36,176 bases of DNA from positions 1-36,176 of the IMG/VR virus record IMGVR_UViG_3300042362_000028, one strand, 5' to 3'. The translations under genes were made by a program, and so were the position numbers. Origin of the DNA: a virus. Position 1 is the stretch's first letter; every line of letters begins with the position of its first letter. Shown here piece by piece: positions 1-36,176 of the stretch. Below the pieces are notes generated by a model. The model saw only the letters and a list, made by a program, of their open reading frames with translations, searched no databases and had not been told where the DNA came from.

Positions 1-248
1 ACGTCTTGGACCAACCAGTTGACGGGTTCGTCCTTGACTGACTGCCAACTCTCAATCTTGAAGGGTTTGTACGTCTTGTCTGTTTCTTGGTGGACGTTGC
101 CAGGGTTGGTTGCGTTTGTTGCGTTTGGTGTTGCAGGTGCAACCACTTCTGATGCTGCAAGCAAGCCTACCGGGTACGTTACATCATCCGCTGACGTGAT
201 GGGTTGGGCTTGCTTGGCGAGTTCCGCGAGCTGCTGCCGGGTTCCACC
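1..248. repeat. Left copy of terminal overlap (127 bp exact plus 121 bp divergent)
   Basis: Bases 122-248 are identical to 36050-36176 over 127 bases. Bases 1-121 align without gaps to 35929-36049 with 16 mismatches by my count (about 87% identity), nearly all silent in the primase-helicase frame. An exact 127-base match at contig ends is what a k=127 assembler leaves when it closes a circle; the divergent outer part points to a second strain. I read this as an assembly overlap in a circular or circularly permuted genome, not as a true terminal repeat. Confidence 0.85.
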
Positions 249-1013
249 GTAGACATGGACCCACTCCCATGCGTCATCTCTTGGATATATGACCGGCAGG
301 TCCACGATCCTCAGTGACTTGACCACTGGTGTCAGCGCCGCTGCCACCAACTTTGCGTACTTCCAACCCGCCAGGTCGTTATCGGGCAGCATGACCACAG
401 TGGCGCCAGCAAAGTACTGGGTGATCTCTTGCGGCCAGCTTCCAGATCCAGCGTGAGCACTTGTGGCGATGGCGCCGATCTCTACCAGGGCATCGGCTGC
501 CTTTTCCCCTTCGACCAAGTAGATGGCGCGGCCAGCAGTCTTTGCGTTCAGCAGCTCGGGGAACCTGTACGGGACGATCCTGCAATCTCCCAGCGAGTAA
601 GACCTTGACCCGTCTTTGTTGATCCTGGCCTGACGGTAATCTTTGCCCTTGACCGTGCCAGTCTTGAATCTTTGCTTGACGAACAGGGGTTCACCGTCCT
701 CGTCCACATAGACCCATTCGTGCTCGAGCACTTGCGGCGTGAGTGCCGGCAGTGGCTTGATCGATGCCAATGGATCGCGTTTCTCAATGTCTGGCAGCAG
801 CCCGTAATCCCTGATGGCGTGAAACAACTGATGCTGATCGCACCCAGAGTGGCACTTGAACAGCGGCTTGCCGTCCTCGCCGTCACTGATCGACAAGCTC
901 GGGTTCTTGTCCCCGTGCCCTTGTCCATGCGTTGGCAGTGGGCAACTTGCCAACCATCCTTTGCCAACTCTCTTCGCGTTGCCAAGCGCTTTTGCTATCT
1001 GTTCGGCTTGCAT
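1..1013 (-). CDS. Primase-helicase, N-terminal part (runs off left edge)
   Basis: ATG at 1013 follows an AAGGA at about 11 bases. The frame is open to base 1 and continues at 36176 on the circular molecule (residue 256 is encoded at 246-248 and again at 36174-36176), giving 696 residues in all. Seen: a zinc-binding set C24, H29, C54, C58 as in CHC2-type primases, then a Toprim domain with VEGEK at 167-171 and LPDND at 209-213, the usual acidic metal-binding residues. This half should synthesise RNA primers; the C-terminal half is a RecA-fold helicase. Fused primase-helicases of this type are common in phages lacking a full replisome. Bases 1-121 look like a different allele from the copy at 35929-36049. 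It lies 15 bases after the cytosine methyltransferase gene in the same transcription direction. Confidence 0.88.
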   Translation of the reverse strand, partial: MQAEQIAKALGNAKRVGKGWLASCPLPTHGQGHGDKNPSLSISDGEDGKPLFKCHSGCDQHQLFHAIRDYGLLPDIEKRDPLASIKPLPALTPQVLEHEWVYVDEDGEPLFVKQRFKTGTVKGKDYRQARINKDGSRSYSLGDCRIVPYRFPELLNAKTAGRAIYLVEGEKAADALVEIGAIATSAHAGSGSWPQEITQYFAGATVVMLPDNDLAGWKYAKLVAAALTPVVKSLRIVDLPVIYPRDDAWEWVHVYGGTRQQLAELAKQAQPITSADDVTYPVGLLAASEVVAPATPNATNATNPGNVHQETDKTYKPFKIESWQSVKDEPVNWLVQD

Positions 1014-1027
1014 TTTTATTTTTTTCC

Positions 1028-1918
1028 TTATTGATTACTCAATATGCACCAGGCTGTTGCTGCACACAATGGGACTTGCCCGTTTCCAATGGCTTTAAGT
1101 CGGTCCACCCTAGCGGCCACCCCATTAGCCACTCTACCCACGTTGGGTTCAATTGCCCAGAAGTCGGATGTTCCGTGTTTGGATACTTTGCCGCAAACGA
1201 TTGAAGTGTTCTCCCCGACTGTGATTTGGCTTTTGGGTCGTAATCCTTTGTTGGCCCCCTCGGACTTGCATCTGGAGTTGGCCAATTTTTCATTCTTTTG
1301 GGAGTCAGACTGCCGCCAATCATTGCTTCGGCTTCCTCTATGGTCGTTGTTCCACACTCCACTAGTTGTCTCATTTGCAAAATCATTCCCTCCGACCTTG
1401 CTTGCGATGCCGTTGGAGTAGGCCACTTGTTTTCCGACAATCCAAATTCTGTCCCTCTGATGGTTTGCTCCAACGTCCGCTGCTCCCAGCACTCCCCATC
1501 TCGCATCAAACCCCATTGAGGCCAAGTCTCCAAGAACTCGTCCAAGTCCCCTAGAAGTGAGCATTGGTGAGTTCTCCACAAAGACGAATTTGGGTCGTAC
1601 TTCACGAATGACCCTCGCCATTTCTCCCCACATTCCGCTTCGCTCCCCATCAATTCCTGCCCCTTTTCCTGCTGCGCTGATGTCTTGGCATGGAAAGCCG
1701 CCAGATACAACGTCAACAATTCCTGCCCACGGTCTGCCATCAAAGGTTTGTATGTCATCCCAAATCGGGAAAGGCGGGAGAAGTCCATCATTTTGTCGGG
1801 CGCACAAAACGCTTGCTGGGTAGGGTTCCCACTCAACTGCGCAGACTGTTCTCCATCCAAGCAAATGTCCACCAAGAATTCCTCCACCAGCGCCCGCGAA
1901 TAAAGCCAGCTCATTCAT
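1028..1918 (-). CDS. DNA (cytosine-5) methyltransferase
   Basis: A C5-cytosine methyltransferase of 296 residues. Motif I FAGAGGG at 7-13 binds S-adenosylmethionine; the catalytic Cys is C77 in GGFPCQ; the ENS motif lies at 115-117; QRDRIW (motif VIII) at 154-159; IGNGQVP (motif IX-X) is near the C-terminus. The target recognition region between about 165 and 260 is short and Ser/Asn-rich. It probably protects phage DNA against host restriction or alters its methylation; the target site cannot be read from sequence. Upstream on the mRNA, a GGAG lies about 10 bases before ATG 1918, and a GAGG lies only 2 bases before it. That GAGG sits at 6 bases from a second ATG at 1914, which opens another full-length frame. 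The gene sits between a small coiled-coil ORF and the primase-helicase. Confidence 0.93.
   Translation of the reverse strand: MNELALFAGAGGGILGGHLLGWRTVCAVEWEPYPASVLCARQNDGLLPPFPIWDDIQTFDGRPWAGIVDVVSGGFPCQDISAAGKGAGIDGERSGMWGEMARVIREVRPKFVFVENSPMLTSRGLGRVLGDLASMGFDARWGVLGAADVGANHQRDRIWIVGKQVAYSNGIASKVGGNDFANETTSGVWNNDHRGSRSNDWRQSDSQKNEKLANSRCKSEGANKGLRPKSQITVGENTSIVCGKVSKHGTSDFWAIEPNVGRVANGVAARVDRLKAIGNGQVPLCAATAWCILSNQ
1039..1914 (-). CDS. Full-length overprinted frame inside the cytosine methyltransferase
   Basis: A 291-residue frame, shifted by one base from the methyltransferase, starts at ATG 1914 and stops 11 bases before the methyltransferase stop. It has the better-spaced Shine-Dalgarno (GAGG, 6 bases). 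The product is Trp- and Pro-rich, with two WPTP-x-AS segments in its second half and a C-terminal WVEWLMGWPLGW segment. I recall proteins with the same start (MSWLYSRALVEE) and the same ending deposited from many phages and prophages, but could not search. Since that start is the shifted reading of methyltransferase motif I, those homologs must themselves overlap methyltransferase genes. It may be a true second product or a frame kept open by the other gene's codon constraints. Function unknown. Confidence 0.5.
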   Translation of the reverse strand: MSWLYSRALVEEFLVDICLDGEQSAQLSGNPTQQAFCAPDKMMDFSRLSRFGMTYKPLMADRGQELLTLYLAAFHAKTSAQQEKGQELMGSEAECGEKWRGSFVKYDPNSSLWRTHQCSLLGDLDEFLETWPQWGLMRDGECWEQRTLEQTIRGTEFGLSENKWPTPTASQARSEGMILQMRQLVECGTTTIEEAEAMIGGSLTPKRMKNWPTPDASPRGPTKDYDPKAKSQSGRTLQSFAAKYPNTEHPTSGQLNPTWVEWLMGWPLGWTDLKPLETGKSHCVQQQPGAY

Positions 1919-2018
1919 TTCCTCTTTTCTCCAATTTTTTAATTCTTTGCTCCAATTCGTACACCCGCCGGGCCAACATGAGCACCAGCAGTTGCCAGAA
2001 TTCTTCTTTTGATTCCAT
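1911..2018 (-). CDS. Small coiled-coil protein, 35 residues
   Basis: ATG at 2018 opens a 35-residue frame whose stop (TGA, 1911-1913) abuts the second methyltransferase start, an ATGAATGA arrangement. The C-terminal half (residues 18-34) is a charged amphipathic helix with heptad Leu/Ile and many Lys/Glu. No good ribosome binding site precedes it: the U-run and CCCTC of the upstream terminator lie directly before the ATG. It could be a real microprotein translated at low level, or serve to couple translation into the methyltransferase. Nothing in it suggests a specific function. Confidence 0.4.
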   Translation of the reverse strand: MESKEEFWQLLVLMLARRVYELEQRIKKLEKRGNE

Positions 2019-2021
2019 GAG

Positions 2022-2051
2022 GGAAAAAAAAGCCGGGGACAAAGCCCCGGC
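2022..2051 (-). terminator. Rho-independent terminator after the SSB-like gene
   Basis: Read on the minus strand, a GCCGGGG / CCCCGGC stem (2051-2045 with 2038-2032, 6-base loop) is followed by eight U (2031-2024). It lies 18 bases after the stop of the SSB-like gene and would separate the recombination genes from the methyltransferase and primase-helicase, or set a lower level for the latter by partial readthrough. Confidence 0.85.
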
Positions 2052-2068
2052 CCTTAATTCATTACGTC

Positions 2069-2662
2069 TTAAAACAAGTCCTCGTCAGAGTGAACGGGAA
2101 TGGGTGCAGCGTGCTGCTTGGCCGCGGGAGCTGCTGGTGCCGGTGCCGGTGCTGGGAATGGATCAAACTCATCAACGGGTGCAGCAGCCTCGGCATCCAT
2201 GCCTGCTGGCCTGGCAATCCAACCCGTTAAGTTGAATGCTGGGATACGGGTTGTGCCCTTGCCGATCTTCTCCATGCGCGAGCCGGTGTACTCGATCACC
2301 GGGAGCTTGTCAGGGTTTGCAGCACGCTGTTCACTGCACTGCTTGTACAAAGCCTCGAGTCCCATGTTGGGGCCAACGCCATTGCTGGACCACTCGACAG
2401 TGCCCAGCGCCTTGGAGTAGAAAACCAAGGAAAACCCACGCTTGTGGTTTGCAGTGGGCTGCGGACCCTTCTTGCCCAGGGCTGCATCAGGCTGCCAGTC
2501 ACGCACACCAACGCCCAGCTCGAGCCAGCCGGTTGTGACGTTGTCAATGTCAAAGACCACTTTGCCAAGTTGGATCTCTCCATCTTGATTGGTCCAAGCA
2601 TTGGCCTGGGGGGAGAAACGAATGTAGGAGCCTGAGCCGCCACCAGAGGATAGATTTAGCAT
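2069..2662 (-). CDS. SSB-like single-stranded DNA binding protein
   Basis: 197 residues from ATG 2662; a TTG 30 bases further upstream also keeps the frame open but has no ribosome site. The N-terminal two thirds are beta-rich with aromatic residues (FDIDNVTTGWLELG, WQPDA), compatible with an OB-like fold. A Pro/Ala-rich linker follows, and the protein ends in an acidic tip, DEDLF, like the DDDIPF tip with which bacterial SSB recruits replication partners. Family naming is from memory of similar phage proteins; the tip and the neighbours (Cas4-like nuclease, RuvC-like resolvase, primase-helicase) are the sequence evidence. It would coat single-stranded DNA during replication and recombination. 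A terminator follows directly. Confidence 0.65.
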   Translation of the reverse strand: MLNLSSGGGSGSYIRFSPQANAWTNQDGEIQLGKVVFDIDNVTTGWLELGVGVRDWQPDAALGKKGPQPTANHKRGFSLVFYSKALGTVEWSSNGVGPNMGLEALYKQCSEQRAANPDKLPVIEYTGSRMEKIGKGTTRIPAFNLTGWIARPAGMDAEAAAPVDEFDPFPAPAPAPAAPAAKQHAAPIPVHSDEDLF

Positions 2663-2715
2663 TTTGCTTTCGCTTTCAGAGTTGTGTGTCAATTGACACG
2701 GTTGGGGGAATGGGA

Positions 2716-3831
2716 TTATTGGGCAAACTCAACGGCACGGCCTAGAGTCAAACCCGATGATTCTTTTGTGGTGAGGTCATCGACCATGGACTTCTTGTCC
2801 TTGCCCAAGAGCTTCTCGGCCACCGCAGGCGTCACCATCTCTGTCAAGACCAGTTTGGACTTGTCGAGGCCAGCGTCAGTGAGCGCTTGCAAGGCGGCAT
2901 CTTCATTGGTCCATTTGCGCGTTGCACGCTTTGGGACCATCTGCCAGCCATGGATTGACTCACCATTCCTGATTCGTTGCACGGCGTGATCTCGCACGGC
3001 ATCGATGAATTTCTCCACCACTGGCGCACGCTCCAAGAGGTCCGCAATCTGCTCGACTGAGAGCGAGAGCATGACGGCCTGGATCTGGTCCTTGTCCAGG
3101 GTTCTGAGGTCTGGCTTGGCCGCGAGCACTTCAAACCCCGTGCGTTGGGCAGGGCAAACGATCTTGGCAGGGCAGTACTGACAGGCAGAGTCACTGGGGT
3201 TTGGTTGGGCGTCATCCACAGTGGCCTGGACAATGGCCGGGCGCAAGGTGTTTTGATACCAGTCAAAGAGTTCTGAGTACGTCATCGAGTGACTGCGCAC
3301 GTCACCATGATGCGGCTGGACAATGCGCAACTCAATCTGCCCAGGCGGTGGGATACCGTTCTTTGCGGCTGACCTGATGGCGCCCAAGGCATAGATCTTG
3401 AGCTGGGGACTGTCAGCATCCACCCAGCCTTTGCCTGTCTTCAAATCGCTCACGATGAGCTTGCCAGACCCGACACCGACAACGTCAGCAGTCCCACCCA
3501 GCTTGACCTCATCAGTGTCCACGATGGTGACGTACTGCTCGACTCTGACGTGCCCCAGCTCGTCATGCACCCGCTTGATCTCATCGAGGTGGAGCCGGGC
3601 ATATTCGGCATTTGTCTGCGTCATGGTGATGCCTTCCACCTCCTTGCCGACATAGTCTGCCGGACTGGACTTGGCCTTAAAGCACAACTCAGCCAGGGCA
3701 TGGATGGCGGTCCCGATCTGCGCAGCTTCCCCAGCAGGTTCTTGCTCGATGCCTTGGGACAGGCGCACGCTGGCCGGGCAGGCGATCCAGCGCGATGCTG
3801 CACTTGGTCTGAGGATTATTTTTTGTTCCAT
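2716..3831 (-). CDS. Cas4-like PD-(D/E)XK nuclease, DUF2800 family
   Basis: 371 residues. Seen: GTAIHALAEL at 40-49, GGTADVVGV with D116, then IVSDLKTGKG with D129 and K131, the metal-binding and catalytic pattern of the PD-(D/E)XK fold. C18 plus C217, C220 and C226 match the four-Cys iron-sulfur arrangement of Cas4/AddB-type exonucleases. The C-terminal 130 residues are not assigned. DUF2800 proteins are phage exonuclease-like proteins, expected to resect DNA ends for recombination or replication. The start at 3831 follows an AGAGA and overlaps the preceding small gene by 16 bases. It sits between that gene and the SSB-like gene, as expected for a recombination module. Confidence 0.85.
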   Translation of the reverse strand: MEQKIILRPSAASRWIACPASVRLSQGIEQEPAGEAAQIGTAIHALAELCFKAKSSPADYVGKEVEGITMTQTNAEYARLHLDEIKRVHDELGHVRVEQYVTIVDTDEVKLGGTADVVGVGSGKLIVSDLKTGKGWVDADSPQLKIYALGAIRSAAKNGIPPPGQIELRIVQPHHGDVRSHSMTYSELFDWYQNTLRPAIVQATVDDAQPNPSDSACQYCPAKIVCPAQRTGFEVLAAKPDLRTLDKDQIQAVMLSLSVEQIADLLERAPVVEKFIDAVRDHAVQRIRNGESIHGWQMVPKRATRKWTNEDAALQALTDAGLDKSKLVLTEMVTPAVAEKLLGKDKKSMVDDLTTKESSGLTLGRAVEFAQ

Positions 3832-4037
3832 GATTCTCTTTCTGCATCCTGTTCGTTGATGATCGTTGTGTAAATGAGTGCCCTGACCTCGTTGCTGACT
3901 GCGTGCCCAAGATCCTCGGGGTTGAGCATTCGGCCCATGAGCAGCGTCTTGTCCTGATTTGCTCGTCTGGCCTTCTCGAGTTCCTGAGTGAGCCAGACGA
4001 TCTGGTCCCTCATGGCTTTGCGTTCTGCGTCATCCAT
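3816..4037 (-). CDS. Small coiled-coil protein of unknown function
   Basis: 73 residues from ATG 4037. I chose this start because a GGAG lies about 6 bases upstream and it follows directly on the upstream stop at 4039; a longer frame from 4082 would overlap that gene by 44 bases. Residues 1-30 form a charged helix with heptad hydrophobics (WLTQELEKARR). The C-terminus is hydrophilic. No domain recognised. The tight packing between the PP-loop gene and the DUF2800 nuclease suggests co-expression in the replication and recombination operon. Confidence 0.6.
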   Translation of the reverse strand: MDDAERKAMRDQIVWLTQELEKARRANQDKTLLMGRMLNPEDLGHAVSNEVRALIYTTIINEQDAERESWNKK

Positions 4038-4038
4038 A

Positions 4039-4860
4039 TCAGTCTCCACAAAAGCACGCAATGGCTTCTTCATTCGGGTCAAACATATCGATCTGTTCTG
4101 ATGCGAATTGCATCATGGCTGAGTAGGATGGACGGTCGGAACGAAACACCGCACCGCTTGGCTTGGACGCCAACGCCAACGCCTCCATTTTTGCCCACCA
4201 AATGCCGCGCTCTGGTTTTTCTGCAATCAGAGATAACACCTGCGCACCGCCTTTGAGAAAGCAAAGATCGCAGTTGCCGTGCATGGTCACGCCATTCATG
4301 TTTGGCAGCTCGAGGTCAAATGGTTGTGATCTCCAGAAATCCCCGACAGTCTCCTTGGTTACGCCAGCAGCCACCAGCGGAATCCTTGACTTGTCCTTGA
4401 TCTTTGCGGCACGTCTTTGCTCGTCTGCTCTCATGCCAATCCAGTCCATCTCTTCGTTATGGTCCCAGCCGCGTGACTTGAGGTATTTATGGATCGGCCT
4501 GATCTTCAACTCTGCCGTGCAAAATCGAGTGACCGGGTTGGGTAAATACTGACGTTTGCGGATCAACGCCTCAAAGGGTTCACCATCTCTGCTGGCCGTT
4601 TCAAATGTGACGCGCACAAATGTCGGATCGGCATCACGGTACTCAAGCCAATGGATCTCCACACCCCACTCGTCCGCGCAGCGCTGAACAAACCTTAAGG
4701 TGGCCTCGTCCTCTTTGCCTGTGTTGGCAAAGCACACAATGGCCTCCTTTGGCAGTTCCCCGCCATGCTCTTGAAGCACTCGCCAAAGCATGTACGCGCT
4801 GGTCCTGCCACCGCTAAAGCTGATGCAGGTGGGTTCGGTAATCCGAAAGGGATTAGCCAT
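4039..4860 (-). CDS. PAPS reductase-like PP-loop protein
   Basis: 273 residues from ATG 4860, which overlaps the end of the resolvase gene by 8 bases; a start at 4881 would overlap more. The PP-loop SFSGGRTS at 14-21 binds ATP or an adenylylated substrate. FCTAELKIRP (C114), CDLC (C197, C200) and the C-terminal CFCGD (C269, C271) resemble the Cys sets of PAPS-reductase-family proteins carried by many phages. Classical enzymes reduce phosphoadenosine phosphosulfate; phage members often occur without other sulfur genes, as here, and their role is unsettled, with nucleic acid modification one possibility. Its place between a resolvase and a nuclease argues for DNA metabolism over sulfate assimilation. 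Confidence 0.82.
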   Translation of the reverse strand: MANPFRITEPTCISFSGGRTSAYMLWRVLQEHGGELPKEAIVCFANTGKEDEATLRFVQRCADEWGVEIHWLEYRDADPTFVRVTFETASRDGEPFEALIRKRQYLPNPVTRFCTAELKIRPIHKYLKSRGWDHNEEMDWIGMRADEQRRAAKIKDKSRIPLVAAGVTKETVGDFWRSQPFDLELPNMNGVTMHGNCDLCFLKGGAQVLSLIAEKPERGIWWAKMEALALASKPSGAVFRSDRPSYSAMMQFASEQIDMFDPNEEAIACFCGD

Positions 4861-5323
4861 GCTTACGCCCCCAATGTGCAATCAGTGCAGCGTCAGCACG
4901 GCCATCGTCCTTGACACGCTTGAAGAAGTATTCGTAGTGGGGAAACAGCTCCATTGCCCTGGCCCGGCTGGCATCCTTGCCAGGGCTGCGGCCAATGGCA
5001 CGGGTCCAGGTGGCAGGGGCCACAAAGGTGACCGGCATCTTGAGCGCTGCCAAGATCCCCTCGATCATGCCGAATGAACGGCCAAAGCTAAAAACGCTGG
5101 TTACCCCCTGCCCACTGACAGCACCCACGCGCTCGCAGTAGACATGGCAGTCTTTGCCTGCGTACAGGTTCAGCAGCTCGGCCAGCTCATTTGCGCTGAC
5201 CTGCCGCTTGGCTTTGCCGTTGCGGTCCACCGTCATCACCGGCATGTCATGGATCTGGAGCGTGTCATCTGTGAGCACCGCGATGGCGCCAGACAGACCA
5301 GGGTCGATGCCAATGTGCCTCAT
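4853..5323 (-). CDS. RuvC-like Holliday junction resolvase
   Basis: 156 residues from ATG 5323, close to the size of RuvC. GIDPGLSGA at 5-13 supplies D7, YCERVGA supplies E64, and KDDGRADAALIA supplies the two late acidic residues (D140, D144): the four-carboxylate centre of the RNase H-fold RuvC family. It should cleave branched recombination or replication intermediates, clearing DNA before packaging. The ATG overlaps the stop of the HTH gene (ATGA), and GAGG lies 7 bases upstream. The longer frame from 5443 reads back through the HTH gene and is not supported. Confidence 0.88.
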   Translation of the reverse strand: MRHIGIDPGLSGAIAVLTDDTLQIHDMPVMTVDRNGKAKRQVSANELAELLNLYAGKDCHVYCERVGAVSGQGVTSVFSFGRSFGMIEGILAALKMPVTFVAPATWTRAIGRSPGKDASRARAMELFPHYEYFFKRVKDDGRADAALIAHWGRKHG

Positions 5324-5556
5324 TGGTTGGCCTCGTCCATGGCCTTGTTGAGCACTTGCAGCCTGGCCGCTACCATGGCATCCACGACCTGATTGAGGCG
5401 CACTACAGAGGCATAGAGTGGCTTGGTGCGGCCACTGAGCCACCTGCTGGCTTGACTCTGGTCGATCTCTGCGACACGGCAGACATCGGCCATTGAGTAG
5501 CCTGCGGCACTGGCCTTGGACATAACGTCTCGGATGGGGTTGTTGGTTGTTTTCAT
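5320..5556 (-). CDS. Cro/XRE-like HTH regulator
   Basis: 78 residues from ATG 5556. Residues 20-45 form a helix-turn-helix (MADVCRVAEIDQSQASRWLSG) of the lambda-repressor-like class, with the Q-S-x-x-S-R-W recognition helix typical of phage regulators. It is the first gene of the minus-strand operon and faces the early operon across 235 bases containing a 19-bp near-palindrome 16 bases upstream of its own start, a likely autoregulatory operator. No clear Shine-Dalgarno precedes the ATG. No integrase or second repressor is visible, so it may time early and late transcription without controlling lysogeny. Confidence 0.75.
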   Translation of the reverse strand: MKTTNNPIRDVMSKASAAGYSMADVCRVAEIDQSQASRWLSGRTKPLYASVVRLNQVVDAMVAARLQVLNKAMDEANQ

Positions 5557-5571
5557 GGCATAGATGTTAAC

Positions 5572-5590
5572 CACAAATTGACAACTTGTG
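5572..5590. promoter_or_regulatory. 19-bp near-palindromic operator candidate
   Basis: CACAAATTGACAACTTGTG is palindromic at 16 of 19 positions including the centre (CACAA/TTGTG arms). It lies 16 bases upstream of the HTH gene, inside the zone where the minus-strand promoter must be; a possible -35 TTGCAC and -10 TTAACA overlap it. Binding by the adjacent HTH protein is an inference from position and symmetry. Confidence 0.55.
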
Positions 5591-5600
5591 CAAGACCATG

Positions 5601-5637
5601 AAAAAATGGGGGCCAGACAGTGATGCCTGACCCCCCA
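5601..5637 (-). terminator. Hairpin terminator upstream of the HTH gene
   Basis: On the minus strand, a G-rich/C-rich stem (5637-5631 pairing with 5612-5607, plus an inner CAG/CTG) is followed by six U (5606-5601). It would stop minus-strand transcripts arriving from the late operon through the early region before they reach the HTH gene, insulating the regulatory hub. Confidence 0.6.
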
Positions 5638-5738
5638 AGTGGCAACTGCGCCCGGTTGGAGTTCCAGGGGCAATCAGCAGGTGTTGGCCTGCCGGGGTTG
5701 ATTGTATGGGGTTAATAGTTGAGTAACTTGTAGTGGAT

Positions 5739-5766
5739 TTGATCACTTAGTCAATCAGTGTATGAT
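5739..5766 (+). promoter_or_regulatory. Early plus-strand promoter
   Basis: TTGATC (5739-5744), a 16-base spacer and TATGAT (5761-5766) fit a sigma-70 promoter. It stands 26 bases before the first start codon of the early operon and directly before a strong AAGGAG. The absence of a phage RNA polymerase makes a host-type promoter expected here. Confidence 0.65.
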
Positions 5767-5772
5767 CGGCAG

Positions 5773-5787
5773 ATCAACAACAAGGAG
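5773..5787 (+). repeat. 15-bp leader repeat with Shine-Dalgarno, copy 1
   Basis: ATCAACAACAAGGAG here is identical to 6571-6585. Both copies end in the ribosome site of an early gene, and the bases before them are also similar, suggesting a duplicated promoter-leader unit. Confidence 0.7.
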
Positions 5788-5791
5788 ATGT

Positions 5792-5914
5792 ATGTACTCG
5801 GAAGATTACCAAGAGTGGCGGTGGGGACAGATCCTCACCCGCCAAACAGATTACAACCCTGATGACCAACCCCCAACTGATGAGGATGAAGAAGATGCCC
5901 AGACCCAAGAGTGA
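5792..5914 (+). CDS. Acidic 40-residue protein, first early gene
   Basis: Starts at ATG 5792, 4 bases after AAGGAG (an ATG at 5788 in another frame sits directly on it). Of 40 residues 13 are Asp or Glu and only two are Arg, with an acidic run at residues 29-36. Such proteins immediately after the first early promoter often act on the host, for example as DNA mimics, but nothing identifies a target. The 3' end overlaps the next gene. Confidence 0.6.
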   Translation: MYSEDYQEWRWGQILTRQTDYNPDDQPPTDEDEEDAQTQE

Positions 5915-6053
5915 GATGACCAGCGTGGCCGTCACGGTCAGCGCCAGGCTGATCCCGGCGCACTTTGCTGAGTGGAAGCGCCTGGGCGGTGTCAACTGGC
6001 TGCGCCAGCAGTTGCGCGAGTCGATTCAAAAACAAAAGGAGCAAAGCAAATGA
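5895..6053 (+). CDS. Small basic protein, ribbon-helix-helix-like
   Basis: 52 residues from ATG 5895 (MPRPKSEM), preceded by GAGG at 9 bases; a longer frame from 5862 is possible. The order is a basic N-terminus, a predicted beta strand (TSVAVTVSARL) and two helices ending in WLRQQLRESIQ. This is the layout of short Arc/MetJ-like DNA-binding proteins, though the match is by shape only. It lies in the early operon, overlapping the acidic gene upstream and the membrane gene downstream (ATGA). Confidence 0.55.
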   Translation: MPRPKSEMTSVAVTVSARLIPAHFAEWKRLGGVNWLRQQLRESIQKQKEQSK

Positions 6054-6157
6054 GTGCATTCAAATTCGGACTGGCACTGGCACTGATGCTGCCCTTCATT
6101 GGGTTCCTGTGCCGGGTGGCCGTGGAGCTTTTTAAGTATGGATACAACGCGCTGTGA
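6050..6157 (+). CDS. Single-span membrane microprotein, 35 residues
   Basis: ATG 6050 overlaps the previous stop (ATGA) and follows AAGGAG at 8 bases. Residues 6-22 form one hydrophobic span (LALALMLPFIGFLC) with flanking Lys and Arg; the tail is KYGYNAL. A small early membrane protein of unknown role; exclusion or host-membrane effects are possible but not shown. Confidence 0.6.
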   Translation: MSAFKFGLALALMLPFIGFLCRVAVELFKYGYNAL

Positions 6158-6192
6158 CCGGCTGGCGCAAACGACAAATTAAGGAGTGTGAG

Positions 6193-6414
6193 ATGACTGA
6201 CGAAAAATTCTGGCTAGGCATATGTGGCATGGTATTAGCGTTCCTTGTAGCGCTGATGGTGTGCATAACCATCAATGCCCATGGTAAGCGTGAAAAATGG
6301 GAGAAGGCCGTTAGCAATGGCGCTGACCCCATGGTTGTTGCCTGTGCGATTGATGGCGTAAGCAGCCATGCAGATGCGGCCATCTGCGCAATCCTGGCAC
6401 AGGGGCGCAAATGA
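6193..6414 (+). CDS. Single-span membrane protein, 73 residues
   Basis: ATG 6193 has AAGGAG at 6 bases, so it is preferred over the longer frame from 6154. Residues 7-28 are a hydrophobic segment; the rest is a soluble domain with C51 and C65 and a DPMVVACAIDG segment. No family recognised. The stop overlaps the next start. Confidence 0.65.
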   Translation: MTDEKFWLGICGMVLAFLVALMVCITINAHGKREKWEKAVSNGADPMVVACAIDGVSSHADAAICAILAQGRK

Positions 6415-6563
6415 AAGCACAGAAAGTCTTTATGGCCCTGATGATCTCAAAGGGCTACACCCCAGCAGACTTGGCCTGGGACGGGACCAAGTTCACCAAC
6501 AGCAACATTGTCACCCGCTGGAATTATTTTTTGCTGGGCTGGGAAATGAGAGGTGTAATGTGA
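6411..6563 (+). CDS. Early protein of unknown function, 50 residues
   Basis: ATG 6411 overlaps the previous stop (ATGA). The product has a short amphipathic start, a GYTPADLAWDG turn and an aromatic C-terminal helix (RWNYFLLGWEMRG). Translational coupling and the intact frame support it. Function unknown. Confidence 0.5.
   Translation: MKAQKVFMALMISKGYTPADLAWDGTKFTNSNIVTRWNYFLLGWEMRGVM
6531..6559 (+). promoter_or_regulatory. Second early promoter candidate
   Basis: TTGCTG (6531-6536), 17-base spacer, TGTAAT (6554-6559). It lies inside the end of the 50-residue gene and precedes the second copy of the 15-bp leader repeat, which supports a duplicated promoter-leader for the following genes. 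Confidence 0.4.
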
Positions 6564-6570
6564 TCACGCA

Positions 6571-6585
6571 ATCAACAACAAGGAG
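6571..6585 (+). repeat. 15-bp leader repeat with Shine-Dalgarno, copy 2
   Basis: Identical to 5773-5787. Its AGGAG is 7 bases before ATG 6593. Confidence 0.7.
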
Positions 6586-6592
6586 TTTAATC

Positions 6593-6874
6593 ATGGCAAT
6601 TGACAACAGTACTGGCAAAGACAAAGAATTCTATGATCTTGGAAAAAAAATGTTTGATCGAATACAGCCGATTACTCGGGGGATTCCTCAGACTCCTCAA
6701 GAGCGTTACTCAAAGCGCCAATGGGTTGGTCTGACAGATAAGGAAATACTGGCAGACGATGTATTGCGGTATTACTTTGGATTAAATGGCGGTGGTGGGC
6801 CAGTGTCAAAAAGCGGCAGAAAAATAGTTGATGCAATCGAAACCAAATTAAAGGAATTGAACCATGGCAAATGA
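6593..6874 (+). CDS. Early protein of unknown function, 93 residues
   Basis: ATG 6593 follows AGGAG at 7 bases; the frame is open far upstream but those starts have no ribosome site. The product is hydrophilic with a central basic segment (TPQERYSKRQWVGLTDKE), a GGGG stretch near residue 67, and a Lys-rich C-terminal helix. It resembles small phage proteins carrying a WVGLTDEE-type motif, whose function is unknown to me. It is the first gene behind the second promoter candidate. Confidence 0.65.
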   Translation: MAIDNSTGKDKEFYDLGKKMFDRIQPITRGIPQTPQERYSKRQWVGLTDKEILADDVLRYYFGLNGGGGPVSKSGRKIVDAIETKLKELNHGK

Positions 6875-7049
6875 AACAACCCGCAAGTTCCCCCGCACCT
6901 TCACAGAGGCATTCCCCCACACTCTCGAGAATGGCGCGGCCATTGAGATCCACGTCCATCAGTGCAGCACCGCTGAGAAGATCATCCGCGTCATCAGCCT
7001 CATTGGCCTGATCGTGGTGGCGCTTGATTGCTTGGTCTGGAGGGCGTAA
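6864..7049 (+). CDS. Small membrane-anchored early protein, 61 residues
   Basis: ATG 6864 has AAGGA at 8 bases and overlaps the end of the previous gene. The N-terminal 40 residues are soluble; residues 41-58 (VISLIGLIVVALDCLVW) are one hydrophobic span at the C-terminus, as in a tail anchor. Function unknown. Confidence 0.6.
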   Translation: MANETTRKFPRTFTEAFPHTLENGAAIEIHVHQCSTAEKIIRVISLIGLIVVALDCLVWRA

Positions 7050-7051
7050 GC

Positions 7052-7264
7052 ATGAGCAACCCACCAGCATTTCCACTGCACAACCACGGGTCACAGACTC
7101 TTGGTTTGCATTTTACAGGCATGACCCTGCGCGACTACTTTGCGGCCAAGGCGATGCAAGCACTTATAACGGCACCTAATGTTCGACCAATGATTGAAGA
7201 TGGTGAAGTTTCATGGTGGGCATACAAGATGGCAGACGCAATGCTGAAGGCGAGGGAAAAATGA
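7052..7264 (+). CDS. Conserved small phage protein (LRDYFAAKAMQ type)
   Basis: 70 residues from ATG 7052, preceded by GGAGG. The central GMTLRDYFAAKAMQALI segment is one I recognise from many small phage and prophage proteins, which usually keep a C-terminal YxxADAMLKAR helix, also present here. No activity is known to me. The stop overlaps the next start. Confidence 0.7.
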   Translation: MSNPPAFPLHNHGSQTLGLHFTGMTLRDYFAAKAMQALITAPNVRPMIEDGEVSWWAYKMADAMLKAREK

Positions 7265-7530
7265 GCGAGTCAATGCAAAACCAAATCGACCTCGAGGTCA
7301 ACAAGATGCGTGCCCCTGGCGGCATTGCAGGGGTCATGCTCAACCGCCATGAGTATGAGCAGCTCATCAGGAAGGCCATCACCAATGGCACGCTGATCGG
7401 GTACATCCATGGCGAGACATTCACCCGCGAGCGCCTGGAGCGCAAGTACCGGGACATGGACCAGGAGATGCAGCTCTTGCGCGAGAGGGTCAAAGACCTT
7501 GAGCTTGAAGTCATTGCCGCCACCAAATGA
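7261..7530 (+). CDS. Coiled-coil early protein, 89 residues
   Basis: ATG 7261 overlaps the previous stop (ATGA). Residues 55-87 form a long charged heptad helix (RLERKYRDMDQEMQLLRE), preceded by a short globular part with GIAGVMLNRHEY. Possible oligomeric adaptor; no family named. It is translationally coupled to both neighbours. Confidence 0.6.
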   Translation: MSESMQNQIDLEVNKMRAPGGIAGVMLNRHEYEQLIRKAITNGTLIGYIHGETFTRERLERKYRDMDQEMQLLRERVKDLELEVIAATK

Positions 7531-7904
7531 AATCTGCCCAGCTCCCTCGCTTGATCAAGGCCATCACTGACATTGGCCTGACCTCAGCAGAGGTGGCAGA
7601 GACGATCCATTGCACCGACAGGTCTGCCAGGCTGCTGATCCTGCGGCTGCGCCGTCAGCACCTGGTCCACATACAAGAGTGGACCCGGTCAGAGGTCAGG
7701 GGTATCCCGGTGGCGGTGTATCGCTATGGGATCGGCATTGATGCCATCAAGCCTTTGCCCACCAGCGTCAGCGACAGAGTGCGCAAGTGGAGACGCAAAG
7801 AGTCCCTCGATGACAAAGCCTTCAGACAGGCGCGTGATCGAGGCCGTAAAGTGAAGATCAGGAGAGATCCGCTGGTGGCTGCTTTTTTTGGAGAAGTGAA
7901 GTGA
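7527..7904 (+). CDS. Winged-helix DNA-binding protein
   Basis: 125 residues, starting at ATG 7527 in overlap with the previous stop. Residues 17-46 read as a helix-turn-helix (TSAEVAETIHCTDRSARLLI) followed by a wing-like strand pair with RYGIG. The C-terminal 50 residues are strongly basic. This layout suits a transcription regulator acting late in the early operon, for example on the switch to the late operon. The target is not evident. Confidence 0.6.
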   Translation: MKSAQLPRLIKAITDIGLTSAEVAETIHCTDRSARLLILRLRRQHLVHIQEWTRSEVRGIPVAVYRYGIGIDAIKPLPTSVSDRVRKWRRKESLDDKAFRQARDRGRKVKIRRDPLVAAFFGEVK

Positions 7905-8077
7905 TTGACAAAGACAAATTGAAAAACTACCTGCTCGCATTGATGGATGAGGCAGAGGAGGTGCAGGCCGCAAGTGGTGAAACACCATCAGCACAAGAGG
8001 CCATCCAGCAGATCATGGACTGGATTGATCAGTCATCGATTGAGAGCAAACCGCCTTTGGTGATCCCGCCAGCGTAA
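7901..8077 (+). CDS. Small acidic protein, 58 residues, GTG start
   Basis: GTG 7901 overlaps the previous stop (GTGA) and has GGAG at 7 bases. The product is mainly helical with an acidic EAEEVQAA segment and a Pro-rich end. Its last 49 bases overlap the 3' end of the minus-strand gene at 8029-9600, so the two transcription units converge inside coding sequence. Confidence 0.55.
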   Translation: MIDKDKLKNYLLALMDEAEEVQAASGETPSAQEAIQQIMDWIDQSSIESKPPLVIPPA

Positions 8078-9600
8078 GCCTGGCCGCGAATGATCATGTC
8101 TCTGGCAGTTTCTGGAGAGATGCCAAGACGTGTCGCGGTTTCCCCGATTTGCTGCGCCAGCAACTCTAGCTTTGGCGCCCCAATGGGTGATGTCACACCA
8201 GTTGCGCCAGAACCTGCGCCCCAGATAACGGCCTGCGCAGGCACTGCCTCAAGCCCCATGGGTTGAGCAATTCTCTGGTTAAACCAGGGTGCAAGCGCAA
8301 CCATCTCAGGCACTGACGCGCTGGCCTTTGGTATGGTTGGCACGCCCTTTTTGGTTGTCGCACCGCGCACGTCAGGCAAACCAACCAGGCGCGACCAGTG
8401 GGCATCACCAACCGGGTATTGCGTCTGGAACCCAGTTTCTGGCACGCCAGACGCATGGATATAGCTCGGCACTTTGGCTGAATCCATCTCAATCAAGCCA
8501 GACGCCAGATACTTGCCCATGGGGCCAGCCTGAGCTGTGCTGTGATATGGATGGCCGATCACACCGGCCAGTTCTGGCGGGTAATCTGCGCCCCGCTTGA
8601 ATTCAGACACGCCGCCGTATTTTCTGAAATCCTCAAAGCGGCCCAGCGTATCCATCATGTTGGCAGCGGTGCCGCGATTCAACTCTGTCAGCACTTCACT
8701 GCCGGGGCTGGACATACCCGTCAAGGCATTAAATTTGTTGTACTCGCCAATGGCCTTGTCTTGCCCATAAATGTCCACAAAGCGCTGATACAGAGGGTCC
8801 ATGGTGTACCAAGATGCCATGCCCTTGAACAACTCAGGCTGCAATCTTGCCTCGGCCACAATGTCTTGCAGGCGCTGCTCATTGCGGGGGTTCATCACTT
8901 GAGGCGCATGAGCTGCACCCTTGGGGTTTTTGGCAGTTTTGAAGGGTACGTCAGTGATATTGCCAGCTCGAGTGCCTTGCTGGGAAATGTCGAACAGGTC
9001 TTGCCTGGTCACGCCAAACAATTGCTGGAGCAATGGGTTCTCTGGTGCGACCCGGCTGGTTGCCTCTTGCACCAATTCCTTGGGGTTTTTGTAAATGTTG
9101 GGGAATGCAATGCGCTCAGGGTTCATCACGGTGGCCTGGCGCTTGGTCACGTTGCTGGTTGTCCCCTGCGTCAGATCCCGCAACAACTGAGCAGGCAGAC
9201 CGCCACGCGCCATCACGTTGGCCGCGACTGGTTCCATGGCACGCTCTGCCGCCATACCGGCACGCTCAAACTGTGAGGCATACGTGCCCTTGGGGATCGC
9301 GGCCAGCAACCCGGCCTCTGGCAATACTGGCGGCAGCTTGGTGGATTCAAGCAGGCCAGCAACGCTTTGCAGAGCGTTCTGGGCCATCTGGCCGCGGGGT
9401 GCGTAGGTGTACTGCTTGATAAAGTCTTGAGTGGCCTTGTCGGCCAGCTTGACGCCTTCCTTTGTGCCGTACTTACCTGACCTGATGTTTTGCATGATGC
9501 CGTAAGGAATGCCAGCCATGGTGGCAGCGGCACCGCTTCCCAAGGTTGCACCCGTCTCACCAATTGCCTCGAGGTAATCCAGTAAACCAGTTGCCATCAT
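8029..9600 (-). CDS. Putative internal virion or ejection protein
   Basis: 523 residues; ATG 9600 or 9597, the second being 7 bases from GAGG. The N-terminus is Gly/Ala-rich and amphipathic (TLGSGAAATMAGIPYG), and the body is hydrophilic with few Cys. It is the last gene of the late operon, after three other Ala/Gly-rich proteins, the position where podoviruses carry their DNA-ejection proteins. A WGAGSGATGV segment near residue 460 is similar to what I recall in other phage proteins of this position. No enzymatic motif seen. Function is inferred from place and composition. Confidence 0.55.
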   Translation of the reverse strand: MMATGLLDYLEAIGETGATLGSGAAATMAGIPYGIMQNIRSGKYGTKEGVKLADKATQDFIKQYTYAPRGQMAQNALQSVAGLLESTKLPPVLPEAGLLAAIPKGTYASQFERAGMAAERAMEPVAANVMARGGLPAQLLRDLTQGTTSNVTKRQATVMNPERIAFPNIYKNPKELVQEATSRVAPENPLLQQLFGVTRQDLFDISQQGTRAGNITDVPFKTAKNPKGAAHAPQVMNPRNEQRLQDIVAEARLQPELFKGMASWYTMDPLYQRFVDIYGQDKAIGEYNKFNALTGMSSPGSEVLTELNRGTAANMMDTLGRFEDFRKYGGVSEFKRGADYPPELAGVIGHPYHSTAQAGPMGKYLASGLIEMDSAKVPSYIHASGVPETGFQTQYPVGDAHWSRLVGLPDVRGATTKKGVPTIPKASASVPEMVALAPWFNQRIAQPMGLEAVPAQAVIWGAGSGATGVTSPIGAPKLELLAQQIGETATRLGISPETARDMIIRGQAYAGGITKGGLLSIDD

Positions 9601-9614
9601 TTCACCTCAATAAA

Positions 9615-11714
9615 TCATTGACCAGCCAGATTTGAACCGATTGCAAGGCCACCAGTCTGCCCAGCAATGTATCCACCAGTGCCAGCAGCTCGGGCGCGTG
9701 CCTCGTTCATTCTGCGCATAGTGTCGGACAGATCAAGCAATTTTTGCTGCTCACGCGAAAGCAAGATATTGCCGATCTGGTTGCGCACTGTCTCTGGAGT
9801 GCCAATTCGGCCAAACACATTACCCGCTGATGTGATCATGCCGGGCACGTTTCCAGCAGCCACTGCCTGGCCTGCCTGCATCATTGGGGCAACGTCCAGA
9901 TCTGCCAAGCCAGCAGCCCTGGCCGCTGTCTGCGATCCACGGCCAGCAGACTCCAAGCCTTTGAGACGTGCCTCTTTTGCGACTGCTGCCGCAAATTGAC
10001 GATAGTCGTTGTCAAACACGGCCTTGAGTCTTTCCTGGGTTGCGGGTTCCTTCCACATCTTGAGCAAAGACGTTTGGCCTGCCTCAGTCCCAGTCTTCTG
10101 ACGTAATGCCTGCAATGCCCCGATCTTGAATGCATCGATCTCTGACTGAGTTAAATTGCGCATCTCTTGCTTGAAGTTGATGATGTCGCCAGCCAATGCC
10201 TTGCGGCCAAGCTCGGCAGCGTCCATCATCTGAGACGGCCCGGCCCACTTCTCCATGGCCTGGGCATATGCTGACATGCCGCCAACCTTGGGGGATTTAT
10301 TGACCAAGGAGGTGATCAAGTCTTGGCGCACGTCATCATATGCATTGGCCTGCTGAGTGCCGCCAGACCGCTTCAATGTCTGGGCAGAGTCATACAGCGA
10401 CTGCTTCAATGTGTCGAGCACATTCATGGGAACCTGCTCGCCAACCTTCAGCTTGGACAGGTCAATGGTCTGCCCGGTCTTTGTGCGATACAGATCCTCA
10501 GCGGCGCCATGCAAATTCTCAGATCGCTTGAGTAGACCCATCAGGTTGTTGTCCAAATTGACAATGGCTTTGTCGATCACGTTGTAGAAGGGGCGCGACT
10601 CAATGCGGCGCAGCTCGCTAAAGTTGTCAATGCTTTGCTGAAACATCGACCCCTGAGTGCCCAAAGCCTCATCAGCAGCCGAAACAAGACGGCCAGCACG
10701 CCCAGCTTGTCTTTCCCTGATGGCACGCTCCAGCGCCTGTTTTGTCTCGCCTGGCAGGGTTGCAATGGTGTCGAGCAGTTGGCGCATATTTGCACCGCCA
10801 ACGTCAGCGACCCTGGCCTCTGGCCCCAGCTTACCCATGCGGGTCTGGGACATTGTCAGAGCGCTGGACAGCAAATCTGGCGGCGTGTCGCGCAACAATG
10901 CCTCTGCCACCTTTTGCTGGGCATAGGTCTCAGCCCTGGCCGGGGATACCCTGGCAGCGATTTGCTTGCCGGTGGCACCCAGTACACCCATGACTGGTTG
11001 AGTCAATGGGCCAATAACTCCACTGATGGCCGCACTCTTGGCAACGTCAGTTGCAATGTCGCCGACAGTCTCACCCTCAGACGATCCAAGGCCACCGACT
11101 GCACCAAACCCAACGCCAGTTGCACCGGCCTGCGCCATGCGCTGACCCATACCCATGATCTTTCCCTGGGCTGCTGGCTGGGTGAGGTACTGATAGAGCT
11201 GCGCCATCTTTGGCGACATGGCCTCGACCACAGGTGCCACGGCCTTGCTGACGGCCTGGGATACCTTGGCAGGGGCGCCAAGCATGATCGTTGGCAGTGA
11301 TGCCGCAGCCTGCAAGCCAACAGATCTCCACGGGTTTGCTTGTGTGTAAGACTCAGTAGCACCGCGAATAACATCACGCTGCTCTTGGTATGCCTGAGAC
11401 AGCGGCTTGCCTTCAGTGATGGCCTTGACCGGGGCAGCGACAGCACCAGCGATCTCGTCATAAAAGCCCATCGTTGGGCCTTGCATGGCTGCCAGGAAAC
11501 CTTTTTCGAGTTCTGATTTCTTAGCGCCTGCCTCAAATGCCGGTGATTTGCGCTCAGTCAAAAACTTGAGCACCTCATTGGTCGTGTAGTTATTCTCAAT
11601 TGCAGCCTGGATTTGAGGCGCGACATCTGGCATCTGAGACAGATATTGGATGATCTCGTCATCTTGGTATCCCTCTTTACGGGCTGCATTGATCTGCTGT
11701 TTTATGCCGTCCAT
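9615..11714 (-). CDS. Large internal virion/ejection protein
   Basis: 699 residues. The N-terminus has two related segments, EGYQDDEIIQYLSQM and ENNYTTNEVLKFLTE, a short helical repeat seen at the start of many phage internal proteins. Residues 120-270 are rich in Ala, Gly and Ser, with weakly hydrophobic amphipathic stretches as expected for proteins that cross the host envelope. The rest is mostly helical and charged. It sits among four consecutive late genes that fit the ejection-protein set of a short-tailed phage (P22 has three). No lytic transglycosylase motif was found, so the role rests on context. Confidence 0.6.
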   Translation of the reverse strand: MDGIKQQINAARKEGYQDDEIIQYLSQMPDVAPQIQAAIENNYTTNEVLKFLTERKSPAFEAGAKKSELEKGFLAAMQGPTMGFYDEIAGAVAAPVKAITEGKPLSQAYQEQRDVIRGATESYTQANPWRSVGLQAAASLPTIMLGAPAKVSQAVSKAVAPVVEAMSPKMAQLYQYLTQPAAQGKIMGMGQRMAQAGATGVGFGAVGGLGSSEGETVGDIATDVAKSAAISGVIGPLTQPVMGVLGATGKQIAARVSPARAETYAQQKVAEALLRDTPPDLLSSALTMSQTRMGKLGPEARVADVGGANMRQLLDTIATLPGETKQALERAIRERQAGRAGRLVSAADEALGTQGSMFQQSIDNFSELRRIESRPFYNVIDKAIVNLDNNLMGLLKRSENLHGAAEDLYRTKTGQTIDLSKLKVGEQVPMNVLDTLKQSLYDSAQTLKRSGGTQQANAYDDVRQDLITSLVNKSPKVGGMSAYAQAMEKWAGPSQMMDAAELGRKALAGDIINFKQEMRNLTQSEIDAFKIGALQALRQKTGTEAGQTSLLKMWKEPATQERLKAVFDNDYRQFAAAVAKEARLKGLESAGRGSQTAARAAGLADLDVAPMMQAGQAVAAGNVPGMITSAGNVFGRIGTPETVRNQIGNILLSREQQKLLDLSDTMRRMNEARARAAGTGGYIAGQTGGLAIGSNLAGQ

Positions 11715-11723
11715 GATCCTGCC

Positions 11724-13115
11724 TTATCTTGTAAAAATTTCCGACAATGATCGGCGAGGTTGACCCGCTGGTGATGTGCCAGGAGCACCGCCAGGCACTC
11801 TCATAATTGATGGGATATTTGCTGGACCGCCAAGTGCCTTGTCAAGCGTCACGCCAGTGCTCTCACCAAAGTCAATGTACTCGCCACGCTTTTGGTTGTA
11901 AGCCTGACCAGCGGCAGCATACAGCTCATTGGACAATTGCCTGAAGTCAGCGCGTTGCGTTGGAGTCAATTTATTGCCAGACGCCCACAAAGTGAAATAG
12001 TTTTGCAGCCGATCCATGCGTCCAGACGCTGCCATGGCGATACCCAATTCAGACTCGCGGACAACAGATCCGGGGTCCAGCAATTTCATCACCTTGGTTG
12101 CGCCTGCAACGTCACCGATTGGCGTGCCCTGATCAAGTGATGTGAGAACCTGACCATAAGCAGACTTCATGTCGTTGAAGTCTTTGTAGATCGGTTCAGA
12201 CATAAATGTCTTCTTCGCGGACATCTTGTTTTCAAAGCCCTTTTGACCAACATCAACATTGACGTTGCTCGCGCCAGATCTGCGAATCGCCATGATGTTC
12301 TCCATGGTGACTGGCATTTTTGCAGCCTGCAACAATCTGACTTCAGCCGGGGATGGTTCTGCTTTTGGCGACACACCAGTCACAACTTTGTAGCTGCCAT
12401 CCTCGTAGTACTGAACAAGGGTCGGCGTGCCGTTAACCATTGCCTCTTGAGGTTGACCAGTTGGTTTGACCTCTGGCGCAACGGGTGCAGGGATGACGCC
12501 ACCAGTTTTGGTTTGCAGGTAAAACTTGCCATCAGCGCCCCTAAATGGGGGACCCATGACCTCTTGAGGCTGCATCAATTTCATCAGCTCTGGGATGCCT
12601 TTTTCAGCAGGCAAACCAGACAACAGTTGAAGCATTTGCGGAGTCAATGCGGCACCGCCAGGCATTGCACCGGGCATTGCACTGGGCTGTATTTCCTGCC
12701 CAATCATGGCCGCACGCTCCACTGTCGGGCCGACAGGCATCCCAGGCATGGCGATGGCCTGATCTGGCGTGATTGTCTGAGGTTGGCCCTGCTGACCAAT
12801 AATTTGCTGATACCTCTCTTGAAGTGCTTGGGCGCGTCTGGCCTCATCCAACTTCTGACGGGTCAGCAATTGCTGAATCGCACCCTCTTGGGCCTTGCCA
12901 TAGCTGGACGTGCCAGCCTGCAAGCCTGCACCAAGCGCTTGGCCCAGTGAGATGGGAGTGGCAGATGGGCCACCTGCTTGGAGCAGGGCCGCAGCGGTGG
13001 ACAGCAGCGCTTGGCGCTGCATCGACTCTTGCTGTTGAGGGGTCAGGTACTCGCTCAGGGCAGACGTGCCGCCACCAAACAAGTCACCCAGCAAGCCCAT
13101 GTTCATTGTTGCCAT
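11724..13115 (-). CDS. Internal virion/ejection protein
   Basis: 463 residues with AAGGA 9 bases before ATG 13115. It begins with a Gly/Gln-rich region and a coiled stretch (RQKLDEARRAQALQERYQQ). A Pro/Met/Gly-rich linker follows at about 110-240, and then a conserved-looking C-terminal helical domain with KLLDPGSVVRESE, a segment found in many phage internal proteins. Low Cys and high Gln/Ala content fit a structural role. Spacing to neighbours is 9-12 bases, within one operon. Confidence 0.6.
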   Translation of the reverse strand: MATMNMGLLGDLFGGGTSALSEYLTPQQQESMQRQALLSTAAALLQAGGPSATPISLGQALGAGLQAGTSSYGKAQEGAIQQLLTRQKLDEARRAQALQERYQQIIGQQGQPQTITPDQAIAMPGMPVGPTVERAAMIGQEIQPSAMPGAMPGGAALTPQMLQLLSGLPAEKGIPELMKLMQPQEVMGPPFRGADGKFYLQTKTGGVIPAPVAPEVKPTGQPQEAMVNGTPTLVQYYEDGSYKVVTGVSPKAEPSPAEVRLLQAAKMPVTMENIMAIRRSGASNVNVDVGQKGFENKMSAKKTFMSEPIYKDFNDMKSAYGQVLTSLDQGTPIGDVAGATKVMKLLDPGSVVRESELGIAMAASGRMDRLQNYFTLWASGNKLTPTQRADFRQLSNELYAAAGQAYNQKRGEYIDFGESTGVTLDKALGGPANIPSIMRVPGGAPGTSPAGQPRRSLSEIFTR

Positions 13116-13127
13116 GATGTTGATTCC

Positions 13128-14459
13128 TTAACCTAGACCCAGCAAACCACCAAGGATGGCGCCATAACCGGCATACTGAGGGTTGGCAGTGCCACCCAAG
13201 ATGCTGCCCAACTGAGCGCCACCCAAAGCACCGCCAAGACCGCTTGCGGTCTGGTTGCGGAAGATCGGTGTGGTTGTCGTACCGCCAAGGTTGGGCACGT
13301 TCTGGCCCAGGGCACTGCCAGTCAGGCCAAGGCGCTCAGATGCCAGGTTGCGTGCAGCGTCAAGCCGCGCCTGGGCCAACTGCTGGCGTTGCTGCTCGGC
13401 AGTCATCACGGCCTGCGCACCCGTCATGCCCAGGTTTTGCTGCTGGGCACCCAAAGCACCCAACTGGCCCACGGCAGTCTGGCGTATGCCAGCACCAGCG
13501 ATCTGGTTGGCAGCGTTGGCCCTGGCCGCTTCCATGGCCCTGGCAGCATCAGTTTGGCCGAAACCGGCAGCCGTGGTGAACCCGGCAGAGCGCAACTGGG
13601 CAGCAGTGTTGGCTGCCTGGCGCATGTAGTCTTCATTTGCGATGGACTCGGCCACCGCCTGACGCGAGCCACCAAATGCCCTGGCGCCTGTTGCTCGAGC
13701 TTGCTGTGCCTGCTGAGAGATCTGACGCTGACGCTCAATGTCTGCCAGCGTACCCTGCACCACTTGTTGCTCGTAAGGGTTTTGGTATGCACCCATGTAC
13801 TGGGCACCCGTCATGGCCTGGATCTGCTGGGGTGTGTAGCCTGCCTCTGCGAGTGCCAGTTCAGCAGCCCGGTTGGTTGTCTGCTGACCTGCACCGCCAA
13901 TGCCGGTGGCCGTCAACTGCTGCTCTGCCGTGGCATAGCCTGGGGTGAAACCCTCAAACTGCCTTGTGCCAAGGCCAGCCGCAGCGGTTCTGGCATCAGC
14001 CAACTGCTGGAGATATGCAGCCTTAATGTCAGGATCGATGGATGTTGAGCTTGTTGAAGATGACGGCGTGCTGCTGCCACCCAATGCCTTTGCGGCCAAG
14101 CCTGCGCCAGTTAATGCAAGTGCAGGGTTTTCTTTTGCAAAGTTAAGGGCGGTACCTAATAATCCAGCGCCACCAGCAGCACCAATACCTCCAAGAGTTC
14201 CAACTCCAACTCCAGCACCAGTTGCGCCATAAGCAGCAGCCAGATCGGCGGCAGCAGCAGTCCCGGCAGCGCCTGCGCCACCCAAAGAGCTCATTAAGTA
14301 TGGAGCGCCGAAATATGCAGCAGTACCTGCCGCAATCAATGGCGCATTCTGAGACAAGCTCAAGTCTTTATCCACCTTTGCCAGCGCATTGCTGGTGCTG
14401 CCGATAGGGTCAGCGACAAAACTGCTTGCGGCACTGCCAAGTTGATTTAATGCGCCCAT
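13128..14459 (-). CDS. Ala/Gly-rich ejection-type protein
   Basis: 443 residues, GAGG 5 bases before ATG 14459. Residues 40-130 form Gly/Ala-rich hydrophobic stretches able to insert in membranes. A helical central region then carries YQNPYEQQVVQGTLADIERQ and RATGARAFGGSRQAVAE. Together these are a pattern I recognise in phage injection-type proteins. The C-terminus is again Gly-rich and hydrophobic (GGLLGLG). It likely helps DNA or other proteins cross the envelope. The start overlaps the upstream gene's end by 13 bases. Confidence 0.65.
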   Translation of the reverse strand: MGALNQLGSAASSFVADPIGSTSNALAKVDKDLSLSQNAPLIAAGTAAYFGAPYLMSSLGGAGAAGTAAAADLAAAYGATGAGVGVGTLGGIGAAGGAGLLGTALNFAKENPALALTGAGLAAKALGGSSTPSSSTSSTSIDPDIKAAYLQQLADARTAAAGLGTRQFEGFTPGYATAEQQLTATGIGGAGQQTTNRAAELALAEAGYTPQQIQAMTGAQYMGAYQNPYEQQVVQGTLADIERQRQISQQAQQARATGARAFGGSRQAVAESIANEDYMRQAANTAAQLRSAGFTTAAGFGQTDAARAMEAARANAANQIAGAGIRQTAVGQLGALGAQQQNLGMTGAQAVMTAEQQRQQLAQARLDAARNLASERLGLTGSALGQNVPNLGGTTTTPIFRNQTASGLGGALGGAQLGSILGGTANPQYAGYGAILGGLLGLG

Positions 14460-14854
14460 TTGAACCTCAAAGTTGCTTCGTATGTTCTGAATAAACCATC
14501 ATCAATTTTTTTGATTTCTGACGGGTAGGTGATTTGTGCAATCAAGTCATTGATCCTGGGGTTGTCGTAGAACGTGACTGCAAAGTCATGCCCATGATCA
14601 TTCAAGTCATCAAGGTACTTTTGCACATTGGACACAAGGTCTTTTGCGCGTTCACCGTTAATGCAATGAAATTCGATGCCGTTCTTCTCGATCTTCTTTG
14701 TCAGGATCAGAGTGTCACCCTGACGCACAACAAAGTTGCCTGTCTTGGGTGCATTCATCAGACCATCAAAGTAGGCATCAACTGTCATGGCAAAGCCACC
14801 ATAGTTCTTCGCCAAGTCTTCGGTGAGGATTTGCCTAATGTCTTTCATGGTCAA
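14447..14854 (-). CDS. Conserved small virion-region protein of unknown function
   Basis: 135 residues from TTG 14854, which has GAGG at 8 bases; ATG 14848 two codons later has no suitably placed site, so the TTG may be the real start. The fold looks mixed alpha/beta with GNFVVRQGDTLILTKKI and AVTFYDNPRINDLI segments. I recall relatives next to ejection proteins in other podoviruses, without a known role; a GNAT-like fold is conceivable but no cofactor motif is visible. Confidence 0.6.
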   Translation of the reverse strand: MTMKDIRQILTEDLAKNYGGFAMTVDAYFDGLMNAPKTGNFVVRQGDTLILTKKIEKNGIEFHCINGERAKDLVSNVQKYLDDLNDHGHDFAVTFYDNPRINDLIAQITYPSEIKKIDDGLFRTYEATLRFKWAH

Positions 14855-14864
14855 ATTTTAAGCC

Positions 14865-16346
14865 TCAACGCTTGCCAGCGGCGATCACGTCCAAACGGTT
14901 GATGCCAACTCTCCAGTCATCGAGCACCGCCCCGGTATACCTGACCTTGACCTGGCGACCAGTGAACCGCACATCTGTCGGCTGACTTGCCGTATATGGG
15001 CCGTAAGTTGTCTCGGTTGAGGTTGGATACATTCGCGTCTTGAACGACACAACAACCTCGCCCAGGGTTTGCTCATCAGGGATGATTTGCCGCACGCTCA
15101 TCACCTGCTCACCCGTTCCGATCTCCACAGGGCCAGACTCAGCGTAAGGCGCGACAGAGTCATAGGCAAACCCGACTTCATGCTCGTAGATGTACCCGTC
15201 AGCAGAAACCATCAGCGGGTTCAAGTAGACCCCACGGTCAGTGCCAGCCGTGCGAGACAGTGAGCCAATGGCCCAGTGGTTCTCGCGGTAGTTGTAGGTG
15301 ACATATGAGTCATTCTCATTTGACTGACTTGACGGGTAAAACCAAATGATCTCGCCATACTTGGAGTTGTGGACAGAGTAGATCTTGCTGGCCTGGTTGT
15401 AGTTGATGTTTTGGAAGATGTAGTCACCAACGTCAGACACCAGTGGTTTTACATACCCGTCATAGACCCAGAACCCTGACTTGCTCATCCAGATTGCAGC
15501 CGTGTCAATGGCCGCGACAGACTGAGATGAGATCAACCCGCAACCAGAACCGGCCTTCTCAAATGAGTAGACGTAAGGTAAACCAATATAGGTGCCAACG
15601 TGAACGTCAACATCTGTAAACAGCAGATTTACACCTCGAACACGCTTGCCAGCCTTGAGAGATCCGACAGTTGCAAGCTCAAAGTCCCCGGCTTGGTTGG
15701 TGGCTGCCGGGGTCCAGGTCGTGTTGTTTTCCTGGTCACACCATTGAACCTTGCGGGGATTTCCACCAGCGCCCAGCGCAAATACAAAACGCTCTGACGT
15801 TGTCATCACGGCATTGCAACTCGTTGGCGCGTTGGTGATGGCAGCGGCCAGGGTTGGTGTTGAGAACCCCAACTGCCACTCATAGAGCTTGCCATCAGCG
15901 TCTGAGCAGGCGACCAAGTATTCGCCCCAGGTATCCAGACTCCAGGTTGTGGCTGGCGTGATGCTGCCAGTGTCTGGGCGCTGCACGCCATAGGCAAAGT
16001 TGCCATATGTGGAGTACCCGTACCCGGTCTTTGTGGCTGCGTCAGCAATGCCAACAGTCAGCCCAGTTGGGGTGATGTCTTTGAGAGTCCCTGCCTCATT
16101 CATGGCGTAGAGCTTGGAATTCGTACCGGCAGCGATCCAGCGGTCTCCACTGTTGTCGCGCCAGGTGATCAGTCCCCGGCATGACCCGGTCAGTTGACTG
16201 CTCGATCTCTTGCGCCATCCACCAATGGGACGCAAAGTACCCTCAAACCATCGAACCAGGTTGGCGTCAAACCACCGCCCGGCTGACTGATATTCAGTGC
16301 CATTGCGGTACACGCCTGGGGGGATTCTGAGTGCGGTGAGTGCCAT
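14865..16346 (-). CDS. Tail stabilization protein, P22 gp10-like
   Basis: 493 residues from ATG 16346, 7 bases after the upstream stop; a TTG at 16376 would overlap that gene. The sequence is beta-rich with repeated Trp/Tyr blades and the N-terminal segment IPPGVYRNGTEYQSAGRW. I recognise this from phage proteins of the gp10-like beta-propeller family that seal the tail machine below the portal in P22-type phages. Length matches (P22 gp10 is 472). It follows the receptor-type and fiber genes, consistent with the tail module. No strong ribosome site. Confidence 0.65.
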   Translation of the reverse strand: MALTALRIPPGVYRNGTEYQSAGRWFDANLVRWFEGTLRPIGGWRKRSSSQLTGSCRGLITWRDNSGDRWIAAGTNSKLYAMNEAGTLKDITPTGLTVGIADAATKTGYGYSTYGNFAYGVQRPDTGSITPATTWSLDTWGEYLVACSDADGKLYEWQLGFSTPTLAAAITNAPTSCNAVMTTSERFVFALGAGGNPRKVQWCDQENNTTWTPAATNQAGDFELATVGSLKAGKRVRGVNLLFTDVDVHVGTYIGLPYVYSFEKAGSGCGLISSQSVAAIDTAAIWMSKSGFWVYDGYVKPLVSDVGDYIFQNINYNQASKIYSVHNSKYGEIIWFYPSSQSNENDSYVTYNYRENHWAIGSLSRTAGTDRGVYLNPLMVSADGYIYEHEVGFAYDSVAPYAESGPVEIGTGEQVMSVRQIIPDEQTLGEVVVSFKTRMYPTSTETTYGPYTASQPTDVRFTGRQVKVRYTGAVLDDWRVGINRLDVIAAGKR

Positions 16347-16353
16347 GATGGGA

Positions 16354-17007
16354 TTATGCGGAAAGATTGGACACAAAACTCACTGTGGCAATGACTGAGG
16401 GTACCGCTGGCCGGGTTGGGCTGGTGTCGGCAGCAAAGTGCTCAATGGACACACCAACGTCTGATGGCCGCCACATGAGTTGGATGTAATCGCTCTCGGC
16501 CAACTCCACAAAGAAATTCAGCGCGGCGACTCCATGCGATGGGTTCCCTGATGACTTCCTTGGTCCCATACTAAATCGAGTGTTTGAATTGGCAATGTCA
16601 GTGCCATTCTTGCGAAACCAAATGTCAACGTCTTGCGTGTCATTGGTAGTGTTTTTCAGTTGGATGCTGAATTGCACGTTATACAAACCACCCTGCGACA
16701 CATTCAAACGTGATGAATTTGACAGAGTGATCCCATTTGAGTAGTCGGTCGTGTCAAATGTGATGGCGTACGCAGTTGTCGTGTTGGCTGCCGCCTGATC
16801 TGTTCCATCCTGAAACGCACCATAAGGCAGGTTCAAGTACTTGCCACCTCGAGGCCCAAGGACCGTTGACAGGATATTGGTGAGCTTGCGAAAGTAGGTC
16901 AGCAGGCCGCGATGGGATTGCGCAGTCAAACGCTCGTCATAGACCGCGCCAGGTGAGGGCAGGTCTGGCGGTGCCGGGGTTTCGAGCTGCTGGTACAGGT
17001 TTGTCAT
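16354..17007 (-). CDS. C1q/TNF-like jelly-roll tail or surface protein
   Basis: 217 residues. After an N-terminal segment of about 60 residues, residues 75-217 alternate strands with SRLNVSQGGLYNVQFSIQL and VELAESDYIQLMWRP, the pattern of C1q-like jelly-roll trimers often used by phages on fibers or capsids. It probably forms a trimer on the virion and contacts host or glycan. It shares an ATGA junction with the endolysin gene. The N-terminus may anchor it to the tail; not proven. Confidence 0.65.
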   Translation of the reverse strand: MTNLYQQLETPAPPDLPSPGAVYDERLTAQSHRGLLTYFRKLTNILSTVLGPRGGKYLNLPYGAFQDGTDQAAANTTTAYAITFDTTDYSNGITLSNSSRLNVSQGGLYNVQFSIQLKNTTNDTQDVDIWFRKNGTDIANSNTRFSMGPRKSSGNPSHGVAALNFFVELAESDYIQLMWRPSDVGVSIEHFAADTSPTRPAVPSVIATVSFVSNLSA

Positions 17008-17600
17008 GTCAGGACTGCCAAGGCCTCATTAATGTGTTTGATGCGGTCTTCGAGGCCAATTGTCCCACCGTTGATCTTCTTCGTGAGTGCTGCCCAGTCC
17101 CCTGACTCGGCCAGGCGGTTGCAGTCATGCGTTGACCAAAACCAGCCTGCCGTCAGTGCCGCATATTTAGGTGTGGCGACCAACTCGGGCTGCATGACAA
17201 AGTCAACGCCCAGGGCTTGGCCTGCGTGAAAATAGTTGCTGTGGCCGGTGAGTTGTATGCAACCTCTGCCAATAAACCTGGCGGCATCCCCTGATGCCTC
17301 GTTGCGGTTTCCCATACGATCACAGTAGACCTTGTTGGCGATCTTGCTAGGCTGACCAGCGTACTGGTTGGCAACGTCAAGAGTGGGGAAACGCTTGGGC
17401 CACAACTTCATCAAGGTGGCAGCGCGGTAATTCAAGTTCTCTTGCAGCACCTTGAAGTGTCCACATTCATGGCCGCATTGACCGATAAACGCTGCCTGCT
17501 GGCGCTTGGTGGAGATGTTGAACCTGCCAAAGGTTTCATTGAGCGCATCAACCCACTCAGGGCCAATGTGCAGCTTTTTAAGTTGATCACTATTTACCAT
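17004..17600 (-). CDS. Endolysin, glycoside hydrolase 19 family
   Basis: 198 residues, the size of single-domain phage GH19 lysozymes. ECGHF places the catalytic Glu at 45; RFIGRGCIQLTG and the C-terminal KINGGTIGLEDR are family hallmarks. It degrades peptidoglycan at lysis. No signal peptide or SAR helix is evident, so release needs a holin. It overlaps the Rz gene by 11 bases, placing it in a lysis cassette with spanins and small membrane proteins. Confidence 0.9.
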   Translation of the reverse strand: MVNSDQLKKLHIGPEWVDALNETFGRFNISTKRQQAAFIGQCGHECGHFKVLQENLNYRAATLMKLWPKRFPTLDVANQYAGQPSKIANKVYCDRMGNRNEASGDAARFIGRGCIQLTGHSNYFHAGQALGVDFVMQPELVATPKYAALTAGWFWSTHDCNRLAESGDWAALTKKINGGTIGLEDRIKHINEALAVLT

Positions 17601-18054
17601 TGATCTGCTCCCTCACTTTGTTGTAGGTGTCGATGCAGGCGTTGAGCTGGACGGTGTTTCTGTCTCCCTCGATGGCGATGGCGACAACAGCCTTAATAGC
17701 CTCGCGGTAAGGGTCGGGTCTTGCTTCGTCCCGATCTCTGACGGCAGGGGCGGGATCTGGGGTGGCTGATACGCAACTTGGGGCGGCTGGGACCGGGAGG
17801 CGCAACCGGCCAGCATCAACAAGAGCATTAATGTCAGACTGTTTTTTGTTGATCTCATTCTTGGCCTTTCGCAATGTTTCGGTTTGGTTGTTCAGTGAGC
17901 TTGCCAGCTCTTGCTCTTTTGCGCGTGACTCTTCATTGAGCTTGGCAATGTGAGCCTGCATCTCAGCGTCACGGTCGGCATAGCCAACATGGTGGCCGTA
18001 AGCGTAGGCACCGCCAACAGCAATCATGGCCGCGATGATCAGGTATGGATTCAC
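17590..18054 (-). CDS. Rz: Inner-membrane spanin (i-spanin)
   Basis: 154 residues from GTG 18054, overlapping the previous stop (GTGA). Residues 4-19 are a membrane span, followed by a long charged coiled coil (about 30-80), a Pro-rich stretch and a C-terminal periplasmic helix: the Rz arrangement. It pairs with the outer-membrane lipoprotein encoded inside it in a shifted frame, fusing the two membranes at lysis. Its presence shows the host is Gram-negative. Confidence 0.85.
   Translation of the reverse strand: MNPYLIIAAMIAVGGAYAYGHHVGYADRDAEMQAHIAKLNEESRAKEQELASSLNNQTETLRKAKNEINKKQSDINALVDAGRLRLPVPAAPSCVSATPDPAPAVRDRDEARPDPYREAIKAVVAIAIEGDRNTVQLNACIDTYNKVREQINGK
17613..17858 (-). CDS. Rz1: Outer-membrane spanin lipoprotein nested in Rz
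   Basis: 81 residues, wholly inside the Rz gene in another frame, with AAAGG 6 bases before ATG 17858. A signal peptide ends in the lipobox LAGC with C19 the lipidated Cys. The mature part is Pro/Ser/Thr-rich, as in Rz1 proteins. The nested arrangement is the classical lambda-type Rz/Rz1 layout. Confidence 0.85.
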   Translation of the reverse strand: MRSTKNSLTLMLLLMLAGCASRSQPPQVAYQPPQIPPLPSEIGTKQDPTLTARLLRLLSPSPSRETETPSSSTPASTPTTK

Positions 18055-18521
18055 TGCCCAGCCTCACGTCTTGCTGCCGCAATCTCCTCGCGGACGTGAT
18101 CGGGTTCCAGGTGCTCGGGTGGCGTTGTCGGTGGAGGTGGAGGCGTCCAGCTCTCATCCAGGGGTGGATTGATCCAGACTGGCAGAGCACCGTTGGGAGG
18201 CGCAGGAACAGGGCTAGAAGGCGCTGGTGCAGCCGGGGAAGGTGTAGGTGCCGGTGTAGGTGTAACGGCCTGGCTGACGGCCCCCACGGCACGCTTGCCA
18301 ACAATGCCGCCGATACCGCCAACAAGTAAAAGCACGATGTCGTTCAAGATTTTAGAGAAAGCCATGTCTAGTGGAGCCATTGATTTGATTGGCTGAACGA
18401 CAAAAATTAAGCTGTAGAGCAGTACAAAAACAATTCCAAAAAGAATGACAGTTATGCAGACAACGACAAAGCCCCAAATTCTGATCTCGATGTCTTCTGC
18501 GGTGTATTTACTTTTTAGCAT
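18051..18521 (-). CDS. Two-span membrane protein, holin candidate
   Basis: 156 residues from ATG 18521, with AAGG at 6 bases; it overlaps the lipoprotein gene by 14 bases. Residues 15-42 and 58-76 are membrane spans, the second very Gly-rich (LVGGIGGIVGK). A Pro-rich tail of 80 residues follows. Two spans in a lysis cassette suggest a holin, but the long Pro-rich tail is unusual for one; a membrane accessory protein is the alternative. Confidence 0.55.
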   Translation of the reverse strand: MLKSKYTAEDIEIRIWGFVVVCITVILFGIVFVLLYSLIFVVQPIKSMAPLDMAFSKILNDIVLLLVGGIGGIVGKRAVGAVSQAVTPTPAPTPSPAAPAPSSPVPAPPNGALPVWINPPLDESWTPPPPPTTPPEHLEPDHVREEIAAARREAGQ

Positions 18522-18714
18522 CTTCGGCCTTTGCTGGTTCAATCTTGTTTGTCAATACCGGGGCAACCAAATACTCGGGGCAGGTCTGCGTGAATAAGCA
18601 CCTTGGTTTCTGGCACTCTTTGAGTTCAAAGTTGTCAGGGTTCTGGCAGGTGTATCGATACCGATCCTCGCACCCAGCAAGCACCATGATGGTCAGACAA
18701 AGCAGCAGTCTCAT
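18508..18714 (-). CDS. Small Cys-rich lipoprotein
   Basis: 68 residues with AAGGAAG before ATG 18714. The lipobox VLAGC puts the lipidated Cys at 15; the mature part has four more Cys (23, 34, 39, 45) that could form two disulfides in the periplasm. I recall similar short lipoproteins with the same EDRYRY start near lysis genes in other phages. Role unknown; superinfection exclusion or lysis support are options. Confidence 0.7.
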   Translation of the reverse strand: MRLLLCLTIMVLAGCEDRYRYTCQNPDNFELKECQKPRCLFTQTCPEYLVAPVLTNKIEPAKAEDAKK

Positions 18715-18909
18715 TCAGTCTTCCTTTCTGTTGGCCTGGTCCATCTTCTTTCGGTCTTCCTCGAGCTGCTTGCGCAGCCTCTCCATGCGATCAATCTGAG
18801 CTTTGCTTTCCTTTTGCACTGCCAGGGTATCAAAGTAGATTACTGAGATTATTGGCAGCATCAGGCAAAACACCAGGACCATCGCAATCAGCGCAATCAG
18901 AAACCCCAT
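18715..18909 (-). CDS. Small membrane protein with coiled coil
   Basis: 64 residues from ATG 18909, chosen because it lies within 13 bases of the upstream stop; the longer frame to 19032 would overlap by 136 bases. Residues 3-26 are a membrane span (ALIAMVLVFCLMLPIISV) and 32-60 a charged coiled coil (IDRMERLRKQLEEDRKKM). It resembles a second spanin-like or tail-membrane protein; no assignment. Confidence 0.6.
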   Translation of the reverse strand: MGFLIALIAMVLVFCLMLPIISVIYFDTLAVQKESKAQIDRMERLRKQLEEDRKKMDQANRKED

Positions 18910-19574
18910 CTTGTCTTTCGGTCCATCACTAGGAGTGACCAAAACACGCTGAGATACACGATTATCAACAAGGCGGCTGCCAGGTAGATTGCTTTGTCTT
19001 GCAGGTCCGCGATTACCCGTCTTCGTTGCCATCTTGCCTGTGCCTCACGCTGATCGCGCACCTCTCTTGCCTGCGCTTGCTCAATTGAAATCTGCTCACG
19101 CATCTCGTTAAACCGTGTCCACAGGTTGCCTAATTCTGGAGGTGATTGGAAAATCATCTGCTCTCGCAAATCAGCCTCCATCTGTCTCAACTGGGTGAGT
19201 ACAAGGGTACGCTGCAAGGCACGCTCTGCCAGAGAGTCTGCCCCGTCATAGACTTCCTCTTTGGACTTGCGCTCTTCCTCATGGTAATAGTCTTGGATCT
19301 GCTGCATATGCCGCATGAATTCACCCAAGCGCTTTGCAATGTCTCCCATGACCTGGTTGGGATCATAGGCCGCGACTTCTTGCACCCGCTTTTGTTCGGC
19401 AACGATCTGCTTCTTTTGCTCTTTGGTTGGGTTTGGCCCAAACATGCCAGCGATCTCGTTGACGATCTTTTTAACGTCACCGGCAGTATTCTTAACGTCC
19501 TTGTATGTGGCAATGCCCTGCTTGATAGCGCTGAATGCGCTAGAGGCCATAAGCAGGATGCTGATTGGGTCCAC
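18897..19574 (-). CDS. Coiled-coil protein with C-terminal membrane anchor
   Basis: 225 residues. The N-terminus (ILLMASSAFSAIKQGIATY) is mildly hydrophobic, residues 50-190 are charged helix with many Gln and Glu, and residues 195-217 are a strong membrane span (YLAAALLIIVYLSVF). Together with the next gene it looks like a tail-anchored pair. The position between fiber-associated genes and the lysis genes does not decide between structural and lysis functions. Confidence 0.6.
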   Translation of the reverse strand: MDPISILLMASSAFSAIKQGIATYKDVKNTAGDVKKIVNEIAGMFGPNPTKEQKKQIVAEQKRVQEVAAYDPNQVMGDIAKRLGEFMRHMQQIQDYYHEEERKSKEEVYDGADSLAERALQRTLVLTQLRQMEADLREQMIFQSPPELGNLWTRFNEMREQISIEQAQAREVRDQREAQARWQRRRVIADLQDKAIYLAAALLIIVYLSVFWSLLVMDRKTRWGF

Positions 19575-19577
19575 ATC

Positions 19578-19775
19578 TTACAAACCAAAGATCTTTGCAA
19601 ACAGAGAAGCAGCAGCACCAGGACCCAGCAAGACGGCCACGATCACGGCATAGAGCAAATACTCGATCTTGGTCATGCGCTCTGACCCCTTTGTCAGAGA
19701 GTCAGAAATGAATTTCATCCTCTCTGTGCAAATGGCCTCATGCACCGCCAGTCTGGTTTCGGTGCTGTCAGACAT
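19578..19775 (-). CDS. Small tail-anchored membrane protein, 65 residues
   Basis: ATG 19775 overlaps the upstream stop by 8 bases. The N-terminal half is soluble (STETRLAVHEAICTERMKF); residues 38-58 are a hydrophobic span (YLLYAVIVAVLLGPGAAASL). It resembles small holin-like proteins of the hemolysin-XhlA type in layout: soluble helix then membrane span. Holin is a possible role. Confidence 0.55.
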   Translation of the reverse strand: MSDSTETRLAVHEAICTERMKFISDSLTKGSERMTKIEYLLYAVIVAVLLGPGAAASLFAKIFGL

Positions 19776-20058
19776 TCCAAGGCACACCAGTGGCTTTGAC
19801 GGGTGCTTTCTGTTCGGCAATCTGAGCCAGCAAAGAAGCCTCTACAGCATCCTTGTCCACAGACTCCCACACCCACGCCAGCACGGCGTCTTTTGTCAGA
19901 GAGGCGTATGGAATGGTTGCAGTGCCTTCACTCCATGAGCAAGTGCTGATGACAGATGCAGAGTAATCCCCATCTGTTGCATTGCACTGCCAATGTGCGG
20001 TAGTGACAAAACCATCAGAGGTTTGTCGGTCAAGTTGACTGATGTTCCAAGTAATCAT
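19768..20058 (-). CDS. Fiber-associated small protein, DUF7936-like
   Basis: 96 residues from ATG 20058, overlapping the fiber stop (ATGA). The segments [16 protein letters not shown] at the start, an [10 protein letters not shown] helix, and GVPW at the end match what I recall of DUF7936 proteins encoded directly after phage tail fibers. Possibly a fiber accessory or assembly protein; function not established. Confidence 0.7.
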
Positions 20059-21827
20059 GCTGACTCCAGTGCAGTGATACGGGCGGTGAGGGTTGTGATG
20101 AGGGCTTGCTGCTCTTGGATGCACTTCATAAGCGCATATTGCAAGTCTGTTTGGTAAATAGACAAACGCATCTTGGGTTCGTCATCTTTGCTTGCCCAAT
20201 TGCTTTCCATGACCAACTCGGGGGCAACCGCTTGCACATCTTGAGCAACCACACCCAAAGTCAAGCCGCCATCCTCTTCCATATTTTGGTCGATGTAGTT
20301 GAATGTCTGAACGGGAATGGCGCAGATTACATCAAGGTATGACTTGGCTGGTGCAAAGTTTGTTTTCTCTCTGCGGTCAGACAGGTTGACATCGTTGGCG
20401 CTGTAATTAGCAAGCCCACCGTTAGAGCGTGCAGTAAATCTTTGGGCTGTTGAATCATCGCACCGTAAAAAATACCGAGTTGTGTCGTTTGGAGATGCAG
20501 AATTCCAACTTATTGTCGCTCCATATGGATTGCTTGTTGCCGTGCTTCTCAGAAACAAAATTTCTGCGTTGTCGGCACTATTATTAATTTCGTGAAAAGT
20601 TGCACTTACATTTGCATATGTCCCGCTGTTACTTACCTTTAAGTACCCGCCAGATGTGATACGGGCACGCTCTGTACCGTAATCAGCATCGCTTGATCCT
20701 GCGGCATTTCTTGTGCTGAATAGGATGTTGCCACCACTGTCGCTAGTGGTAGAAAATATAGTCATATTTCTAGCTGTGCTATCAAAATACAACCCTTGAC
20801 GGAAGGAATTGTCAAATACTGTTGCAACACGGTGTTGACCCCACGAAGGTTGAATGCTTCCCTCAACCGAAACTTTTGGCGAACCCGGATTGTTACTAGT
20901 TATTCCCACCAGCAAGTTACCGCTGGAGTTGATACGGGCGCGTTCGCCCAAAACACCACCATTGGTCGTGCTGAATGTCAAAGCGCCAGAAGTGCCAGCG
21001 CCAGTGCGAACACCAGCAATACGACCCGCCATTGCTGCTTCACTTCCTTGAGTGCCAGCAGAAGTTTCAAAATCAATGGTTGCAGAAGACCCATCAGTTC
21101 CATTGCCGTTTCGCAAAATCATTGCTTTGTAAACGGTTGCGTTTGACCCAGCGGCTACTATGGTTGCTTGAGGACTTGTAGTCCCAATACCCAAGTTACC
21201 GCTTGCATCAAGGGTCATTGCTTGGGTGAAGGTGATGGCGTTACCTGCTGTGCCGGAGGGAGCGTTGTACCATTTGTGCGCTCCGTTATATTGTTCATAG
21301 TAAGTAGCACCAATACTGCTTGCGCCATAGGTTTCATTTGCCGCAGTAAAAATTGAGTTATTTGAAATTCTCAATACATTGGAGGAATACCCAAAGATTG
21401 AGTTAAACCCACCAAGCTGCATCACTCTTGCGGATGCAGCCCATGTTGTAGCAGGAGTAACACTTAATCCAAAATTACCAGCGTTGTCAAATCTTGCGAT
21501 CTCATTCCCGGCAGTGGCAAAGGCAATGGTGTCAGCCGCAGGGAAGAAGATGCCTGTGTTGGTGTCGCCATCATTGGTGATCGATGGGGATGCGGCAGAC
21601 CCATCAGCAAACTCAACAGTTGCCGATCCCGTGACAGTTAACGTCCCAGCTACTGCCAGCGTCTTGCCAGCTCCGACATTCAAGCCAACGCTGGTGCCCG
21701 TGCCAGCAGCCGCAAAGACTGCGTCAACGCCGTCAAGGTCAGTATTGATCTTGGTTCCCCAAGTGTCAGTGCTGGCCCCCACCTCGGGCTTGGTCAATAA
21801 AAGGTTGGTCGTTGTCGTATCTGCCAT
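20055..21827 (-). CDS. Tail fiber with self-cleaving S74 chaperone domain
   Basis: 590 residues. The body is beta-rich with repeated DASGNLGIG-type motifs typical of trimeric fiber shafts. From residue 483 the C-terminus reads SDRREKTNF then [16 protein letters not shown] and a final coiled coil: the peptidase S74 intramolecular chaperone, which trimerises the fiber and cuts itself off at the Ser before the Asp of SDRR. It likely binds the receptor. The next gene encodes a DUF7936-like accessory. Confidence 0.9.
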
Positions 21828-21836
21828 TTTTTACCC

Positions 21837-22541
21837 CTATGTGGCCTGCTGCCACGATGTTGAATTGTCTGCGATCTGAGTCCAAGTCTCTGACGTGTCT
21901 GACTCTGGAGTCCATGTCTCTGCCGTGTCGGACACTGGCGACCATGTCTCTGGTGTATCTGACTGGGCGGTCCAGGTTTCAGACGTGTCTGGGATTGATC
22001 CCCATCCAAACCCAACCATTACCCCAACAGATCCCACCGCCTCATTTCCGATTATCGCAACAGTGATGACGTTTGACACACTGCCAACAGCGCCAGTCCC
22101 AGAAACACCTGTGATGGCCTGGAAAGAGATCACCTCTGCCGACATAGTGCCAACAGCACCAGTGGCAGCGTTGCCAGTTGTGGCCGTGGACCGGGTTACT
22201 CCAACATAGTCCACTGCACCAGTGGCCGCATTGCCACTGAGGTCGATTGACCCAGCAGGCGCGACAGTGCCCACGGCCAGTGTGGCCGCATTGCCGGTGA
22301 CTGCTTTAAATGAATCTGGCGCCAGCGTGCCAACGGCACCAGTGGCTGCATTGCCCGTGATGGCAATGGTGATGGTGAGCGTGACGGTTCCGACATTGCC
22401 GGTGGCAATGGTTCCATCTTCTTGAATTGATCTGTCGGCCAGTACACTGCCAACGGCACCAGTGGCTTGGTTGCCGCTGATAACGACATTGCCTATGCCG
22501 TAGACGCCTAGGCCGTAATAACCTGTGCCGTAAGCAGCCAT
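21837..22541 (-). CDS. Repeat-rich structural protein
   Basis: 234 residues. Residues 18-180 hold about eight imperfect repeats around G-N-x-A-T-G-A-V-G-T-V, roughly 20 residues apart, consistent with a beta-solenoid or strand-rich shaft. Residues 185-234 hold five 10-residue units of the type D-T-x-E-T-W-x-P-x-S. Similar GNQATGAVGTV repeats occur in other phage structural proteins. It lies between the fiber and a virion protein, so a tail-fiber or surface role is likely. The Trp repeat has no known role to me. Confidence 0.6.
   Translation of the reverse strand: MAAYGTGYYGLGVYGIGNVVISGNQATGAVGSVLADRSIQEDGTIATGNVGTVTLTITIAITGNAATGAVGTLAPDSFKAVTGNAATLAVGTVAPAGSIDLSGNAATGAVDYVGVTRSTATTGNAATGAVGTMSAEVISFQAITGVSGTGAVGSVSNVITVAIIGNEAVGSVGVMVGFGWGSIPDTSETWTAQSDTPETWSPVSDTAETWTPESDTSETWTQIADNSTSWQQAT
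21844..21994 (-). repeat. 30-bp tandem repeat encoding Trp-containing decamers
   Basis: About five imperfect 30-base units, each with a GTCTCTG/GTGTC-type core on the plus strand, encode the D-T-x-E-T-W units at the end of the repeat-rich protein. The regular unit length suggests expansion by slippage or recombination. Confidence 0.6.
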
Positions 22542-22556
22542 GGTGCTGCCCCTGCG

Positions 22557-23012
22557 TTACGCCAGCCGAATCAGGCCAGTGCTTGCATCATTGGTTGGCA
22601 TGGTCAGCGTGAAGGTTCCAGCAGTCACGGTCTGGCTGCCAAAAGTGTGGACGCTGACTGCCTTGTCTGACTGGGTCGAGTTGTAGATCAATAACGCATC
22701 AAAGGCCGTTGAGAGGGTCACTGAGCTGTAGGTGATGCTGGCGCTGGGCGTGACAAATGCCGTGGTTCCAGAGGTGCTTGGAGCCGTGCCAAATGTCACC
22801 GTGACGCCGCCAGCCGTGTACCCGGTACCAGTCACCTCACCAGTTGAGCTGTATGCCGTGGTGGACGCATTGACGGTGGCGCTTGCCAAGTACAAGGCAG
22901 CCTTGAAGGTATCTGCCGTGGTGGCAGCTCGGACAACGCCAGTGCCAAAGTTGTGGTGGCCGACAAGCAGCTCACCCTTGAAACTGGTACACATTGCCTG
23001 AGTATTCGCCAT
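22557..23012 (-). CDS. Conserved phage virion-region protein
   Basis: 151 residues with GAGGG before ATG 23012. Thr/Ser-rich and beta-rich. The start MANTQAMCTSFKGELL and the TGEVTGTGYTAGGVTVTF segment are familiar from short-tailed phage genomes, where the protein sits between connector and fiber genes. A decoration or tail-surface role is plausible; not assigned. Confidence 0.65.
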   Translation of the reverse strand: MANTQAMCTSFKGELLVGHHNFGTGVVRAATTADTFKAALYLASATVNASTTAYSSTGEVTGTGYTAGGVTVTFGTAPSTSGTTAFVTPSASITYSSVTLSTAFDALLIYNSTQSDKAVSVHTFGSQTVTAGTFTLTMPTNDASTGLIRLA

Positions 23013-23022
23013 GATTTAACCC

Positions 23023-23208
23023 TCAAATTTGTTGACTGATGCCTTCGGCAAAGACGCCGCGCTTTAGCACCATGTTGACTGATCGATGGACCAACTCACC
23101 CTGATGCCAATACTCAACCCAGCTCGTTGTCTCGGTATCAGTATCAATGGACCCCTCACGCTTTTCCAGCAGTGACTCGTCCATCTCGCCCTTGGTTGTC
23201 GTTACCAT
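23023..23208 (-). CDS. Small hydrophilic protein, 61 residues
   Basis: Acidic N-terminal half, then WVEYWHQGELVHRSVNMVLK. It is packed 4 bases after the adaptor gene and 10 before the next. Relatives in this position occur in other phages as far as I recall; function unknown. Confidence 0.6.
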   Translation of the reverse strand: MVTTTKGEMDESLLEKREGSIDTDTETTSWVEYWHQGELVHRSVNMVLKRGVFAEGISQQI

Positions 23209-23212
23209 TTAA

Positions 23213-23836
23213 TCACCCAAATGTTTTTGCCCTGGTCAGCAATGCACCGCCACTGGTAGAACCTCGATCATCTGCAATCTGCAACTGATCCAGGCCTGCT
23301 TGGTACAGCGCTGACCACACCGTAATTCTCGCATCATCTTGCAGGTAAGGCGCAGCCTGGAGCAATGCGCCGTACAGGTAAACGTCAGGCGCTTGCGCCA
23401 GCAGCCAGTTGCTTGCCACGGTAGATGACAACTTGGTCAACTTTGCGTAATACGCAAGCTCTGCGGTGTAGGCAGCGTCAGGGATTGGCAGTACTCGGAT
23501 CTGGCCGCCAACAATGCCAAAGAAGATCGGCACGCCACTGGATCGGTACTGGACGCTCAGGTTGTCGAGTGAATCAATCGTCTCAAAGCCCAAAGGCGTG
23601 ACGGGGTTGGTGCCGGTGAGCTTGATGGACTTTGTCTCCAGAAAATCATCAGGCACCGCGCTGTACTCGGTGGCAATCGATGCCGTGGATCTCACGATCA
23701 TCTGCCGGGTGCGCAGTTGGCGCTCGATCTGAGCCTCGGCCAGCGCGATGAAATCGGGGATGACGGTTGTCAGGTCAGTGCGGTTGAGCCAATCGCCAAC
23801 TGATGTTTTCAGCTCGTTGTATGTGGTGAGTGCCAT
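23213..23836 (-). CDS. Head-tail adaptor protein
   Basis: 207 residues. It opens with YNELKTSVGDWLNRTDLTTVIPDFIALAEAQI in outline (residues 5-37), the pattern of phage adaptor or connector proteins (DUF6682-like) that dock under the portal ring. The length suits a gp4/gp11-type adaptor, helical at the start with a beta-rich middle. GAGG is 7 bases before the ATG, and the start overlaps the glycosyltransferase stop. It should close the head and accept the tail machine. Confidence 0.75.
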   Translation of the reverse strand: MALTTYNELKTSVGDWLNRTDLTTVIPDFIALAEAQIERQLRTRQMIVRSTASIATEYSAVPDDFLETKSIKLTGTNPVTPLGFETIDSLDNLSVQYRSSGVPIFFGIVGGQIRVLPIPDAAYTAELAYYAKLTKLSSTVASNWLLAQAPDVYLYGALLQAAPYLQDDARITVWSALYQAGLDQLQIADDRGSTSGGALLTRAKTFG

Positions 23837-24489
23837 CAGCTTGCCTCTTTTTCCATTTCCTCTTTGACGATCCAGGTGTGCTCATGCTTGAATTCAAACG
23901 TGCCAATGTGGCCGATCTCTTTCGAGACATCATGGTCAATATACACCTTGAACCCAAGCTCTTGCGCCTTCTTGCAAAAGAACACGTCTTCGCCCATGTA
24001 GCCTCGGGTGTCGTACTGCCAAGGCATATCGAACCAGGGTTCGCTCATGCCCTCAAAGACGTTGCGCTTGATCAGCATGACACCAGTGCCAACGCTGCCA
24101 ACTTCTTCAAGACCAGTTGATTCTGGCAGGGAATAGACGGGTTTGCGCTTGCCGTTTTCGTCATAGTTCTGCGCGGTTGGACCTGTGGGCATTCTGCGCC
24201 TTGCGCAGTTGGCCGCAACCAGGTCAACGTCATGCTTGAGCAGTCGCTGGATCATGTCCTGGGGGAAGGTCATGTCAGAGTCAATGAACAAGATGTGCGT
24301 GCAGCCCTCACGCAACGCATCCAGGCACAAGTCAGCACGCTGGTTCTGAATCAGCGTGCCCTGCAACAGTTTCAGACTGATGGCATCAGTAGTGTTGAGC
24401 GTGTGGTACGCCACCATGTTGACCATGCAATAGGTGTAGTTGGTGTGGACTTGGTCACGCGCTGGCGTGCAAACCGCGATGTAGTTCAT
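23836..24489 (-). CDS. GT-A glycosyltransferase
   Basis: 217 residues. ILFIDSDMTFP holds the D-x-D metal site (DSD, 70-72) of GT2/GT-A enzymes, and GYMGEDVFFCKKA carries the ED of the acceptor side. It should move a sugar from a nucleotide donor to a protein or glycan. Placed between capsid and adaptor genes, the likely targets are virion proteins or host surface sugars. It is coupled to both neighbours by overlaps (TGATG and ATGA). Confidence 0.8.
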   Translation of the reverse strand: MNYIAVCTPARDQVHTNYTYCMVNMVAYHTLNTTDAISLKLLQGTLIQNQRADLCLDALREGCTHILFIDSDMTFPQDMIQRLLKHDVDLVAANCARRRMPTGPTAQNYDENGKRKPVYSLPESTGLEEVGSVGTGVMLIKRNVFEGMSEPWFDMPWQYDTRGYMGEDVFFCKKAQELGFKVYIDHDVSKEIGHIGTFEFKHEHTWIVKEEMEKEAS

Positions 24490-24800
24490 ACCTGGCCTGG
24501 CCTCACGCGAAAGAATCGATTGTCTGGATCATTGAGCCACTTCTTCATGTAAGCCTCGTCATCGAGCTTGCCTTCGGCCTTGAGCTTGTAATACAAAGAC
24601 TCTGGGATGCTGGCGACATGATGCCACTCGCCTTGCCAGTTGGCCCTGTTGTCAATCGCTGCAAAGTCACGCTTGTTGGCCTCGATCACATCAGTCACGT
24701 CCTGAGAGGTCTGGATAGTCGCCTCGTCAGTGTCTGCGTTGTAGTGCCAGGTGCGAGTGATCCCCGTGTCGGGGCTTACATCAAGAATTCTTTTGTCCAT
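24486..24800 (-). CDS. Small virion-region protein, 104 residues
   Basis: Starts at ATG 24800 with no visible ribosome site; a stable hairpin ends 6 bases before it. The product is hydrophilic with TWHYNADTDEATIQ and a C-terminal Asp/Arg-rich part. I recall relatives downstream of capsid genes in other phages, of unknown role. It overlaps the glycosyltransferase start. Confidence 0.65.
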   Translation of the reverse strand: MDKRILDVSPDTGITRTWHYNADTDEATIQTSQDVTDVIEANKRDFAAIDNRANWQGEWHHVASIPESLYYKLKAEGKLDDEAYMKKWLNDPDNRFFRVRPGQV

Positions 24801-24806
24801 GTAAGT

Positions 24807-24828
24807 GGGGCCAGGTTTCCCTGGCCCC
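24807..24828 (-). promoter_or_regulatory. Hairpin with GAAA tetraloop between capsid gene and next gene
   Basis: On the minus-strand RNA, GGGGCCAGG - GAAA - CCTGGCCCC forms a perfect 9-bp stem with a GNRA loop. No U-run follows, so it is not a standard terminator. It lies 17 bases after the capsid stop and 6 bases before the next ATG, where a ribosome site would be. It may stabilise capsid mRNA or limit downstream translation. Confidence 0.7.
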
Positions 24829-24844
24829 TTCTCCTAGTCAGTTA

Positions 24845-25807
24845 TCAAGAGGTGACCAAGTCAGCCGCCAAACCATGGGCATTTTCAGCCGTGATTTTTA
24901 AGCCGTATTCGATCAACAACATACGCTTCTCAGCGTCACCAGTCTTTGCCAATTCGACTTGCTGGTAAGGACGCAGCACAACCATCTTGGCGTAGTCGGG
25001 ATCAAGCACCCATGCATCACGCTCACGTTGGAACCTGTTAGCTATAGTACTCACATTCCCGAAATCTGAGACATAAATATCTACAGCGCCAATCAATGTC
25101 GCGGGTTTTGCGCCGCCATCAATGTTGAAACGTGAAGATGCAATGCCAGAGAAACCAGAGACGCGCTGCTTGTTGACAGGGCCAACCATCAGGATCTTCG
25201 GAGTACCGCCAGCGGACCACACCTTTTGAATGACGTTCTTCAAGATCGTCTCGGTGAAGGTACGCACGTTGCCGTCAGTGCGAGCGCTGTTGGGCAGCGT
25301 GGTGTAGCTGGGATCGACACCGTTGGTCTGCTTGTCAGTGTTGGTCTTGACAAACGCGCCCAAGGATGCGGTCACGCGAGCAGTGGTGGTGTTGCCTGCA
25401 ACAGCAATGCCGCCATTCAAGAAAACAAATTCTTGATCCCGCTTCAACTCAGCACCGCGCTTGGCGATCTGGTATGCCAACTCAGAACGGCGACCGGCCT
25501 TGTTGACCACTTCCTCAGTGTTCGACAAGACGATGGTCTTGCGCGAAATCTGAGCGTAGTTGGTCACGCGAACGGTGGCGACAACGGCGTCAAACGTGCC
25601 GACATCGTCCCCTTCAAGCTGCGCATTTGCTGCGGCATCTGCCAGGGTATCGGTTTGGAATTCAAACAAAGTGTTGGAGATGGTTTCGCGGCCAATGTTG
25701 GATTGGAATGGAGTTTCTTCAGGTGCAATATTTGTTATTACATTTGAAAGATCTTCCCGAATGCCTTTAGCACTATAGGTTGTAAAAGTGTTGCTTACGA
25801 TTGTCAT
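24845..25807 (-). CDS. Major capsid protein (SU10/DUF5309 type)
   Basis: 320 residues, with GAGG 7 bases before ATG 25807. Segments AKGIREDLSNVITNIAPEETPFQS and RRSELAYQIAKRGAELKRDQE (read in outline at 14-38 and 106-127) match the SU10-like capsid family with the HK97 fold. It directly follows the scaffold gene, the normal order. It forms the icosahedral shell; no maturation protease is visible nearby, fitting scaffold-driven assembly. Confidence 0.88.
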   Translation of the reverse strand: MTIVSNTFTTYSAKGIREDLSNVITNIAPEETPFQSNIGRETISNTLFEFQTDTLADAAANAQLEGDDVGTFDAVVATVRVTNYAQISRKTIVLSNTEEVVNKAGRRSELAYQIAKRGAELKRDQEFVFLNGGIAVAGNTTTARVTASLGAFVKTNTDKQTNGVDPSYTTLPNSARTDGNVRTFTETILKNVIQKVWSAGGTPKILMVGPVNKQRVSGFSGIASSRFNIDGGAKPATLIGAVDIYVSDFGNVSTIANRFQRERDAWVLDPDYAKMVVLRPYQQVELAKTGDAEKRMLLIEYGLKITAENAHGLAADLVTS

Positions 25808-25811
25808 GGTG

Positions 25812-26807
25812 TTACCTCAACATTTGATAGATTGCGGAAGCCGCGTCATCGACACGGCCAGTCTTTGCGAGACGCTGTTTTGCACGCACTGCTTCAGTTG
25901 TTTGGGAGACCCGGCCTGCTGCACCTGGCTTGGCTGGCCGTGGACCGTTATTGGTCACAGGGGTGATTGCTTTTCGCTTGGTCATCATCTGGTCGTAGAG
26001 CGCCGCTTTACGCAACGCAACAACCGCCCTGTGATCCACAATGGCACTCAACTCCTCGGGTGTAAATCCGGTCTTCTTCCCGAATTCGACCAGCAACTGC
26101 TTTTCTGTTTTCGCCTTCGCTTGGTCTTTCCACTCGGGAATGACCTCGAGCAGCTTTGAATGCTGCTCTTGCAAATGCGTCTGGAAATGCTGCTGCTGCT
26201 CTTGCTGCGTGAGCTGGGCCACTCGTTGCTGTTCAAACTGAATAGCTTGGAGCTTTTCCTGTTTCTCACGCATCACCTCTTTTTGCCGCACCCATTCGAT
26301 GGGGTCTTCTTGGTAGAGACGGTCCCAATCGATCTGTGTGTCGGCACTCTGGAGCTGGGCCTGTAACGCTCCCAACATCTGTGCGTACTGCGCACGTTCG
26401 GCACGCACTGCCTCAGTCTCAGCCTCGACCTGTTTCCGGATCTCAGCGATCTGCTGCGTTTTGCGTGTGTAGTCCTGGGTCCGTGAGTAACCTTTTTGGA
26501 GTTCGTCCAGCGTCACCTCGACTTCCTTGCCGTCAATCTTGACGGTGAAAGCCTGTGGCTGTTCTTGCTCCTCAGATTCCTCATCTTCCTCGGACTGTTC
26601 CTCTTGCGTTTCCTCGTCAGCAGCGTCTGCATCCGCTGACAATTCTTCGCTCAAGGCCGCGCCATCATCCTCTTCGGACTCTGGCAACTGCGTCTCTTCG
26701 GGCGACTGTTCTCCATCAACTGGCAGTATTCCCTCGAGAGCGTTGGCCGCTTCGGCCAAATTCATTGGGCCAGCAGGGGCGCTTGGTTGTGCTGCCTGCG
26801 TGCTCAT
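25812..26807 (-). CDS. Scaffolding protein
   Basis: 331 residues, similar in size to the P22 scaffold (303). The N-terminal 85 residues are extremely acidic (runs of Glu/Asp/Ser), followed by a small beta segment (FTVKIDGKEVEVTLDEL), a Gln/Glu-rich long coiled coil at about 110-250, and a basic C-terminal helix, the end that usually binds coat protein. It lies between the portal-side gene and the capsid gene. Confidence 0.8.
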   Translation of the reverse strand: MSTQAAQPSAPAGPMNLAEAANALEGILPVDGEQSPEETQLPESEEDDGAALSEELSADADAADEETQEEQSEEDEESEEQEQPQAFTVKIDGKEVEVTLDELQKGYSRTQDYTRKTQQIAEIRKQVEAETEAVRAERAQYAQMLGALQAQLQSADTQIDWDRLYQEDPIEWVRQKEVMREKQEKLQAIQFEQQRVAQLTQQEQQQHFQTHLQEQHSKLLEVIPEWKDQAKAKTEKQLLVEFGKKTGFTPEELSAIVDHRAVVALRKAALYDQMMTKRKAITPVTNNGPRPAKPGAAGRVSQTTEAVRAKQRLAKTGRVDDAASAIYQMLR

Positions 26808-27064
26808 ACGGTGACTTTCTGGGCGCGTTCAATTGCTCGCTGCGCCAGTTTGCCGTTGTCCACCATCTTGGTGACTTCGGTCTTGAACAACTCAATGGCC
26901 TTGATCATTGCGTATGCTTGTTCGCGCTTGTCGGCCTCCTCGGGCTTGCTGCCCTTGAAAACCCACAACTGCTCGTTTTCGAGCTTTTCCAGCGCAGCCG
27001 CAAAGACCTCGTCTTGCAGCAACTGCTCGGCCTTTCGGCCCTTACGCACCTGATCTTCGTTCAT
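26804..27064 (-). CDS. Small helical head-module protein, 86 residues
   Basis: Overlaps the portal stop and the scaffold start by 4 bases each (ATGA). A helical, charged product with LLQDEVFAAALEKLENEQLWVF in outline near the N-terminus. I recall short proteins of this kind between portal and scaffold in related phages; function unknown. Confidence 0.7.
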   Translation of the reverse strand: MNEDQVRKGRKAEQLLQDEVFAAALEKLENEQLWVFKGSKPEEADKREQAYAMIKAIELFKTEVTKMVDNGKLAQRAIERAQKVTV

Positions 27065-29253
27065 TGAACCATTCCACTGTTAGGGTTGATGGGCGGCACT
27101 GGTGCCTGGGTCGGCTGCTGCATGGCCTGGGCCATGAGAGCTGACTGCTGGCGCAGTGCCTCTCTGTCCAAAGACTGCTGGGCATCAAGCTCGGCAGTAC
27201 TTATCGCAGCCCCGTACTTTAACTCTAATTCGTACTTCTTGAGCATTAAGTCCTGCGCGAGTTGATCTCTACGATAGTCATCGTCCCGAATCATCTGCTC
27301 GCGCCTCAGTTCAAGCTCGGCAGCCTTCTTCTGGATGTCGGCCTGGATGGACTCAGCCTGGACCTGGGCCAGCACCTGCTCTGGCGTTGGGGTCTCAGGT
27401 TTCTGTGGCGGCATGTAGCCTTCGGGCACGTCCTTGAAGTACTGGCTGGCATCCCGAAACCCTGACAACTCCACAATCTTGCGCAGCGTGCGCGAAAGTT
27501 GGGTCATGGTCACAAAGGGGTTGTCGGCACCCATGGTGCTCAGTGCCTGCTCTTGCTTTTGCATGATCATCATCAGACCCTGCAAGCGCTCATTCACGTC
27601 ACCCTGGCCCAGGCCAATGTTGATCGACACGTCCATCGAGCTGTCCCAGGCGCGAGGATCTATCTGCACCCACTCATTGCGCAGCCGCACCATGCGTGGC
27701 TTGTCCTGGTGCGTGGTGATCAAGAACAAGATGCCTCTAAAGAGCTTTTTCATGCCCTCGGCCAAGATGCGCGAGGTCAGCTCAATGCGGCCTTGGCTTG
27801 CGCTGATGGTGGCGGCCACCGCTGCCTTGGTGCTCGACTGCAATGCGTCAGCATTCAAACCCATGGCGGCCTTGCTCATGCCGGTGCGGTCCTCTTTGAT
27901 CTGGTCCACATAGTCCAGCATGGGGAATGCCGCCTGGCCCACAAAGGGGGTGTTGAATGGCTGCACCATGCCGGGGGCACGCATCCTGATCACGGCACCC
28001 GTCTCGTTGTTGAGCACGTCATCAATGTTGACCTGGCCCTCGACAATCGCTGTCCTGGGGTGGATCGACTGGGCCAAAGAGTCCAGCGTGTTGCGCAAGA
28101 TCTCAGACTTGATCTCTTGCAAATCATGCGTAATGTCGAAAATCGACATGGACTCCAGGGGCGAGGTGTGGGGTTCTGGATCGCAGGGAAAGTCCACAAA
28201 TGGGATATAGGACGCAGGCAGGTTGCGCACAATGTTGTAGCCAGAACCCATGCAACAGATCTTGCGCAGCTCGGGGATGCCATCCCCGTCATAGTCCACT
28301 TGGGAATACGCCTCAACGTACAGCACGCGCTGCATCATGGGGTTGGTCGTGTTGTTGTTGCCCGTGATGTTGTTCAATGGCTGACGCGCCAAAAACTCCT
28401 CGTTGGAGTCCAGGTCGTTGGATGTCAGGTTGTCGCGGACCTCGTCCTCGTCATAGCCCATGGCGATCAACTCGGCCACGGTCAGCATCTGGCGGTGCGC
28501 AATCAGGGCAGCATCCTCAAATGACCGCGCCCGGCGATCAATCACCAGCTCCTCTGGCGGCACGGCCATGATCCGCACGCGCCCATCTTTCACAATGCGC
28601 TTGATCTGGACATCATGCAGCATGGGCACTTGCGGTGCTGGCTGGCCTGCGGCCATGGCCTGCGCGTTGACCTGGTCAATGATCTCCTGGGAGATGGCCG
28701 GGTCAGGGTAGGACACGACAATCTTCACCTCGGCATTTTCCTGGGACAAGATTTGCAGGGTCTGGTCATCGAGTCCTGAGTATTCCTCAATGCGGACCTT
28801 TTCCTCTTCTTCCCACCAGTACTTGGCAATGCCGCATTTACGCACTAGTGCGTCTTTGAAGATCGCATAAGTGGTCATAAACCCGTTGTTGTCCGAATTA
28901 AAGATCAGGTTTGCATAGTCAGTTGCCTGCTGCGCACCCTTCTCGTCTTCTGGGCCGCGAGGTAAGAATTCGACTGTGTTCTCAGTGCTGAAAAATACCC
29001 GCATAAGGCTGGGCATCATGGCGCTGACAGTGTCTCGCACCTCCATGGCGACAACTTGGGAGCGCCCCTCTTCCTCGTTGCCAAATGGGTCTCCACGGTA
29101 GTACTCGGTCCCCTTGGCCCTGATGGGACTCAGGTCTGAGTCAATGTAGCTGACAGCGTCCTCGAGGTCAGAGGTGATGATGCCTTGCAGCTCGCTGTCA
29201 TCCATCGTCTCTGCGGATGCGATGTCGGTGCTGATTTCAAGATCTTTGATCAT
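27061..29253 (-). CDS. Portal protein, P22-like
   Basis: 730 residues, close to the 725 of P22 gp1. The N-terminus has DLSPIRAKGTEYYRGDPFG and SQVVAMEVRDTVSAMMPSL, hallmark portal segments. A stem/wing core follows, with KAAVAATISASQGRIELTSR near residue 480 and a long Gln-rich C-terminal coiled coil (about 620-715) like the P22 barrel. It forms the dodecameric vertex through which DNA is packaged and ejected. Tightly coupled to the methyltransferase upstream and the head gene downstream. Confidence 0.88.
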   Translation of the reverse strand: MIKDLEISTDIASAETMDDSELQGIITSDLEDAVSYIDSDLSPIRAKGTEYYRGDPFGNEEEGRSQVVAMEVRDTVSAMMPSLMRVFFSTENTVEFLPRGPEDEKGAQQATDYANLIFNSDNNGFMTTYAIFKDALVRKCGIAKYWWEEEEKVRIEEYSGLDDQTLQILSQENAEVKIVVSYPDPAISQEIIDQVNAQAMAAGQPAPQVPMLHDVQIKRIVKDGRVRIMAVPPEELVIDRRARSFEDAALIAHRQMLTVAELIAMGYDEDEVRDNLTSNDLDSNEEFLARQPLNNITGNNNTTNPMMQRVLYVEAYSQVDYDGDGIPELRKICCMGSGYNIVRNLPASYIPFVDFPCDPEPHTSPLESMSIFDITHDLQEIKSEILRNTLDSLAQSIHPRTAIVEGQVNIDDVLNNETGAVIRMRAPGMVQPFNTPFVGQAAFPMLDYVDQIKEDRTGMSKAAMGLNADALQSSTKAAVAATISASQGRIELTSRILAEGMKKLFRGILFLITTHQDKPRMVRLRNEWVQIDPRAWDSSMDVSINIGLGQGDVNERLQGLMMIMQKQEQALSTMGADNPFVTMTQLSRTLRKIVELSGFRDASQYFKDVPEGYMPPQKPETPTPEQVLAQVQAESIQADIQKKAAELELRREQMIRDDDYRRDQLAQDLMLKKYELELKYGAAISTAELDAQQSLDREALRQQSALMAQAMQQPTQAPVPPINPNSGMVQ

Positions 29254-29783
29254 ATTGGGACTTTCTTCAAAACCACATACATTGACTCAACCGCCCTGGG
29301 TGTGCGCAGCAATTGTTCTTGAGGCAATTCTAAGTCTGCGCTTGCACTTAATTTGTACTCAAGGCGCTCCATGTTGAACCGCGAACCAGTCCAACCAAGA
29401 TACCAAGCCCAGGCGCAGTAATAAACCCATGAGTTCTCATTGAATGCACGCACATGCGTGGGGTCTTGCCAGGCACCCAGACTCAGGTCATAGGGCACTG
29501 AGATATGCATCTCGCCACCCATCTCCAGCAAATCCCGGCAGTTGGTCATGGCCGCGACCAGATCAGGAATGTGCTCGAGCACGTCAATGGCAATGATCTT
29601 TGAGAACATGCCGCGCTCAATGCTCACCTTTTCAATGGGCGACCAGATCACCTCGCCATACGTCAACTTGGAAATATCAACAACCCAGTCAGCGCCAACA
29701 TCTGACCTGATGTCAGCGTTGACGCACTCAGATCGCCGATCCCGGCCACTACCCAGATTGAGTATCAAACCACTGCTTTGCAT
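29250..29783 (-). CDS. Class I SAM-dependent methyltransferase
   Basis: 177 residues. LILNLGSGRD at 6-15 is motif I for S-adenosylmethionine; IIAIDVLEHIPD at 63-74 is the motif IV region typical of small-molecule and sugar methyltransferases (Methyltransf_11 type). No DNA-methylase DPPY or PCQ motif. It overlaps a glycosyltransferase gene by 35 bases, suggesting the pair modifies the same glycan, perhaps on the virion or the host surface. Substrate unknown. Confidence 0.8.
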   Translation of the reverse strand: MQSSGLILNLGSGRDRRSECVNADIRSDVGADWVVDISKLTYGEVIWSPIEKVSIERGMFSKIIAIDVLEHIPDLVAAMTNCRDLLEMGGEMHISVPYDLSLGAWQDPTHVRAFNENSWVYYCAWAWYLGWTGSRFNMERLEYKLSASADLELPQEQLLRTPRAVESMYVVLKKVPI

Positions 29784-30453
29784 ATTCGGGTCGGTTCTTT
29801 CTCAGCCAGGGCGTTGCCTGCTGGATCAGTTTGGCGCCATCAAGGCCAATTGTCTGGCTGCCAACGTGGTGGACATAGGACCGGGACAGATAGTGCTGAA
29901 ACCCGGCGGCCAGCAAATCGGTGCAATGCACGTCATCAGAGTACCAGTTCAGCGGTGGGAATTTGGCCGTCTCCCAAGCCTCACGCGAGATCCAGGCAAA
30001 GATGGGGCTGGGGCACTCCATGGGCATGATGTGCTCTTCCCATGGGTGCTTGAAATAGTACAGCTCCTCGCCAAATGGGTTGGACCTGATGTTTTGTGTG
30101 GCCCTGGACGCATCACACCTGGCAGCCACCCAGCCCAGTTTGGGCACCTGCTTTTTCAGCAGCATCACGTCATCAATGAGTACTTGGTAGCTTGTGGGCG
30201 TGAGCACTATGTCATCATTTGCCACAACGACAGAGTCAAACCCGTCAGCAAAGACCCGGTCAATCACCTCGTTGTAGCACTCGCCAAACGTGGATGCCTC
30301 GCCATAGATCTGGTGATCAGCGTCATGGGCGCCAATGACTGACTCAGGGCCGCGCAAATAGATGGGCACCTGGCTTGCATACTCGCGCACGCTCATCATC
30401 ATCATCCGCAAGCACTTGCCCTTGACGGTGGCAACAGCGATGGGAGAGATCAA
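29749..30453 (-). CDS. Glycosyltransferase (GT2/GT-A-like)
   Basis: 234 residues from TTG 30453, whose TTGA overlaps the previous stop. The first strand (SPIAVATVKGK) belongs to a nucleotide-binding fold, so the TTG start is preferred over the later ATG cluster near codon 17. VVVANDDIVLTP gives the metal-binding NDD (79-81); WYSDDVHCTDLLAAGF and a late His pair (HHVG) fit GT-A enzymes. It forms a pair with the adjacent methyltransferase inside the head operon. Confidence 0.75.
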   Translation of the reverse strand: MISPIAVATVKGKCLRMMMMSVREYASQVPIYLRGPESVIGAHDADHQIYGEASTFGECYNEVIDRVFADGFDSVVVANDDIVLTPTSYQVLIDDVMLLKKQVPKLGWVAARCDASRATQNIRSNPFGEELYYFKHPWEEHIMPMECPSPIFAWISREAWETAKFPPLNWYSDDVHCTDLLAAGFQHYLSRSYVHHVGSQTIGLDGAKLIQQATPWLRKNRPEYAKQWFDTQSG

Positions 30454-30965
30454 TCCTTGGCCCCGACATTGATCGTGATCAAAGAACCCATACCGGCAGA
30501 CCCCATGTCGTTGCCGCTGTACTCGTCTTCGTCCATGTCTTCGCCTTCATCTTCGCCCTCTTCACTGCCAGCGACCCAGGCGTCACAAGTTCTGCTGGCG
30601 GCACACTTGAAGTCAAAGATCTCGCAGTACCCCAAGTCACCGGCCTCGATCATGGCCCAGGGGTCACCCTCGTCACCGATACCCTTGGCGATGCAGTCAA
30701 GCATCGATTTGTCTTGATTGAATGCGGAGCAGTTACCGCAAAGAGCTGTCTTCGCGTCCTTCTCGCTCACTTCCCAGGCGCTGGCCTTCTTCATCCAAAA
30801 CTGCTTATTGGGCAGTGCCGGGTTCTCTGGTCCGTACTCGGCAGAGTTGATGGCCTTGCCCCGGTTCTTCAAGTTCACCGTGATGTCTTGAGTGGCCGTG
30901 GGGCACTTGGCGCCATTGGCCTTCATCATCTGCTCGGCTGCGCGCTCATAGTCTTTAGTTGCCAT
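30450..30965 (-). CDS. Cys-rich head-region protein
   Basis: 171 residues. About eight Cys (CPTATQD, CGNC, DCIAKG, YCEIFDFKC, RTCDAW) suggest metal or iron-sulfur binding, followed by a strongly acidic tail of Glu/Asp/Gly and a short hydrophobic end. I recognise the CGNCxxF...GYCxxxDFKCAASRTCDAW pattern from many short-tailed phages, where it is described as a Cys-rich protein of unknown function. It sits between small basic proteins and the glycosyltransferase. Confidence 0.75.
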   Translation of the reverse strand: MATKDYERAAEQMMKANGAKCPTATQDITVNLKNRGKAINSAEYGPENPALPNKQFWMKKASAWEVSEKDAKTALCGNCSAFNQDKSMLDCIAKGIGDEGDPWAMIEAGDLGYCEIFDFKCAASRTCDAWVAGSEEGEDEGEDMDEDEYSGNDMGSAGMGSLITINVGAKD

Positions 30966-30971
30966 AGTCGT

Positions 30972-31223
30972 TCACCATTTCACTTTGTTTGCCCAGTAGG
31001 CCGCAGACATCTTGCCCTTGGCAATGTTTTGCGCGTGCCTGGCCTTGAATGCCTCATTCCTCTTGGACCCGTCAGGGGAACCAGTTGCCCCCTGTTGCCC
31101 GAACCTGATGAGCTTGACCTCGTCACCAGACTTTGCCAGCACCGCGTGACTCTTGGTCTTGTGGCCGGGCGTGCGCTTGGGCGTGTTGTAGCCTGAGAAC
31201 GTCTCAGATCCGCGCTTGATCAT
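30972..31223 (-). CDS. Small basic phage protein, DUF6321-like
   Basis: 83 residues, Lys-rich, with YNTPKRTPGHKTKSH, KLIRFGQQG and the C-terminal GKMSAAYWANKVKW. I recognise this conserved pattern from phage head modules. Its positive charge suggests nucleic acid contact in the virion, but the function is unknown. ATGA overlap with the gene upstream. Confidence 0.8.
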   Translation of the reverse strand: MIKRGSETFSGYNTPKRTPGHKTKSHAVLAKSGDEVKLIRFGQQGATGSPDGSKRNEAFKARHAQNIAKGKMSAAYWANKVKW

Positions 31224-31366
31224 TTCTTCTTGGCCGTCTTGGCTGCCTGCTTGAAAGCCTTGGCAGTGGGGGCGCCGGGAGTGCCGGGCTTTCGCATCTT
31301 CTCTTTGGAGCCAGCCGCGATACGTGCCTGCTTGGCGTTGATGTTTTTGTACAAACCCGCCTTCAC
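31220..31366 (-). CDS. Very basic 48-residue protein, GTG start
   Basis: GTG 31366 overlaps the DUF6496-like stop (GTGA) and the frame ends in an ATGA overlap with the next gene. It has 14 Lys or Arg in outline, with AKQARIAAGSKEKMRKPG and a Lys-Lys-Lys end. Similar short KPGxxGAPTAKAF proteins are known to me from phage head operons. Probable DNA-contacting virion or morphogenesis protein. Confidence 0.7.
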   Translation of the reverse strand: MKAGLYKNINAKQARIAAGSKEKMRKPGTPGAPTAKAFKQAAKTAKKK

Positions 31367-31557
31367 TTCATGCCCCTGGTCTTCATGTTCTTGGCAGTGC
31401 GTGAGCCGCGCATGGGCATCTTGGCCTCTGACATGGCAATCGCAATGGCTTGCTTGGGGTTCTTCACCACTTTGCCACCCTTGCCAGAGTGCAGGGTCCC
31501 AGACTTGAATTCACCCATCACCTTGCCCACTTTCTTTTGCGCTTTGGTCATCTTCAT
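31363..31557 (-). CDS. DUF6496-like small basic protein
   Basis: 64 residues with AAAGGG before ATG 31557. VGKVMGEFKSGTLHSGKGG and NPKQAIAIAMSEA match the DUF6496 pattern common in phages and some bacteria. Function unknown; its company of other Lys-rich small proteins near terminase and portal suggests a packaging or virion role. Confidence 0.8.
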   Translation of the reverse strand: MKMTKAQKKVGKVMGEFKSGTLHSGKGGKVVKNPKQAIAIAMSEAKMPMRGSRTAKNMKTRGMK

Positions 31558-31663
31558 GCTTGCCCTTTCAAAAAATGAGTTGTTGGGGAGGAATTACCAG
31601 CGGTGGCGCAAGCACTCCACAGAGGCGGCAACCACATGAACCATCCAACACACTTCCCCCCAA

Positions 31664-33148
31664 TTATGCAACCCTTGGCAGGTTTCGGCGCAAAGGCTGC
31701 GACCACTTACCTGACATGCTCGACCCGTACATGCCGACAACAGCGTCAGAGGCAAACGTCAAGCAAAACGCATCAGCCCGGTCAGGGGACGGCAGGCCGC
31801 GCTTCCTGATCTCATCTTTCCCCTCAATCTGGATCTTCCCGCTGGACGTGAATGAGTAGCGCACTGTCGCCAGTTCAGCGATCAACTGTTCATCTTTGGG
31901 CATCCGACAGTCCCTGGCTTCCAACCATGCCTTGGCCTTGTGCCACAACTCAGCCTTGAGGTTTCTGTAAGTCTGGCCCATGGCAGGGCTTTCTGACACG
32001 TTGATCCCGCGAGCTGGAAGACCCAGTTCCCTTAAGCGATCGACCACTCCAGCGCCCAAGCCAATTGAGTCCACCAAGATCTCTGCTGGCCGGGAGCTTG
32101 GCATCAAGACCTCCCACTCAGCGACAACGGCACCCGTGAGCTGCATCAGGTCCAGGTTCTTCCACGTCCTGACGGGTTCAGTGACGGCATTACCCTGTCT
32201 CTTGCACAGGGCTGACTTGTCAGAGCCAAACCTGGCAACGTCCAAGCCCCACACCATCCTGGCGTGCTGACTCGCCTCAACGTCCCGGTTGGAGGCCATC
32301 TCCAGCAATTCCATGGGGATCACCGTGTCATCGTCACTGCGTGGGAATTCACCCAAAACCCTGATGCGGTAGGCGTTGGACTCCTCACCGTAACGCGCCT
32401 TCATCTCTTCGATGTATTCCTGGCTGACTTGAGGTGAGTCAGCGCACGCTACCTTCATAGTCACCCAGTCATCAGCAAGCCGGTTGTGGGTGTCGTAGAA
32501 GAAACCACTGGACCTCACTGGGTTTCCCAGCAACAGCGTGACGGCGTTGTGTCCAGACATGGAGCCACCAGCGGCCTCGAATACCTGCTCAGGAATACCC
32601 GATGCCTCATCTCCCACCAGCATCACGTTGTCGCTGTGCACGCCTTGGAGGGCTTCGGGCTGCTCGGCGCGTGATGTCCTGGCAGAGATGAACGCTTCGG
32701 TGGCGGCATCCTTGACCTCGATGCGGTCTTGCTTGACCTCGAGCTGGTCCTGCAAGAGTTGCGGCATGGCCTTGATCCAGCGCTTGAGTTCCGCAAAGAG
32801 CGCGTCATAGAGCTGGCTGCTGGTGGGGGCCGTAACGACAATCTTCACCGGGAAACGTAAGTGCAAATACCAAAGCATGGCCCAGGCACCAGCAGTAGAT
32901 TTGCCAACGCCGTGGCCGGACCTGACAGAGATGCGGCGGTTGCCCTTGGCAATGTGCATCAAGAATTCTGCTTGCCAAGGGTCAGGCGTGACACCAAGCA
33001 CTTCTTGCACGAACCTTACAGGGTTGTTTTTGTAGAGTCTTACGAATTCAACAAAAGGGTTCTGAGTGGGGTCCAGCGTTGTCTCAACTTTTTTTATTTT
33101 TTTTGGAAGAGTGACGGTGGGCGGTGCCGGGGTAGGGGGGTGGGTCAT
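31664..33148 (-). CDS. terL: Terminase large subunit
   Basis: 494 residues. Walker A SGHGVGKS at 77-84, Walker B VMLVGDE at 175-181, LLLGNP coupling motif near 207, then the nuclease domain with D303 (GLDVARFGSD), D360 (VDSIGLGAG) and DRADAF near 452: the full ATPase-nuclease set. It pumps DNA into the head and cuts it. The N-terminus is Pro-rich, then reads through A8 and A7 runs encoding Lys (about 33090-33107), a possible slippage site. No Shine-Dalgarno before ATG 33148. A 106-base gap follows with no supported gene. Confidence 0.95.
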   Translation of the reverse strand: MTHPPTPAPPTVTLPKKIKKVETTLDPTQNPFVEFVRLYKNNPVRFVQEVLGVTPDPWQAEFLMHIAKGNRRISVRSGHGVGKSTAGAWAMLWYLHLRFPVKIVVTAPTSSQLYDALFAELKRWIKAMPQLLQDQLEVKQDRIEVKDAATEAFISARTSRAEQPEALQGVHSDNVMLVGDEASGIPEQVFEAAGGSMSGHNAVTLLLGNPVRSSGFFYDTHNRLADDWVTMKVACADSPQVSQEYIEEMKARYGEESNAYRIRVLGEFPRSDDDTVIPMELLEMASNRDVEASQHARMVWGLDVARFGSDKSALCKRQGNAVTEPVRTWKNLDLMQLTGAVVAEWEVLMPSSRPAEILVDSIGLGAGVVDRLRELGLPARGINVSESPAMGQTYRNLKAELWHKAKAWLEARDCRMPKDEQLIAELATVRYSFTSSGKIQIEGKDEIRKRGLPSPDRADAFCLTFASDAVVGMYGSSMSGKWSQPLRRNLPRVA

Positions 33149-33209
33149 GGTCGGTGTTTGTTAAGGTGCTGCATCAGCCTGCCCCCAGCCGCGAGCGCAA
33201 GGGGGGGGT

Positions 33210-33246
33210 CGGCGCGGCCAGCAAGCCAGGACCGGCGCGGCCAGCA
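33210..33246. repeat. 14-bp GC-rich direct repeat pair
   Basis: CGGCGCGGCCAGCA occurs at 33210-33223 and again at 33233-33246, starts 23 bases apart (about two helical turns). Spacing on one face of DNA is typical of protein-binding sites. Confidence 0.65.
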
Positions 33247-33397
33247 GCCTGTGTGCAACTTACACGCGCCTGTGGATTGCTGGTTAGTGACTGCTTGCGT
33301 GCGGTGCCGCATGGATGCTGGAATCGACTGATCGTTATCAAAAGCCTAATCGCTACATTGTCCATTATGTTAAGTTATTCCATGCCTGCACCAGTGC

Positions 33398-33406
33398 TTA
33401 TGCACA
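33398..33406 (+). promoter_or_regulatory. DnaA box 1
   Basis: TTATGCACA matches the consensus TTATNCACA. Confidence 0.6.
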
Positions 33407-33416
33407 GAAATGACAG

Positions 33417-33425
33417 TTATCCACA
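33417..33425 (+). promoter_or_regulatory. DnaA box 2
   Basis: TTATCCACA, the perfect high-affinity box. Confidence 0.75.
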
Positions 33426-33442
33426 GGCAATCACTGCTGATC

Positions 33443-33451
33443 TGTGGATAA
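33443..33451 (-). promoter_or_regulatory. DnaA box 3
   Basis: TGTGGATAA on the plus strand, a perfect box in reverse orientation. Confidence 0.75.
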
Positions 33452-33459
33452 GTAGTCAC

Positions 33460-33891
33460 TTATTTGCTCTCGCCTGTGGATAACTCGGCCTCGATGACCT
33501 CGGCATGGCGCAGCGCGTCCATGCGCATTGAGTGAATGTTGACCTGGACCTGCGCCTGTTTGGTGCCGTAAACGCTCGGTTTCCACTTCTCAGCCAGCCA
33601 TTGGCGCGTTTGGATGCGGACGCGAGCGTGCGCGGCGTGCTCCGGGTCGGCGCTGTCCGCTATCGCCAGCGTCTCGCACGCAAGCTCGTCGGCTGCTTTT
33701 GCGCGCGCACGGGCGATCATATCAGGACGATCCTGATCTTCGATCCACGTCTCTAACGCCTTGCGCCCAATGCCCAGCTCGATGCAAATCGCCGACATTG
33801 GTTTGCCAGCCTCAACCATTGCAAAGATAAGATCTTCTGGCAGTTCCTCCAGCAAAGCCATGTCACGTCTAAATTTAGGTCTTCCAGGCAT
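33460..33891 (-). CDS. terS: Terminase small subunit
   Basis: 143 residues from ATG 33891 (MPGRPKFRRD), with AAAGG about 9 bases upstream. Residues 25-45 form a helix-turn-helix (MSAICIELGIGRKALETWIE) for recognition of packaging sites, followed by a helical middle that would oligomerise. It sits directly before the large subunit in transcription order, separated by the origin-like region. Its 3' end contains DnaA box 4. Confidence 0.75.
   Translation of the reverse strand: MPGRPKFRRDMALLEELPEDLIFAMVEAGKPMSAICIELGIGRKALETWIEDQDRPDMIARARAKAADELACETLAIADSADPEHAAHARVRIQTRQWLAEKWKPSVYGTKQAQVQVNIHSMRMDALRHAEVIEAELSTGESK
33475..33483 (-). promoter_or_regulatory. DnaA box 4 (inside small-terminase 3' end)
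   Basis: TGTGGATAA, perfect reverse box, 32 bases from box 3. It lies in the last codons of the small terminase gene. Confidence 0.7.
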
Positions 33892-33895
33892 GTTT

Positions 33896-33982
33896 TTAGC
33901 CCTTTCTAAAGGTTTTAACGCGCTCAAGTACCCAAGCCCAGCATTTGGCACAAAGTGCCTTAAATCGCTCGATTGTGTCCAT
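33896..33982 (-). CDS. 28-residue microprotein with CxxC
   Basis: ATG 33982 overlaps the preceding gene by 23 bases, with GCGGAG 10 bases upstream, and stops 4 bases before the small terminase start. It contains LCAKCWAW and basic ends. It may be real or only a translational coupler. Confidence 0.35.
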   Translation of the reverse strand: MDTIERFKALCAKCWAWVLERVKTFRKG

Positions 33983-34658
33983 GCTTAAATTTCTCCGCTG
34001 TTTTGCTATCGAACATTTTAGGTGCCTTGGATGGCGCTGAAATGTCCAGGTCGTTGACAAAATCATCAAAGCCCGTTGCACCCCCCAACTTCTCCACCTT
34101 GACCACCACCGGGTCAAACCTAGCGTACCTGATCTTTGCCTCAACCACTGCCTGGTTGATCTCGGCCTCAATCAGCAGCTCGATTTCCTCCATGGACCAG
34201 ACGTGCTGCCCGGCAACATCAGGCCGGTTCTCCCGATACCAGACCGCATCTTGCTTGGTGGCGACCACCACCATCAGCTTGCCATCTTTCCCGACATGCT
34301 CCACCGCGCCAACCGTTGGCCGCTGTGACACACCGACACCCACTGCCCAAGCCTCGAGCGCCTGGTAAGCCCTGACCATGCCTGCTGCTGACTTCTCAAG
34401 CTTCTCGCTGTCCCTGGCCTGACAAGCAGACCAGACACGTTGCTGTTGCTGCCAGAATTTCTCCCGAAACCCGGCATCAACTAAAGTACACAACCTGTCG
34501 GTCCCCCATTTCCGATCCTGATCCACCTTAATGCGATCAATCTCACCCAACCATGATGCCTGCCTGATCTCAAAATCTGTTGCGGGAAAGTCTGGCTTAA
34601 CACCGCGACTGGGTATGCGACTTTTGACCTGACCCACTTGACCCTGCTTTGCGTTCAT
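33960..34658 (-). CDS. Protein of unknown function, 232 residues
   Basis: ATG 34658 has GGAGG at 6 bases, so the longer frame to 34676 is not needed. The N-terminus is Lys/Arg-rich and Pro-containing, the middle helical with WSACQARDSEKLEKSAAGM, and the C-terminus Lys-rich. I recall proteins of this length before small terminases in other phages, with no known function. Position after the primase-helicase and the 9-bp repeat array leaves open replication or packaging roles. Confidence 0.75.
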   Translation of the reverse strand: MNAKQGQVGQVKSRIPSRGVKPDFPATDFEIRQASWLGEIDRIKVDQDRKWGTDRLCTLVDAGFREKFWQQQQRVWSACQARDSEKLEKSAAGMVRAYQALEAWAVGVGVSQRPTVGAVEHVGKDGKLMVVVATKQDAVWYRENRPDVAGQHVWSMEEIELLIEAEINQAVVEAKIRYARFDPVVVKVEKLGGATGFDDFVNDLDISAPSKAPKMFDSKTAEKFKHGHNRAI

Positions 34659-34727
34659 TCTTTGCCTCCAATCCATTAATCATCAATTCAATAAATACTT
34701 TGCCAATTAACACTACACCACACACCA

Positions 34728-34763
34728 CACCACAAACAACCCCTTATAGGGGTGTTTGTGGTG
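34728..34763. repeat. Inverted repeat around TTATA
   Basis: Arms of 15-16 bases with a single-base bulge flank TTATA (34744-34748); the inner ACCCC/GGGGT is perfect. The right arm runs into the 9-bp tandem array. It can form a long hairpin on either strand, without a U-run. Confidence 0.75.
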
Positions 34764-34822
34764 TTTGTGGTATGTGTGGCACCACAACTGCACCACATTT
34801 GTGGTGTTTGTGGTGTTTGTGG
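34753..34822 (+). repeat. 9-bp tandem repeat array (TGTTTGTGG)
   Basis: TGTTTGTGG occurs at 34753, 34762, 34805 and 34814, with variants TATGTGTGG at 34771 and CATTTGTGG at 34796; a 16-base spacer splits the array. Strongly G/T-rich on one strand. It fills most of the 192-base gap between the primase-helicase and the 232-residue gene and resembles iterons or a regulator-binding array. No gene overlaps it. Confidence 0.8.
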
Positions 34823-34850
34823 TGGATAACATTGTCAGCCATTGCATGAC

Positions 34851-36176
34851 TCACTCATCAACCAATCCGGCCATTTTCCCTGCCTTGAGCAGTGCCTCTG
34901 CCTCAAATCCAGTTGTCACGTCCTTGCGGTTGGCCCATACCTTGTCGTTCCTGATGGTCCCAAAGCCACTTTTTAGGATGTGATCCTTGGCCCTTCCCCA
35001 GTTCGTTGCCAGGTCTTTTGACGATACATCTGACCCAATCATGGCCGTAAATTCGGCCTTCCACTGGTCCAAAGTGATGGTGTTTTTGCGCCCCTCTGGA
35101 GTATCCATAATGGATCCAAAGGTTTTAATTGCAACAATCAGTGACTTCTCAGCAATCTTCTGCTTTGCCCCAATTGCTTTGTCCCTTTTGGGCTTATTTT
35201 CTGCGTCACTGTCCTTCATGTCGCCAACCTCTGACGCCTCAATCACCAGACTGCTGCCGTTCTCCAGGCCCAGCTCAGACCTGTCAATGTCCACCGTGAT
35301 GGCCTCAAACCCGTACCGCTGGCCGTCCTCGCCGTCCTTTTGCTTGGACATCAGGATCAAACCCTTCGTGGTTTCTGGGAACCGCATGATCTCCATCTGG
35401 GTGTCCACCGCGCCCAGCAGACTGGAGTGCCCACGCAGCCCTTTTGTCGTGTCCTTGCCAGCATGGTGGAGCAGCATGAGGCTGCACTTGTACCTGTTTT
35501 GGATCTTTCCCGTGGCCTGGATGAAGGCGCCCATGTCATCACTCGAGTTCTCATTTCCACCGCCAAACGCCCGTGCCAGGGTATCGATCACGATCATTCT
35601 GAGATCTTTTCCCAGCGTCTGAACCAGCTCATCAATTGCCACGATCAGGGCCGTGAAGTCATCTATGCTGGATCTCAGGTTGATCTGCGACCTGATAACG
35701 TAGATTTCTGCCCCATCTGGCGTGTTGTGGTGCTGCTTGATCGCGGCGATCCTGGCCCCGATACCGCCGTGACCTTCACCGGCAATGTACAGAACAGGCC
35801 CTGTGCCGTTGATCTCTTTGCCAAGCCACGGCCTGCCACTGGCGATGCACTCGGCAATGTCCATGGCAATGAATGACTTGAATGAGGCTGGCGGCCCATA
35901 GAGCGCCACAAAAGACTTCTCAGGGATCACGTCTTGGATCAACCAGTTGACGGGTTCATCCTTGACCGACTGCCAGCTTTCGATCTTGAATGGCTTGTAC
36001 GTCTTGTCGGTTTCCTGATGGACGTTGCCTGGGGCGGTTTCGTTTGTTTCGTTTGGTGTTGCAGGTGCAACCACTTCTGATGCTGCAAGCAAGCCTACCG
36101 GGTACGTTACATCATCCGCTGACGTGATGGGTTGGGCTTGCTTGGCGAGTTCCGCGAGCTGCTGCCGGGTTCCACC
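34851..36176 (-). CDS. Primase-helicase, C-terminal part (continues from right edge)
   Basis: 441 residues plus stop in this part; the frame is open through 36176 and joins the N-terminal part ending at base 249. It carries a RepA/DnaB-like RecA-fold helicase (AAA_25 type): Walker A GPPASFKS at about 348-355 of the joined protein, GEGHGG after the next strand, Walker B MIVIDT at 447-452, and a LLHHAGKD polar motif. The last 130 residues include a winged-helix-like region. The TTG at 36092 is not a real start, only where the frame meets a start-like codon. It unwinds the fork and, with the N-terminal half, primes it. Confidence 0.88.
   Translation of the reverse strand, partial: GGTRQQLAELAKQAQPITSADDVTYPVGLLAASEVVAPATPNETNETAPGNVHQETDKTYKPFKIESWQSVKDEPVNWLIQDVIPEKSFVALYGPPASFKSFIAMDIAECIASGRPWLGKEINGTGPVLYIAGEGHGGIGARIAAIKQHHNTPDGAEIYVIRSQINLRSSIDDFTALIVAIDELVQTLGKDLRMIVIDTLARAFGGGNENSSDDMGAFIQATGKIQNRYKCSLMLLHHAGKDTTKGLRGHSSLLGAVDTQMEIMRFPETTKGLILMSKQKDGEDGQRYGFEAITVDIDRSELGLENGSSLVIEASEVGDMKDSDAENKPKRDKAIGAKQKIAEKSLIVAIKTFGSIMDTPEGRKNTITLDQWKAEFTAMIGSDVSSKDLATNWGRAKDHILKSGFGTIRNDKVWANRKDVTTGFEAEALLKAGKMAGLVDE
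35929..36176. repeat. Right copy of terminal overlap
   Basis: 36050-36176 equals 122-248 exactly; 35929-36049 matches 1-121 at about 87%. It lies inside the primase-helicase gene and keeps the frame, so removing one copy joins the gene precisely. Confidence 0.85.

Follow-up and report, generated by a model that had tools for sequence, protein, structure and literature searches.

Does a viral cytosine methyltransferase gene encode a second protein over almost its whole length in another frame and, if so, what would that protein contribute? The question is raised by the window analysed here, a stretch of 36,176 nt from virus record IMGVR_UViG_3300042362_000028 (positions 1 to 36,176). Double-stranded DNA phages seldom carry long overlaps in which two conserved proteins are read from the same strand, and gene-calling programs retain one frame and discard the other. 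No published account of such phage overlaps was found among the open-access papers searched.

Two overlapping frames at the methyltransferase locus

As the initial annotation had stated, two long open frames lie one base out of register on the same strand: alpha (frame 1), a C5-cytosine methyltransferase, and beta (frame 2), with starts offset by 4 nt and stops by 11 nt (Table 1). Its further observations, that frame 2 has the better-spaced ribosome-binding site and carries repeated WPTP segments, were borne out as well, the latter with two copies at beta residues 164-167 and 211-214.

Table 1. Features of the alpha/beta locus in the window, with the evidence for each
Feature	Position	Strand	Evidence
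Alpha, frame 1, 296 aa, C5-cytosine methyltransferase	1918..1028	minus	PF00145, E 1.4e-32; phrog_363, 1e-66
Beta, frame 2 (+1), 291 aa, overprinted	1914..1039	minus	phrog_1008, E 1.7e-25; open across relatives; second-frame omega ~0.2
GAGG ribosome-binding site	1921..1924	minus	Sequence; 6 nt to beta ATG, 2 nt to alpha ATG
Alpha motif I, ALFAGAGGGILGG	1868..1906	minus	Alignment A2
Alpha motif IV, GGFPCQ, catalytic Cys77	1685..1702	minus	Invariant in alignment A2
Alpha motif VI, ENSP	1565..1576	minus	Alignment A2
Alpha motif VIII, HQRDRIWIVG	1433..1462	minus	Alignment A2
Alpha spacer, codons 166-255, opposite beta recognition region	1154..1423	minus	Omega; pLDDT <50 over 176-254
Alpha motif X, RVDRLKAIGNGQVP, and C-terminal helix	1040..1111	minus	Conservation in A2/A4; helix 283-295, pLDDT ~90
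Beta middle domain, SLWRTHQCSLLGDLDEFLETWPQWGLMRDGECWE, over alpha motifs VI-VIII	1480..1617	minus	Conservation in A1/A3; internal control in nested relatives
Beta WPTP segment 1, start of putative recognition region	1414..1425	minus	Alignment A1
Beta WPTP segment 2	1273..1284	minus	Alignment A1
Beta motif IX-like segment, LNPTWVEWLMGWPLGWTD, end of frame 2	1099..1152	minus	hhalign to LSARFVEWMMGLPDGLVT, prob 90, E 1.5e-6

Frame 2 stays open across relatives

The openness of frame 2 was compared with a null in which synonymous codons were permuted, leaving the frame-1 protein and codon set unchanged and counting frame 2's own terminator as one stop per sequence. This shuffle gives about 7 expected frame-2 stops for the window gene and about 6 per relative, and because the chance of an open frame 2 is about 1e-4 per gene, its openness is far from chance. 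The initial annotation had argued the same from an expectation of about 14 stops, which is a uniform-codon figure and about twice what the shuffle gives.

A viral contig collection yielded at least 600 matching stretches with a beta query and about as many with an alpha query, and 80 loci were kept from each. Where retrieval was by the frame-1 protein only, frame 2 is open over the matched length in every locus (80/80). Across 98 divergent relatives, no frame-2 stop falls along codons 2-163, where 3.0 are expected per sequence, and frame 2 is likewise free of stops in the spacer that separates alpha motifs VIII and X. The beta start is an ATG in 111 of 112 unique loci, whereas the alpha start position is an ATG in only half of the same set; among 182 unique loci with a beta beginning MSW, the alpha start 4 nt upstream is ATG in 91, GTG in 42 and TTG in 19, and lies elsewhere in the rest.

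Phage and plasmid searches added 13 distant loci (36-59% GC) that retain an open frame 2, from Acinetobacter, Salmonella, Pseudomonas, Microcystis, Synechococcus, Vibrio, Klebsiella, Lacticaseibacillus, Leptospira, Bacteroides, Stenotrophomonas and fecal samples. When alpha alone served as the query, starting from Bacteroides and Lacticaseibacillus loci, the full alpha and beta pair was present in 74 of 102 loci, spanning 32-68% GC. Phages and prophages from many bacterial phyla maintain the overlap.

Both frames are under purifying selection

In this register, the third position of a frame-1 codon is the second position of a frame-2 codon. For omega, differences were classed by their effect in both frames, and sites with more than one difference in six bases were left out. 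The intervals given are bootstraps over columns and, because the loci within each set are related, are to be read as uncorrected for kinship, as are those of the control genes. At 60-70% protein identity, four-fold sites are 71-75% identical, compared with 41-44% in flanking genes on the same contigs. The second-frame omega is 0.19-0.27 (NN/NS) and 0.20-0.22 (SN/SS), against 1.07 [0.93-1.25] and 0.83 [0.73-0.98] for the second frame of same-contig flanking genes, and the first-frame omega of alpha under the same site classing is 0.05-0.08. Both frames are coding and under purifying selection. The initial annotation's claim of a long-conserved overprinting pair stands: in the comparison of codon alignments and dN/dS it had suggested, frame 2 is constrained beyond the level that the methyltransferase imposes, and the frequent stops in homologs that it had named as contrary evidence were not seen, frame 2 being unbroken.

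The two frames swap roles in the stretch from motif VIII to motif X. Over spacer codons 166-255, the alpha omega of 1.17 [0.75-1.69] and 1.00 is neutral and the beta omega of 0.18 [0.11-0.28] and 0.15 is constrained. The N-terminal half of beta (codons 2-165) has an omega of 0.40 [0.23-0.76] and 0.20 [0.14-0.28], and its first 60 codons one of 0.34 [0.13-0.81] and 0.18 [0.09-0.36]; in some short regions, such as codons 1-20, intervals are wide because synonymous sites are few.

Relatives in which beta starts inside alpha provide an internal control. In a Bacteroides-type nested set, the second frame is unconstrained before the beta start (omega 1.9 and 3.0; four-fold identity 0.31) and constrained within beta (omega 0.19 and 0.65; four-fold identity 0.58), and in the spacer the beta omega is 0.11 and 0.03 compared with 1.07 for alpha. 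A Lacticaseibacillus-type nested set has diverged less and carries less information: for beta over motifs IV-VIII only NN/NS is clearly below 1 (0.17 [0.03-0.47]), and by NN/SN the spacer of alpha is non-neutral (0.11 [0.00-0.48]).

These values bear on the idea that frame 2 is untranslated and owes its openness to codon usage or to drag from alpha conservation. An ordinary methyltransferase (L341), read in the shifted frame, does give a 21-bit match to the beta middle domain, and a synonymous shuffle of the spacer predicts only about 0.8 stop. The similarity of the middle domain is partly a shadow of alpha conservation, but the omega values and the internal control exceed that shadow. The second-frame omega is about 0.2 where controls give about 1, the spacer is neutral in alpha yet constrained in frame 2, and constraint in nested relatives sets in where beta does; moreover, openness persists at 32-47% GC, and in two relatives (L220 and L245) beta and motif X form one ORF past the end of alpha. 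An untranslated frame 2 is, in our judgement, extremely improbable. Because L341 obtains 21 bits from the frame shadow, middle-domain matches of about 20-40 bits alone were not scored as beta.

Alpha and beta probably carry different parts of one enzyme

Alignment and structural model place motifs I-VIII and X on alpha, including the catalytic motifs I, IV (PCQ), VI (ENV/ENS) and VIII of PF00145. Alpha aligns to M.HhaI/M.HaeIII over residues 1-163 only, and the fold of its model corresponds to the catalytic domain of these enzymes (E 5.6e-15). In the AlphaFold model, pLDDT is 90-98 for most of residues 1-170, falls below 50 at residues 176-254 and 258-276, where disorder is predicted, and returns to about 90 in the motif X helix at 283-295. 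Alpha thus resembles the single-chain C5-methyltransferases (PF00145; M.HhaI, M.HaeIII) in its catalytic domain but, unlike them, has neither a folded recognition domain nor motif IX, so that TRD and motif IX do not share the chain of the catalytic motifs.

Pfam and NCBIfam searches with frame 2 gave no match, a PDB profile search with beta returned chance hits only and no solved homolog, and the first 160 residues have no known homolog in the Pfam and PDB profile searches. The family that beta does match, phrog_1008, is labelled merely 'DNA methyltransferase', PHROGs recording neither a subunit role nor an overlap. The middle domain has the consensus SxWKTxQCSLLGDLxEF..WPxWGxMRxGE (A1/A3), and a conserved C-terminal segment reads LNPxWVEWLMGWPxGWT. 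By hhalign, the latter is paired with the in-frame LSARFVEWMMGLPDGLVT of single-chain actinophage enzymes, and the equivalent position of relative L434 holds RRLTPLECERLQGFPDGWTD, the canonical form of motif IX. This 20-residue match suggests that the beta segment LNPTWVEWLMGWPLGWTD is the counterpart of motif IX in single-chain phage methyltransferases. AlphaFold modelled beta alone with low confidence (pLDDT 59, pTM 0.28), which may be expected of a chain that needs a partner and proves nothing.

Might beta instead be a separate overprinted protein, such as a regulator or an anti-host factor, that merely shares the DNA of the methyltransferase? Its first 160 residues, having no known homolog, would fit, as would relatives (L427-L440, L175, L178) in which the middle-domain frame is apart from the recognition and motif IX part. 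Such a protein would, however, hardly be expected to end in a motif IX-like segment while alpha has neither such a segment nor a folded recognition domain, or to carry motifs IX and X in M.AquI-like relatives, and we regard this reading as improbable. The initial annotation had guessed at either a partner of the methyltransferase or an anti-host factor. The former was the better guess, the IX-like segment and a constrained recognition region being present in frame 2 and absent from frame 1; the latter found no support, and a separate factor of this kind is not needed. What had been missed is that the two frames most likely share out one enzyme, to which the published M.EcoHK31I is comparable.

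The same parts are arranged differently in relatives

As to ARRANGEMENTS in relatives, alpha and beta are each a single ORF, in different frames, in 304 of 320 loci, a rate that is biased because many of these loci were retrieved with a beta query. Elsewhere the same parts are arranged otherwise. In L175, L177 and L178, motifs I-VIII share a single frame with the recognition region and the IX-like segment. In L220 and L245, alpha stops past motif VIII and one beta frame comprises the middle domain, the WPTP segments and motifs IX and X, and the division in L176 and L343 is similar (alpha I-VIII; beta IX and X). A short beta is nested within alpha in L169, L171 and L364. Three ORFs are present in L427-L440: alpha with motifs I-VIII, a separate overlapping ORF resembling the middle domain, and a third ORF, which in L433 and L434 (both read out) carries canonical motifs IX and X. 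No beta accompanies L441, L442 and L444, which are ordinary single-chain enzymes. Five loci with an internal stop in alpha and an intact beta (L012, L025, L046, L192 and L216) are unexplained by a two-subunit model. The simplest putative history, as read from these sequences, would be that a single-chain enzyme underwent a frameshift past motif VIII, that beta then gained an upstream start and that motif X was regained by the alpha frame.

The single-chain relatives L175, L177 and L178 would also be compatible with programmed frameshifting, by which alpha motifs I-VIII are fused to the recognition region of beta and beta has no start of its own. Two shifts would be required, however, because motif X lies in frame 1 again; in addition, the beta ATG is retained in the 111 of 112 loci mentioned above, and frame 2 is already constrained before any such site (omega 0.40 and 0.20), which makes this mechanism very unlikely.

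GenBank annotation varies: beta alone is annotated in Geodirt (L176), SOVA965 (L173) and phPA-G (L164), alpha alone in some other records and both in one (Leyra, L340).

Relation to known two-polypeptide methyltransferases

M.EcoHK31I is a two-polypeptide C5-methyltransferase with the specificity YGGCCR. Lee et al. 1995 reportedly described its 176-aa beta as nested within alpha in another frame. Like this enzyme, the present locus has two ORFs that overlap in different frames; its large subunit bears motifs I-VIII and X and its small one motif IX, here as a 20-residue profile match. It differs in that the window beta (291 aa) spans nearly all of alpha (296 aa), in that the present family is very widespread, and in that the recognition region is constrained in beta and alpha is neutral and disordered there, whereas the published, predicted TRD is on the large subunit. 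In the published division, M.EcoHK31I carries motifs I-VIII and X on the large polypeptide and motif IX on the small one, with the predicted TRD placed in the large subunit (PMC3404938), and in M.AquI motifs I-VIII are on one polypeptide and IX-X on the other (PMC3404938). Because the published TRD assignment is a prediction, a large-subunit TRD was not taken as defining the M.EcoHK31I type. The window locus probably works like M.EcoHK31I, a likening drawn from the published motif division and not a claim of membership. The M.AquI division, with a catalytic half and a recognition/IX half on two polypeptides, is found in L220, L245, L176 and L343; in the window, by contrast, motif X belongs to alpha instead of accompanying IX on the small subunit, and overlap of the two genes is nearly complete.

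A proposed model and its implications

We consider it highly probable that alpha, with motifs I-VIII and X, and beta, with the recognition region and motif IX, are subunits of one heterodimeric methyltransferase. Two interleaved frames of the same DNA would then specify one split m5C DNA methyltransferase. Alpha would supply the catalytic AdoMet domain (I-VIII) and motif X, its stretch from VIII to X serving only as an unstructured spacer. Beta would be translated from its own ATG, 4 nt downstream of the alpha start, and would contribute the DNA-recognition region and motif IX; its N-terminal half, which overprints the catalytic domain, probably docks on alpha. We infer that a single mRNA with adjacent starts would yield both chains, which would assemble into a heterodimer and methylate phage DNA, the simplest role of such methylation being escape from host restriction.

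On balance, we also favour a more specific description, that of a frame-interleaved enzyme taking alternate segments from two nearly coextensive ORFs (I-VIII from frame 1, recognition region and IX from frame 2, X from frame 1), with beta residues 1-160 as a domain born by overprinting, kept across many bacterial phyla and phages. If true, few same-strand overlaps in double-stranded DNA phages would be as long or as deeply conserved.

Should the two-subunit model be right, many annotated phage cytosine methyltransferases would be half enzymes, a single ORF, when cloned, would yield an inactive protein, and the unannotated frame would hold the recognition region. The model predicts that the assignment of a TRD to the large subunit of M.EcoHK31I deserves re-examination. 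The alpha/beta family offers hundreds of natural replicates for studies of overlap evolution.

Further observations on the locus and its relatives

In the window, the methyltransferase adjoins a DUF2800 / PD-(D/E)XK nuclease gene (2716-3831), in what appears to be a phage replication block. Among 5,426 complete E. coli genomes, only 4 contain a relative of the locus in Salmonella phage S9-5 (L163). The catalytic half of L068 and L164 is 83-90% identical to that of the window and the downstream region is different, which is suggestive of a swapped recognition module. In L245 (a Desulfobacterales MAG), an HNH-like intron ORF (1119-1857) splits alpha. Two Spirochaetaceae loci, L256 (571-2611) and L250 (0-339), have an apparent intein within alpha motif IV (GGFPC/QDIS), and in L256 the beta frame is open through it.
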